Part shown: positions 1-64,000 of the stretch, piece after piece
Position numbering within the stretch: the first letter of the stretch is position 1
Layout of the letters: each line of letters starts with the position of its first letter
NCBI GenBank assembly: GCA_039000515.1
Contig: JBCFYV010000001.1
Location: forward strand, 58,703,234-58,767,233
Length of the DNA stretch: 64,000 bases
Reading direction: 5' to 3'
Origin: Timema cristinae
Taxonomy: Eukaryota > Arthropoda > Insecta > Phasmatodea > Timematidae
Notes under the pieces: model-generated
Seen by the model: the letters and a program-made list of their open reading frames with translations, nothing else
What the model was told of the DNA's origin: nothing
Databases searched by the model: none
Position numbers and translations under genes: made by a program

Positions 1-659
1 TGTGTTATAAACAAACACTCTAGCTTAATTGTACAAAGAAAATAAATAAATCAATTAATAATTTTTGTTTTCCCATTTAAAATGCATTGAAATGGAAACA
101 TTTTAATGAAAATATTTCAATAACTATTTTTAGCATGGTTTTAAAATTCCATAAGAATTATGAAAGATGCTCAGATATGTTACTAAAATAAATAAAAAAC
201 AACAATGTTGAATTATTAAATATTTTTTTAAAAACAATTTTTTGTTTAGAACCGTGCATTTATGGGTAGGCAGAGCCTTAAGGGCATTTCCTGATACCTT
301 ATAAGGCTGTAAATGTGTATATAGGTGCAAATTACTGTAATAAGACTAAACAATGTTTCAGTTTCTAGTTATTTTTACGGGGGACAGGGGGTGAGACAGA
401 TAATTGGGGGTCCCACAACCAAGGTTTACTACGTATGTTAAGGGAAGCTCTGGCATAAGAAGAATAAAATTAAGGAGACCTTTTCCAAATAACTTCCTCA
501 CGTATTTGAATATTCATAAAATTGTCTATAGAGATTTGGAGTGGTCCTTTGACTACCTTCATAACGGAAGTTATTTCGGACTTTACTGCATCTAAGTTGA
601 AACAATAGCTTTATATATATATATAATAATACGAAATAAAATAATAGTTATGTCACCCC

Positions 660-690
<31 letters not shown>

Positions 691-1072
691 TACCCAAGCT
701 AAAGAGAGAATTCTGTAAGAGGCGCTGCTTTAAAACAACAAACCTATTTTTTTTGTAGTCAACATAGTAGCTATATCATTATTTTATCGATTGTATAAAA
801 TACATACAAAGTTGTAGCAGTATTTCACATGACTTACGAATTTGTACTAATGTTAAAATAGTTTTAATAGAGCTTGTAACGTTCAGAAACTGTATGCTCC
901 AATGTGGCCCTTGTAATAATACTGATTTGGACCCACATCATATATTAAATAAATGGTACGAAACTCCGCACGGACTTTTTCGCTCTATTGTTTGAAAATG
1001 GAGATATTTTCTCAAAACTCGTAATATATGTTGTAATGATATTGGTTTGGATCAATCTAAAATATATAAAAA
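1..1072. other. AT-rich flank, no gene recognised
   Basis: Open frames here are under 70 codons and have no recognisable motif. Apart from a CA microsatellite I see no gene or RNA. The text around 900-1060 contains two similar stretches (a 'tactgatttggac' type phrase near 920 and 'tattggtttggat' near 1040), which hints at an old repeat. Confidence 0.5.
663..690. repeat. (CA)n microsatellite
   Basis: A run of about 14 uninterrupted CA dinucleotides. Confidence 0.95.
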
Positions 1073-1073
1073 G

Positions 1074-1140
1074 TCATGGATGAAGGTAATTTTTCTTTAA
1101 AGTAACATATGTAGAGTATCTTTTTATGATTCATCCATGA
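1074..1140. repeat. short inverted repeat
   Basis: The 11-bp arm TCATGGATGAA at 1074-1084 is the perfect reverse complement of 1130-1140, with a 45-bp spacer. It could be a MITE end or a chance hairpin. A similar 'attcatccatgat' phrase occurs near 9133. Confidence 0.55.
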
Positions 1141-1212
1141 AGAAATACGCGCTTTTCAGAAATAATGGGAAAAGGATTACACCATTAAAAATATGTTTTA
1201 TACCATTTTTCC

Positions 1213-1873
1213 TGTTACAGGAACAACTACGCAGTATTTGGCAAAGACGCCAATTCCCTATACCAATACGAAGCTAGCTTTCACAACACCTGTCGCCAGG
1301 ACTATTTCTATTAGTTAGTTTTTACACTGTTGACGAAGGGAGTAAGAGGCAAGGGGTATGTCATATATAAGCCATTTATGCGTATGTTTAAGGCAGCCAC
1401 AGACAGCCACACACAGTCCCAAGCAGCCACAAACAGCCACACTCATCCGCACACACACAAGTCGCTCTAGCACCCACGCTCACACAAGCAACGCAGTTAG
1501 GGACTCACAAATGCACTAGCACTGGCTCTCGCAGTCACATTCTAACACAGAATACAACAATTTACATTAATATCACAAGTGTGCACTGATATAAAGCATT
1601 TAATTAGAGTATGTATAAGTAATTAACAGATGTCATTTGAATAAATAGCATGTGAATAAACAGCCATCAACAGTTCTCTTTCTTACATTATTCATTATAC
1701 CGATTTAATTAGTGCTAGACCACGGAGCAATTAACAGCTGGTTAAACGGTATCTATTCCGTACAGTGATGATAGGCGCTCGACCATGGAGCTATAGACAA
1801 CCTAAACATCATCACAGCATTATTATATCAGGGAATTAATCCGTAGTGTTTTAATCGACGCCCAACGTGGGGC
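1213..1873 (+). mobile_element. probable Gypsy-type LTR plus primer-binding-site motif
   Basis: Seen: the segment opens TGTTACAGG at 1213, has TATATAAG at 1364-1371 and AATAAA at 1640-1645 and 1655-1660. It is followed at 1856-1873 by CGACGCCCAACGTGGGGC. The CGCCCAACGTGGGGC string is, from memory, the primer-binding-site wording of many arthropod Gypsy elements. TATA then polyA then PBS is the order expected of a left LTR on the + strand. No gag or pol follows, so this is at best a left LTR with a stub of internal DNA. The exact right edge of the LTR (about 1850) is uncertain and I found no second LTR. Confidence 0.5.
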
Positions 1874-4199
1874 GATTAATTCAATAGTGTTAAATGTGAA
1901 ACAAAATAATATAAACTAGTAAACCCAAGCGTAAATTGCACTACACTTATGTACAACTTTTTTTTTTGTCCCGTTTTAAATTTTATAATTTTGTTTTTAA
2001 AGAATTAATGTACTCATTTGTATGTTTGGACCTATAAAAAAGATCAATGTTGGGTCCACAAGGGTCAACACTTCGTATTAAAATTTCAACTTCTGGTTAA
2101 AATTCTCGACATTTTATTAAGTGTTGCAAATCTTCATGCCATCGCATTGCTGTTAAATTCCTCATATTTACAAATTTTGACCAATAAAAAGTGTAAATAT
2201 TGACTATTGAGTCTAAAATGGATATAGATCACTGTTGTGCAAACAGTTCTCCTAAGAGGTTTAAGGAAATACAACAAACTTTTAAAGACTTACTTATATT
2301 TAATTACTCTATGGCATTGGAGAATTATTGTGTTAAAACTTAAGTAGTATATCTTTACAACTAAAGCTCACAAAATTGTATTAATACATTTTTGCCAATA
2401 TCTCAGAAACTGTTGGATTTATAAAAATATATTTGTTATAAAAGTTTTATATTTTTAATAGTACTACAATTTTGTAATGATAAGTTATTTATTATCTCAA
2501 ATAGTTGTGAAGATACGGAAGTTTCTGATTCTGTAAGTTACCCTAAAAATCATTTTCATGGTAAAATGAAAATAGCCAGTTTATTTATAATCGTAATCAA
2601 CATTTAGATATTAATTTTAATCAAAATCGTTAGAGTCGATTTTGAGAAAAAATGTTTTTTTTTCTCTTTTCACCCTTTCTTAAACTACTCTTAATTCTAA
2701 GCTTAAAAAGACACACACAGACAGACGCATTGCAAAGACCACTTTCTAGGGTTTGGGGGTCTTGATACGTTAACATCCATCAACATTTCAGGTTAGATAT
2801 TCTTTTTAGTAGTAGTAAGCAAATTAATACTTTTAGATATACTAATGGTAACAACTATAATATTGTGTTTAAATCTCTTTAGTTTGAAATATTACGGACT
2901 TCCTATCACAAAAATTAAGGGACCCAGAGGTGGCCTAGTTCTTTTATCAAATATGGCATTTAGTTTAAATATTTTCTAGAAATAACAAAATAAAATTAAC
3001 ATGCATCAAAAATTATGCAAAGTCCACATATTCAGTTTTATTTAAACAACCTAACCCATATATTTGAATGATGTTTAATTCTCTTCTGATAAGAGAAAAT
3101 AGTGTTTGTACTTATCATAGTGATTAAAAATAAAATTTGGTATTTTACTTACTTCCTGTGTTTTATTTTATCCTCCATGAACCTTAATGATCCCATTAAA
3201 CTGCTACTTTTGCTTTTCACTCCCGCAGATAATATATATTTTTTTTTGCAACGTAGCAACCTTTTATATACGTCCAAGTTTTGGCACACTGTCACTAAAA
3301 GAATCATAGAATATATTGCAGTAACAAATGTGAGTCACAAAACTTTCGTTGATTATAATAACTGTTACTTATACAAATATTTAATGTAAACAATTTTAAC
3401 AAACTAATCTAGTAATCTATATATTACAAACAAATCAAGCACTTACGTGGCTCTCCTATATACATGGAAATTTCCCTCCACTGCCTCTCGGATACCCTAG
3501 CATTCTCGTAATTTCTTTCTAAAGGATCCCAAAGCGACCTTCTCTCACTCACTAGATTTATTAACACTTTTTTGATTTACCGCTTTTTAGCGTCGACATT
3601 GTTTACTTTTCGTTTGTGCTATTACAATTACATTTTGTAATGAGATACCTTTTGCCACCAATAAAGCGCTAGTGTCAGTGAGGTCACTGAATATATCAGA
3701 TTGCCATATTTTTGCTATAAGTTATTTGAATTGTCTGAATTTAGCTGTTAATGTAAACTCATCTTTTGACGATGTTTTCTTATTTTGAGTTGTTTGGTAA
3801 AGAAATGTAAAAATTTGCTGATTGATTGATTTTGACTTTGAATAGTTTCCAAAATATTTAATAGAATTTAACTGTGGTTTATCTAGACGTCTTTTATAAT
3901 TATGTTATATATTTTTTATTAACATGTTGGGATCTTGTTAACGTCTGTAATTGTGTCAACATTTAATAGTCCTGCGGGAGTTTGACCTATGGTCTGTAAG
4001 CCAAACTCTTGTGTTCCCCGAGATATCCGTATGATATTAAATTTAACTTACTTTTTTTCTTTTTTGTCTGTATTCAATGTAGCGTAGCAGACAACTTTCA
4101 TACCTATTTCAAAGATGCCCATTAGGCTCTTTTCTTTTTGTAGTAAATAAATATCTGACTAGACAGATATAAATTAATTTGCTCGGATAGTCAACACTT
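1874..4199. other. AT-rich intergenic DNA, nothing recognised
   Basis: Short open frames only, none with a protein-like motif. A phrase near 2711-2770 (ACAGACAGACGC, then a 'ctagggtttgggggtcttg' stretch) looks like repeat DNA. A somewhat GC-richer patch at 3440-3550 reads partly open on the - strand but I cannot assign it. Confidence 0.4.
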
Positions 4200-5080
4200 T
4201 AGGTTGTGGTGTTCTTCTTTGACTTCCAGCATTTTCTCTGAAATTATCCTCATCATTCTGATGGCATCTATGGTTCCTTTTCATTTTCTGAATCCAAATT
4301 GGTTTCCTTCCATTACATTTCCTAGTTTATCTTCCAATCACCATTTAAGTTTTTTTGCCATGATCTTCCAACATGAAAGATTAGGCTGATGGTCCTGTGG
4401 TCACTGGATTTATTTGCTTGTTTCTTTTTCTTAAGGGGCACCATAATTACGTCTATAACGTTCTTGGTCAATTTTCTGGTTTAGTGGATCTCATTTATAA
4501 GTTTTGTTAGAGCCGTTATTTAGCATTTCCTTCAGCATGCTAGAGAGCAGATTTCCTTCTTCACATGTCCTTTATGGCTCTGTCCACTTCACTCTTAAAA
4601 TTGTGTCCTTTGCTCATATTTTGCTTCAATCTCCGGGTTCCCTGGTGAATTTTCCTTATCATAAAGTTTTTCCATAAGTTATAACTTTTCTAAATGCTAA
4701 GAACTTCTTTAAGTTCCGACGCTTCTATTATTTATAAAAAAAATAATTTCCTACCTATTCCTGTGCTTTATGATACACTATGAAATAACTTCCTTTTATT
4801 GTAGCTCAATAATCTCATCGCATGTCTTAATTCTCTCTATGACATTTCCTTACTGTGTCTGTTTCTCCCTTTAGCTCATTGCTTATGCTCATATATTCTC
4901 CTTTTTTTCTACTTCCTCATCTCTTCCATTTTTTTGAAGTATTTATGTTGTTATCCAGGTGCTTTTTTGCAGTCCTTTTAAATTTTCCAACATTGTCATT
5001 ACGCACCTTACTTTCCACACTTATACTCTCTTCTTTCCCCTCGCTAAGCTTGTGCCATACCCTCAAAATGTGCTATCTTT
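4200..5080 (-). mobile_element. 5'- and 3'-truncated LINE reverse transcriptase remnant
   Basis: Read on the - strand, 4500-4200 gives a chain of reverse-transcriptase motifs. There is a DHRTISL block (usual form NYRTISLL) near 4390, then NQFGFRK near 4300, followed by GTIDAIRMMRIISEKMLE, which is the usual 'QFGFRKGxGTxDAI' segment of non-LTR retrotransposons. In-frame stops lie inside it, one directly after GFRK. Similarity fades above about 4700, where the - strand reads a lysine-rich segment typical of the linker before RT. The catalytic FADD-type box is not present because the copy breaks off near 4200. Clade not decidable by eye. Confidence 0.7.
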
Positions 5081-5339
5081 ATTAGTTGTTTAGTAGCGCT
5101 CGCATCGCTGGACCGAAACAAGATTCGCCAGTAATATTTATTAGACCTTAATAAATAATTTTTCCTATTTTAATGGCAGAATAACGGATGTAATTCTAAA
5201 TTTTTTTATACTAATTTACAATAATTGTTTTAGTAATCTGTGCTATTTTTTAAATATCCATGATCTTAGAAAAATTTGTTATGGATTAACTTATGTTATT
5301 TAATATTGAGTAATTCTCAATAACTATAAGTCTATAAAA

Positions 5340-5422
5340 ATGCCTTCTGGTAGTGGTTTGAAAGTTGCTGTTATCTGTTCAAGTAATATGAACAGAAGTA
5401 TGGAGGCACATGCTTTTCTTAG
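5340..5422 (+). CDS. Ssu72: Ssu72 exon 1 (residues 1-27 plus two bases)
   Basis: Starts at the first ATG of the conserved N terminus ([16 protein letters not shown]). It contains the whole CX5R phosphatase loop and ends in AG before a GTAAGG donor, phase 2. A TATA box or initiator could not be picked out of the AT-rich upstream DNA, so the transcription start is unknown. Confidence 0.95.
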
Positions 5423-8400
5423 GTAAGGTTATGTCATAAATCTAGGTTCCCATTAATTTAAATTATCTCCTAAACTCATAGATTGATTTCTTGTTCTCAA
5501 CATCCACTTTTGCTAAAACTTAGTAAGAAATAATGAATTTAATGGTAGACCTGAATGATTTGACATTCCATGCCATTGTCCCAAAAAAAGACTACTACTC
5601 TTGACAGAATATTGAACACCACATTCGAACTTTATAACTAAAATACCAAATTTGTATGGCTTCATTAAATATCCCATATATTTACCCAGTGGGGCCTCTT
5701 AAGACTGTAACATGAGGGGATTTTACTCGCCGCTACTAGTCACCACTTATTGGCAGTTGCTATTTACCTGTCTCATGTTAGTAGTTTCTGCTTTTAGTCA
5801 TAGTGAGTAGGCTAAGTGAATCTGCTCCATGCATACATTTAAAAATGTCGTCTATTGGTCATCGTTGACACATTTTATGACGCTTTATATGTGAGTTGTT
5901 TTCTTCTCAGTGTGCTATCATTCTAAATTTTTAAATTCTCTCCATTCACTTTACAATATATTTTGATAAAATTGTCTTGGGCGTTTCCACAGATTTAGTT
6001 TTCATTTGCTATGTCCTTCACTTGTTGACCTATTTCCAATATATATTACAAAACCGAATTATATTATCACCGGACCACTTCAAAACAAGTTTTTTATTTC
6101 CCAGACAGGATGATAAACACAGCAACACTCACACAAATGAACAAACCCAGTTCATTAGTGGCTATTGCAGTGATGACGTTTCTTGGCTGTCAAAAAAGGC
6201 TGAGCTCCCACACTATTAGAAGGATACCAGTGCCTAGGTCATGTGACCTTGGAGCAGTGTGCTGCTGGTGATTAGAATTGAACATGTTCATTTCAAGTAG
6301 CCTAACTGAGATTATTTTCAGTTGCTAGTTGGACATGTGAGTGGCATCTATGCTTTCACACTAGGCTAGAGTACCAGCCACTTATGTGCTACAAGAGAGT
6401 TCACACTTGTTTGTTTAGCACTACTCGCAGTGACGAGTGAGCTATATAACCAGCTGGTGGCCGGCGAAAGTTATGTCCACACAACACTCGCCAGCGGGCA
6501 GAAATAGCCACCGTTTTTAATTTACACTAGGCTGCTGAATGTCTAATAGTAAACCAGCCTAGTGTGAACACGGCTTAAGCTACTTGAAGGCTATGAGCTG
6601 TGGCTACTATTGTAGTAGCGGTGAGGAGTAAAGCTGTCTAGTAGTAGTATAACACAATCTTTACAGAGGATAGCATACAAAGAGGGCATAATTCCTAATA
6701 ATTTTTTGATGTCATATTATTAAAATAATCCATGACTGGAGCTCACAATCGAGCTATATTGGCTGTGTCAGTATGTCATATAGTAAATTAAATTTTTGCT
6801 ATAATATACTGATACACAAATAACAAATTTTCATTGATATCAAAATTAAAAAGTTATTGTAATTATTGTTTTATAATTAGTAACCCCATGGTTAATATAT
6901 TTTATTGGTGTCAGAAGTCATAATAATAAGTATTTTGGTTCATTGTATAATTGTATTAAAACTACCTCAAACTTACTTGCCATGCCTTTAATGCAGCACT
7001 AAGTAAATATTTTTATGAATTTGTTAAAATAAACTAACTTATTTTAAAAACATAACTAAGAGATTGATTGTGAATAGGACCAAGTAATCTAATAGAAGAT
7101 CAAAATAGTATGTTTGTCAATACAGTAGTTTATTGCTGGACACATCAGGATTCCAAAATTTCACTAAAAATATGTTGACACTCAGAAGGTTAGGTGTTAT
7201 TAGGTTGGGAAGGGATATTAAGCCTACCTATGCAAATAGAGTTGAATTCTGTAATGTTTTCTAAGCCATATTATGGTGTTTTTTTTTTACCATCCATATC
7301 CACAAAATCAAATTTAAAATGATAGGCTAATTAAACTAATATATTGTAAAATGGTTTTATGTAGCCTAATTAATTTTTTTAAGCTCACCTTAATCACAGT
7401 AAAACTTGAATATTTAGAACATTAATATTTAAATAATGTCACAACATGGCACTAGAAATACTTATTTTAATAAGCACTAGTTAACATTTTCACTATTACT
7501 ATTACTGAACTTAGCTTACTTTCCAGGCGTCAACACATATTTTTCATGAAACTCCAACATCCTAAAATACTGTCTTCATTTTTTTTAACTACCCAGGTTA
7601 CTCATGTGCAATTATTTTATGATATTAGTTTTGTTCTCATTCGAAATTTGCTTTTATTGTCATGTGTGCAGTTGGTAAAAAATATTTTATTTCTCATAAT
7701 ATGTGTTGTGTGTGCATTTGGTAAAATATATTTTATTTCTAATAATATGACATTTATTTTAAGAGTCCCAACCTCTTTATTTTATAAGTTATTTCTGTTT
7801 GGCAAAGTTTTGAACTATAAAAATGTTCTATATAATGCTTTTGGTGCCATTTTGTGACATTTAGATTTGTTTAAACTTTTATGTTAATTACTTTCATTTA
7901 AATATTTATGTTCTTCTGTGGCATAGGTGAGTTTTATTTTAATTTTATACAATTTGTGTACAATATTAATTTAGTTATCCTTGGAAGTTTGCTATTGCTG
8001 TGTTTATAGATGGTAAAAAAAACATTTTCTATATACCTAATATGAAATAGAAAAAGTGCAAAGAATGCAGCCCTCTTCGCATACTATTCCCAATTTACAC
8101 TTAAATCTTAACATTACAATATGGTAGCTTACTAAAATTATTTACAAAATATATATTACTGTAGTAATTCCTTTGTTTTATCTTATATTAATAGTTCATT
8201 CCTTCTAGTCTGTAATCAACTTTTACAACTCTGTATTTATTAAGCTCATTTGACTATTAACATTTTATTGTAAAATTTAAAAAAGTGTATATAATTATAA
8301 GCTATGGTGATTCATTTATTTCAAATCATTACAATTCACAAGTTATGAAGGTTCAAACTTGCTATTTTACACTTTTTATGTACCGTTATTAAGGTAAGGT

Positions 8401-11400
8401 AATAGATGTACCTTTGGGGCTGAAATTTAGTCTAACTAGACATTCATAATATATGAGGTGCACACATGAAATATTTATAATATTACTATTCATACCTTTT
8501 TATTACTAATTAACTTTCGAGTTCCTAGTGCCATAGAGTAATTAAGTAACTAATAATTTTGATTTTAATATTATCAATATTTCACTATGTACACTTCATA
8601 TGCATAGTCTAAATATAAAAGATTTCTTTACTCAAATGTTTATTCTCGGCAGGAAATTCTAAACACCAGTTTTTGTTTATTGATCAGAGGTCATGACTGT
8701 TATCAAAATAATTTCACCCATTTTTAAGGTCTTCTCTTCCCTTTTCTCCTTCCTAGAACATCACCATGAAAAAACAAAAAAATTAAATTGCAATATACCA
8801 TGATTGTCGATTTAATTTAGACAATATATTACAATTGCAAAATTCTTAAATCGCCCAATCGTACTTCTAAGTATCAATTTTGATGTTATTAAAGCTTACT
8901 TAGAGGAGTATTTGAATTTATTTCAGCAAGAAAGGGTTCCACGTAAAGTCTTTTGGGACAGGAGACAAGGTGAAACTTCCAGGAACTGCTCCAGATCGAC
9001 CCAACTGCTACGAGTTTGGCATCTCCTATGAGGAGATATACCAGGATCTTCTCAATAAGGACAAGTCCTTGTATCCTTGAACAGTGTATTTAAAAAATAG
9101 ACTAAGACAAAGGGATGAGTGTTGTGTTTCATGATTCATCCATGATTTTAGTCCTAGTAATGGGGAGCTCCTCAGTTTTGTGTTAAAGTAGGCAGGAACT
9201 ATAAGTGTGACCCCAAGAGATAATAGCCCTGCTTGTGTTATATGTCTGCAGGTGTATCATTAAGAGATAATAGCCTGCTTGTGTTATACTTCTGCAGGTT
9301 GTAATGATCCTGTTTTGTTGCATTGCTTTCTGGAGTAAGTAAAGCTATATTGAGTAAATCTCAGTGACTGTACTGTTGTTGTCACACTTTAAACACATGC
9401 AAGGCAGCTGCGGTCAAGAACATTTGGTTTGCTTGTTTACAGCTCTAATAAGAATTAAAGAAAAAACCTCCTTGTGTAGGTGCGATAGAGAGGGCAATAT
9501 TCTTAGTTTGAAAACTTTGGTATTTTTGATCTCTTTTTTTCTAGAAACAGTTCACTTGTGTCCGCAAGAGATCAGCAGCTCTCGGTCACAATTTCAAAGT
9601 GAAGCCAAATAAGTAGTCTTAATTTTTGTTTGAACTGCACAGAGTTGTTAACCGTTGTTTCGGGATGAGACGTGTGTGAGCCTACGTGGCAATTTCACCA
9701 TGATAAATACAACTTTCAAACATGTACTTTTATCAACAATTAAAACAAAATGGTGTCTGTAATTTATAAATAAAAATAATATACAATAACATGTACAAAA
9801 TGTGTTTAAATTAGAAAATATTTATATCACAATTCGCAGGAAGGTGTCAAGAAAATACCGGTTGCGACAATAGATTCTCAATTGCGGGGAAATAAGCGTC
9901 AGAATGTTACAAATGGTTCCCAAGCATCGGGGCACTAATCGACGAAATGTTACAAGATGTATCATTAAGAGATAATAACCCCGCTTGTGTTATACTTCTG
10001 CAGGGGTATCATTAAGAGAGAATAGCCCCACTTGTGTTATACATCTGCAGGTGTATCATTAAGAGATAATAGCCCCTCTTGTGTTATACTACTGCAGGTG
10101 TATCATTAAGTCATAATAACCAGCTTGTGTTATACTTCTGCAGGGGTATCATTAAGAGATAATAGCCCCGCTTGTGTTATACGTCTGCAGGTGTATCATT
10201 AAGAGATAATAGCCCCGCTTGTGTTATATGTATGCAGGTGTATCATTAAGAGATAATAGCCTGCTTGTGTTATACGTCTGCAGGTGTATCATTAAGAGAT
10301 AATAGCCCCTCTTGTGTTATACATCTGCAGGTGTATCATTAAGTCATAATAACCAGCTTGTGTTATACTTCTGCAGGGGTATCATTAAGAGATAATAGCC
10401 CCGCTTGTGTTATACGTCTGCAGGTGTATCATTAAGAGATAATAGCCCCACTTGTGTTATATGTCTGCAGGTGTATCATTAAGAGATAATAGCCCCTCTT
10501 TTGTTATACTTCTGCAGGTGTATCACTAAGAGATAATAGCCCTGTGTGTGTTATACTTCTGCAGGTATATCATTAAGAGATAATAACCCCGCTTGTGTTA
10601 TACTTCTGCAGATGTGTATCACTAAGAGATAATAGCCCCGCTTGTGCTATACGTCTGCAGGGGTATCATTAAATATTTTTATCAATCGAAGCCCAACCTC
10701 CACCATACCCCCACGAAAATGAAACTTTATATTAAAAGTGATGCTGAAAATATTTTAAAACTTGTAGTCTGAATAATCGGTTAAACTTCAATAATTTTGT
10801 CTTTGTAGAAATGCAAACAATTTTTTTTCTTCACAATTTTGACTTTAAAATGCACGCTTGAATTCAGGTGAAACAACTACTTTAGTCAATTTAATGAAAA
10901 CATTATAACAAATCATATTCATTCAACTAAGTTTAGTTTCTCTGTACAGTGTTTCCAGGCTACTAAAAATAAATGATACGACACAATCACACAAACTTTA
11001 TCATATTGCGTATTATGACTTCAAAGAAAATATTCAAAAATAGGCTTCGAGTAAAACTACCCTTAAGTATGTTTTCTTAATAAAACAAACATAATCTGGT
11101 TAGTCACAATCACTCTTTATACATCATTTTAAATCAAATTGTTCATAATTTTTTGAGCAAAATTCAAATTTTCAAAATAGATTATTTGTAAGCTATCCTA
11201 AAATTATTTGTTAACTGTAAATATTAAAATTTGTTCTTATTTATCATGAAAAACTATTCACAAATTTCCATTTTAAATTTAATCTTGAAAGTAAATTTCC
11301 AAAAAAATTAAATTTTCTTTATTTGTTGTAAGTAAACCACCCTTAAATTAATGAATTTTATATAAATAAAAATACATTATTATTGATATGTTAAATAGTC

Positions 11401-14400
11401 CTCTAATACCAGTTTTTATCCAAATAATTAAAATTATTTTCAAACAAATCAAATTATACCAAAATCAGCCATTAGTTTTCCATTATTAAATGAGTTTTTT
11501 CTTCTTCAAATCTACACAACTATTTTTATAGTAAACCACTTAACAGATAGGTACCCATTTTTAAACAAATCAATCCATATTTTTTATATATTCAGATTAA
11601 AAAAAACAGTCATCATTAAAATATCCACCACAGAATTTTCCCCTCATTAACAAGTATACAGCTTTTTTTGTCATGTTATTGTCAAAAACTCCCCAGATAG
11701 ACATTATAAACAAAAATGTTCTAGCTATTTACAGAATAATTTGCATTCTCAAAAATCACTCATTAGTAAACAACCCTTTTGAATTTTTACCCAAAATCAA
11801 TAATCATTAAACTATCCATGAATGAGTTTTTACCCCAACCTTATAAAAGTCAGAATTTAAAGATGAATGATTATAGATTTAAAGTAGTAGACCTACCAAG
11901 GATTCACAATTATTTAAAAGGAAAAAAAATGCATAGACATTGTTTTAAATTAAGTTTAAATTTAGAAGAGAAAAAATCAAAATTTAATTTTAAGATTTTT
12001 ATAATATGGTTTTCCCACTCTTTATCACTTGATAAACCCTTGTATTTAACACAATATTCAGATTCTAACCTCACCAGCAGATTTCAAAACCTATTTAATG
12101 TCATTTTGAGATTCCCAATATTTAACTTTCAACTTCCAAGCCTAAGTGTATCTAATCATACCACAATAAAAACTAGCTCCTGAATGGAACAGGGACTGTT
12201 ATTATGTAGTAATCAATAAAAATGTGTGCAATCAGATCATGATTTCTCCAATCATTCATTTTGCCACCAGCCTGCAATACATTATTATGCTTAAGAATGT
12301 AACAATATGAATCTGAAGCTTAAAAAACATGTTAATCATAAAAGTTTTCCAAAATACCAGTATTATTTAAAATCTATTACTTCTTGCATTTGTAATATGA
12401 AATTGTCCTCAACATGATTCAGTTACACACAAAATGGCCTCCTTCACATGCTTGACCGCAATAGACGCATTAAACCACGACCTGAGAGGTTTCAGGCTTG
12501 CAAGGATCGCTTCGACATTTTGGTCACTTGTGAGGAAAGAGTGTATGATCAAGTTATTGAAGGTCAGTGTTCCTAGACTATAATATAAAACTTAAAACAA
12601 TAAAACTACACAAAAATATAAATTTCACTTTTTATTTGTTTATATTGCCAAATATAGATAATAATGTTTTTACTGACTAGATCTAAAACACATGGTTATA
12701 TCTACTCTTTATTTAAATAAATTTCATTCCATATTAATTTAACTCTTGACATCTTGGTTTGGAGTTTTAAAATAATACATAATAATACAAAATTGAACAT
12801 TTAAAAGCAAAAGTCATATGTTCTGTTGCTAGTACAATCTATGAGAGACATAAACTATTAAAAACCAGTGAGAAGAAATCTAATTTTAAGGAAATTTAGC
12901 AAAATTTTCCTGGAAAGAGTATTAAAATCTCACTGATTGGAAAAAAACCCACCAAATGAACTCGATTGGGGATTAAACTTTGGTCTTTTGAGTGTGAACA
13001 AAGCCTGCTAGTTCCAAACAAAAACTACCAACAAGAACATTTTATACATGTTTGTCATTTCACAAATATCCTTAAATTAGATCTAACAGGTCTACTAGGA
13101 AATACCTACTCTTCTAAATCTATTTTTCTTCATCTTTAGTTGGGTTTTTTTTCCTTGGGGGATTGAGTTTTTAAATTTTCAATAGTTTACTATTTTGTTT
13201 TCCATTTAGTTGGCTCCTAAGGAATAAAAGTTTGATTTGGAACTTGTCATTTTACCTCCAACAAATTTGAAATAAAATCGAATGGCCGTCAAGTCTAGTA
13301 ATAAAGTGAAATACTTATACTCGGCCATCTATTAATTGAATTATAATTTGATAACAATTTGTAAGCGAGAATTTTTGGTTTCATCTTGAGACAATGTTGC
13401 TTAGTCGACCGACTTGTACCTGATCAACTTACTCTAATTAGTACAAGCTGTGACATAAAAGCTGACTCTTGTGTCACCAGTGGCTTTGTTTCTTTGTAGC
13501 TGATGATCTCACATATCCATCACAGACACTGCCTTTAAATATGATTGATTGATTGATTGTTTAACCCTGAGTATTTAATAAATACTGGAAACTCAGTGGT
13601 AAGCAACATTTGCGTGCTAAGCAAATGTTCCTGTGTCCAGGTGTCATTTATTTAGTTAAATTTACTTCTATTTAAAATGTACCCCTTTGAATGGAAATTA
13701 TCATTACAATTACCATTGATTATTCCAACCTATTATGTCCCCATAGAATTTAAACCCTTACATCTTAACTCATTATTTGTTTTGAGCACAGCGTCTTACT
13801 ACTCATTCGTCTCATGCTTATGTACTAATTATGCTAATAGGTTAAGGATTTGAAGGTGGTTGAATTTAGAGTAAGTGTATCCAAATTTGCGTGGAGAAAG
13901 TAGGAAACCATTTAGGAAAAACCACCCTCAGTACACCCGACCGGGCTTGAACCACAATATGCCCATCATCAACAGTCTAGCCTATTGCGAGAGTAGTGCC
14001 TTAGAACACGCAGCCGCAGAAGCAGGTAAAATGAACATTGATTTACAGTTTACATAAACCTGGTTCAGAAGCAATAGTTACCCCCTCCCAACACAACTCC
14101 CTCCAGCCTAGTTGCAGTCTTACCAGGAATGTATAATACAGACATGGTGGCGACTCATCTGGAAAACCTGGAAATATCGGAATTAAATTTATCTGTAAAA
14201 AACCTGGACATATCAGTGAAATTTCTCTTATAATCTGGAATTCCACAAAGATCCCACATATGACCATATTGATGCATTTGTCAAATAATAGTAATACACT
14301 CAGATTTACAATCAGATTTTGTGCAATTAGGTGGCTTGAAAACGCAAGTGTTGCACAAAGAGCAATGGACATCCCAAGTCTTGTTGTATTCGTAAATTGT

Positions 14401-17400
14401 ACTGAACATGATAAAAAAGCCCCAAAATGTTAAAGTTTCAAGACTGACTAGCAGTAATCATTAAAGACAAGTTTGTGTCTTCCAAGCTAGCTTTTTTCGA
14501 GATGTCTCAAGGGGTAGAACCATTTCTAAGAGTTTCAAACAGATACCCCATTATTCCCATTAGTACACACTGCATTAACAGCCATTTTGTCTAACCTCAT
14601 GGAGTGTTTTGTGAAGGCAGAAATACTGAAAGCATCATCATCTGTAAATGTTGTTGATATTTTTAAGAAGAAAATATTTTGTCTGTCAAATAAATTGATT
14701 TGGGCTTTGCAACCCGCAATGAACTCAAGAAGTCTAATGGTACAGATTTACAAATTCTACAGTTTCGTAGCGATTGTAGAAAGTGCTTGCAAAAATTTGC
14801 TGTGGAGATCTTGGCGCGCTCTCCACTGGCGTATGGATTGACTAAAGCAGTGACCTGTTTTGACCCAAGTATTAATACTGCTAATCCAACAATTGCTACG
14901 AAACTGTTGGAGACACTCTTGTCAACTTTAGTAGATGCAAGGTGGCTTGTCGGTACAACAGCTGACAAGGTGGCTTGTCGGTACAACAGCTGACAAGGCA
15001 GCTTGAGAATTCAAGAATATATGCCTGGATCCAAATGTAATGGTGAGGCTGAAGGAATATTCTCTTGAACAAGAACAAATTGACCGACCCCCTGTGGCAA
15101 CGAGTTTTCCAAGAGCGCGAATCGGATAACATTCCTAAAGTCATGAAATTTGTTTTAATACTCTCGCATGGAAATACAAGTACATTTTCTACCTTCCTTC
15201 CCCCTGTCCCATTAACACATTTCATGTGTGCGTATAACCTGAACGGGTACTAAGACAATTGAAAAAACTGATTATCCCTGGCATTTGTTTGATTGGAGAG
15301 TCTAGCTTAAGAGACCGTGATAATACCCCAATTGAATTTAATTAAGGTAGCTTTCCTATTTTTAATTCTTCCTCACAGGTAAATGTTAATGCATTTTTCT
15401 TATCTCTCTCATTGCTACACCCGTGGATTAAGTAATTCATAGGCGTGTGTTGAAACCTCCACCTTTAAAATTAGTTTTATCTTTTATTCTATACATTTAA
15501 ATGGCTTTGAATGTAAACTAAATGTTGTAAAGCTTTGTTGTATTGGTAGCATTGGAAAGCCGCACACCTATGGACAATACCTCCGTGCACGTCATCAATG
15601 TCGACATTCAGGACAATCACGAAGAAGCTACCATTGGAGCCTTTCTGGTCTGTGAGATGATGAGCATGGTGAGACATCTTGTATTGGGGCAGGATACTAG
15701 CTGTGGTGATAATGTTTGTGGTGACTGTGGCAGGATACTAGCTGTAGTGATACTGTTTGTGGTGACTGTGGCAGGATACTAGCTGTGGTGATACTGTTTG
15801 TGGTGACTGTGGCAGGATACTAGCTGTAGTGATAATGTTTGTGGTGACTGTAGCAGGATACTAGCTGTAGTGATACTGTTTTTGGTGACTGTGGCAGGAT
15901 ACTAGCTGTAGTGATCAGGGCAGGATACTAGCTGTGGTGATACTGTTTGTGGTGACTGTAGCAGGATTCTAGCTGTAGTGATCAGGGCAGGATACTAGCT
16001 GTGGTGATACTGTTTGTGGTGACTGTAGCAGGATACTAGCTGTAGTGATCAGGGCAGGATACTAGCTGTGGTGATACTGTTTGGGGTGACTGTAGCAGGA
16101 TACTGTTTGTGGTGACTGTAGCAGGATACTAGCTGTAGTGATCAGGGCAGGATACTAGCTGTGGTGATACTGTTTGTGGTGACTGTAGCAGGATACTAAC
16201 TGTAGTGATCGGGGCAGGATACTAGCTGTGGTGACTGTAGCAGGATACTAACTGTAGTGATCAGGGCAGGATACTAGCTGTGGTGATACTGTTTGTGGTG
16301 ACTGTAGCAGGATACTAACTGTAGTGATCAGGGCAGGATACTAGCTGTGGTGATACTGTTTGTGGTGACTGTAGCAGGATACTAACTGTAGTGATCAGGG
16401 CAGGATACTAGCTGTGGTGATACTGTTTGTGGTGACTGTAGCAGGATACTAGCTGTGGTGATACTGTTTGTGGTGACTGTAGCAGGATACTAGCTGTGGT
16501 GATACTGTTTGTGGTGACTGTGGCAGGATACTAACTGTAGTGATCAGGGCAGGATACTAGCTGTGGTGATACTGTTTGTGGTGACTGTAGCAGGGTTCTA
16601 GACATCATAGGCCAACATTTGATACTAGTGGGAAATTTGTCAAGGGAGTTTGTAATGATGATTCTTTAGTAATAGTTGAAATTTATACATTGCTAGTAAA
16701 TATGTTAGGTAGTTTGTTTATGTTTTTAAGTATTTCCTAGAGTATTGTGGGCTTTGAGGATCCTACTTATTTTAATTTATTTGTTTGAAAAATTGTATAA
16801 GAAGTATAGAATTCAATAATTATATGAGAAAAAAAAAGGTCTAAATTTTAGCTATATGTTAATTATTTAGGTAAATAACTTATAAATAAATATAGTGCCA
16901 TATTAAGGTTAAGAAAAGACCTTTTTTGTTTTAAATGTTTAGGAATACCTATACAAAACTGTTCACAACTATTCCTCCTTTTCTGTTTCTCAAGAAAAGT
17001 TAAAATCTTATTTTGGTTTGAGTACATTGTTTAGTTTCAGTTTCATTAAAACCTATAATGGGTTAACTCAATCTTTAGGGAATACCCTTTTGTGCTAAGA
17101 TAACATCTATAATTATTATGGATCATATTAAACATTCACAAACAGTTAGTAAACTAAAAAGATATGTACGTACAGTTCCCAAATACCTGAAAAAGTTATG
17201 GAATATTTAGTAATTCTCAACCCTAACATATTTTCTTCCTGCTGTGGGTTTGTAATCATGCATGGGATGATGTTTCAAGTGGATAGACACTTGGGTTGGG
17301 CTGTAAGATTGCGAGCGCATCGCTGTTTCCAGTGTTGGGACTAAAGATCGCCAAACAATCTGACCTTACTGGCAAAGCCACATTGCCAAAACCTCATTTT

Positions 17401-19867
17401 CTTTTCATTTTCAATGCTCCATTTGTACTCTGAAAATGAACATTTGTGCTCTAAAATTAGGCATTTTAGAGATATTTATTAAGGCAGGCCAACTTGAACA
17501 CTCTGTATTCTGTTACCTTCAGAAAACTTGAGTTTAGTTTAGGCCAAAATGTGTTGAAAAACTTGAAGTAGGAACAATGTTTTTGTCCCATTTATTTGTT
17601 TTTGTTAGTTTTAATATGATCCAAAGCATTATTATTTATCCTTACTAAAATGTGTTAGTATTTCTATAAGACTTTATATTTTAAAACTATGAGACACTAA
17701 ATCTTTTATTCACTAGAATTTTGATTTATTATAACATTTTTTACAATAATTAACTTGACATACATAAACTAGGCCTATCACATAAATCACGTTTTAATAC
17801 TTGGGATTGGTCCAGCTACTCATTTATGGTAAGTTTATCATTGCTTCTGTAATTTCTCCTAAATGAGCGAGGCCTCCTAGCTAAGCATGCATAATACAGC
17901 TGATGAGTTGATTTCTATTCTTTATTTGCTAAGTGGATCCTCTGTTAAGAGGATTTTCTTTACTACACAAACGTCACAGTCCTTGTCTACATTATTTTGT
18001 TAGTTCCATATTTTTTAATTTACATCTGAGGTGCACATGTTTTGTAACTCAACTGAGCACTTTTTAAAAAAAACTTTTTTTCTACAATCAATTTGTTGTT
18101 GATTTCAAATTTTTAGGATAGTGATCTTTATGTTAAGGTGTACATTTATTAATTACTAATTCAAATTCATCAATATTAAATTTATGGTTCTCATTAGCTT
18201 AGAGATTTGAAGAAAAAGGCTGATTTTTCTTTGTCACTAATGATTGCTGTGACATACCCTTATGCTTTCTTGAAGACTTAATCAAAAACTGCAAAGTGGC
18301 ATCCTTTATATGTATCTTAAGTATGTCATCATTCCAGAAGAGACAGCAGAGGCTATTGTTACCTTCCCCCGCCTCACACTGGGCAAACCTACCAACCCCA
18401 TCTAATAAAATAAAGATTTTAAAATATTGATTTGCATTAATATGTAAGTCGGCAGTGAAACTAATTTAAAATCACTCAGAAAAAACAACTAAACATGTTA
18501 ATCTGTTTAAAGTTCACCACACTCCAAAAGTTCTAGTATTTCACAAATGTACTTACAATTTGTTACAACATCAATCTTATTTATTACAAGCCATCATATT
18601 CGGTTTAGTATATCTCAATATTATATTTTGGATTGAATGCGCCAAAAATAGCGGCTCTAACGTGGACAGCTGCTGTTTTTTGGAAGGACCATATCTTTTA
18701 GCCTCTCAAAATATTGGGGGGTCCATAATTTTACTTGAAAAATATTTTTTCAAATTTATTGGTTTGTTAAGACAAAATCTAGTCAGTTCCACTTACCCTT
18801 TGTTTCCTCCATATTAATGTATAATTTTATGAGTATTATATAACATTTTTTAGATATGAAGAAGACTAAAAGTTCCACCCAAATAAGGTATCACTTAAAG
18901 GAAAAAATGTTTAAAAATGAGGTGGCCCAATGGCTAAATTATTATATAATAAAGGAAATTGATAAAACTAAAGAAAAAGGAAAATACCATCCTGGTCTAC
19001 AACGTATCAACACCATCCTTAAATGTGGTTACAAATTCCTAACCAATTTCACCCAGACCCAAAACCTTCTTAGTTCACCCCCAAGAGTCACTTTCAAACA
19101 GCCACCCAATCTCCACAATAGTCTAGTCCCTACCTCGGTGGTATAGTTAGCTAACACGCTAGTTGTGTTGAGCTTGACTTGCGAGGACGGGAGAAACGAG
19201 GTTCGAATCTTGGTCGTGTGAACTGGGGGTGGTTTTTCCTAAATGGATTTCCACTCTTCCTACACACAAATGTGGGTTCACTTCCTCTCAATTCAACCGT
19301 CCTAATTCCTAACCCAGTAGCGTAATTAGCACTTAAGCATATAACCCGAACGGGTAGTAAGACGTGGTGCTAAATAAAAAAATAAAAATTCTAGTCCATC
19401 CCAAACTTCCTGACCCCAAGAGAATCCGAGAAGAAAAACCGACTACCAAAGGTTCATACCCCTGTGGTAGCACCCGTTGCAGCACATGTGGAATCCACCT
19501 ACCAGCTACATCCTTCAACAGCAAAGTAACCAAGTTGGAATACAAAATTTCTGGTTATTACAATTGCAAAACCAATAACTTGATATATCAACTACAGTGC
19601 AGGGTGACCTGATGGTCTAGGGGTAAGGTGTCCGACTTCTATGCTGGCGGCCGGGGTTCAATCCTCGGTCCCGGCAAAGATTTATCTGATTACCAAACCC
19701 TTCCTTCACCTCTGACAAGACTTCTTGTGAATGTGGGGAATGCCAGGCCACCACCGTGGTTCGGATTCCACGTTAAACTGTAGGTCCTTCATTTCATCTC
19801 ACAATCACCCTACCATTACACATTAGCGTAAGTGCGTATAACCCGAACGGGTAGTAAGACGCGGTGC

Positions 19868-19904
<37 letters not shown>

Positions 19905-22900
19905 CTACAGTGCAAATCATGTGATGCAGAATATATATAGGCCTTGCCCGCCTCTGTGGCTTAGTTAGCTAACGCACTAGTCGTGTTGAGCTCGACCGCC
20001 GAGGACAGGGAGATCGAGGTTCGAATCTCGGTCGGGTGAACTGGGGGTGGTTTTTCCTAAATGGTTTTCCACTCTTCCTCCATGCAAATGTGGGTTCACT
20101 TCCTCTAATTCAACCTTCCCAATTCCAAATCAATTAGCGTAATTAGTACTTAAAGTGTATAACCTGAATGGGTAGTAAGACGCGGTGCTAAATATTACTA
20201 ATATATAGGACTTAAAAGTTCTCTCAGAAAGCGAATAAACAATCATCTTTTGACACAAACCACAAAGATCCGGACAGGCCTGTACTCATTCATGCTGGTA
20301 CCCACAACCAGGACTTTCAAACCTGCTACACCACCAAAATATTAAGAGCATTTCCCAAACAGTGCAACAGTTCTCAACTTAGACAGTGGGAACTGGCCCA
20401 CCAATGGATTACCAAATCAAGATTACCACCAGGCCTCAAAAGAAGATAGTTTCTTTCATTCTATAAGATTTTTTTTTTTTCAAAATTTTCAAATTATTAT
20501 TATTATTTTCAAATATTCTTTATTTTTATCATGATTATTTATTTTCTTATTTATTATTACTATTATTTTTTTATTTTTTAAAATAGGTCTATATAAATAC
20601 TAACCATAGCCAAGGAATTTATCTTTACTCCCAAACACAGTTTTCACAATGTGTTTCTACCAGTTTTTTCTTTTAATTCAAAATGGAGTAATCCATTGTT
20701 TGTGTTATTTGTACTCTCTTCTTCTTTGTGTTTGATAAAGGCAACAATGCCGAAATATTATTCTATTTGTGTTAAAATGTGTGTGTGATTGCTTCTCTTA
20801 TAAAAGACAGAAGAAAGGAAGAAGATGTCACCTTTGAGCATTGGATATTTCCCACATTTTTCCTCTTTCCCTAGGTGGGCTTTCTTCATCAAATTTACTC
20901 CTAGTAGTTGATTTTCCTTTTTCTCTAGTTTTATTAATTTCCTTTATTATATAATTAAAGAAAAGCATGCAATTTTATGACCAAATGGGTCAGTAACAGT
21001 ATACTCCATTCACGGTAGGAATTACTCTCTTAAAGGCATTTTTTACTACCAATATCCTACTATATAATATATTTCTGGTAGGGGAAAAGGCCTTTCAGAA
21101 AACAATTGCTACGCTGAACAGACATTACCATCCAAACCTATCTGTGGTAGCGTTGTTGATGAGTTATAAAGACAAATCTCAGGCAACGCTTGATATATGT
21201 TAGTGATATATGCTATAAAGTATGGTACAAACTCAACATTAGTGTCACTCAAGTGTTTCTAGTCACTTTCAATAGGAAGGTTTGTGTTATGCTTATATAA
21301 TATGATGATATTTGAATATTTTTAACAAGAGATGAATACATTTTTAAGTGCAATGTTAATATTACATATTCATATAATTTATTGGATTCCTTTGTTCTTT
21401 TGTAGAAAATACATATTTAGTAATATTAAAAAAATATTTCAAGAACTTTGGGATTTAAAAAAAAAACTCATAATTAATATTTTATCACTAATTGTCTACT
21501 GGAAAAAAATATCGTAGAATTTATAATAATGTTCTAACAAGCTATCTTGATTTCATAAACTGTGACACAATCAATTGAAATTGTTTATTTTTTAAAATTT
21601 TGTTCATCTTTAGACATTATTTATTTATATTTTAAATTATTTTGATTTGGTTGTACTTTTGTTTTGATATTGCCACACAACTGTGCCCTTGATATTACTT
21701 AAAGAAGTAGATGCATGCAAAATGTATTTTGTTAATCTGACAACACAACCATTATGATGTTGCACAGTGTACGGTGGCTAAATAATTTATACTTTTTATA
21801 TATCTGATTGACATTTCAATTAAGAAACAATTTTTGCCTGCATATTCCCTCAAAAATCTGAAAATAGAGGAATATTTTATTGTATTCCAAATGTATTTGA
21901 TCATGAACCAACTTATAAGGCCTTCATCTGAATAATTTTATCTTTATTTTAATAACTGTTCAGTTTTGTGTATTAGCTCTTTTATACTTATCAATATGAG
22001 TCACACCTGTATCGTTGGGCATGTGGTCTAGATATCAAGCTCTTTAGTCTGATTTGCTGGTGACACACTCTCTCTCTCAAAGCAAATACGGATACATTTC
22101 CTCTAAAGACGAATAACAGGAAAGATTGTGGGATGATGGTTTTCTACTCTACCAACAAAACATTTTACCACCCGTTCCTTGTATACATGCCCCATCGATC
22201 CTAGAGGACACAGCCACTTAGTTAAACTGCATACATTAACGGTAGAATACATCATATGATCTTTAAGCTAGGATGACAGGATAAGGGAGTGTAGTTGGTC
22301 CGTGGATCGCCGTTTACCTCTTATCGGATAATAAACTTGAATTATGCTTTTTTTTTATACTAACACTGGTATTTCATGTGGGAGATATTTTGTGTTTGGG
22401 GTAAGGCTTGTAGTGTAATTTGTCACAGCACTTTATTCTTGGACCTTTAAAGGCTGGTATTTTGGGTTATAATTTACCAGAATGTTTAAGAACAAGTCAA
22501 ACCTATAGTGTTTTAGTTCAGGTTTGACATTTATTCATTTGTTATGATAACATGAAACATTATTGCATTCCTGAACAACAATTTAAATATTTTAATTAAT
22601 TGGATCATTCTGGCAATGTGTCTCAACATTGATTTATTAAATTTAAAAGTAACTTATGAGGTATATTACTTACCAGTGTGATTTTTTTTCACCAGGGTAC
22701 TTCTAATGTGATGACATGGTTCACAAATGGAAATCAGTCCCTTAACCAATTCCTACCAAACTTCACATTTTAATTGTGTGATGATTGTTAAAAGAACCCA
22801 ACAATACACTATTAATATTGTAACGTGGGGGGCGCACGTGGCCTGGGAGGGTCACAGGCCGTTCACACGCGAAAGTGTGAACCACGAGTTCTTTTAGAGA

Positions 22901-24154
22901 TATTGGGGTAGGTTGCCGACCAAACACGAATAAAAATGCCCACGGAATATTCAAGGTTGTGATTATTAAAATTACCACTTACATACACTGATTAACTATA
23001 TATCTAAATTAAGTATAACTAAACAAGTAACTAAGTAAAATAAAAATAACCTTACACAAGTCTGTAACTTAATTAAACTAATAGAGCATAGAGATATAAG
23101 TAAATTAAATAAGTAAATTAACAACTCTAAAACACCTAATAACTATTCAAATATTTAAATACAGTCACAAACATGTTCATTAACACAGTAACAATAAATG
23201 TCTACATCACCCGTGTACTTAGTCCAACACTTGTCTCGCACACGATACACTGCGATGACCCGCGATACACAAACACCGGTCCACACACTGGACACGCCGG
23301 TCCGCACACTGGACACGCCGGTCCGCACACTGGACACGCAGGTCCACACACACTGGACACGCAGGTCCACACACACTGGACACGCAGGTCCACACACTCT
23401 GGACACGCCGGTCCACACACTAGACACGCAGGTCCACACACACTGGACACGCCGGTCCACACACTCTGGACACGCCGGTCCACACACTAGACACGCAGGT
23501 CCACTCACTGGACACGCAGGTCCACACACTGGACACGCTGGTCCACACACTGGACACGCAGGTCCACACACACTGGACACGCAGGTCCACTCCCAGTCTC
23601 ACTGGTTGAAAGCCAAGAACTGAACCTCCTCTCTCTCTGCACGGCTATCGCTGAGCTTGTTTATATAGGGGTGGTGACAGCTAAGGGTCTGGAATCCTCC
23701 ATTTCTAAAGTTAAGAGTCCAGAATAAAAAGAATCGCGACCCTTCCAGACGTGTCTCCGTCCTCCCCCCGCACCTCCTTGGCGCCTCTAATCCCCCCAGT
23801 CAAGTGAGAAGGTCACTACCTACCTGCTAGACAAGGAGGGAGACAGAGAGAACAAGGAGCGCAGCCAGGGTAAACAATGAGAGCACGCTGGTCCCACTGT
23901 TAAGCACTAATCTTGTTACAATATTAAGCTTTGGATGTCTATGGCTTAGTAACATTTTCCCACTAAAAATGTTAATAGACCATCTGAAAAGTTAAAATAT
24001 GTTCTAAAATATAATTATGGGTTTATAAAATGTGTACTACATTGACTAAAGCTAATTTAAATACTTTGATACCATATAGCCTGTTAAAGAATATATAATA
24101 TAAAATTATGATTTATTATTATTATTATATTATTATTATTATTATTATTATTAA

Positions 24155-24187
<33 letters not shown>

Positions 24188-27100
24188 ATTGCTGAAGACA
24201 GATGCTGATGCATATCAAGTCTTTTTTTGTTATCAGAAAGGTTATAAATATATGATATTTCATAAACATATTAGCCTTTCTTATAATCTTTGTATCTCTA
24301 TAAGGAAAACCTCTTTTAGCTTTATGAGGAAATTATTATAATCTTTGATTTTCTGTAACATCACAACTTTACTAAGTACAGCCATTACTCATAACAATCG
24401 GCACATTTGTCAACTAACATTATTATTGTGTGACAAGCAACTAGTAAACAAAACATCTTTGTAAAACATAATTTACAACTTTTATCCACTCTTCTCGACT
24501 AAATTAGTCACTTATTGTGACTAGACAAGTCACTTGTTGTGTCTATACTAGTCACTTGTTGCTTGACAAGATATTAGTGAAAAAGACTCATACAGACTTA
24601 AAATAAAACACATATTTAAAAGATCTGTTACTAATATAACAAAACACACAATAATATAATTCAAGTTGTCAATCTAAAACCAAACTAACATCGCTTATGC
24701 CTTGTATTCCATTCAGAAATTAAAGAAAATTACATTTATTTGGCAGGCACTTAGTTTTGTGAAACAAAGCCCCTGTAACCTTTGTCAAAAAGACTCATCA
24801 TTTGACCGTAGTTCAATAATCACTAGCTGCTAGAAGAGACTTGTAGCTTAGTGAATGAAACAAACATTTGTCATCTGAAAACAAATTGAATTCACTTGCC
24901 ACTACACGATTGGTCCCTTTGTTTAGAAGGCCCCACAAGGCGTTAATGTGTGGCTATATCCACACAAAACATTAATTCCATCAAATTTGTATAGTGTCAC
25001 TCATGTACACCTATTTACCATGAAAGGTAGCAAACTTACCTGACGGCTACACTATGATGCAGTTTATAAGTTAACGCCATACTGTAATTTGCTTCCTTTT
25101 AGGTTTTACAGTGAAAGCTTACAGTCTTCCCTTGATGGGTTCATTATGGCTCAATCATATTTGAACCAAAAAAAGGTAAGCTTTCTACCTTTAAGAGTAA
25201 ACAAAATGTACATTTTAATCTGTATGTACATGCTTACCATAAATATAAATAAACCTTGCGAAAAAACCATAACGTCAAAATTATCAGGTATTTATTATAT
25301 CAATATTATAATTATTGGCTGGAAACAATTTTAGAGTATTTTAGTGTTCTTTAGTAGTCAATGGACCCACCTTTATTATGTTTTCAGTCTCTTACACGCT
25401 TCGGCATGTAGTTTATTAGATTGTTACACTCCTCCTTGGTGACCTGATGCCGCAGGCTAAAGACATGTAATTTGAGTTCCTCGTTCTGGGGTATTTTCTT
25501 CATCAGTTTGTACTCCCTGGTGTTCCAAACCTTTTCTATTGGGTTCAGGTCTGGACTCCTTGCAGGCCATGGGAAAAACTCAAAAAATTTTTCCAGCTGT
25601 GTTTTGGTGACCCTCAACTTGTGAACTGAAGCGTTATCCTGTTGGAAGATTTAATTATTTCCTAGCAGGTTGTATACTGAGGGGAGCATCGCATTTTCTA
25701 AAGCTTGATAATATGGAGCGCTTTTGATAAGTTCTCTCAACAATTTGGCATTCCCCAGGACCTTCTAGGTGATGCAACTATCATTCACATTGCTGGACAG
25801 CAGGGGCCACACATGCAGGAAGGAATTTCTCTGTGGGAGTTTGACTAACTCTGACTCTGCAGCAGGGAAAAAGCTCAATCGACCCCGTCACTGAAGACAA
25901 CTCGTTGCCAAGCAGACTGGTCCCATCCAAGCCTTTTTTAACACCATTGAGCTCTTTGCTTCCTCTGATCATTGGTTAACAAGAGTTTTAATAGGGCATA
26001 GAAGAGCTTAGCCGACATTAAGTGATTCAGTCATGTTACTGATATCAGGACCTTTGTCAGCCTTAAATTTGCTCAAAATATCACTAAGACTAGCTTTTTA
26101 TTTATAGTTCATACTAATATTTACAAGTTTCCTCTCCTCCCTTGGTGAAGTTTTTTTAGGGTAGTCTGACTTGTGTTGTTTATCGGCGGTAGCGGTCTTG
26201 GACAATTTTTCACTGTCCCACACATGTTTTTGACACTCCCACTGAATTTTCTATATCACGGTAGGATCTACCTCCTTTATGTATGCCAATTATCTGCCAC
26301 TTTATGTCCTCCGACACAACTTTTTGTTCCATTATTCATACAATGTCACACAAACTATAAAGCAAAATTTTAACCACACACATCCTCAAATATCTCAACA
26401 AGAAACAACAGCTGTTTGCTATATTATTTTGTTCTACAGTGCTAACAAACTTCAAGGTAGTAAAAATACCTCAGCTGATTGAATGGCGCCTAATTTAAAT
26501 GTTTTTTAAAATTTGCTTTAAAATTATGTTTTCTCCTTCTTTTTCAATAGTTTTTCAGAAAAATTAAGATTCTTACCACACATGTAATACATTTGTTCAC
26601 TGATGACTAGTGTGTTTTAGAAAGGTGATATCAAAAGTCTACCAAATTACATTGACATTGGACTCACCATCTAGATATTACTAATTTTTTATCTTTTAAA
26701 AATATAGTATTTCGATTATTCTTTTTGTGTAAAACAATAACTAGAAGATTATATCAAAATTTAATAACACATTCCAATAATTAACTTTTTTAAGGGTGTC
26801 CTGATATTTTTGGCAAGCACTGTATATCACCATGAATGCTGACCGGTGGCTGTAGTTCTGATAGTTCTAAGTAGCCAACGATTCCAAACGTCCATCACAT
26901 TCTCAGCCTTAACCTACGAGCGATGAATGATGGATTTTGTGATTTTTCAACTCAATTTAAATGATAAGATAAATTTAGATCAACCAAACTTAACTATGTT
27001 TATTGGAATAGTATATATATTTTAATAGCACTTTTTATAACAAATGGACAATGTCTTTTATTAAAATTATAATTTCAAAACTTATTTTAAATATTTTTGT

Positions 27101-30100
27101 TCCCAAATTAAATGTTTTTTATTGTTCATGGATGTGAAATACTGGTGTTACTTTTAAAAACTATAATTAAGAAAAGGAGTTATATTTTTTAAACATTACA
27201 GATATCATAACTAAGACAAATAATATATATTTTTTGTGAAAATGTGATTTCTCATAAGAAAACTGTTTGTATCAAACTAAGTTCAAATATATCAAAATTT
27301 AAGTACGGTTTCTTTCAACCAATAATGCCAAAATTTATCATAGATTTTATCTTAGAATAATATAGCACTAGAATAAGACCCTTAACAAAATGTGTAAAAA
27401 TACAATTTGTCAAATTGTTTACATGTTTTAAAAATGTATTTACATTATTGTATTTTATAATTGTCCTTTTTTTTCCTAATTAAAATTTATAGTGCTGCAA
27501 ACACTTTACAGCAAAGATTATTTTTTAATGTGTTATGCTTATAATATGCTATAGTTTATTTTCTCTTTTTTCCCTCACCACCTCTCACTAGCCATCTGTA
27601 ATATAGGCATTTAACTACAATGATGTTGAGGAAGGTAGAATTTAGAAGACAAGTACCCACATTTGTGTAGAGGGAAATTAGGAAACACTTTAAGAAAAAA
27701 TCACTCAATACATCCACATGGGATTCAACTCCTGTCACCGGTAAATCTTACTAAATGAGCTTGACATTTAGTCAATATGCCCCATCATTGCTGGATAAAA
27801 TTTATGGTTCTTATAATGTTTAAATGTAAATATAATAAAAATTATAAGTATTTATTTTTCCTTATAACATTGGCACTTGTTTGTTGGGTAAAACAGAATA
27901 TTTACTAAAACATGTTAAGATGTTTTAGTGAAAATGTTTATAAAGATTGTAATAATTGTTTGCATCCACATTTTATTTTATAGGGCCCAATAAGTGTGAT
28001 GAGGAATTTTCTGAAGAGGACACAGACTTTTTAGACGTTGACGTTGACACCAGCTGGCAATGAAGTATATGAGGTTATACTCAAAGAATATATTTGGAGT
28101 AATTTGCAACCCCACTCCTACAGTGCTAACAAAAAGAGGATAGGCCTATACATCATTCTAGAATGCACAGAATTGAATCACCATATAGGAGGACACACTT
28201 ATTTCTAATTGTATTTGGAAACACAAGCAAAACATCATTTATCTGGATTTTTAAAAGAGCAAATACAAACCAAAACTACATCTATTATATTTATGGCGAA
28301 GGCTTTTGCAAAAAGTGTGGAGCCTAAATATTTTTAGAATCTCTGATAAGGTTCTTTCAAATATATTTTAAGCTTAAACAGTTTGATTTTGACCAAAATG
28401 TGTAACACAAAACATCTATCAAGCACCAGTGTCTAGATTTCCTCGTGAGAAATTTCCAAAGGACTCATGTAAGGTACCTGTTGCTTTAAGTAGAGACCTT
28501 GCTGTCCAATTGATAGGGGATGAATATTTTGAACCAAATCAGCTCCCAAAACTACATAGATTACATCATGTAAATCAGTAAGGAGAGTGAAAGAAAATGT
28601 ATGACTCTGAACCAATTTTATTTTTGTGGAAGGAGAAATTCATTTCATGCCCATTATTACTTCCCCTAGCACGAGTAAAATATTTAAATATTGCCAAAAA
28701 GAACCACCTTAACACCCCACCCAAAGTACCCATCATCAACTACTTTTAAAAAGAAACATGCTTTATTGTATTAAACTGTTCCTCAACTTCAAGAACCCTC
28801 TTTTCAGTGCTACAAATAATTCCACTAAAGTATAATATTCCATCAATTAAATGATGGCTAACAAATTGGCAATGAAAAGGAGCTAAGAAATCTAGTATTG
28901 TTGTGACAGATTTTTCTCTTGCTTTGATAGGCCAGTAATGTGAGCTTTCACAATTTGCTCGTCCACAAAGGACTATGTTGATAACTGTAGCAAGTGCTTT
29001 CCAGATACCCAACAATACTACCTGAAACTTTTATAAGTGTTGATTTAGCACACTTGATGCAAATTGTGAGTGATTTTGAATTTTAAAGGATGGGACAATA
29101 ATTGTAAAGCACTTTTATTCAAGATACTTTGGACTACTTGTAATTATTGCAAGTTTCTTAGAGGCATAAAATATAATAAAAGAAATGTTGACGTCACATT
29201 AAATGAGTGTGAAGGTTTTTCGAAAATGTTATTGTTCAAGCAGAAATATTAAAAGAAATACTCCATAAAGCAATTAACTAGCATTGGGCAACTAAGATTT
29301 ATAGACATGATAGAAAACAATTGTGATGATTTTTGTTAATACAAGAAGAATCAAACATCAATGCCAATTACATTAATTTATCTTGAATTATTAAAATAAT
29401 ACCTGAATAACGAAGTTAAAATGAAGTTTAAATCCAAGAAACTGGGAACAGAGACAACTTGACTTAACTGCTAGATATTGCTCCACACATACCAAATCTG
29501 TGCTGTATAATCCCTTAATGATCATGATCTGGTTTAATCACAAAGGAATTTGGTTTTGGTAAAGATAGAGCATCGAGTGAAGTGCAGGAAGCTATTTCAG
29601 AGACCTAAAATGTTTAACTTTGAAAGTTCTAAATTTGCTAATGCAGGTTGACTTTGATTTGTTCATTTTCAAACATCTAAGCTCAGCACGAGGACACATA
29701 AAACTGACCAGAGCTGATGCACATGGAAAAAGTGTTGTTTGGGAGAAGTCTGTATGATTTAAATGATGCTGATAATCATGCAGTTTTGTAAGGCCACACA
29801 GAAATGAATTAAGATAAAAACATTGTGATGCATGGAGTTAAAGGATGATTTGATAAAAAATCATTGTGTAGCATACAATAACAGTCATCTTCATCAAGGA
29901 GCACATGTTAAGTTTAATCGTGATTGCTTTTCAGAATTGCCCTCACAAAATCACATTTGAACATTTGTTGCTATTCCACCTGACACCATATGTCTGGAGG
30001 AATAATATATCATCTCGTAGGAAACAATACTGCATGCATTAAATCTGAGTCACGCAAAATGTTACAAGGTTTTAGATGAGTTTTGATAGAGATTGTATAA

Positions 30101-33100
30101 TAGAGATATAGCAAAATAAGAAGCATGTAATGGTAACTAAATTTACTAATATAGCTTCTAAAACAATGTTCGTGTTGTATATTAAAAGTAATATATTATT
30201 ATATAAATGTAACATTGTATGATACTTTAAATAAAGTCATGATGGCAATATATAACATCACCCCACTCTATTGAGTCGTCTGTGAACTAGGCGTGGCACT
30301 CAGTTTTGTGTAGTCATATAGTTCAGTTGGAAAAAAGAAATGTTATTTACAAATGTGTCAAGTTGTGTTAATTTAATAACCAACAACAATGAACTATAAC
30401 AGTTCATTTTAGATATTAAAATGTTCTAAATGAAGACAACACCAGCACAACCAATTATGAAGAAAGGATTTCATTACACCTGTCGGAATTGTCTCATGAA
30501 TGTGATTCAGATTTAGTTTTTTAGATAATCTCCAAATTTTACCAATATTAGTAATTTGTTATTGTAAAGATAGCTACTCTCTTCATTTTTATGTACATTA
30601 TGCATTAAATCTCCTTATTTTGGTTTTGTGCTATTTTAGTTTGTGAAAAATGTATACATATTAATGAAATTCCATTAATATGCCTTCTCAACCATTCTTT
30701 ATTTTCTAGCTAGTATGGCACAAATCAAACACTAGCTTTTCTTAAAGCACTTACTAGAGTCAGTGTGTATACTTTAGTTGACTGGGTAACTTTTCAGTTC
30801 TCATTTCGGTTTTGCTAGTGAATTAATAATAATGAAGATATCTTGATGGCATTAAATTTATTCTATATACATGTAATATTTTCTGAGTGATGTCCAAGTT
30901 GTTTAAGACTATACCTAAGCCTTTTTATCTAAAAATGTATGCTTGTCAATGTTTTAGCTATATCACAATTTACAGTGAGTTGACTTAACAAGTAGAAAAC
31001 TAAAATTAAAAATGGAGGGTTATATTTTAAAAATTTGTGTATTAATATTATGAGAGTATTAGCATATTGCAGTAATAATTAGCAAGTACCGTTTTTATAT
31101 TTACAAAGAATATCCAACATTGTTGAAAAAATAAATCTTCTTTACATCGATTACTATTTCTTGCTTGTGGCTCAGGTCAATTTTTTATACAAATTATATA
31201 TTTTCCACTACTGGCTTGCTAGGCCTGTCGTAACTTCATATGCCTTATAATCTATCTTAAGACTAGGACAGGCACAACATCCAGACCCAGCCATCATTTT
31301 ATCAATGTGAAAGAGTAATACCCATATTTTCCATCAATGATGAATTTTCGGCCATGCCTGGAATCGAACCCGGGATCCTTAGCTCAGAAGGCAGACACGT
31401 TACTGACTGAGTTAAGGTGTGTAAACTTATTTAACACTAAAGTTGTTTGGTTAATTTGTTTTGCCTGAAACTTTAAAAACAAAAACATTTCTGAATTGAT
31501 CAGGGATTTATGCTATGGGCAAGATAAGTGTTTTCTTATTACCTCTGAAGGCTTAGTTTGATCAATTCCCAGTGGGTTACACTTTATTGGGCTTCTAGTG
31601 CTCTAAAAACACACACTGGGTGTTTCAAGAGGAATAGCAAATATTTTGGGTCGGTTCTAGTTAAATTTTTCTGAGTAAAAAAGTGTATATAAACATGTTT
31701 TCATTCTTAATGAATACAGAGATACAGCTGTTTGAAACTGGCGCATAAAAAACTTTTATTGGAGGTATATATAAGTGACTTTGTGTTTATTTTTTCATCC
31801 ATCCCCACCAACCATAATCTAAGGGAGTGATATCTGAAGACTTTGATGGCCAATGAACGAGACAACTACGGCTGACTCATGTTCAAGGAAAGATAGGTTT
31901 AGTTAGTGTTTAAACTGACGACTGTAATGTGCTGGATGATCATACCATTCCTTGTAGCCAAGGGAACCTGCTCCAATAGTTGTGAACATTTGTTTTACAG
32001 ACATTTTAGATAAATGGGGCATGTCAGATGATTTTGTAACACAGAGGATTGTTGATCATACTGCACCCAACACAAGTCTACAAAGAAACAATGTTGAAAA
32101 TTTGTTTTTACAGTGGCATGTGTATTTTCGTGCATTGTAGCTTCATTGCACCAACACCATGTTCAAACAGCTGTATCTCCACATCCATTGAGAATTGTGC
32201 GAACCAACAGTTATTTTAAAACACAAAACAAAAATCTAAGTTTATTTTTTCTAGGCTTCCTTGGGTTCATAACTTTGTGGGGTGTCTACTATCAGAACAA
32301 ATTTTAATAAAATGCAAATTGTTTTTTCCCAAAAATGTCAAGAAACTCATTGAATACTCAACAAATAGAATACTTTTTTTTAAATAGGCTTACTTTAAAA
32401 TAAAATACCCTAAGTTAGTAACAAAACAATAGTTAGGACCTGATTTTGAATTAGCAGCTCACAACACAGATTATTGACATATAGTTATGCAAATTGATGT
32501 AGATTCAAAATGAGCTACTATAATAGTAATAATAATGATGAATTTTGAAGATCAAATGGTAATATGTTAAAATTAACGAGTCAGAGAAAAATATAATCAA
32601 AAGGTTTCATCAAATCAAATATGCAGTTAGCTTTCTATCAAGACATCACTTAAAAATATTTATTTTATTTTAGAAAAACCTTTTGCCTGTCTTAAAGGTG
32701 TCGGAATATTTAAAACAATATATATATATATATTTGTGTCGAAAGTTGTGAAATTAGGTGCACTAGATGTTTCATATTGCGGAGACTTGGGTTCAAATCC
32801 TGATTATATAACTAAGGAGGGTTTTTAACTCTACCTCCACCCAAATGCGAGTAAACTTCCTCATAATTATTTATTCTTCCTTGGCTCTGGCACATTAGCT
32901 TAAGAAGTATATAATGCATATAACCCAAACAGGTAGTGAGAAGTGGTGGTAAAAAAAAGTAATTAAAATATACACTCATGCAACAAATTTAAAATATGTT
33001 CAACTTAGAAAATGTTGTGAAAACTCTAGGAATTTAGATTAAAACATTTGTCCTTTAGGACATCCCTTCTAAATAGGCCACTTGTTTGATTCTAGCAGTC

Positions 33101-36100
33101 TTTATCACCACGACCTGGGTGTGTATTGATTATGTTTGATTCTTAGTAGCCATCAAGGACTGATGTATGCTTTCTAATGTGGCCATGAGGTAGGTACTAA
33201 ACTATTTAAATTACAACAACAATTTAACATGTTTGGACGCAACTTCATCATAAATTTGTCATAATTTTGAAAACTATTAACACATTAAAACTACCATAAC
33301 AGGGGTCTGCAGTTTAAAAACTAGAAATAGTATTTAATATCGTGGTTGATTAAATATTTAATTACAGAAACATATGACAGTTTTGAAAAGACTCTTGGCT
33401 ATTACAACTTTTAAAGTCTAGTTAAAAATAAGTCTTTCAAGTGGTCTCCATTACACTGCACACTGCTGGGGTTGATTTTGGAAGCTCAACATTGCCTTCT
33501 GTAGCATATCCTATGGGATATTTCCAATCTTCTACTTTATGTATGGTTTGATATCGTGTAACTGGTTTTGTATTGTACACAACACCTTTAAAGTAACCCA
33601 ACTAAAAAAAAGTCTGGAGGGTAAATGTTAGGAGAGAAAAATATCCATTTATACACTTCTCCAAACTGTTAAATGAGGTGCCCTTCACACAAGTTGCACA
33701 CAGCAGCCATGTTTACACGGGTTTTTTGTGTTGTGCAACTCCTCTTGATAAGGAATGGCATTGATATGTGGGTGGATAATAGCAATCGGAATTCATAGGT
33801 ACTGTATTCCCATCATGATCTTCAAAGTAATAAGGCCCACTTATGGAAAACGATGAGGATGCACACCAAACAGTTACCTTTGAACTAGGAAAAAGTTGCT
33901 GATGAATCTCATAGGGATTTTCATTTGCTAAGTATCTGAAATTCTTATTGAGCCAGCTGAAAATGTGTTTCACCAGAACAAAACAAATTGTCCATTTCGG
34001 GGTGGTTTTACAATAGATTTATCAGGACTGTACAGCTTTCAACTCTTTGTTGATTGTTAGAGACTGTACTACCTGAATTTTGTAAGAATATAAATTTAAC
34101 TCTTGAAGTATCCTTAAAATACTCTGGACAGGGTTCAGAGCTGTAGTATGCTTAATGGACCACTGTGGACTTTGGATGACTATTTAACACTCAAGTGGTA
34201 TTTTCCTCTGTAAGAACATATCTACTCCTACATGATAGGTTTGTTTCAACACCTGTACCTTCTCAAAACTTCATTACCCACATAAGAACAGAGTTGTGAG
34301 ATAGTGAGTACATGCCATGGATTAAACTGCCTATAAAAGTCTTGTGTAGCCGTTATAGACTTTGTTAGAATAAATAGCTCTTTGGCAGCAGCACCGTCAC
34401 TCACAAACACTCCATGACAATCTAAACTCACAAGATGGAGGCTATCATGTAGTACCATGCGGGCAGTATTGCCAACCTATAGCACCAGATATTCCAATTT
34501 TAAAATGGGTGTTTCTGCTTATCCCTTTTTATAAATCTAATCAAACATATGCTTGCCTAAGCCATCTTAGAATTATAAAATTAAATCTTCTTTGTTATTC
34601 TTTTAAAAGAAACTTTTGTGGGATGATCAAACAGTCTTCCCACAGAATTTTTCTTATATAATATTTCAAATTTTCACAAACCTTCTGATAATATGTATTT
34701 GAAATACATTTTGTTTAACCATTAAGATGGTGTAACATAACATCAAACGCCAAAATAAGGAGAAGGGAATAAAAGAATAACAAGATTTAATTTTATCATT
34801 TATTATTCCTTACCAAATAAATATAAAAATTATTAAAAACTGCTTAGAATTATTTAAATAAACTCTACTATCTTAACTATTTTAACATAACAAAAATTAA
34901 TTTCAAATAACTTTTTATTTTCAGAATATCTTAACATTCATCATAGCACAAACACAATTTTGTTATATTGTGTTTTTCAATATGTGACATTCTAGCATTA
35001 GCTTAAATGGTCTGCCCAATTAAATATTCTCTAAAAGTCCTAATTTTGTGGTATGAGTGTTCATGTTTGGACACATATGAACACAAAAGGAGCACATTCG
35101 AATGACACTATCATAATTGTGTTGCATTGATTATTTTTTCAAAATGTGGCAGACCATTTTGAACTCATTATTTCTTACCTGGTAGGAATTAGGGGCTACC
35201 CCATTAAATGTTAAATATGTCATAATCTAATAGTATGTATATTTATTTTTGGACATATATGTGCACAAACCATTCACAATCAAATTATGTAAAAATAATT
35301 TTGTTACATTGATTTATTCATAATGTGGTGGGCTAGCTTGAATTCATGTTCTCTACTCTACATCTCAAGTTTTCTCCCTCTATATAAATATGTTTACTTG
35401 AATGCCTATTTTTAGAGCACAAAGGTTACCAGGAATCAAACCCGGAACTCTTAGCTCAATAGATAGACACGTTACCTACTGACTTAAGGTGTTGAATAAA
35501 TAACTCTACCTATTAATCCTAAATGCATTAGATCACTAAACACTCTGCCTTCTGAGACTTAGTAGGAGCCATTTTAAATTTAAATGCACTATTGCATCAT
35601 TAAACATAATAGCCATATTGCACTGACAAAATGTGAATGGGCCTGGGACACAGACAAGTAAAAAACAGACTCACCCTTACAGGGATTTGCTGCACTCCTT
35701 TTTCCACTTTGAGTCCTTCGCTAGTGTCACTGCTGGGAGGCTGAGTCTCCAAGTATATTATTTATCTGTTGCCTGGGATTATTTTGGTATATAACCACCA
35801 TAGAAAGCCTACCCTCATGTACCAGATTACTAATCAAATTTTGTCAAGGCTCTAAACTGTTTTAGTTTAAATATTTCATTAGTTACTACATTTTCTAATG
35901 CAACAATAAATGAATTTGCCAAATATTAACTGAAAGGCCTTTAAACACAAGAACAGTTTTCAACAAGAGAAGACAAATATTTAAGATTTGTGTTTTCATT
36001 CTGCAGTTTTAGGTTGCACCGAGTAAGGTTGCTTGTGTTTGTTCTTGCAGATGGCAGAGAGTGACGATCTTGACAATGACATAGACGAGCTTCTTCATGA

Positions 36101-36152
36101 TTTTGAGTCCAAGTGTGAGCGGCCAATACTTCATTGTGTCCTCTTCTATTGA
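5340..36152 (+). CDS. Ssu72: Ssu72, RNA polymerase II CTD phosphatase (five exons)
   Basis: CDS is join(5340-5422, 8927-9070, 12423-12562, 15550-15668, 36051-36152), 588 nt, 195 residues; human and fly Ssu72 are 194-195. Family knowledge: Ssu72 removes phosphate from Ser5 and Ser7 of the polymerase II CTD in the nucleus and works with symplekin in the cleavage/polyadenylation complex. Seen: P-loop CSSNMNR (Cys13, Arg19) with Ser20 after it; a RSMEAH block; SFGTG at about 38-42; [20 protein letters not shown] at 77-96; [11 protein letters not shown] with Asp141 and Asp144 (fly general acid numbering agrees); and a C-terminal FY. All splice phases match and no stop or frameshift interrupts the join. 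Intron 4 is about 20.4 kb against about 3 kb for the others. The window shows no second copy. Confidence 0.96.
5423..8926 (+). other. Ssu72: Ssu72 intron 1
   Basis: GTAAGG donor and TTTATTTCAG acceptor. The first half holds a MITE-like inverted repeat (about 5700-6650). From 6650 to the acceptor I see only AT-rich DNA. The open frame at 7546-7857 is low-complexity and Phe/Leu-rich, without a recognisable motif. Confidence 0.85.
5700..6650. mobile_element. MITE-like nested inverted repeats
   Basis: Inner arms TTCACACTAGGCT at 6355-6367 and 6556-6568 are perfect reverse complements (13 bp). A further ACACTAGGCT at 6524-6533 pairs with the same right arm. An imperfect outer pair is visible: TTTACTCGCCGCTACTA at 5722-5738 against the complement of 6612-6632, which has a 4-bp insertion. 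No coding capacity. It resembles a nonautonomous DNA transposon, possibly one MITE nested in another. I did not identify the superfamily or a target-site duplication. Confidence 0.5.
8927..9070 (+). CDS. Ssu72: Ssu72 exon 2 (residues 28-75 plus two bases)
   Basis: Acceptor TTTCAG at 8921-8926. The exon completes Ser28 and encodes [12 protein letters not shown] and the [14 protein letters not shown] segment. It must end at TT before GTATCC (9071) so that TT+T makes Phe76 and leads into YTQNG. The fly protein also has Phe-Tyr-Thr-Gln here, which supports this choice. The donor GTATCC is weak; reading through gives Leu-Tyr-Pro and a stop. Confidence 0.93.
9217..9298 (+). repeat. outlying copy of the 47-bp minisatellite
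   Basis: About two units of the same 'gataatagcc...tgtgttata...ctgcagg' repeat that forms the large array at 9957-10673, separated from it by about 650 bp of unrelated AT-rich intron 2 DNA. An unremarkable 82-codon open frame lies between them (9364-9612). Confidence 0.85.
9957..10673 (+). repeat. 47-bp minisatellite in Ssu72 intron 2
   Basis: About 15 tandem units of roughly 47 bp. Each has ATCATTAAGAGATAATAGCC, then CGCTTGTGTTATAC and a CTGCAGG (PstI-type) block. Units differ by point changes; some carry TCATAATAACCAG instead of AGATAATAGCCCC, and that variant pair recurs, which suggests a higher-order duplication. Confidence 0.95.
10674..12422. other. Ssu72: rest of Ssu72 intron 2, no gene recognised
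   Basis: Very AT-rich. The 134-codon open frame at 11779-12183 is Asn/Lys/Phe/Leu-rich and matches nothing I know; I treat it as chance. The intron ends at ATGATTCAG (12414-12422). Confidence 0.6.
12423..12562 (+). CDS. Ssu72: Ssu72 exon 3 (Phe76 completion to residue 122 plus one base)
   Basis: Encodes the strongly conserved core [20 protein letters not shown] followed by [20 protein letters not shown], then YDQVIE. Ends in G before GTCAGT (phase 1). An uninterrupted match to the family over the whole exon. Confidence 0.96.
12563..13799. other. Ssu72: first part of Ssu72 intron 3, no gene recognised
   Basis: AT-rich intronic DNA. A short TTGATTGATTGATTG run occurs near 13543-13560. No other feature seen. 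Confidence 0.6.
13800..14030 (-). mobile_element. SINE family B, reverse orientation
   Basis: On the - strand this reads the tRNA-like head, then GGTTTTTCCTAAATGG and the 'cttcctac...aaatttggat' body seen in the + copies at 19130 and 19942. The copy is diverged; its TAA tail and target-site duplication are not clear. Confidence 0.75.
14080..15185 (+). pseudogene. hAT-superfamily transposase remnant
   Basis: The + frame at 14700-14993 reads [20 protein letters not shown], then [11 protein letters not shown], and a second frame near 15130-15180 reads [13 protein letters not shown] 'vLtLSHGNAxVERGFS' block is known from a group of insect hAT transposases with a BED finger; here the frame breaks right after HGN. 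The upstream stretch 14150-14220 has repeated 'aacctgga' phrases that often accompany such elements. A direct duplication TGGCTTGTCGGTACAACAGC at 14942 and 14971 interrupts the frame. Frames shift several times, so it cannot make active transposase. Confidence 0.65.
15186..15262 (+). mobile_element. SINE 3' tail fragment
   Basis: Contains TGCGTATAACCTGAACGGGT and ACTAAGAC, the shared 3' tail of SINE families A and B, directly after the hAT remnant. Confidence 0.7.
15550..15668 (+). CDS. Ssu72: Ssu72 exon 4 (residues 123-162)
   Basis: Acceptor ATTGGTAG at 15542-15549 and donor GTGAGA at 15669. Encodes [20 protein letters not shown], which holds the general-acid loop (Asp144), and ends CEMMSM in phase 0. 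The minisatellite of intron 4 begins only about 20 bp after the donor. Confidence 0.95.
15689..16597 (+). repeat. composite minisatellite at the start of Ssu72 intron 4
   Basis: Built from two sub-units that share GCAGGATACTAGCTGT. One is about 41 bp and continues GGTGATACTGTTTGTGGTGA; the other is about 26 bp and continues AGTGATCAGG. They alternate irregularly for about 910 bp. Some units read TACTAACTG, a perfect branch-point-like string. The array makes a short open frame continuous with exon 4 if the donor is ignored. Confidence 0.95.
16598..18273. other. Ssu72 intron 4 segment, no gene recognised
   Basis: AT-rich. A slightly GC-richer patch at 17270-17400 resembles an old SINE but is too decayed to assign. 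Confidence 0.5.
18274..18405 (+). other. orphan terminal-exon-like segment with polyA signals
   Basis: An open frame from 18274 to the TAA at 18403-18405 ends [20 protein letters not shown] followed by GKPTNPI. The composition is protein-like and unlike the AT-rich flanks. An acceptor-like CATTCCAG lies at 18330-18337, and two overlapping AATAAA signals (18404-18414) follow the stop at once. It could be an alternative 3' end, the last exon of a nested gene, or an old processed insert. I do not recognise the peptide. From the phase-0 end of Ssu72 exon 4 via the 18337 acceptor, another frame would be read, so a splice from Ssu72 does not use this peptide. Confidence 0.3.
19130..19389 (+). mobile_element. 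SINE family B copy with target-site duplication
   Basis: tRNA-like head (TATAGTTAGCTAACACGC as box A region, GAGGTTCGAATCTTGG as box B), body GGGGGTGGTTTTTCCTAAAT, 3' tail ATAACCCGAACGGGTAGTAA and an A-rich end. It is flanked by TCTAGTCC at 19122-19129 and 19390-19397. Confidence 0.9.
19602..19902 (+). mobile_element. SINE family A copy with 12-bp target-site duplication
   Basis: Head GTGACCTGATGGTCTAGGGG (box A region) and GGGGTTCAATCCTCGGTCCC (box B), body with GAATGTGGGGAATGCCAGG, shared tail CGTATAACCCGAACGGGTAG and a (TAA)n end. It is flanked by AACTACAGTGCA at 19590-19601 and 19903-19914. The clean duplication and near-consensus sequence indicate a fairly young insertion. Confidence 0.93.
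19942..20200 (+). mobile_element. SINE family B copy with target-site duplication
   Basis: Full family B structure with GAGGTTCGAATCTCGGTCGG as box B. It is flanked by ATATATAGG at 19933-19941 and 20201-20209, interrupting the GIY-YIG codons of the Penelope-like element. Confidence 0.9.
20731..20758 (+). other. decayed hammerhead-ribozyme-like motif after the Penelope-like ORF
   Basis: TTGATAAAGGCAACAATGCC is followed by GAAAT. Hammerhead cores read CUGAUGA, a short stem II hairpin, then GAAA; here GGCA/TGCC could be stem II and GAAA is kept, but CTGATGA has become TTGATAA. Penelope-like elements are known to carry such ribozymes. As written the core is broken, so activity is unlikely. Confidence 0.35.
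20760..22818. other. intron 4 segment, nothing assigned
   Basis: AT-rich DNA with short chance frames. The stretch 22010-22110 has a tRNA-like 'gttgggcatgtggtctag' phrase and may be an old SINE, too eroded to call. Confidence 0.45.
22819..23920 (+). mobile_element. probable solo LTR (TGTAACG...GTTACA) containing a minisatellite
   Basis: The unit begins TGTAACGTGGGG and ends CTTGTTACA, with ATAT on both sides (22815-22818 and 23921-23924), as expected of a Gypsy-type LTR with a 4-bp target duplication. TTTATATAGGGG near 23658-23669 is a candidate promoter for the + orientation. The GC content is much higher than the flanks. No internal coding region is present. The TGTAAC/GTTACA ends are also inverted repeats, so a short DNA transposon is an alternative. 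Confidence 0.6.
23275..23592. repeat. ~21-bp minisatellite (GGTCCACACACTGGACACGC)
   Basis: About 15 units of 20-22 bp, alternating CGCCGGTCC and CGCAGGTCC forms, embedded in the LTR-like unit. It generates Cys/Gly/Pro/Val repeat frames on the - strand that are not genes. Confidence 0.95.
23921..25102. repeat. AT-rich segment with (ATT)n and palindromic GTCACTTGTTG repeats
   Basis: (ATT)n runs at about 24112-24185. At 24500-24560 the phrases AGTCACTTATTGTGACT and CAAGTCACTTGTTGTG repeat with inverted symmetry, and GAAAAAGACTCATAC (24578) resembles CAAAAAGACTCATCA (24786). This looks like a MITE or its remains. No coding sequence seen. Confidence 0.5.
25103..25175 (+). other. orphan internal-exon-like segment
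   Basis: A good acceptor (TTGCTTCCTTTTAG, ending 25102) and a strong donor (GTAAGC at 25176) bracket 73 nt. One frame is open throughout, reading [20 protein letters not shown] and NQKK, and the other two are less convincing. The segment is less AT-rich than its flanks. I do not recognise the peptide. It lies inside Ssu72 intron 4 on the same strand; its entry phase does not fit the phase-0 end of Ssu72 exon 4. Confidence 0.35.
25350..26823 (-). pseudogene. Tc1-like transposon remnant, DDE transposase on - strand
   Basis: Read on the - strand. The right end has a terminal-repeat-like TACAGTGCTTGCCAAAAATA (complement of 26824-26805) next to TA. Then come GTVK and a [20 protein letters not shown] segment near 26100, WQRVVFSDG with the first catalytic Asp near 25900, QQDNASVH with the second near 25640, and [15 protein letters not shown] with the SPDLNPIE third-acidic block near 25550. 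Stops and frame changes occur throughout. No left terminal repeat was found near 25350. Inactive copy. Confidence 0.85.
26824..27544. other. intron 4 segment, nothing recognised
   Basis: AT-rich, with no open frame of interest. Confidence 0.5.
27545..27760 (-). mobile_element. SINE family B remnant, reverse orientation
   Basis: On the - strand it shows the family B body (complement of 'acaagtacccacatttgtgt' and 'aggaaacactttaagaaaaa') and a degraded box B (complement of GGGATTCAACTCC). Strongly diverged. Confidence 0.65.
27984..28063 (+). other. orphan terminal-exon-like segment
   Basis: Acceptor TTTTATTTTATAG ends at 27983. One frame reads [20 protein letters not shown] then DTSWQ and a stop at 28061-28063, a typical acidic C terminus. 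A second frame, in phase with the donor at 25175, reads [16 protein letters not shown] and stops at TAG. Either could be chance. Unrecognised; no clear AATAAA close by. Confidence 0.3.
28064..31344. other. intron 4 segment, nothing assigned
   Basis: A 3.3-kb stretch without a recognisable gene. The 89-codon - strand frame at 28746-29015 has protein-like composition but no motif I can name. A phrase near 29545-29580 reads [16 protein letters not shown], faintly like the GFRKGRST box of a reverse transcriptase, but nothing around it supports that. Confidence 0.4.
31345..31425 (-). mobile_element. tRNA-like SINE head, family C
   Basis: On the - strand: AACTCAGTCAGTAACGTGTC (box A region) and ATCCCGGGTTCGATTCCAGG (box B). 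The 5' acceptor strand that should pair with GCATGGCC is missing, so it is not an intact tRNA. A second copy is at 35418-35495. Confidence 0.6.
31620..32290 (-). pseudogene. heavily decayed mariner-type transposase remnant
   Basis: On the - strand near 31860-31800 the frame reads [16 protein letters not shown], recognisable as the WPPRSPDLTPLDFFLWG block with the third catalytic Asp of an insect mariner-like group. A little upstream [14 protein letters not shown] fits the segment that precedes it. Other catalytic residues could not be placed. Many stops. Confidence 0.55.
32740..32960 (+). mobile_element. SINE family B remnant
   Basis: Shows GGGTTCAAATCCTGATTATA (box B), GGAGGGTTTTTAACTCTACC, ACCCAAATGCGAGTAAACTTCC and the tail ATATAACCCAAACAGGTAGT. 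Diverged, with an A-rich end at about 32950. Confidence 0.75.
32961..33419. other. intron 4 segment, nothing recognised
   Basis: AT-rich, no coding signal. Confidence 0.5.
33420..34350 (-). pseudogene. mariner/IS630-type transposase remnant
   Basis: On the - strand, 34190-34050 reads [20 protein letters not shown], the HTH-linker segment of a common arthropod transposase group. Next is a block at 33973-33713 with [20 protein letters not shown] and [12 protein letters not shown], matching the 'VTVWCGxxxxxIIGPYFFE' segment. Then [15 protein letters not shown] follows towards 33540. Frameshifts and stops break the frame in at least three places. The upstream 70-codon frame at 34246-34458 is not clearly part of it. 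Confidence 0.7.
34351..35417. other. intron 4 segment, nothing recognised
   Basis: AT-rich. Two phrases of similar wording (near 35045-35150 and 35230-35340: 'tggacacatatgaacaca' and 'tggacatatatgtgcacaa', each followed by an 'atgtggcaga' or 'atgtggtggg' line) suggest an old tandem duplication of about 190 bp. Confidence 0.45.
35418..35495 (-). mobile_element. tRNA-like SINE head, family C
   Basis: On the - strand CTTAAGTCAGTAGGTAACGT and TTCCGGGTTTGATTCCTGGT match the copy at 31345-31425 in layout. Not an intact tRNA. Confidence 0.55.
36051..36152 (+). CDS. Ssu72: Ssu72 exon 5 (residues 163-195 and stop)
   Basis: Acceptor GTTTGTTCTTGCAG ends at 36050. Encodes [20 protein letters not shown] then [13 protein letters not shown] and TGA at 36150-36152. 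The DLDNDIDEL and terminal VLFY match insect Ssu72, and entry phase 0 agrees with exon 4. It lies about 20.4 kb from exon 4. Confidence 0.96.
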   Translation: MAESDDLDNDIDELLHDFESKCERPILHCVLFY

Positions 36153-36520
36153 ACTTGTGTGTCTCGTGTTAGGGATGTATTTGGAACATTTCCCAGTGAA
36201 GTAACAGGATTTAAGGAGTGTCCAAAATATGGAAACAAGCAGTTTGGCCTGACAAAACAATTTCAGAAGTAGCACATTCAGAACTTAACCCCAATAGTTG
36301 TACTATTTATTTTAAGTTCAATTTTGAGTTATTACTTAAAATAGAGAAAGTTTTATTTTTGAGAGTTATTTGTTCACAGCTATTTGCATATGACCAAAAT
36401 TGTATTCATCCTGCATCCACAAGGCCTCAATCTTCATCTTTATCCGCAAATATGTAATATTTCATACTAATTACAATCCTGACACCAGTTAATTATAACA
36501 GAAAAAACTTTAATATAATT

Positions 36521-36526
36521 AATAAA
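36521..36526 (+). promoter_or_regulatory. candidate polyA signal of Ssu72
   Basis: The first clear AATAAA after the Ssu72 stop that I see, giving a 3' UTR of roughly 370-400 nt. Confidence 0.5.
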
Positions 36527-36789
36527 ATTAATAGCTAGGTGCCTATATAATTTTATTTGATACACAAACATTGTAACTTTAATTGCAGTTATAGCCCTAT
36601 TCCTTGTGCCCAATTTGTGGCATCCAGCCTGCTAATATTATTGCACATCTGTACAGGGCTATGCTATTTGACCATTTATTTCTAGGATGATATCTTAGAT
36701 ATAATTAGCCAAATATTTATTTTTTTAATATCCATTGGCTAATTTTGATTCGACTAATGGATCACCCGGCTTCAGATATATAAATAGTG

Positions 36790-38130
36790 TCTACATTCAA
36801 ATAAATAATCATCATCATTGCCATGAACTGTTTCCAGCCTGTGGCCGGGTCTGTTTAGTAAAATGCCTTCATCTCATTCTGTCCTTCCACCATTCTTCCT
36901 CCTGCACTCTCTTCCACTCTCCTCTCACACGCTTGCTGCTGCTATCTGTTCCATATCTTCCTAGGTCTTCCTTGCGGTCTCTTCCTCTATCCTCATTACG
37001 TGTCCATACCATCTCATCCTAGCTTCCTCTACTATCTCATGTACCTCCTGTACCGCAACTCTAGAACTTATATCTTCATTCCTAATCCTATATCTTCTGG
37101 TGACAGGTAGCATGCTACTCAAAAACTTCATTTCCATGGCTTCCACTTTCCTTGTTTCTCTTTTATCCAATGTCCAAGTTTCCACTGCATGGGCATGAAG
37201 TATGCTCTATACAGCACTTCCTTACACTTTAGAGGCACTTCTCTTTTCATTAGTAGGTCTATTACACACCTGTAGAAAACCTCTCCCTGCTGCCCTCGTC
37301 TCACTATATCGTCTCTCCTGCCTCCTTTTGCCTCAATCACACTACCCAGATACTTCACACTCTGCTTCTTTCACATATACTCCATCCAGTTTTATCACCT
37401 TTCTTGGCTTTGGTCTCTGCCTTGTTATCACCCTCACTTAACTTCAAGTCATCTGCAAAAATGATTGCTTTCATTTTATCCTCCCTCAATTTCCTGCCAC
37501 TCTATTTATCATCATTTCCATCACCAATACAAAAGTAATCGTGAAATGGTACTTCCCTGCTTGACTCCATTTTTTAATTGGAGCCACTCTGTCCCCCCTC
37601 TTTCTGTCTTTACACAACTCACATTATTATCATACATATTCATTACTCTCCTAACCACTCTTCTTTCTACTCCAGCCTCCTCCATTGCTTTCCATACTTT
37701 CTTTCAATCCACACTATCATAGGCTTTTTATACATCCACAAATGGCATTAACAGATCCTTCCCAAACACATATGTCTTTTCCATCAACTGTCCAATTCCA
37801 AATATTAAATCTTTCGTCGACCTCTTCTCTATGAACCCATGTTGCTCCTCTCTCCATATTCCATTCACGCTATTCCTCATTCTCCTTTCCAGAAGCTTTT
37901 TGTAAATTTTCATGCATTGACACATCAGTGTTATGCCTCTATTTTTTTCACACCTCTTCTAATCTCCTTTCTTGAATATTAGTAATATAATACCTTTTGC
38001 CCAATCCTCTGGCACTTTATTCTCCCTCCACACTGCCGTTGCTACTCCATACCACCACTGGTGATCCATTTCTCCTGCTGCTTTTATCATTTCCACCTTG
38101 AGTTTGTCCACTCCTGGTGTCAAATACATA
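36790..38130 (-). pseudogene. LINE reverse transcriptase remnant, C-terminal two thirds
   Basis: On the - strand the blocks run from 38130 down to 36960. They are VDKLKVEMIKAAGE and VPEDWAKGIILLIFKKGD (RT start); MKIYKKLLERRMRN, EEQHGFIEKRSTKDLIFGI and LLMPFVDV (palm, with the GF.KRST box); then KYLGSVIEAKGGRRDDI and VLYRAYFMPMQWKLG; and last RWYGHVMRIEEE, the usual 'RWyGHV.R' tail of RTE/jockey-like LINEs. Frameshifts separate all blocks. The 3' end near 36805 reads into CAATGATGATGATTA, a short-repeat tail as LINEs often have. Likely a different family from 4200-5080. Confidence 0.8.
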
Positions 38131-39663
38131 CTATTTAACATAAATATAATATGTTCTAGATAACTTACACACATTTCTTGTAAGATTAGAGAGAAATATT
38201 TTAACCTTTGTGTTGTTGATAATGTTTGTAAAAACTTTATATTGCTAGTTTCAATTAAGATTAACTTTGTTTTCATCTAATTGTTTGATTGATTGATTGA
38301 TTTTTCATTAGGTTTTTCTACTAGCAATTCAAGTAAAATGTGATGGGTCTATAGTGCAATGAAAATTCTTATTTAGGCATGAAAATCAAATATCATAATA
38401 TTGTATGTGGAGACGTGTCAATATATTTGGTGCTAGTAACCGTTTCTGGGTGATTGTTCTGAATGTGTAAAGTCAGCAGCTTTTAGTTTTTGTCAAACTG
38501 GACAAACTCTCTATGTATATAAACTACTGAATATGAGTAGTTTTTTTAAAAAAAGTTTTCATTGATGAATTGAAGTGTCTGACATTATCTGTAAATACGT
38601 ATAGCTCACTAATTACAATTTCACAAATAAGTTTTTGGTATGAATTAGAATATTATGTTGATATAGTTTAGCAATTAAACTCAAACCATGTGGTAGACCT
38701 TGAATATTGACTTTCATTTTGGTATTTTGATGAATAACTTAGATTGTAAAGGATATAAATAAAAAGTTATTAGCATGAATCAATAAATTAAATATTTATT
38801 CAAAAGTGGCATGAGAAGGTGTTATAAACTCTTGACTATCTAGTATTCTATAAAATAGTTACAATGTCAGTAAATCCTTTGATTAAGTAAAGATAAAGGC
38901 TATACTTTATAAAACATGTTCTGGTTTCAGCTAAGAATTTTTCACATACAAAGGGAAAGTGAAAAAAGGCAAAATCAAAGATTAATTTTTCTTAAATTCT
39001 ATTATAAATTCAGCCAAATATATAAACAATGTTGAAATAAAATAAAAAAATTAAGAGATTTTAAGTCATTATAAATGACACAGCAGGACAAATAATACTG
39101 AAAATATTCCACATTTTGTTAAGTTTCTTATACCTTCATACATTTTTTTTTTAAGTTTATTGTTTTCGGTTTGCTTTAGAATGTTTTTAAGACAGGAAAA
39201 CACAATTGTATGATGACATTACAAAGCTTTGAACATTTTAAGTGTTAACGTTTTTGAGGTTCTAAGCTCACAGCATTGGTGAGTTCCTTGGTTTGTCATT
39301 ACTTTTTAGAGGGAAATTATTTCGTATTTTGATTAGTTTTACATTTACGTGCATAATATTTGTACCTTATAAAGAAAAATATTTGTTACAAAGCAATGAT
39401 ACGACTTAAATATGACCACAAAATTGGAAATGTGTTTCTACTAAAGTTAAGTTAAGAAAAGTTCTAGCTACTTAAAATAATCAGATTATATGGCTCACTT
39501 AAATAAAAAGGGTTATGTGAAAGTAGATTTTATATTGCTGATTATTTCTTAGTATATTAAAGTCTTGAATTATTGATAGCATTTTAGTAGATATGCTGTA
39601 TTGTATACTACAGTAGGGCCAGCTTCTCGGTGCTCTGCTAATATCACATTTAATTAAATACAG
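38131..39663. other. AT-rich intergenic DNA, nothing recognised
   Basis: No coding signal; a TTGATTGATTGATTGA run at about 38285-38300. Confidence 0.5.
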
Positions 39664-39812
39664 TGAATGTGGGGAATGCCAGGCCTCCACCGTAGTTCGT
39701 ATTCCACGTTAAACTGTAGGTCCTCCATTTCATCTCACAATCACTCTACCATTACACATTAGCGTAAGTGCATAACACCCGGACAGGTAGTAAGACGCGG
39801 TGCTAATAATAA
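39664..39812 (+). mobile_element. SINE family A, 3' half only
   Basis: Begins TGAATGTGGGGAATGCCAGG and runs through the shared tail to a (TAA)n end; the tRNA-like head is missing (5' truncation). Confidence 0.85.
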
Positions 39813-40826
39813 TAAAATACATGTTGATTATGTTTGAAGTTTGTTCTGCTTTTTCAGCGTTTTTCGCTATGACAATTGCGGTGGCCATTTTATCATCACT
39901 AATTCAGTCTATTTCCAACATTTGTCCATTCAGCATCTCACTCTGTATTCTGGCAATTTTTCAAACTTTCCAACATTTTATTAAGATTGAATATGAATTT
40001 ACAAGTTTAAAAAAGCTCTGTTCCACTTTTAAACAGGGGTCAGAAACCTAACATGCCATTTGAGTGGGGCCCTACTGTACTATTTTACATATTTATGAGA
40101 CTTGTTTTATATTTTTATTATGTTAATTTAAAAACTACTTATTTCAGTTCTTCATTTCCTGTTTTGTGTGTATGTTCGTAAATCAATTTCAATTTGAGAT
40201 CATATTGAAACAAGAACTTAAATTTCAAGATTATAATGAGGGTAAAATTGGTAGGTTTACTATTATAATAGGTTGGGCGATTGGGGGGAGTGATTGAATG
40301 TCTTCAAGAGGCAGCCATTACCTCTTTGTCCAATGGTAGCAGTGTAAAGTGTGAACTGTATTCTTCTTTTCACTGTAAAAGCCATATGGTGTTTGTTCCT
40401 TTTATTCTTTATTTCTATCTACCTTTCCTGTACCTTATTCCAAATATAATATATTAAAAAATTACATATTATTTTTATACTCTTTGAGAAGGCAGAGAAA
40501 AAATAAATTTAATCTAAAGCTTTGTATATGTTTGTTTCATAACTTTTGTTCTAATTTATGTAGTTGATCAATTAAAGGCACATAGGTGCTGATTGGGACA
40601 TTCTCTAATCCTGATCTTTCCCTTTATGTCAACTTTCTGATTTCTGAAATAGAAATTGGTTAAGTATCTTGTACAATGTGAGCACCCTTATTTACAACAG
40701 CAACAAAATATAACTAATTTTAGTGCAAACAAACAAAATAATTACATCAAAGGGATCAATTCTTTACACTTACTATACAATCAGATACTAAAATAATGAA
40801 TCAGTAACAACCTTTCACAACTTGTT
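39813..40826. other. nothing recognised
   Basis: AT-rich, with an 83-codon frame (39800-40051) without motifs. Confidence 0.45.
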
Positions 40827-40988
40827 AATGTGGGGAATGCCAGGTCTCCACCGTGGTTCGGATTCCACATTAAACTGTAGGTCCTTCATTTCATCTCACA
40901 ATCACCCTACCATTACACATTAGCGTAAGTGCGTATAACCCGAATGGGTAGTAAGACACGGTTATAATAATAATAATAATAATAATAG
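40827..40988 (+). mobile_element. SINE family A, 3' half only
   Basis: Begins TAATGTGGGGAATGCCAGG at the same internal point as the copy at 39664 and ends in (TAA)n. Confidence 0.85.
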
Positions 40989-41671
40989 CAACAACCATAA
41001 TTATATAAATTAAAAACTTTATTTAATTAAAAACATATTCCTTAAATAATAATATTATTGGCATACAACTTGAATGAGTAGTAGCATGTGTTAAAAAATA
41101 TGGATTGCTCGTAAATAAATAATTTTCTCTATTGACTTTTTTATAATTCTCCTTTTTATACACTTCTTCCTGAACTTTAATAGTGTCTTCCTGGTTACCA
41201 TTTATCTGGGATATCTCAGATCCACAAGCTAATTTTTAAAAAAATTGGATACATTGTTTTTCCATTTCAGATTTCTAAATTCTATCATGTTCCAAGTCAC
41301 AATTTGAGAACAAATCGTGTCCATAAACCAAAAACATGTAAGCATTTTCTAGTGGCCTGCAGGTGTCCTTGAATTTGCTTGTAAAATTAATTTTTGTCAC
41401 TTGTTTATTTATTTATTACAAATGCACAATTATCCATTACTCTCTTCATATTGCTTCTGTCAGCCGCATAAAAGATATGAAAGGTGAACATTTTATTTCA
41501 ACATAGTGCTAAAACTACTACACAACATATTTAGTAGGAATTATTATTTGTAACAAAACCAGACATTGCTAGAACCATAAGAATTCTCAGCACTTGATAT
41601 ACCTACTTTAAGTCTATGAAATAATAATTTGTAATGAATAGGAATAAACATTTAAATAACTTCTTCCCTGT

Positions 41672-41945
41672 AGGTGACCTGGCGTCTAGGGGTAAGTGTC
41701 AAAGACTTCTGTGCTGGCGGCCGGGGTTCATCTCGATCCGTCACAGATTTATCTGATTTCCAAACCTTCTACACCTCTGACAAGAATCTTGTGAATGTGG
41801 GGAATGCAGGCCTCCACGTGGTTCGGATTCACGTTAAACTGTAGGTCCTTCATTTCATCTCACATCACCCTACATTAACATTAGCGTAAGTGCGAATAAC
41901 CCGAACGGGTGTAAGACGCGGTGCTAATAATAATAATAATAATTC
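41672..41945 (+). mobile_element. SINE family A, full length with many single-base losses
   Basis: Head to tail structure is complete. Compared with 19602-19902 it lacks one base at many places, often in doublets: GGGGAATGCAGG for GGGGAATGCCAGG, CCTCCACGTGG for CCACCGTGG, GGATTCACG for GGATTCCACG. Ends in (TAA)n. Confidence 0.88.
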
Positions 41946-42785
41946 TCTCCCATTCTCCTTTAAAGTGAGGTATCTGGTTTTGCATCATTGACAACATTTT
42001 TATAAGTTTGAGAATGTTCACTGAAATAATCCCCAGACTTTGTCTCCTTCACTTCTCACTACTGTTGCACCACTTCCAACTATTAGTTTATATTCATGCT
42101 TAATATATCACTAATAGTAAAACAGTGTAGGGGTCATTCTTGAATTGAGGTACAATTTATATCTCCCGCCTATATAAATATTTTGTTATTTTTAAAACAA
42201 GTAACAAAAAATTAGTAGTAGAAAGTGTATAAAACTTGATAGAAACATTTAAATATGGTAATATTAAACACAAACTAGACCAACTAATTTATTAAAAGTT
42301 CCTTTCTTCACCTCACTAACTGTCCCCATCTCTTAATTAGTTTGAAGTTCTATATAAAAATAAAGAAAAAGAGTAAAAAATATATAACCATGGTAAAATA
42401 TTCCCATAATATTGTTATTTTTGTTTGAAAATCCATTTAAAAAATTATTTATGAATTTTAATTGATGTTTGTTTGCCCCAAAGTCACACACTGGACAAAC
42501 ATGACATTTTGAATTTGGCGCTAAAACCTTCCCCACTAGCCATAGTGTGTTTTTGACATGTACTTACTATTTCTTGTTATTTCATTAGTCAAAAAGTTTA
42601 TTTAATATTACTCGGTCAACGTACGAAAATTCAGGTAAATAGTAAAGAGTATGATAATTGCAAATCACTTCATTACGTTAATATCATTTGGAGTTTTTAA
42701 ATAACTATGCTAATACCAGTTCAGTTCAACATAAATGGAGGCAGGAACTAACCTCAATGTTTGTTTGCCACTTTATACTTATATT
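41946..42785. other. nothing recognised
   Basis: AT-rich, no coding signal. Confidence 0.45.
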
Positions 42786-42985
42786 ATGGTTATGAAACTC
42801 AAAAATCCGCAAAAAATCACTTCATAACATCGCTTGTATAAAAATGGTGTTATCACTTTGCTAACGTGCTTAGTGACGAAATTATGTTATGAAACTCAAA
42901 TCCGCCAAAATCACTTCACTAACATCGCTTGGTAATAAAAATGGTGTTATCACTTTGCTAACGTTGCTTAGTGACGAAAATGTTG
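42786..42985 (+). repeat. ~100-bp tandem duplication
   Basis: Two units beginning TTATGAAACTCAAA and ending CTTAGTGACGAAA (about 42793-42888 and 42889-42980), with shared AAATGGTGTTATCACTTTGC inside. A reverse-oriented relative, TTAGCGAAGTGATGAATTATG, lies at about 43237, so the duplication may be the end of a MITE. Confidence 0.75.
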
Positions 42986-43725
42986 TCACCACCTCGCTAA
43001 CATTAGAAACATTAAAAACATAAATAAAAAATGAGAAGTGTAAAACTTAATTTTCTTTGGATTTTGGAAAACTATCTGAACTAACATTAATTTTGTATGA
43101 CTATTCACTTACAAAATCCTCATTCAAATAAATAATTATAATTTTTTTATATCATTGTTAAAAAAGTATGGCAAACTTAGTAAAAATACATATTTTATTT
43201 GGATTTTAGAGATTATAACATTTATGTGCATCTGGTTAGCGAAGTGATGAATTATGAGTTTGTATTTATTTTAAAGAATAGAATATATCTTTCAAGAAAA
43301 CACATAATTTTTATCTTGTGAAAGAGCTCCCTTCATATGAGTTGTGGATTCTAATGCTCCTTGAAAGCTCGGTGTGGCACTGTGTGCCACTCTCTCCCCT
43401 ATAGTCTAAAAATAGTCTGAGCCAAGGTCAAATTATAACATTCTGCCACCGCATTCTTGGGTTTGGTACGCACTGTTCATTCTATACCTTTGTAGTGTGC
43501 ATATAAACATACATTAGCACTACGCTGCTGTGTTTTAATAACTGTGAACTTAGTTATTTCTTTGTGAGTGTGCGTTGGTTTATGATAATGGAGAAGATTT
43601 TTAACTAAAATATGTGTAGGCTAAAATAAGTTACAAGTACATAATTCTACAGAGGTGAGTAATTAACATTTCAAGAAAATATGACATGTAATACTTGGAT
43701 TTTGGTTTTGTGTGCACTGTTGTTA

Positions 43726-43806
43726 AGAACAAAGAACGTCCTCAGTGTGTTATCTGCCTAAAGGTGTTGGCAGCTGAGGGAATACCAGCCATTGGCCGGC
43801 ACTGAA
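43726..43806 (+). pseudogene. BED-finger-like fragment of a hAT/ZBED-type gene
   Basis: Reads KERPQCVICLKVLAAEGIPA then a stop. PQCVICLxVL is the first half of the zinc finger in ZBED5-like hAT-derived proteins. The second half with the His residues is missing. It overlaps the start of the next frame. Confidence 0.5.
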
Positions 43807-43823
43807 GCAAAAATTGAAGATTT

Positions 43824-44106
43824 TGTTCTCATGGAATTTAAAAAATCAATCCCTAAAGAAAAATGTATTTATTACATTGGAAAAGTTACTACCGTGCTAG
43901 AACATGAGCTTCAAATTTCTTTTATGAGAAAGAAAACCAAAACTTTTGTGTTCCCCAACATTCCTGATGAAAGCATCGTTCCTAAGACTGATGTTAAGAA
44001 AATTTTCCTAAATCCTGTAGTTCGAAGAGGTATTTATAATTTCAACTTCAATTTCCCGACTGAATTAAGTATTAGGTATGCCTGGATAAGTTTAATTTCA
44101 AATTAA
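43824..44106 (+). CDS. uncharacterised transposon-associated C-terminal module
   Basis: The frame is open from 43762 but its first ATG is at about 43831; the more upstream start would be TTG. It encodes about 100 residues with FVLMEFKKS, YYIGKVTTVLEHELQISFMR and KTKTFVFPNIPDESIVPKTD. From memory, insect proteins with 'FVLVkF..kk..KyYVGkV' and 'FxFPxVxD' occur at the C terminus of transposase-derived or repeat-borne genes; I cannot name the domain. No stop interrupts it. It is followed by AATAAA near 44134, so it may be a short gene remnant with its own 3' end. Upstream lies a BED-finger scrap in another frame, so the parts do not form one gene. Confidence 0.45.
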
Positions 44107-45279
44107 AACAGGAGATTTTGTTCATCTGTTTGGATAATAAAACACCTTTATGTTCTATTAAGTTCTGATTTTTCTTATTACTTTTTTTTGGGGGTAAATG
44201 TGGACAGCAACATATAAATTTGATTTAAAGAAATAATAAGTAGGTGGCTCAGTTCAGTAAACATTTTACTGCAAAGATTTAAAAGTATCATATGGGGCCA
44301 AATTACGCATTCACATTTACCCCAACATTTGGGGTAAATGTGAACAGTATATAAAACCCAATTTTTTTTTCACTTCGGAATAGTCATAAATTATTTATAA
44401 AAGGTTCACTGATTCTATTTATGCCTAAACATACATAAATTTATCATTTTTTTTTTAATCTAAACAAGGCTAAACAAAAAGTCAGTAAAAACTGTTCACA
44501 TTTACCCCGACTGACCCTATAATAAAACAAGGTACCTAAATCTATTACATTTGTTTGAACGGCAAGGCCATAGTTGAAAGAGATTGGGGGTTCAACCCCC
44601 CCACCCACCAAAAATTTTATGAACAAATATAAATGGCTTTATTTATGGTTTAAATCGGGGTCAAACCTTAAATCTTGCGAACTACACGGCCTCAGAAGGC
44701 GCCAAGAGGGAAAAGGATTTTTTTTTTTAAAGGTGAATATTTATTAGAGAAAATGTTAAGAAGAAACATCAATATATAAATAAAGACAGTAAGGTCAAAT
44801 CTTTGCGTGGTTGGCGATATAACACCCCTTTCCCATTCAAATGGACTGGTCCGTCAACTGGTGCCAACGCCATGCCCACAATCACTCCTCTTGGGTCTTT
44901 TTTGTATCATGTGGGAGACATTCCCTAAATCTAATTGTAAACGATGCTGGCCTGTCCTGCACCCTTGCAGTAGAATTTTTTAGTAACATTTAAGAAGTGC
45001 ATAAATTATGTTCAGCATCGCGGTCATATTGTTTCATAAGATGGACTTGTTAGTTATTGATTCAAAACATGGCTTCTTATATGTCTGTGCCTATATAATG
45101 TGTGTCTATGTTGTTGTTTTTTAATTATATGTTCTTTGTCTTTTTTGTTTTGTTAATTGTCAGCATTTTTGTGGCTGCTAAAAATGACAAATTAAATAGT
45201 GTTTATCCACAATGCTTCTTTATCTTTACTTAAATATTACATCAAATTTATTTACGTCTGATAGACGGTAAGTGACATT
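44107..45279. other. spacer before the BEL/Pao element, possible LTR remains
   Basis: Three versions of the phrase GGGGTAAATGTG occur (44190-44205, 44333-44346, and reverse at about 44496-44507), outlining a small imperfect inverted repeat. The stretch 44800-45279 may include the left LTR of the following retrotransposon, but I could not define LTR ends because no right LTR remains. Confidence 0.35.
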
Positions 45280-46361
45280 ATGGCGACCGTGACAGGTTGT
45301 ATAGATGGAGATAAAGAGTTGCTGTTGTTTAAAAGGAAAAAGGCCGTCATTAGAGCTTCTTTCGCGAAGATTGTGAAAACTACAACAGATCTGTTTTCAG
45401 TTAATGGTGAGAAGGACTTAGGGGCCATTGAAACAAACCACCAGCTGTTGCAAGGAAAATTAACTGAGCTTGCAAACCTAGATGAGCAAATATTGAATAG
45501 CCTGCTTGAAAGTGATGCATTGGAAAATGAATTTAGTGCCGAAATAGCTAGTGCGGATGAATACAAAGCTAATTGGGCAAATATTTGTATTCATTTAGGC
45601 AGATTTAAGGTGGTAAATGATACCGATGCAGAGTCCGCATCCAGTATTCAAACCGATTATAGAGGTAAGCATTGTTCAAAAAGTAAGTGGAAATTCCCCA
45701 AGATCAAATTTAAGAAATATGGGTTGACATAACAGAATGGTTGAGTTTTTGGAGCCAATTCGCTAAAATTGATGAAGATGAGGATTTAGATGCAGCCGAA
45801 TTCCAGTATTTGATTCAGGCCCCTTTAACTAGTTCAAAGGCTCGAGAAATGGTCGAAAGTTTTCCTCGGACTCGATAAAATTATCCTAAGGTTATACAAA
45901 GTTTGAGATCTCGTTTCGGATGCGATGATTTATTGGTTGAAGTTTATGTGCGAGAACTATTGAAGCTGACTCTTCAGAATTTGTCAGATGGGATGCTGTT
46001 ATCGACTATGTATGGCCGTTTGGAAACTCAGCTGAGAGCACTTGAGACTTTGGGAGTCACCTCTGATAAGTATGAGGCAATGTTATACCCGATGGTTGAA
46101 TCTTGTTTAACGGAAGATTTAATCCGTGCTTGGAAACGTAGTGGTTCTTCAGGTCAAGGTGAGAGGCAGTTGCAGAGGCTAATGGACTTTCTCCTGAGGG
46201 AAGTCGAACAAGAAGAGCGCATCTGTCTTGCGGTAAAAGGTTTTAATATCAGTGGTGGAGAGGAAGTTTTAAAAGGTAAGAGGAGTAATATCCCCAGCTA
46301 TGGAGAAACAAAGGTATCTACAGTAGCCGCATTAGTAGATACAAGAAATAGGCCTAGTTAA
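45280..46361 (+). pseudogene. gag: BEL/Pao gag region
   Basis: The first frame (45280-45732) has a helical NHQLLQGKLTELANLDEQIL segment, as in the N-terminal gag of BEL/Pao. It ends at TAA and the reading continues in other frames. The second frame (45903-46361) has YGRLETQLRALETLGVTSDK and LYPMVESCLTEDLIRAWKRS, the well-known 'LRaLesLGv' gag segment. The interval 45732-45903 carries matching text (AARFQYL-type segment) with a frameshift. Confidence 0.85.
45281..45296 (+). promoter_or_regulatory. possible primer-binding-site motif
   Basis: TGGCGACCGTGACAGG, a TGG-initiated string at the junction to the coding region, is reminiscent of primer-binding sites of insect BEL elements. It overlaps the apparent gag ATG (45280), so the true gag start may be further on. 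No proof without the LTR end. Confidence 0.3.
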
Positions 46362-46370
46362 AACACTTCA

Positions 46371-46889
46371 ATGTGTATATTTTTTAACGCATCACATTTT
46401 TCTGTAGATTGTTTTAAAGTCAAAAAATTGACCATAGATGAGAAGCTTAAAATTATTGGGCAGAGTCGTTGTTTTGTTTGTCTGAAAGGTGGACACATTG
46501 CAAAGAGATGTAAACTAAAGTGTTTGATCTATGATGGTAAACACAGTATTCTACTTTGTCCCAAACTAGAAACTAGTGTTCTTAAGTCTGGGGATAAGGA
46601 CAATTTGAAGAAAGACTTACCTGAAAGTACAAGGGTTCCTGTGGAGAATACATTAGCAAATAATTCTTGCTCTGAAGTACTTCTTCAAACTCTTACTGTA
46701 CAGTTAAAAAGGAAAAGGGGTAATCGAAATGGTCGAGCTCTGATAGACACGGGATCCCAGACATCATACATTCTGAAGGAAGTGGTAGGACAAATGGGAT
46801 ACACATCAATAGGAGAAGAACGTATTCAGCATGCTTTGTTTGGAGGAAGCCAGTCAGATGAAGTTTCAAACAATCGTTTTCAAATCTAG
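46371..46889 (+). pseudogene. BEL/Pao zinc knuckle and aspartic protease region
   Basis: CFVCLKGGHIAKRC is an intact CCHC knuckle (C-x2-C-x4-H-x4-C). The second Cys/His motif that usually follows is damaged: CLIYDGKHSILLC has Tyr where the second Cys belongs. RALIDTGSQTSYIL is the protease with Asp-Thr-Gly. The frame ends at a stop at 46887; the rest of the protease (46890-47140) is in broken frames. Confidence 0.88.
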
Positions 46890-47144
46890 TTGGTAAACAT
46901 CAAAAACCGTTAAGTATGCGACTTTTAAGTTATTTATTATGACAAAATATGTTGTTCTGTGCCTTCCGCGAGAAAATATTTGTGTCAGAGAGAACTACAA
47001 CTGTTGGGTATAGAAATAAATTATGAGGTTGGACTGGTCGAAGTTTTTATAGAGGCTAATTTTGCGAGGAAAATACTCACAGGTGAAAGAGTCGTTCTTA
47101 AATGTGGTTTGGTAGCTGTGAACACCTATTTAGAATGAACGCTA

Positions 47145-48237
47145 TTGGGCGGGGTTCCATGTAAGAAGTCACTTTCTCATACCATGACCATAACTTCTTT
47201 GTTTGATAAAGATATGCCAATTACCACATTCTGGGATCTTGATGTTCTGGGAATCGAGAACCCAGAGAAGCGAAGGACAAAGGCTGAAAGAGAAAGAGCA
47301 ACATTAGAACATTTTAAACAACCTGTCAAACGGGATATGGATTGTACTTACATGGGTGAACTTCCATGGGTGGATGGACGCTCCCCCCCCCCCTCTCACT
47401 TCAAATTTCTTAATGGCTCAGAAGCGTCTGGAAACAACGTTCCGGAAACTGAAATCTCTTGAAGTAGAAAGAGCCTAAACTAAAGGTGTTTGAAGAGTGG
47501 AAGAGAGAGGGAATCATAGAAGAAGTGTTTAATGCTAAGTGTAATGAGGGACATTATCTTACCCACCAACCAGTGATCAAGGAACAGGGTACCATGAAGA
47601 TTCGTCCCGTGTTTGATGCCTCAGCAAAGATCAATTTCTGTCCTTCGCTGAATGATTGCTTAGAGGAAGGGCCGAACTTGATTGAGCGTATTCCATCTCT
47701 TCTGCTTCACTTCAGAGTGGGAGCTATTGGTATTATTGCAGATATAAAGAAAGATTTCTTGCAGATTGGACTTTGTGAACGAGATCGAGATTTCGTACGG
47801 TTCTTGTGGGAAACACCAAATGGGGAAAGCATAGTCCTAAGACATGCACGTGTGGTTTTCAGTGTTTCACACAGTCCTTTTCTGTTAGGAGCTGTCATTG
47901 AACACCATCTAGACTAGCTCTTGAGAGATTATGAAAATAACGCTTTTGGGACTAGCATGTATTCCCAGAAAACGATTAAAAAATGCAGAAGGGTTTTTAT
48001 GTAGACAATTGTGTCTCGAGTATAGACGAGGTGAGCGAGCTATATCAGTTTATGACAAAATCAACTGCTTTGTTGCTTGAAGCAAAAGTTGTGCTGAGAG
48101 GATGGGAATATTCTAGCTCTGAAGTTGACAATAATGAAGTGTCAACTGTTTTAGGTCTGCAGTTGAGACGTGGAACTGATATGTGGGCCATCAATTCAGC
48201 CTGTATTTCTCTCATTGATTTTCAGAGTGTAACTTAG
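47145..48237 (+). pseudogene. pol: BEL/Pao reverse transcriptase region
   Basis: Three frames. 47145-47462 has TFWDLDVLGIENPEKR and GELPWVDG, the RT-leading segment. 47486-47917 has KIRPVFDASAKINFCPSLND, LIERIPSLLLHFRVGAIGII and ADIKKDFLQIGL (first catalytic Asp kept, though the usual A-F is D-F). 47983-48237 has FYVDNCVSS where a catalytic YVDD is expected, so the second Asp is Asn. Stop and frame breaks occur at 47463-47485 and 47918-47982, and a run of nine C at about 47383 shifts the frame region. Confidence 0.9.
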
Positions 48238-48379
48238 AGAACAATTTTGTCTATTGCTCATAAATTGTATGACCCAATTGGTTTCACAGCTCCTGTAACA
48301 TTGATCCCGAAACTGTTGATTCAACAGAGGTGCGCCTCCAAGTTGGGCTAGGATGAAGAAGTTCATACGAAAGAAAAGA

Positions 48380-48870
48380 AGAGGTTTGTAAAATGGACTA
48401 AGGGACTTCAATGTCCAAACAAAATTGAAATTCCCAGGAGAACGCGAAGAATAGTCTTCATACGTTCTGCGATGCCAGTCAAGATGCATATGGTGCTGTT
48501 GTGTATTTGAGATCGGAAACTGAACTTTGCATTAAAGTTCAACTTGTTCAGGCTAAGAACAGGGTCGCACCTATCAAGAAGACCACTATACCACTTCTGG
48601 CGCTAGACTGTTTTCCTCCATAGTGGAACATTTAGATTTGATTGGGTCGCACTTCTGTTTCTGGAGTGATCCAAGTATAGTTTTAGCGTGGATACAAAGA
48701 GAGGAGAAATGGGATACTTTTGTGCGTAATAGGGCTCAAGAGATTAAACGATTGATGGCAAAAGAAGACTGGCGCCACGTTCCAGGTCCACTTAACCGAG
48801 CAGATCTAGCCAGTCGAGGATGCTCTGCTAAGAATTTGATGCAGATGAGCTGGTGAGAGGTGCCTGAATG
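48380..48870 (+). pseudogene. BEL/Pao RNase H region
   Basis: Frames read [19 protein letters not shown] (decayed start with a frameshift: VFxDASxxAYGA is readable across frames near 48455-48500) and FWSDPSIVLAWIQREEKWDT, then WRHVPGPLNRADLASRGCSA. These are the usual 'fwtDSxivLaWi' and 'WrhVPgxxNpADlaSRG' blocks of BEL/Pao RNase H. The domain is split over frames. Confidence 0.85.
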
Positions 48871-48990
48871 GCTAAAGCTGCCTCCAGATCAATGGCCTAT
48901 GGAAGTTGTTTCTGCTGATGAAGAAGTTGTCTACCAGGAAAAAAGAAAAGGTGCGGTTACGACTCTACCAAATGTTAACACCGATAGTGA

Positions 48991-50090
48991 GTGGTATTAC
49001 CGATTCTTCTCTCAGTACCATGGGTGCTAAGATTCATTTGTAATTGCATAAACCAATCTAAGACAAGGGGATATCTTAGTGCCATTGAAGTGGATGAGGC
49101 CGAAGTCCTTGTCATTAGATTTATTCAGAAAGAATCTTTTCAAGACTCTAAATATGAACATGTCAAGTCACTGAATTTATTTGTGGACGTCAAAGATGTT
49201 CTACGTCTGAAAACACGAATATCGGAACCGGAGGATGTGTCAGATCTCAGATATCCAACCTTATTGCCTTCTAATCATCCAGTGGTCTTCAGATTGATTC
49301 ATGAAACACATGTCAAGGCAAACCATGTGGGAGTGCAGGGTCTTTTGAGTTTACTTAGAGAGAGGTTCTGGATTGTAAAGGGTAGGAGAACCATTCGTTC
49401 TGTTGTTATGAAGTGCACTGTGTGCAAACGATTTGCATTCACACATCTTTATTGGTCTGTGCCACCATTACCTGAAGACAGAGTGCGTGACACCATAGTG
49501 TTTGAAGTCACAGGAGTGGATCTGGCGGGTCCACTTTACTTACGAGATGGAAGAAAAGCCTGGACATGCCTTTTTACGTGTGCAGTGTATTGTGTTGTCC
49601 ACCTGGAAATAGTATCTGCATTGTCATCGGATGCCTTCATACAGGCCCTGAGGAGATTCGTGGCTCGATGTGGAAGACCGTCTGCCATATACAGTGATAA
49701 CGGGACTAACTTAGTAGGTACAGCCAATGGTTTTTCACAATTGGACTGAGAAAAGATTAGATTAATGCTTTCAGCTCAACACAACGAATTGTTTGGAAAT
49801 TAAATCCTCCTGCTACTCCATGGTGGGAGTGCCTTATTGGTATGATGAAATCCTTGCTTTTGAGAATACTTGGAAGAGCCTGGCTGACTTTTAAGGAACT
49901 GACAACTGTGCTATGTGACTGTGTGGCTATAATTAATTAACGACCTCTGACCTATATATCAGATGATCCTGACAGCCTGACTCCATTGACACCGGCCTTA
50001 TTTCTTCAGGTCTTCAAAGAAGTAGGAATACCTGATTGTGGCCAATTGGGAACAACTGATCTGAAGAAGAGGTCAAGAGTAAGGGAGAAG
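48991..50090 (+). pseudogene. BEL/Pao integrase region
   Basis: The longest uninterrupted part (252 codons, 48991-49749). It has an H2C2 finger (HETHVKANHVG, then CTVCKRF), VTGVDLAGPLYLRDGRKAWT with the first catalytic Asp, CAVYCVVHLEIVSALSSDAF, and RPSAIYSDNGTNLVGTA with the second Asp. A stop (49747-49749) follows GFSQLD. In another frame 49795-50090 reads WKLNPPATPWWECLIGMMKS and DSLTPLTPALFLQVF, including the third acidic region, before the element is cut at 50090. Confidence 0.9.
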
Positions 50091-50520
50091 TGCAGTTACG
50101 GGGACGCATTTGCATAATCGGGTGGTGGGAGGGGGATGGGGGGATGAGAAGGGTTGGAGCACTCGATGATGGCAGAGAGATGTGAGGGAGGGGGGTGAGG
50201 GGGTGTGGAGTACCTGTTTTTTTCTTATACCTTCATTAAACATGGTGCAGTTACGAGGACTCATTTGCATAATAGGGTGTGGGAGGGGGGGATGTGGGGA
50301 TGAGAAGGGTTGGAGCACTCGATGTCGTGAGGGAGGGGGTGTGGAGCACCTGGTTTTTTTCTTATACCTTCATTAAACATTGTGCAGATACGAGAACCCA
50401 TTAGCATAATGGAGGGGATGCTGCGTGAGGTGGGGAGGTGGGGGGGGGGATTACTGAGAGATGTGATGGGTGGTTGAAGCGCCTGGCTGACTGAGAGGGG
50501 AGACATATATATTTTTTTGG
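50090..50520 (+). repeat. GC-rich ~145-bp tandem repeat
   Basis: Three units start at GTGCAGTTACGGGGAC (50090), GTGCAGTTACGAGGAC (50244) and GTGCAGATACGAGAAC (50382), so spacings are 154 and 138 bp. Each continues with CATTTGCATAAT or a variant, a G-rich stretch and CTTATACCTTCATTAAACAT. A related piece with the same CATTTGCATAAT lies at 52190-52260. Confidence 0.9.
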
Positions 50521-50949
50521 TGTGGCATACGAGGACAGGGATGAGAAGGGTTGTCTCTCGCACGGCCTGGGTGTTTTTTCTCCGTCTCTCTCTTTCATCA
50601 TCGTGACGTAGCATGTACAGTGTATGGGTAGGGCTGTAAGGTGCTCATGTGGTAAAGTATGTCAGGGCATGCTTGACGTAGTGACTGGGGTGCACAAGTG
50701 GTCTCAGGTGTGGCAGCTGCACTCGAAAGAGCCATATATTCTCATAACGGTCAAGGTATACGAGAAATATTTTATCTGATTCACGAACTTTAGAACATAA
50801 ATTTCTTTCTAAGTGACATGCTTAGAATCATGATACTTTGTGTTGAGTAGTTTTCACATTGAGGGTCTAGATCCGTGTACTTTGTGGGACCGGGTAATCT
50901 ATTTACCGGGACAACAGCGTCCTTCAATTGACACTCAATAATAAACCTG
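50521..50949. other. spacer, nothing recognised
   Basis: Contains GACCGGGTAATCTATTTACC followed by GGGAC (50890-50914), a small hairpin. No coding sequence. Confidence 0.45.
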
Positions 50950-51268
50950 GTTGACCTACTGGTCTAGGGGTAAGGTGTCGGACGGTCCAGGGTTCAATCC
51001 TCGGTCCTGGCACAGATTTATCTGTTTACCAAACCCTTCCTTCACCTCTGACAAGACATCTTGTGAATGTGTGGAATGCCAGGCCTCCACCGTGGTTTGG
51101 ATCCCACGTTAAACTGTAGGTCCTTCATTTCATCTCACAAACACCCTACCATTACACCACCGTGGTTTGGATCCCACGTTAAACTGTAGGTCCTCCATTT
51201 CATCTCAAAATCACCCTACCATTACATATCTGCGATAGTGCGGGTAGTAAGACGCGGTGATGATAATA
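50950..51268 (+). mobile_element. SINE family A with internal duplication
   Basis: Full head and body. A ~75-bp segment from CACCGTGGTTTGGATCCCAC to CACCCTACCATTACA occurs twice in tandem (about 51088-51157 and 51159-51228). The tail has lost TATAACCCGAAC but keeps GGGTAGTAAGACGCGGTGAT and an AT-rich end. Confidence 0.88.
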
Positions 51269-51480
51269 ATAATATAATGATTAAGCTAGTGTGTTGGGGA
51301 CGTAAAGGGTTGAGTTTATAGGCAGTGTACCCGTATATGCTCTAAGGGAGAGTGGAAAAACCGTGTTGGAAGATAAACCAATCCCAGTACGCCCAACCAA
51401 ATGGGATGATAGGGTTGGTCCCAGGATAATTGTGCTTAATCTACTCCTCATAAGAACTAAGTCAATAATCATCGAATTGT
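51269..51480 (-). mobile_element. possible SINE family B remnant, reverse orientation
   Basis: The order of parts (TGTACCCGTATATG, GGGAGAGTGGAAAAACC, CCAGTACGCCCAACC) mirrors the complement of the family B body and head. Strongly decayed. Confidence 0.4.
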
Positions 51481-51880
51481 TTTCAGGTTAAATGTGAATA
51501 GTTTTTTGAAATGAGTTTAAAAAGAATTGTTTACATCATTAACTAACAATACAAGGTTCGAACCTCATTCCCAGGATAATTGTACTTAATCTACACCTCG
51601 TAAGACCTAAGTTAATAATCTTTAAAAAAGATTTGTTTGCATCATTAACTAACAAAAACAAGGTTCGAACACCACTCCCAGGATAATTGTGCTTAATCTA
51701 CTCCTCGTAAGACCTAAGTCAATAATCATCGAATGATTAGTTTTTGAAAAGAGTTTAAAAAAATAATTGTTTACATCATTAACTAACAATACAAGGTTCA
51801 AACCTCACTCCCAGGATAATTGTGCTTAATCTATTCCTCGTAAGACCTAAGTCAATAATCATTGAATTGTTTTTCAGGTT
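51420..51880 (+). repeat. B-box satellite, first block
   Basis: Tandem units of about 105-130 bp reading 'cccaggataattgtgcttaa', 'tctactcctcgtaagacctaa', a spacer, 'catcattaactaacaatac', then AAGGTTCGAACC. B-box-like GGTTCGAACC strings sit at 51555, 51662 and (as GGTTCAAACC) 51795. Confidence 0.88.
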
Positions 51881-52160
51881 AAATGTGAATAGTTTAAGCA
51901 CATTTTCGTCATGGTTAATAATGCTTTAAAGGAATATCGAGAATTTAACACGAGTGAATAGTTTAAAAAAACACCTACTTGAGTCGTTTTTGAAATGAGT
52001 TTAAACACACTTTTTTTCCACTCTCTTTTAACAGAAGGGATCGAGGGAGAACAACCTTCACAGACAAAAAAATAAACATTTAAAACCTTTCCGTATTTAC
52101 AGTAAACTAAAAAAAATATCACAAACAGCTTTCGTACAAATCTCTCATACTACCCGTTCT
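51881..52160. other. spacer in the repeat region
   Basis: Contains phrases from the neighbouring satellite ('attgaattgtttttcaggtt', 'ttttgaaatgagtttaaa') mixed with AT-rich DNA. No gene. Confidence 0.4.
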
Positions 52161-53160
52161 GGTTATACGCTTGGGAGACTATATTTTTTTGGTGCGGCAT
52201 ACGGGGACTCATTTGCATAATTGAAGGGTTGGAGCGCGTGCTGATGCAGTTACGAGGACACAGGTTATCTAGCAAGTTTCTCGGAGCACGCGGATGACAG
52301 AGAGAGGTGATGAGTCGGGGTTCTCCCTCTCTCATCAGATTGAGAAGGGTGACAGAGAGAGGTGAGGGGTCAGGGTTCTCTCTCATCAGATGAGTCAGGG
52401 TTGAGTGTTCTCTCTCCCGACGAGCCAGCGAGTTTTTTTCTCCCTCTCTCCCGGTGAGTTTTTCCCTCTCTCTCTCTCTCTTTCATCGACGTGATGTAGT
52501 AGGGTTTGGGAGGGCAGCTTATGGACCTCGAACCCTTACTCCTTGGGATATGACAAGTATTATCCTCCCCTAAATAAATAGTACAGAGTATATTCTCTCT
52601 CTCTCTCTCAAACCCTGATGGTCTGACCTCAATCCTCAGTCCTAGCAAAGATTGGGAATTAAGGATATGACAAGTATTATTCCCCCCTAAATAAATAGTA
52701 CAGAGTATATTCTCTCTCTCTCTCTCAAACCCTGATGGTCTGATGGGACAGTGAAGAGGGTTACAGGAGGGTTGAGTGTTCTCTCTCTTTCATCAGCGTG
52801 ATGTAGTAGGGTTTGGGAGGACAGCTACGGGCCTCGAACCCTGGGATATGACAAGTATATTCTCACGCTCTCAAACCTGATGGTCTGATCTCAGTCCTAG
52901 CAAAGATTGGGAATTAAGGATATGACAAGTATTATTCGCCCCTAAATAAATAGTACAAACCGAGTATATTCTTAATATTACATTGATACATATATTCAGT
53001 ACAAAATTCTCTCTCTCTCTCTCTCAAAGTCTTAGTCTTTCAACACCGCCACGACCGGTTCTGTGGTGGCAGCGAGACTCGAACCATGAGGGATCAGGTT
53101 TCAATCCCTCTCTCTCTCAAACCCTGATGGTCTGACTTCAATCCTAATCTATATCAATAT
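52161..53160 (+). repeat. TC-rich segmental duplications
   Basis: A module ending in (TC)n is repeated at about 52540-52625, 52665-52745 and 52845-53035. Its core is 'ggatatgacaagtattatt', 'ccctaaataaatagtac', 'agagtatattctctctc' and 'aaaccctgatggtctga'. Pieces of the 50090 repeat (CATTTGCATAAT, GAGACTATATTTTTTTGGTG) occur at 52170-52260. Confidence 0.85.
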
Positions 53161-53740
53161 TCATTTAATTGTTTACAGGTTAAATGAGTTTAAAAAGAAT
53201 TGTTTACATCATTAGCTAACAATACGAAGTTCGAACCTCGCTCTCAGGATAATTGTGCTTAATCTACGCCTCTTAAGACCTAAGTTAATAATCTTTAAAA
53301 AAATTGTTTACATGATTAACTAACAATACAAGGTTCGAACCTCACTCCCAGGATATTCGTGCTTAATCTACGCCTCGTAAGACCTAAGTTAATAATCTTT
53401 AAAAAGATTTGTTTACATCATTCACTAACAATACAAGGTTCGAACCTCACTCCCAGGATAATTGTGTTTAATCTACTCCTCGTAAGACCTAAGTTAATAA
53501 TCTTTAAAAAGATTTGTTTACATCATTAACTAACAATACAAGGTTCGAACCTCACTCCCAGGATAATTGTGCTTAATCTACGCCTCGTAAGACCTAAGCC
53601 AATAATCATTGAATTGTTTTCAGGTTAAATGAACCTTGCTCCCCAGATAATTATGCTTAATCTACTCCTCGTAAGACCTAAGTTAATAATCTTTAAAAAG
53701 ATTTGTTTACATCATTAACTAACAATACAAGGTTCGAACC
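53161..53740 (+). repeat. B-box satellite, second block
   Basis: A regular array with GGTTCGAACC (or AGTTCGAACC) at 53228, 53332, 53437, 53542 and 53731, i.e. a 104-105-bp period with one unit lacking the box. Units are otherwise nearly identical to 51420-51880. Confidence 0.92.
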
Positions 53741-56660
53741 AGCTTAACACTTAAGATTTATTAGGCACAAAGTACAGTACAGTTTAAATCAATTAGAACT
53801 TTCATCTACGATATCTAAACATTATATCTTTTACTATACTCACTAGACTATTATTTATCATCATGTTCATCAAAGTTTAAAGGCGTTTGCTTAGTTAATA
53901 TTAATTACCTTAGTTCAGTCATTTATTATCTTAAAAAAACACAAGCAAAGTTCAGTCATTTATTACCTTTAAAAATTAGCTTAGTACAGCAAAGTTTGAC
54001 CATTAATTACCTTAAAAAACACACAGTCCATTAATTACATTGGCTAAATTGCTTAGTTAGTGACCGGATTACTAATATTTTTTAGAATTAAACATAGAAC
54101 TATATCAAACTAAATATTTCATGAAAGACCCTCTGCATTCATCCCTACAACCAGTAGCTTTTTTTTTACATCAGAGCGGTTCATATAATTAAAGCAAAAA
54201 AACTTTTTTATTTTAATACAGAGCAATTGTACAATTTTTTAATGAAGCTTATCGCTTAATTATCTTTAAATGAAGCTGGATTATGAAGAAGTTAACAATA
54301 TTTTAAAAAAAAAATCAGTTACTTCATTCGAATATTGAATTAGCCGAAGTTCAAACAATCTTAATTACCTATAAATGAATTACCTTTAAATGAGAATGGA
54401 TTATGACAAAGTTAACAATATTTTTTTAAAAAATCAGTTACTTCATTTGAATATTGAATTAGGCAAAGTTCAAACAATCTTAATTACCTTTAAATGAGGC
54501 TGGATTATGACAAAGTTAACAATATTTTTCTAAAAAAACAGTTACTTCATTTGAATATTGAATTAGCCAAAGTTCAAACGATCTTAATTGCCTTTTCATT
54601 AATTCTTTTACAAGATTCATACATTTAAAAGTTAATTACATTAAACATTTATTTCCTACGGATGCAATTAATCAGGAAAATTCTGATGAGTAAGAATGTG
54701 TACCAATCAGCTTAACACTTAAAGATTTATTAGGCACAAAGTACAGTTTAAATCAATTAGAACTTTCATCTACAATATTTAAACATTATATCTTCTACTA
54801 TACTCACTAGACTATTATTTATCATCATGCTCATCAAAGTTTAAAGGCGTTTGCTTAGTTAATATTAATTACTTTAGTTCAGTCATTTATTTCCTTAAAA
54901 CACAGTTCGACCATTAATTACCTTAAAAACACAAAGTCCATTAATTACTTTTTTAACCAAAGTTCAAACAATCTTAATTACCTTTAAATGAATTACCTTT
55001 AAATGAGGCTGGATTATTAATTACCTTTAAATGAATTACCTTTAAATGAGGTAGGATTATGAAGAAGTTAACAATATTTTTCTAAAAAAAATCAGTTACT
55101 TCATTTGAATATTGAATTAGGCAAAGTTCAAACAATCTTCCTTAAAACAAAGTTCGACCATTAATTACCTTAAAAACACAAAGTCCATTAATTACCTTTT
55201 TAACCGAAGTTCAAACAATCTTAATTACCTTTAAATGAATTACCTTTAAATGAGGCAGGATTATTAATTACCATTAAATGAATTACCTTTAAATGAGGTA
55301 GGATTATGAAGAAGTTAACAATATTTTTCTAAAAAATCAGTTACTTCATTTGAATATTGAATTAGCTAAAGTTCAAACAATCTTCCTTAAAACAAAGTTC
55401 GACCATTAATTACCTTAAAAACACAAAGTCCATTAATTACCTTTTTAACCAAAGTTCAAACAATCTTAATTACCTTTAAATGAATTACCTTTAAATGAGG
55501 CAGGATTATTAATTACCTTTAAATGAAACACAAAGTCCATTAATTACCTTTTTGACCAAAGTTCAAACAATCTTAATTACCTTTAAATGAATTACCTTTA
55601 AATGAGGTAGGATTATTAAGAAGTTAACAATATTTTTCTAAAAAAATCAGTTACTTCATTTGAATATTGAATTAGCTAAAGTTCAAACAATCTTCCTTAA
55701 AACAAAGTTCGACCATTAATTACCTTAAAAACACAAAGTCCATTAATTACCTTTTTAACCAAAGTTAAACAATCTTAATTACCTTTAAATGAGGCAGGAT
55801 TATTAATTACCTTTAAATGAATTGCCTTTAAATGAGGTAGGATTATGAAGAAGTTAACAATATTTTTCTAAAAAATCAGTTACTTCATTTGAATATTGAA
55901 TTAGCCAAAGTTCAAACAATCTTAATTACCTTTTCATTAATTCTTTTACAAGATTCATACATTTAAAAAGTTAATTACATTAAACATTTATTTCCTACGG
56001 ATGCATAGAACTTTCATCTACGATATCTAAACATTATATCTTCCACTATACTCACTAGACTATTATTTACCATCATCCCCATCAAAGTTTAAAGACGTTT
56101 GCTTAGTTAATATTAATTACCTTAAAAACAAAGTCCATTAATTACCTTTAAAAATTAGCTTAGTACAGCAAAGTTCGGTCATCCAATGTTCAAACAATCT
56201 TAATTACCTTTAAATGAGGCTGGATTATGAAGAAGTTAACAATATTTTTCTAAAAATCAGTTACTTCATTTGAATATTGAATTAGCCAAAGTTCAAACAA
56301 TCTTAATTACCATTAAATGAATTACCTTTAAATGAGGATGTAACAAGGAGATTGGTTAAATACACTCTCTTCATCTCCTCCCCTAGTAGGATCGTAAAAG
56401 TTCTGCATGTGTAGATTTAAACCATTCCTAAATCAGTTACTTAATTTGAATATTGAATTAGCCAAAGTTCAAACAATCTTAATTACCTTTAAATGAGGCT
56501 CGATTAAGAAGAAGTTAACAATATTTTTCTAAAAAATCAGTTACTTCATTTGAATATTGAATTAACCAAAGTTCAAACAATCTTAGTTACCTTTAAATGA
56601 ATTACCTTTAAATGAGGCTGTAACAAGGAGATTGGTTAAATACACTCTCTTCAACTCCTC
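53741..56660 (+). repeat. AT-rich higher-order repeat array
   Basis: Short units built on AATTACCTTTAAATGA, GAGGCAGGATTATTAA, GAAGAAGTTAACAATATTTT, CAGTTACTTCATTTGAATAT and CAAAGTTCAAACAATCTT repeat many times. A longer marker (TAGAACTTTCATCTACGATA followed by TCTAAACATTATATCTT) recurs at 53794, 54758 and 56006, so larger blocks of about 964 and 1248 bp are themselves repeated. Another marker (ACAAGATTCATACATTTAAA) is at 54610 and 55948. No coding sequence. Confidence 0.92.
56342..56440 (-). pseudogene. truncated second copy of the 3' end of the neighbouring ORF
   Basis: The sequence from ACAAGGAGATTGGTTAAATA to ACCATTCCT is almost identical to 56625-56707. It contains the last codons and stop of the minus-strand ORF that ends at 56663 (TCGGATCGTAAAAGTTCTGC there, TAGGATCGTAAAAGTTCTGC here). 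It breaks off after about 15 codons into CAGTTACTTAATTTGAATAT of the array. Confidence 0.85.
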
Positions 56661-56662
56661 CC

Positions 56663-57178
56663 CTAGTCGGATCGTAAAAGTTCTGCATGGGTAGATTTAA
56701 ACCATTCCTTAAGTAGTAGAACATTTTCCGTAGCACAAGAATAGAAGCTAGCGTAATGAGTAGTGCACTTGTTTACGTTGTACAGTTTTTTTAGCTTTCT
56801 CAGGGAAGGACATCCAAGTTCGCCTAACTCGAAAAACTCATACTTGTCAGTATCGGAACCTATGAGTTTCTCTACCCAAGTTAACTTCTCCGCTCCTTTG
56901 ATATAGATCGATACTCGTGAGCCGTACCGTTCTAGATGAGGGATTATGGTGGAACGTAGATTCATATATGGTATATCACCCTCACTCCAAGATAGTCCAT
57001 GATGACGAGTTCTTACCCACTCTATATTTTCCCTAGTCGAAACAGAGAGGTTATCCAACTTACACGGCGAAAGAAACTTATAGTTGATTTCCTCGAAATG
57101 TTCAAAATGTAAAACACTCACCTCTTTGAAAACGAATGATATTTCTTCGCCCGAATATCCTTGCACATCGATTAACAT
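56663..57178 (-). CDS. uncharacterised 171-residue protein, candidate viral or mobile-element gene
   Basis: ATG at 57178-57176 is the first after an upstream in-frame TAG; stop at 56663-56665. I do not recognise the protein for certain. It starts MLIDVQGYSGEEISFVFKEV, two strand-like segments with an Asp in the first. It then has WVRTRHHGLSWSEGDIPYMN, ERYGSRVSIYIKGAEKLTWV and ELGCPSLRKLKKLYNV, with 8 Cys/His after residue 125. This order faintly recalls RNase H-like exonuclease folds, with Gln where Glu is usual; that is inference. Similar 'D-x-Q-G-(F/Y)' proteins occur, from memory, in arthropod repeat-rich DNA. Its codons are richer in G+C and CpG than the flanks. Divergent to 57643-58071. 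Confidence 0.7.
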   Translation of the reverse strand: MLIDVQGYSGEEISFVFKEVSVLHFEHFEEINYKFLSPCKLDNLSVSTRENIEWVRTRHHGLSWSEGDIPYMNLRSTIIPHLERYGSRVSIYIKGAEKLTWVEKLIGSDTDKYEFFELGELGCPSLRKLKKLYNVNKCTTHYASFYSCATENVLLLKEWFKSTHAELLRSD

Positions 57179-57642
57179 AGCGAAGCGCTCTAATACGGAA
57201 AAAAGAAGCTACTGTTTGCCGGGATGAATGCAGATGAGTCCGCCTAGAAGTTCAGATCTATATATAGGGAACGTGAGTATATTGTTCATCTCACGCAGAT
57301 GTTCTCGTGTGAAGCGAGTTATCAAGATTCATGTTACTGATGCGAGATAGCTGCGGGGAGGAAGCTGCTTTGTCATAAACTTAGAAATTCATTTAAAAAA
57401 TCCAGAATCAAGATTCTCTACCCTTCCTCGGAGCATACCTTCCAACCCTCCCGCAGGTTCATAATTCAGGAGCTTGTACCCTCTCCGTCGGGATTCTACA
57501 CTTCACGCGCTCCGGCGTCCGTTCAGTCCGATTAGAATCAGAGGTATTATGCAGCTACAAGTCGGTCATATCAAAGTATTTCAGCAACACGCAACCTGCT
57601 CAGAAGATTAGTCTGACTAATCATGAAATCTCTCTGAGACGC
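57179..57642. promoter_or_regulatory. divergent intergenic region with palindromic TATA box
   Basis: CTATATATAG (57258-57267) is a perfect palindrome and can act as a TATA box either way, 80 bp before the minus-strand ATG and about 375 bp before the plus-strand ATG. About 30 bp downstream on + is TTCATCTCACGCAG, which holds an initiator-like TCA. The region is GC-richer than the arrays. The + frame of the next ORF stays open upstream to a TAA at about 57395 without an ATG. Confidence 0.45.
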
Positions 57643-58071
57643 ATGTGCGGTGACCGTATGATCGTCATCAACGAGAAACAAGACGCCGAACTCAAACGGG
57701 TCAATTATCTAGCACCGAGCTGGACGCGTCTTTGTTATGTGTGGGACCTCATCAATGTTGCCATCAACCACCGGGATATGTGGTCGATAACCGTCACACG
57801 CTATTGCAATGATTTTATCGACACACTCGTCGTGGATGTATGCGACACACTAACAGAATCAGCGGATGTCATCAATCTCGAACAGCCTACAGTAGAAACG
57901 CACATCAGAAACCTGGATCTTATCAGTGCTACATGTTATACATGTCAAGTCGTAGGTTTGGAATATTACTTGCTGGATTGTGAACAAAAAATAATTTTAC
58001 TAATGCATCTAAGAGATACTGTAGAAAAACGTATGAACGAATATATGCGGCATTCCTGTAAAAGTGTATAA
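57643..58071 (+). CDS. uncharacterised 142-residue protein, partner of the divergent ORF
   Basis: Unrecognised. ATG at 57643 was chosen because it is the only in-frame ATG before the conserved-looking core. The frame is open for about 80 more codons upstream (ending KISLTNHEISLRR), so the gene may start in an upstream exon or have lost its start. A separate 20-codon ATG frame (57549-57611, MQLQVGHIKVFQQHATCSED) precedes it. The protein is acidic and mostly helical by eye (NYLAPSWTRLCYVWDLINVA, DTLVVDVCDTLTESADVINL) and has seven Cys; no signal peptide or clear membrane span. AATAAA follows at 58133. CpG-rich codons set it apart from the surrounding DNA. Confidence 0.6.
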   Translation: MCGDRMIVINEKQDAELKRVNYLAPSWTRLCYVWDLINVAINHRDMWSITVTRYCNDFIDTLVVDVCDTLTESADVINLEQPTVETHIRNLDLISATCYTCQVVGLEYYLLDCEQKIILLMHLRDTVEKRMNEYMRHSCKSV

Positions 58072-58132
58072 TAACTATTATGTATGATGTCTGTGAAACC
58101 TTTAATATATATCTGTAAAACCTTTAATTTTT

Positions 58133-58138
58133 AATAAA
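58133..58138 (+). promoter_or_regulatory. polyA signal after the + ORF
   Basis: AATAAA 62 bp after the TAA, followed by a T-rich 'ggttttgtaatatcgtgtttt' stretch, the usual arrangement for cleavage. Confidence 0.55.
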
Positions 58139-58189
58139 TATAGGTTTTGTAATATCGTGTTTTATTCATGCAAAACCTTTCTGTCCCCC

Positions 58190-58700
58190 TCACACGTAAA
58201 TACGTGTCTCGACTTGTCGATCTGTCAAACTGGCACCAAACATTAACAGGGTTAATGACCTCTTGTATTAGCTCACGGTTTTAAGGTCACGATCTATTCC
58301 TGTATTGTTGAGCCGCCAAACTGGCACCTGTCTTCATGGAAAAAAACCCATTGCGACATCATTCAAGGTCGTGTCCTGACTTGTCTTGTCGACCCACCAG
58401 ACTGGTGCCTGTCATCAGGGAAAACCCATTACCACATAGAGGGTGGGGGAGGGGTTGCTACACCAGAAAAACCCATTGCCGAGGGAGGATTACCAGAGTT
58501 AATGACATAGCTCACGGTTTCAAGGTCACGATGTATTCCTGTCATGTCGAGCCACCAAACTGGTGCGCCAATCATCAGGGAAAACCCATTGCGACATAAA
58601 TCAAGGTCACGATATATTCTTGTCCCGACTTGACTTGTTGACCCACCAAACTGACGCCTGTCATCAGGGAAAACCCATTACCACATAGGGGGTGGGGGGA
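58190..58700 (+). repeat. GC-richer higher-order repeat (CATCAGGGAAAACCCATT)
   Basis: Modules TGTCATCAGGGAAAACCCAT, AAGGTCACGATNTATTCCTG, 'gagccaccaaactgg' and ACCACATAGGGGGTGGGG recur in order. Large blocks start near 58198, 58405 and 58640, and the pair 58260-58440 and 58505-58700 are copies of each other. Not protein coding; the 87-codon frame at 58336 is a repeat shadow. Confidence 0.85.
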
Positions 58701-59247
58701 GAAGGGTTGCGACACATACCTCTAAGGAGGGTAGTGAGGGGAAGTGAAAGGGGTTTCAAGGCAGGTTTCACACTCTTCGCTACGCTGCCATCAGGAGAGC
58801 TTCGTGCTCCGTGTTCCTTCTGATGACGATGGAGGAACGCCTGACGCCGTGGACTGCACACATATAAATAAATTAAGAACTCCAACCTACCATCCCAATC
58901 CTACCCAGACATAAATAACCAATGAAAATAAATAAAAAAGCAATGAAAATACATAAATTACCATTGATCACAAATTAAATAGCAATGAGTATACATAAAA
59001 AACAAATAAAAGAATAATACGTATACAAGTACCAACATGTTTGGAACAAGAACCAACATGTCAGGAACACTGAAAAGGGAATCAGGGTTGGGAGATGGGT
59101 TGTGAGATGGGGAGGGGTAAAACCAACAGCCAATCAGAGAGCGAGGGGGGCGTGGTAACGTTATCAAATTCAACCAATCCTGGCCTGTACACAGGTGGGC
59201 CACCCAATTACTTATATGTCCTAGAATCCTAATGTCTCTATTGCTGG
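58701..59247. other. spacer, nothing recognised
   Basis: A GC-richer patch at 58770-58860 reads open on - (73 codons) without motifs I can assign; the rest is AT-rich. Confidence 0.4.
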
Positions 59248-59640
59248 CAGTGGCGCAGGAACGGGGGGTACGGAGGTAAATTTTACCCCCTAAAGATTGA
59301 GGGGGTAAATGTATCATCTTTACCCCTCCCCTCCCAAATAATATAGTAAAACATTTAAATAGTGTAAAGATCTTGATAGAAAGATACAAAGTTCACACTA
59401 AGGTAATATAGTAAGAATAAAATGTGCTTGGAGCACATACTGTTTAAAAACTCATATAGTTACATCAGCTACTGCAGAAAGAAGTTTTTCAATGCTTATA
59501 CGATTAAAAAACTATTTTCCCTTCACGATGAGGCAACGTAGACTCAATCACCTGTGTCTGTTTAATGCACACCCTGAATGGCTTAACAAATTTGAAAATT
59601 GCAAAACTAGTTAGTAGTTCTATAGATAGTAATGAATATA
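59248..59640 (+). mobile_element. internally deleted hAT transposon with C-terminal dimerisation block
   Basis: A hAT-like end CAGTGGCGCAGGAACGGGGG begins at 59248. At 59455-59614 the + frame reads TSATAERSFSMLIRLKNYFP and TMRQRRLNHLCLFNAHPEWL and ends at TAG. 'TAERSFSxLxRiKxYLRxTM' is the hallmark of the hAT dimerisation domain in ZMYM/TTF-type elements. The rest of the transposase is gone; a right terminal repeat was not found. Confidence 0.8.
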
Positions 59641-59939
59641 GGGCAAAGGTGTATAGAAGCCTACTTTAATTTATGGTTGTTCATAATTTTAAGTTGAACC
59701 ACATCAGTTATATTTTCTCTTAATTTGTGTGTATTATTATTATTATTGGTATGATTAAAATAAATTAGAAAAATGCACAATGGGACCATTAATTACAGGT
59801 ATCCCACGTTATACGTGATATCACTTTATGCGTTTTCACTACAACGTGATTAAAAGATAAAAAATATTGCATGGTTGGCTGTAATTTCGCAGTCACCTTG
59901 TATGTTGATGACGTGATATTGTGCGTTCACACTAGGTCC
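59641..59939. other. spacer, nothing recognised
   Basis: AT-rich with a short ATT run. Confidence 0.45.
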
Positions 59940-61200
59940 GTGAAGTTGGCAGCACCACTAACGGCACAAATTCTGAAACCTATGCCAATATTTAGTGCTG
60001 AATTTGTGCCACAAGAATATCCTATCCCCATAATTTGTGCCGCCATAGTTTTTGTGAAAACTTCAAAAAACTGTGGGTGCTGCCAACTTCACGTAGCAGT
60101 ACCCATAACGGCACAAATTCTGAAACCTATTCCAATATTTAGTGCTGAATTTGTGCCACCAGAATATCCTATCCCCATAATTTGTGCCGCCATAGTTTTC
60201 ATGAAAACACAAAAAAAACAGTGGGTGCTGCTGGCAGCACCCATAACAGCACAAATTCTGAAACCTATGCCAATATTTAGTGCTGAATTTGTGCCACAAG
60301 AATATCCTATCCCCATAATTTGTGCCACCATAGTTTTTGTGAAAACTTAAAAAAAACTCTGGGTTCTGCCAACTTCACGTCTCTAGTAGGCCGTTGTTTC
60401 ATTGCTTTTCACCCTTTCGATACATTATGCTGACCACACGTTTCTCTCTTTGAATGCGTATTCAAAACAGGGGTGGGAAAATGTTTGGTTGTAGAAGTCC
60501 CAATGTCCGAGGTCCGTGAGGTTGGCAACACCACTAACGCATATATTCTGAAACCTATGCCAATATTTTGTGCTGAATTTGTGGCACAATAATATCCTAT
60601 CCACATAATTGGTTCCGCCGTAGTTTTTGTGAAAACTTCAAAAAACTTTGGGTGCTGCCAGCATCACGTAGCAGCACCCATAACGGAACAAATTCTGAAA
60701 CCAAGGCCAATATTTAGTGCTGAATATGTGCCACAATAATATTCTATCCCCATAATTTGTGTCGCCATAGTTTTTGAGAAAACTTAAAAAAAACTCTGGG
60801 TGCTGCCAACTTAACGTAGCAGCACCCATAACGGCACAAATTCTAAAACCTATGCCAATATTTAGTGCTTAATTTGTGCCACAAGAATATACTATCCCCA
60901 TAATTTGTGCCGCAATATTTTTCGTGAAAACACCAAAAAACACAGTGGGTGTTGCTGGCAGTACCCATAACGGCACAAATTTTGAAACCTATGCCAATAT
61001 TTAGTGCCGAATTTGTGCCACAAGAATATCCTATCACCATAATTTGTGCCGCCATAGTTTTCGAGAAAACGCAAAAAAAAAAACGTGGCGGCTGCTGCTG
61101 GCAGCACCCGTAACGGAATTAATTCTTAAACCTTTACTAATATTTAGTGATAAATTTGTGCCGCAAGAATATCTTACTCTAATAATTTTTAACCCCATAG
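59940..61200 (+). repeat. ~145-bp satellite (CGGCACAAATTCTGAAACC)
   Basis: Unit markers (acGGCACAAAttctgaaacc) fall at 59961, 60108, 60246, 60537, 60683, 60831, 60970 and 61113, so periods are 138-148 bp, with one 291-bp gap filled by foreign sequence (60365-60510). Each unit has GCCAATATTTAGTGCTGAAT, TTGTGCCACAAGAATATCCT and ATCCCCATAATTTGTGCC. Because two successive periods are multiples of three, the first units give a 159-codon repeat frame, not a gene. Confidence 0.93.
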
Positions 61201-62680
61201 TTCCATGAAAACATCATAAAACGATAAGTTGTGTTAACATCAAGTTGTATTCAGAACTGGCCAGCCCTCACTTCAAGGCCGACCCTAGTTTCTCCCGCCT
61301 GTACACTCTGTGACGTCATACTTCTATCCAACTGGGGTCCACGATAATTGAGGCTGCATCATATATTTATGATCATAGATGAAAAAAAGAAATCTGGCGC
61401 TTGATCATTACATAGATGAAATAATTTTTTAAATACACTCTTTTCTTTGAACATCTAATGTTGTTTGTTTTTTCAAAATTTTTAAATAATTTATAAAAAT
61501 GATCCCATTTTATTTATTAGTTGTAGGATTGATAATTGTGTACGCCTAAGGCTAGATGAAGACTAATTTGAGGGACTGTATTTCTAGATGTTATAGTTTG
61601 CAATGAAGCAATATTTTACCAATATTTTACTAAAATATAGATTTAAAAAATTTATTTCTTTACCATCGGTAAAAATTATGAAGCACTATGTTTAGATTGC
61701 AAATGTGAATACATAGCACTGCCATGTGCTGAGTTTGTACCACAATTCTCAAATTATGTTCTGCCATAATTTTCGTTTAAACACATTCAAGCTTTGGGCG
61801 CTGCTAAATTCTTAAACCTATTCAAATATGTAGTGCTCAATTTGTGCCCAAAATATTGCACATTCCCGTAATTTGTGCCCTTAGCCCGCAATAGTGTTCG
61901 TAAAATTATTCAAACACGTTTGGTGCTGCTAACTTAGCATAGTATTATCACTAAATTAATGGCACAAATTTCTTAGTTTTACCATAAATACATCCAACTA
62001 CTTTTATTTGTGACCTCATACTTTTCTTGATAATATTAAAATATTGTAGATGCGGCTGGTAGCACCATCAACAGTACAAAATCTGATACCGATGCCAACA
62101 GTGAATACCAAATTTTAGTCGTAAAGAATATCCCACACCTATTGTTTGTGTCGCCATAGTTTTCATGAAAATACAAGTGGCCTCATGTTAAAATTAAGGA
62201 AGGTCGTTTAGAGGAAGTGAGCTCACATTAGCGTGGAGTGTGTGTGTTGTGTGTAAAAGGGGGTGGGGAGATGTGATAAATCACAATAAATGTTCAAAAC
62301 CACCTGGCTAAGATTCATGCCTTGTACTCACAGTCATCAGCAATCAGTATATCAGTGTATCAGTATGACTCCTTTTAAACCATGCGAACGCTGATGCAGA
62401 AAACCCCTTTCTTTCAAATAAGCTTCTAGTCTTATCTGATATCACCTCCAATGTTACACATTTGAGAAACACGTGAGGATATTTAGTGCTCAAGTAATTT
62501 TTGTGTGAATAGTTGGCATTTTAATAGTTTTCGTAAAAATGACAGAAAACTTTCGTTAGCTACCAGCAGCAGTTTAATAGCACAAATTACGAAAATGTTG
62601 CCAGTAATATTTGCTGAATTTGTGGTTCAAAAACCCATTTTCATAGTTGGTGCTATCTTAATTTGCCATAAAACGCTTTA
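61201..62680 (+). repeat. decayed continuation of the ~145-bp satellite
   Basis: Recognisable scraps of the unit continue at wider spacing: 'gtgctgagtttgtaccac' (about 61725), 'gtgctcaatttgtgcccaaa' (61832), 'atggcacaaatttct' (61961), 'cagtacaaaatctgataccg' (62068), 'atagcacaaattacgaaaat' (62572) and 'atttgctgaatttgtggttc' (62607). The rest is AT-rich; a TGTGTGTTGTGTGT stretch lies near 62240. Confidence 0.6.
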
Positions 62681-63007
62681 ATGTACTACCACCTATTACT
62701 AATACTTGTGTAACCTAAATTTAAAAAAATCTTTAATACAGGTCACAGGATATTATTTATTATTCCTTAGGGTTTGCCACATAAATAAATCAGTTTATAT
62801 ATTGTGCCATAAATGGTTTTGGAGAAAAGAAGAACAAAACTGCTAAGTGAAACATGCAGCACCAACATTCTAAAACTACAAATTATATTAACAACACTAG
62901 TGTCACAAATTAATAATAAAATAGGAATTTGACTTGTATAGTTGTGTTAATATTCTTAATTATTTAAAATAACATGAAAATATTATTGCTTAGTATATTA
63001 ATATCAG
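62681..63007. other. spacer, nothing recognised
   Basis: AT-rich; may hold further eroded satellite. Confidence 0.4.
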
Positions 63008-63273
63008 GGTGACCTGGTGATCTAGAGGTAAGGTGTCAGACTTCTGTGCTGGCAGCCGGGTTCAATCCTCGGTCCCGGCACAGATTTATCTGATTACTAA
63101 ACCCTTCCTTCACCTCTGACATGAATGTGGGGAATGCCAGGCCGTCACCGTGGTTCGGATTCCACGTTAAACTGCAGGTCCTCCATTTCATCTCACAATC
63201 ACCCTACCATTACACTTTAGCGTAAGTGCGTATAATCCGAACGGGTATTAAGACGCGGTGCTAATAATAATAA
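63008..63273 (+). mobile_element. SINE family A, full length
   Basis: GGGTGACCTGGTGATCTAGA, GGGTTCAATCCTCGGTCCCG, GAATGTGGGGAATGCCAGGC, tail CGTATAATCCGAACGGGTAT and (TAA)n. A 'tatcag' lies on both sides and may be part of the target-site duplication. About 15 bp before GAATGTGG (ACTTCTTGT) are missing compared with 19602. Confidence 0.9.
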
Positions 63274-63304
63274 TTAGTATCAGCTCATATTTTCTCATGT
63301 ACAA

Positions 63305-63325
63305 GATTGTGTGTGTGTGTGTTTG
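63305..63325. repeat. (GT)n microsatellite
   Basis: About ten GT dinucleotides with one TTT interruption. Confidence 0.85.
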
Positions 63326-63539
63326 TCCAGTGTGGTGCTTACACAAGCTGCAAGAGTCGGCACATTCACACAAAGGAACTGTTGATAAACGCTTTAGGGG
63401 TGGCCAAAGGGTGAGGCAGAGAAATACATTCATCACTAACTTTTGTCAAGACTTCGAGATATTTCATGTACACCAAAAGGATGTTTGATCTATTTTATTT
63501 ACAAACCATTTTCAATTGTAAGATATACTTTTGGGATGT

Positions 63540-63770
63540 AACTCTAACAATAAACTGAGCCCCCAATAATGGGGAGATCAGGATTCTAATTTAATTCAGG
63601 TGTATTGAGGGTGTTCGTTTCTAAATAATTGTTTTATACTCTCCCCAACGCAAATTCATATACACTTCCTATAAATTCAACCTCTCTCATTTTTAACACA
63701 TTAATAGAATTAGTAGGGCCTACATACGCATATAGCCCGAATAATTATTATTATTACTATCATCATTTTA
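63540..63770 (+). mobile_element. degenerate SINE family B
   Basis: ACTCTCCCCAACGCAAATTC and ATACACTTCCTATAAATTCA match the family B body and CATATAGCCCGAATAATTAT the tail; the head is eroded. Confidence 0.6.
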
Positions 63771-63820
63771 ATTTTCTTAACTATCGTGTTAGCCAACAGT
63801 CACAAGAGTCACATAACATC

Positions 63821-64000
63821 CTCTTCGGTGGCCGCGGGGTCTAACGCGCTATTCTTGTGTTGAGATGGACTGCCAATGACGGGGATATTGGGGTTCGATC
63901 CCAGTTGGGTGCACTGGGGATGTTTTTCCCTAAAAAAATTCCACTCACTCTTCACACAAATGCGGGTACACTTCCTCTAAATCAAGCCTTCTTATTTCCT
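63821..64000 (+). mobile_element. SINE family B, cut by the window end
   Basis: Head CTCTTCGGTGGCCGCGGGGT, box B GGGGTTCGATCCCAG, body TGGGGATGTTTTTCCCTAAA and ACTTCCTCTAAATCAAGCC. The 3' tail lies beyond the window. Confidence 0.85.

What the first reader, a model, noticed from the sequence alone, without database searches (positions are those of the whole stretch)
56663..58071. Two intact divergent ORFs of unknown function inside a satellite desert
Seen: 171- and 142-codon frames, uninterrupted and on opposite strands, share an intergenic region with a palindromic TATA box. The + ORF is followed by AATAAA. Both are richer in G+C and CpG than flanking DNA, and neither is a known transposase or host gene to me. 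All recognised transposon genes nearby are broken, so intact frames suggest selection or a recent arrival. Inference: a fragment of an endogenised DNA virus or an unclassified mobile element.
Basis: partly seen in the sequence, partly recalled or inferred. Interest (0 to 1): 0.75.

Follow-up and report, generated by a model that had tools for sequence, protein, structure and literature searches.

The report
Divergent orphan gene pair, stick-insect repeat
Two small uninterrupted genes that point away from a shared control region sit in repeat-rich insect DNA; one belongs to a gene family otherwise seen only in a stick insect, the other has no detected relative, and nothing found shows that they come from a virus.

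Summary
Two such frames by chance are unlikely (0 of 5000 local simulations). B is a real protein family: its two reported relatives are uncharacterised Timema shepardi (stick insect) proteins, 77% identical over all 142 residues and 80% over 97, so the host is very probably Timema or close kin. A has no significant relative and no significant codon-position signal. The block is CpG-rich (o/e 1.09-1.24; window median 0.44). A palindromic TATA box has TCATCT at 27 and 29 nt on the two strands, suggesting a bidirectional promoter (noticed first, tested afterwards). No transposase, no inverted ends around both genes and no viral relative were found. Amino-acid changes in B fit neutral drift. Best reading: a young piece of a lineage-restricted multicopy element (mobile element, or less likely an endogenous DNA virus) with a divergent two-gene cassette. 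Origin and function are unresolved; the decisive whole-genome search did not complete (16 tries).

The parts
56663..57178 (-). ORF A, 171 codons; putative protein, no significant relative
   Evidence: P(ORF>=171 in the local 1409 bp)=0.0026; codon-position asymmetry not significant (26% of 841 overlapping comparison windows reach it)
57643..58071 (+). ORF B, 142 codons; member of a Timema protein family with at least three members, predicted mostly helical at low confidence
   Evidence: 77% identity over 142/142 residues to P0001 and 80% over 97 to P0002, both T. shepardi; codon-position asymmetry reached by 0.8% of 857 overlapping comparison windows; model pLDDT 53
57258..57267 (.). palindromic TATA box (CTATATATAG) of a presumed bidirectional promoter
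   Evidence: read directly; TATATATA at 57259
57286..57291 (+). TCATCT, presumed start site for B, 27 nt from the TATA start
   Evidence: only TATA[AT]A[AT]+TCATCT pair (24-33 nt) on this strand of the 64 kb (motif chosen after the fact; the usual arthropod initiator TCA[GT]T[CT] gives no pair here)
57232..57237 (-). TCATCT, presumed start site for A, 29 nt from the TATA start; the first ATG downstream is the start of A
   Evidence: same caveat
58133..58138 (+). AATAAA, presumed poly(A) signal of B
56600..56712 (-). 3' tail of ORF A and flank, repeated with satellite DNA at 56320-56432 (that copy has an in-frame stop)
   Evidence: 113-bp match, 95.6% identical
57182..57234 (-). leader of ORF A; a diverged copy lies inverted at 54132-54182 (83% over 53 nt)

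Best explanation
A young fragment, roughly 1.5 kb, of a lineage-restricted, multicopy element of Timema-like stick insects. It carries two short divergent genes fired from one palindromic TATA box that directs transcription both ways, with starts about 27-31 nt to either side. The leftward transcript encodes protein A behind a leader of about 57 nt without an upstream ATG; the rightward one encodes protein B behind a leader of about 355 nt with five upstream ATGs (unless it is spliced) and ends after AATAAA. The pair is more likely a passenger or accessory cassette of a mobile element than host genes, and was later bordered and partly copied by the expanding satellite. Shown: the frames, the TATA/TCATCT anatomy, the CpG contrast, the family of B in T. 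shepardi, the repeated tail of A. Inferred: promoter use, recency, mobility, host. Protein functions: B a small helical protein; A a mixed alpha/beta protein (both from low-confidence models) that from memory recalls a degenerate RNase-H/DEDD-like nuclease domain, for which the searches gave no support.
For: B has full-length and shorter T. shepardi relatives in the same frame. CpG o/e is 1.09-1.24 in the five 500-bp windows that tile 56751-58250, five of the top six of 255; median 0.44. Four pieces of the BEL/Pao-like element score 0.42-0.73. TATA palindrome with the same 6-mer at promoter distance on both strands: P(any shared 6-mer)=0.020, shared 6-mer beginning TCA=0.00035 in 20000 shuffles of the flanks. 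The first ATG after the presumed minus start is that of A. B has codon-position asymmetry. The tail and the leader of A recur nearby.
Against: No inverted repeat around both genes beyond chance (longest 11 nt, equal to the median of 40 shuffles); the one inverted pair found (54132-54182 / 57182-57234) would enclose A but not B. No transposase in A or B; target-site duplications were not searched systematically, the ends being unknown. No A relative is known from T. shepardi, so the two genes are not shown to travel together. A lacks a codon signal. B's differences fit neutral drift (BLOSUM P 0.17-0.26; no stop in 17-20% of runs for the full-length pair). The standard initiator motifs tried gave no pair here. 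High CpG is not unique: 7 of the 12 windows with o/e of at least 1.0 lie elsewhere, and that CpG decays with age in this host is assumed. No transcript data; copy number in the window's own genome unknown.
Confidence: 0.5

Rival explanations
1. Fragment of an endogenised, undescribed arthropod DNA virus: compact intronless divergent genes with TATA-plus-initiator promoters, integrated recently.
For: Compact divergent arrangement, possible bidirectional TATA core, undepleted CpG, restricted distribution.
Against: No relative in IMG/VR, among phages or at significance in Pfam and PHROGs; of 10 further stretches of the window scanned with Pfam, 2 matched, both retroelement-type domains.
Confidence: 0.2
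2. Young lineage-specific (orphan) host genes sharing a CpG-rich bidirectional promoter, amplified as a small gene family.
For: B relatives reported only from Timema, as predicted proteins; CpG-rich block; intact frames.
Against: One shorter copy and 16-23% amino-acid divergence among the three known B proteins suggest repeat-like turnover; satellite setting.
Confidence: 0.2
3. Only B is a (decaying) gene; A is a chance open frame on the opposite strand.
For: A has no relative and no codon signal.
Against: P(ORF>=171)=0.0026 locally; plausible TATA/TCATCT spacing and first-ATG start.
Confidence: 0.1

Closest known systems
Uncharacterised Timema shepardi proteins A0A7R9BAU3 and A0A7R9BA86
   Same: Same protein family as B; 77% over 142 residues and 80% over 97; the first has exactly the same length
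   Different: Known here only as predicted proteins; their genomic surroundings were not seen, and no A relative was found
Accessory gene pairs of cut-and-paste DNA transposons (e.g. Harbinger-type two-gene elements; recalled)
   Same: Two short divergent genes in a repeat context
   Different: No transposase match and no inverted repeats around both genes
DEDD/RNase-H-fold nucleases (recalled resemblance of A)
   Same: Order of strands and helices in a very poor model (pLDDT 33), judged by eye
   Different: No significant Pfam or PDB match by sequence, none by fold

Membership tests
Timema B protein family | Significant full-length sequence similarity | tested here: met
   E=1.2e-62, 77% over 100% of the query
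DNA transposon | Terminal inverted repeats | tested here: inconclusive
   Around both genes (56561-56760 against 58041-58340) the longest pair is 11 nt, equal to the shuffle median. An inverted pair 54132-54182 / 57182-57234 (83% over 53 nt) encloses A but not B; by eye no direct repeat flanks it
DNA transposon | Transposase domain in the block | tested here: not met
   No Pfam family reaches its cut-off for A or B; two sub-threshold matches for A (E 0.09 and 0.13), neither a transposase
Endogenous DNA virus | Similarity to viral proteins | tested here: not met
   collections thought to be poor in arthropod viruses
Endogenous DNA virus | Linked viral hallmark genes | tested here: inconclusive
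   10 stretches of the window scanned with Pfam: 2 with retroelement-type domains, 8 with none; the rest was not scanned
DEDD/RNase-H nuclease (A) | Significant profile or fold match | tested here: not met
   model too poor to exclude it

The most novel reading that the evidence does not exclude
A previously undescribed two-gene mobile element or endogenous DNA virus of stick insects, driven by one palindromic bidirectional TATA/initiator promoter, with both proteins belonging to no characterised family.
Probability: 0.25. Interest if true: 0.6.

Novelty: new member of a known kind. Interest (0 to 1): 0.38.

Why it matters
If the pair is a recent invader, Timema, with five parthenogenetic and five sexual species sequenced in one study (PMC8865771, passages seen), would allow its spread and decay to be dated. 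If it is an endogenous virus it would reveal an unsampled insect DNA virus lineage. As it stands it is a modest lead: one real but uncharacterised gene family and one putative orphan.

Tried and rejected
Homology of A: Pfam (two sub-threshold matches, E 0.09 and 0.13), PHROGs (one at E=0.45), NCBIfam (none), PDB sequences (one at E=1.6), two searches of 5.8 billion proteins (21 candidates, none at E<=1; 2 candidates, none at E<=10), IMG/VR and GTDB contigs (5 and 22 stretches matched a pattern, none confirmed), phages (none). B: Pfam and PHROGs (none), NCBIfam (one at E=0.13, far below its cut-off), PDB sequences (3 matches at E>=1.1), IMG/VR and GTDB contigs (4 and 116 stretches matched a pattern, none confirmed), phages (none). 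Nothing beyond T. shepardi.

tblastn on the fetched loci (64, 75, 195 and 211 of them) gave nothing better than E=0.07. That hit (L094) lies in a contig whose ORFs look phage-like to me, in a frame antisense to a long ORF and away from the motif match; L203 (E=1.1) shares 14 residues in a frame with stops. All rejected as chance.

Structure: A modelled from one sequence, pLDDT 33; B from three, pLDDT 53. Fold searches, A against PDB and BFVD, B against BFVD only, gave no reliable match; the best, E=0.003 for A in BFVD at TM 0.28, was discarded with such a model. VIA-align was not used.

The idea that the satellite supplied the C-terminus of A was set aside: the piece 56621-56712 matches only one neighbouring copy in the window, not the other satellite units. 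A transposon with inverted ends at 54132 and 57234 was set aside but is not excluded: by eye no direct repeat flanks the pair, the arms have diverged to 83%, and it would leave out B.

Literature: 6 searches; two found no paper, the others listed 12 of 39, 5 of 5, 8 of 19 and 3 of 3; titles and starts of abstracts seen, none on this pair and none on methylation-driven CpG loss in Timema. PMC8865771 was seen in 12 of 28 passages.

Full report
Observation. The two frames are exactly where reported. A is read leftward from 57178 to 56663, B rightward from 57643 to 58071. Under an order-2 Markov null of the same 1409 bp, frames of at least 171 codons appear in 0.26% of 5000 simulations, of at least 142 codons in 1.3%, and two such frames in none. 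CpG observed/expected is 1.14 and 1.31 in A and B, 1.02 between them, 0.43 upstream, 0.67 downstream. The five 500-bp windows that tile 56751-58250 are among the top six of 255 overlapping windows, whose median is 0.44; 7 of the 12 windows with at least 1.0 lie elsewhere, so the block is extreme but not alone. Four pieces of the BEL/Pao-like element score 0.42-0.73.

Relatives. B matched two proteins out of nine candidates in a 5.8-billion-sequence database, both from Timema shepardi: 77% identity over all 142 residues, and 80% over 97 residues of a shorter one. The host is therefore very probably Timema or a near relative (inference), and the family has at least two members in T. shepardi. 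The two proteins presumably come from the ten-genome Timema study, whose annotation combined RNA-seq, protein evidence and MAKER and which reports 55 candidate horizontal transfers from non-metazoans; whether the B family is among them was not seen (PMC8865771, passages only). A has no significant relative by any search made.

Is it coding, is it selected? B has codon-position asymmetry that only 0.8% of 857 overlapping comparison windows reach; A does not stand out (26% of 841). Simulating random mutation of B to the observed 33 amino-acid differences from P0001 (1500 runs per setting) gives changes about as radical as those seen (P 0.19-0.26) and leaves no stop in 17-20% of runs; the comparisons with and between the shorter copy give P 0.17-0.25. 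Indels were not modelled and the copies compared were chosen for being open. Purifying selection is thus neither shown nor excluded.

Promoter anatomy. CTATATATAG at 57258-57267 reads the same on both strands. TCATCT begins 27 nt downstream on the plus strand and 29 nt downstream on the minus strand; these are the only such pairs on either strand of the window. Two more standard initiator patterns tried in the same scan, TCA[GT]T[CT] and [AC]CAGT, gave no pair in 56-59 kb. In shuffles of the flanks a shared 6-mer arises in 2.0% of cases and one beginning TCA in 0.035%. The motif was noticed first and tested afterwards, so these values are optimistic. On the minus side the first ATG is that of A; on the plus side five ATGs precede B, so the mRNA of B may be spliced or poorly translated. 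AATAAA follows B by 62 nt; for A the first AATAAA or ATTAAA downstream lies 671 nt beyond the stop, which does not favour a compact A transcript.

Surroundings. The last 15 codons of A and its 3' flank recur with satellite DNA at 56320-56432, where the reading frame has a stop. The leader of A has a diverged inverted copy at 54132-54182 (83% over 53 nt). So parts of this block have taken part in local duplication. No inverted repeat around both genes is better than shuffles; an element with ends at 54132 and 57234, holding A alone, is not excluded.

Viral origin. Six scans of IMG/VR (five for A, one for B), phage records, Pfam, PHROGs and predicted viral structures gave no reliable relative (61, 79; 4; 26; 49, 63). 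These collections are thought to be poor in arthropod DNA viruses, and the structural models are too weak to count against the idea.

Verdict. A real, probably young, divergent two-gene block; B belongs to a family seen here only in Timema, A is a putative orphan. A passenger cassette of an unclassified mobile element is the most economical reading (0.5), with a viral relic and young host genes each at about 0.2. The test that would decide, a search of the window's own genome, could not be run (16 unanswered requests, the last).

Noticed in passing
window 45265-49749 (+): Broken BEL/Pao-like retrotransposon (name recalled from its domains), split into several frames, with DUF1759 and Integrase_H2C2 matches.
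   Followed up: partly
window 54258-56709: Satellite of nested periods (about 58, 104, 119, 245 and 280 bp among others; TRF); the last array includes the tail of ORF A.
   Followed up: partly
window 58242-58715: Diverged direct duplication (about 78% over 238 bp) just downstream of ORF B.
   Followed up: no
window 59949-61173: Tandem array of a 147-bp unit with open frames on both strands.
   Followed up: no
window 58117-58148: Imperfect palindrome (81% over 32 nt) spanning the AATAAA of ORF B.
   Followed up: no
window 37959-38276 (-): 105-codon frame whose end recalls a LINE ORF fragment to the eye; no Pfam match.
   Followed up: partly
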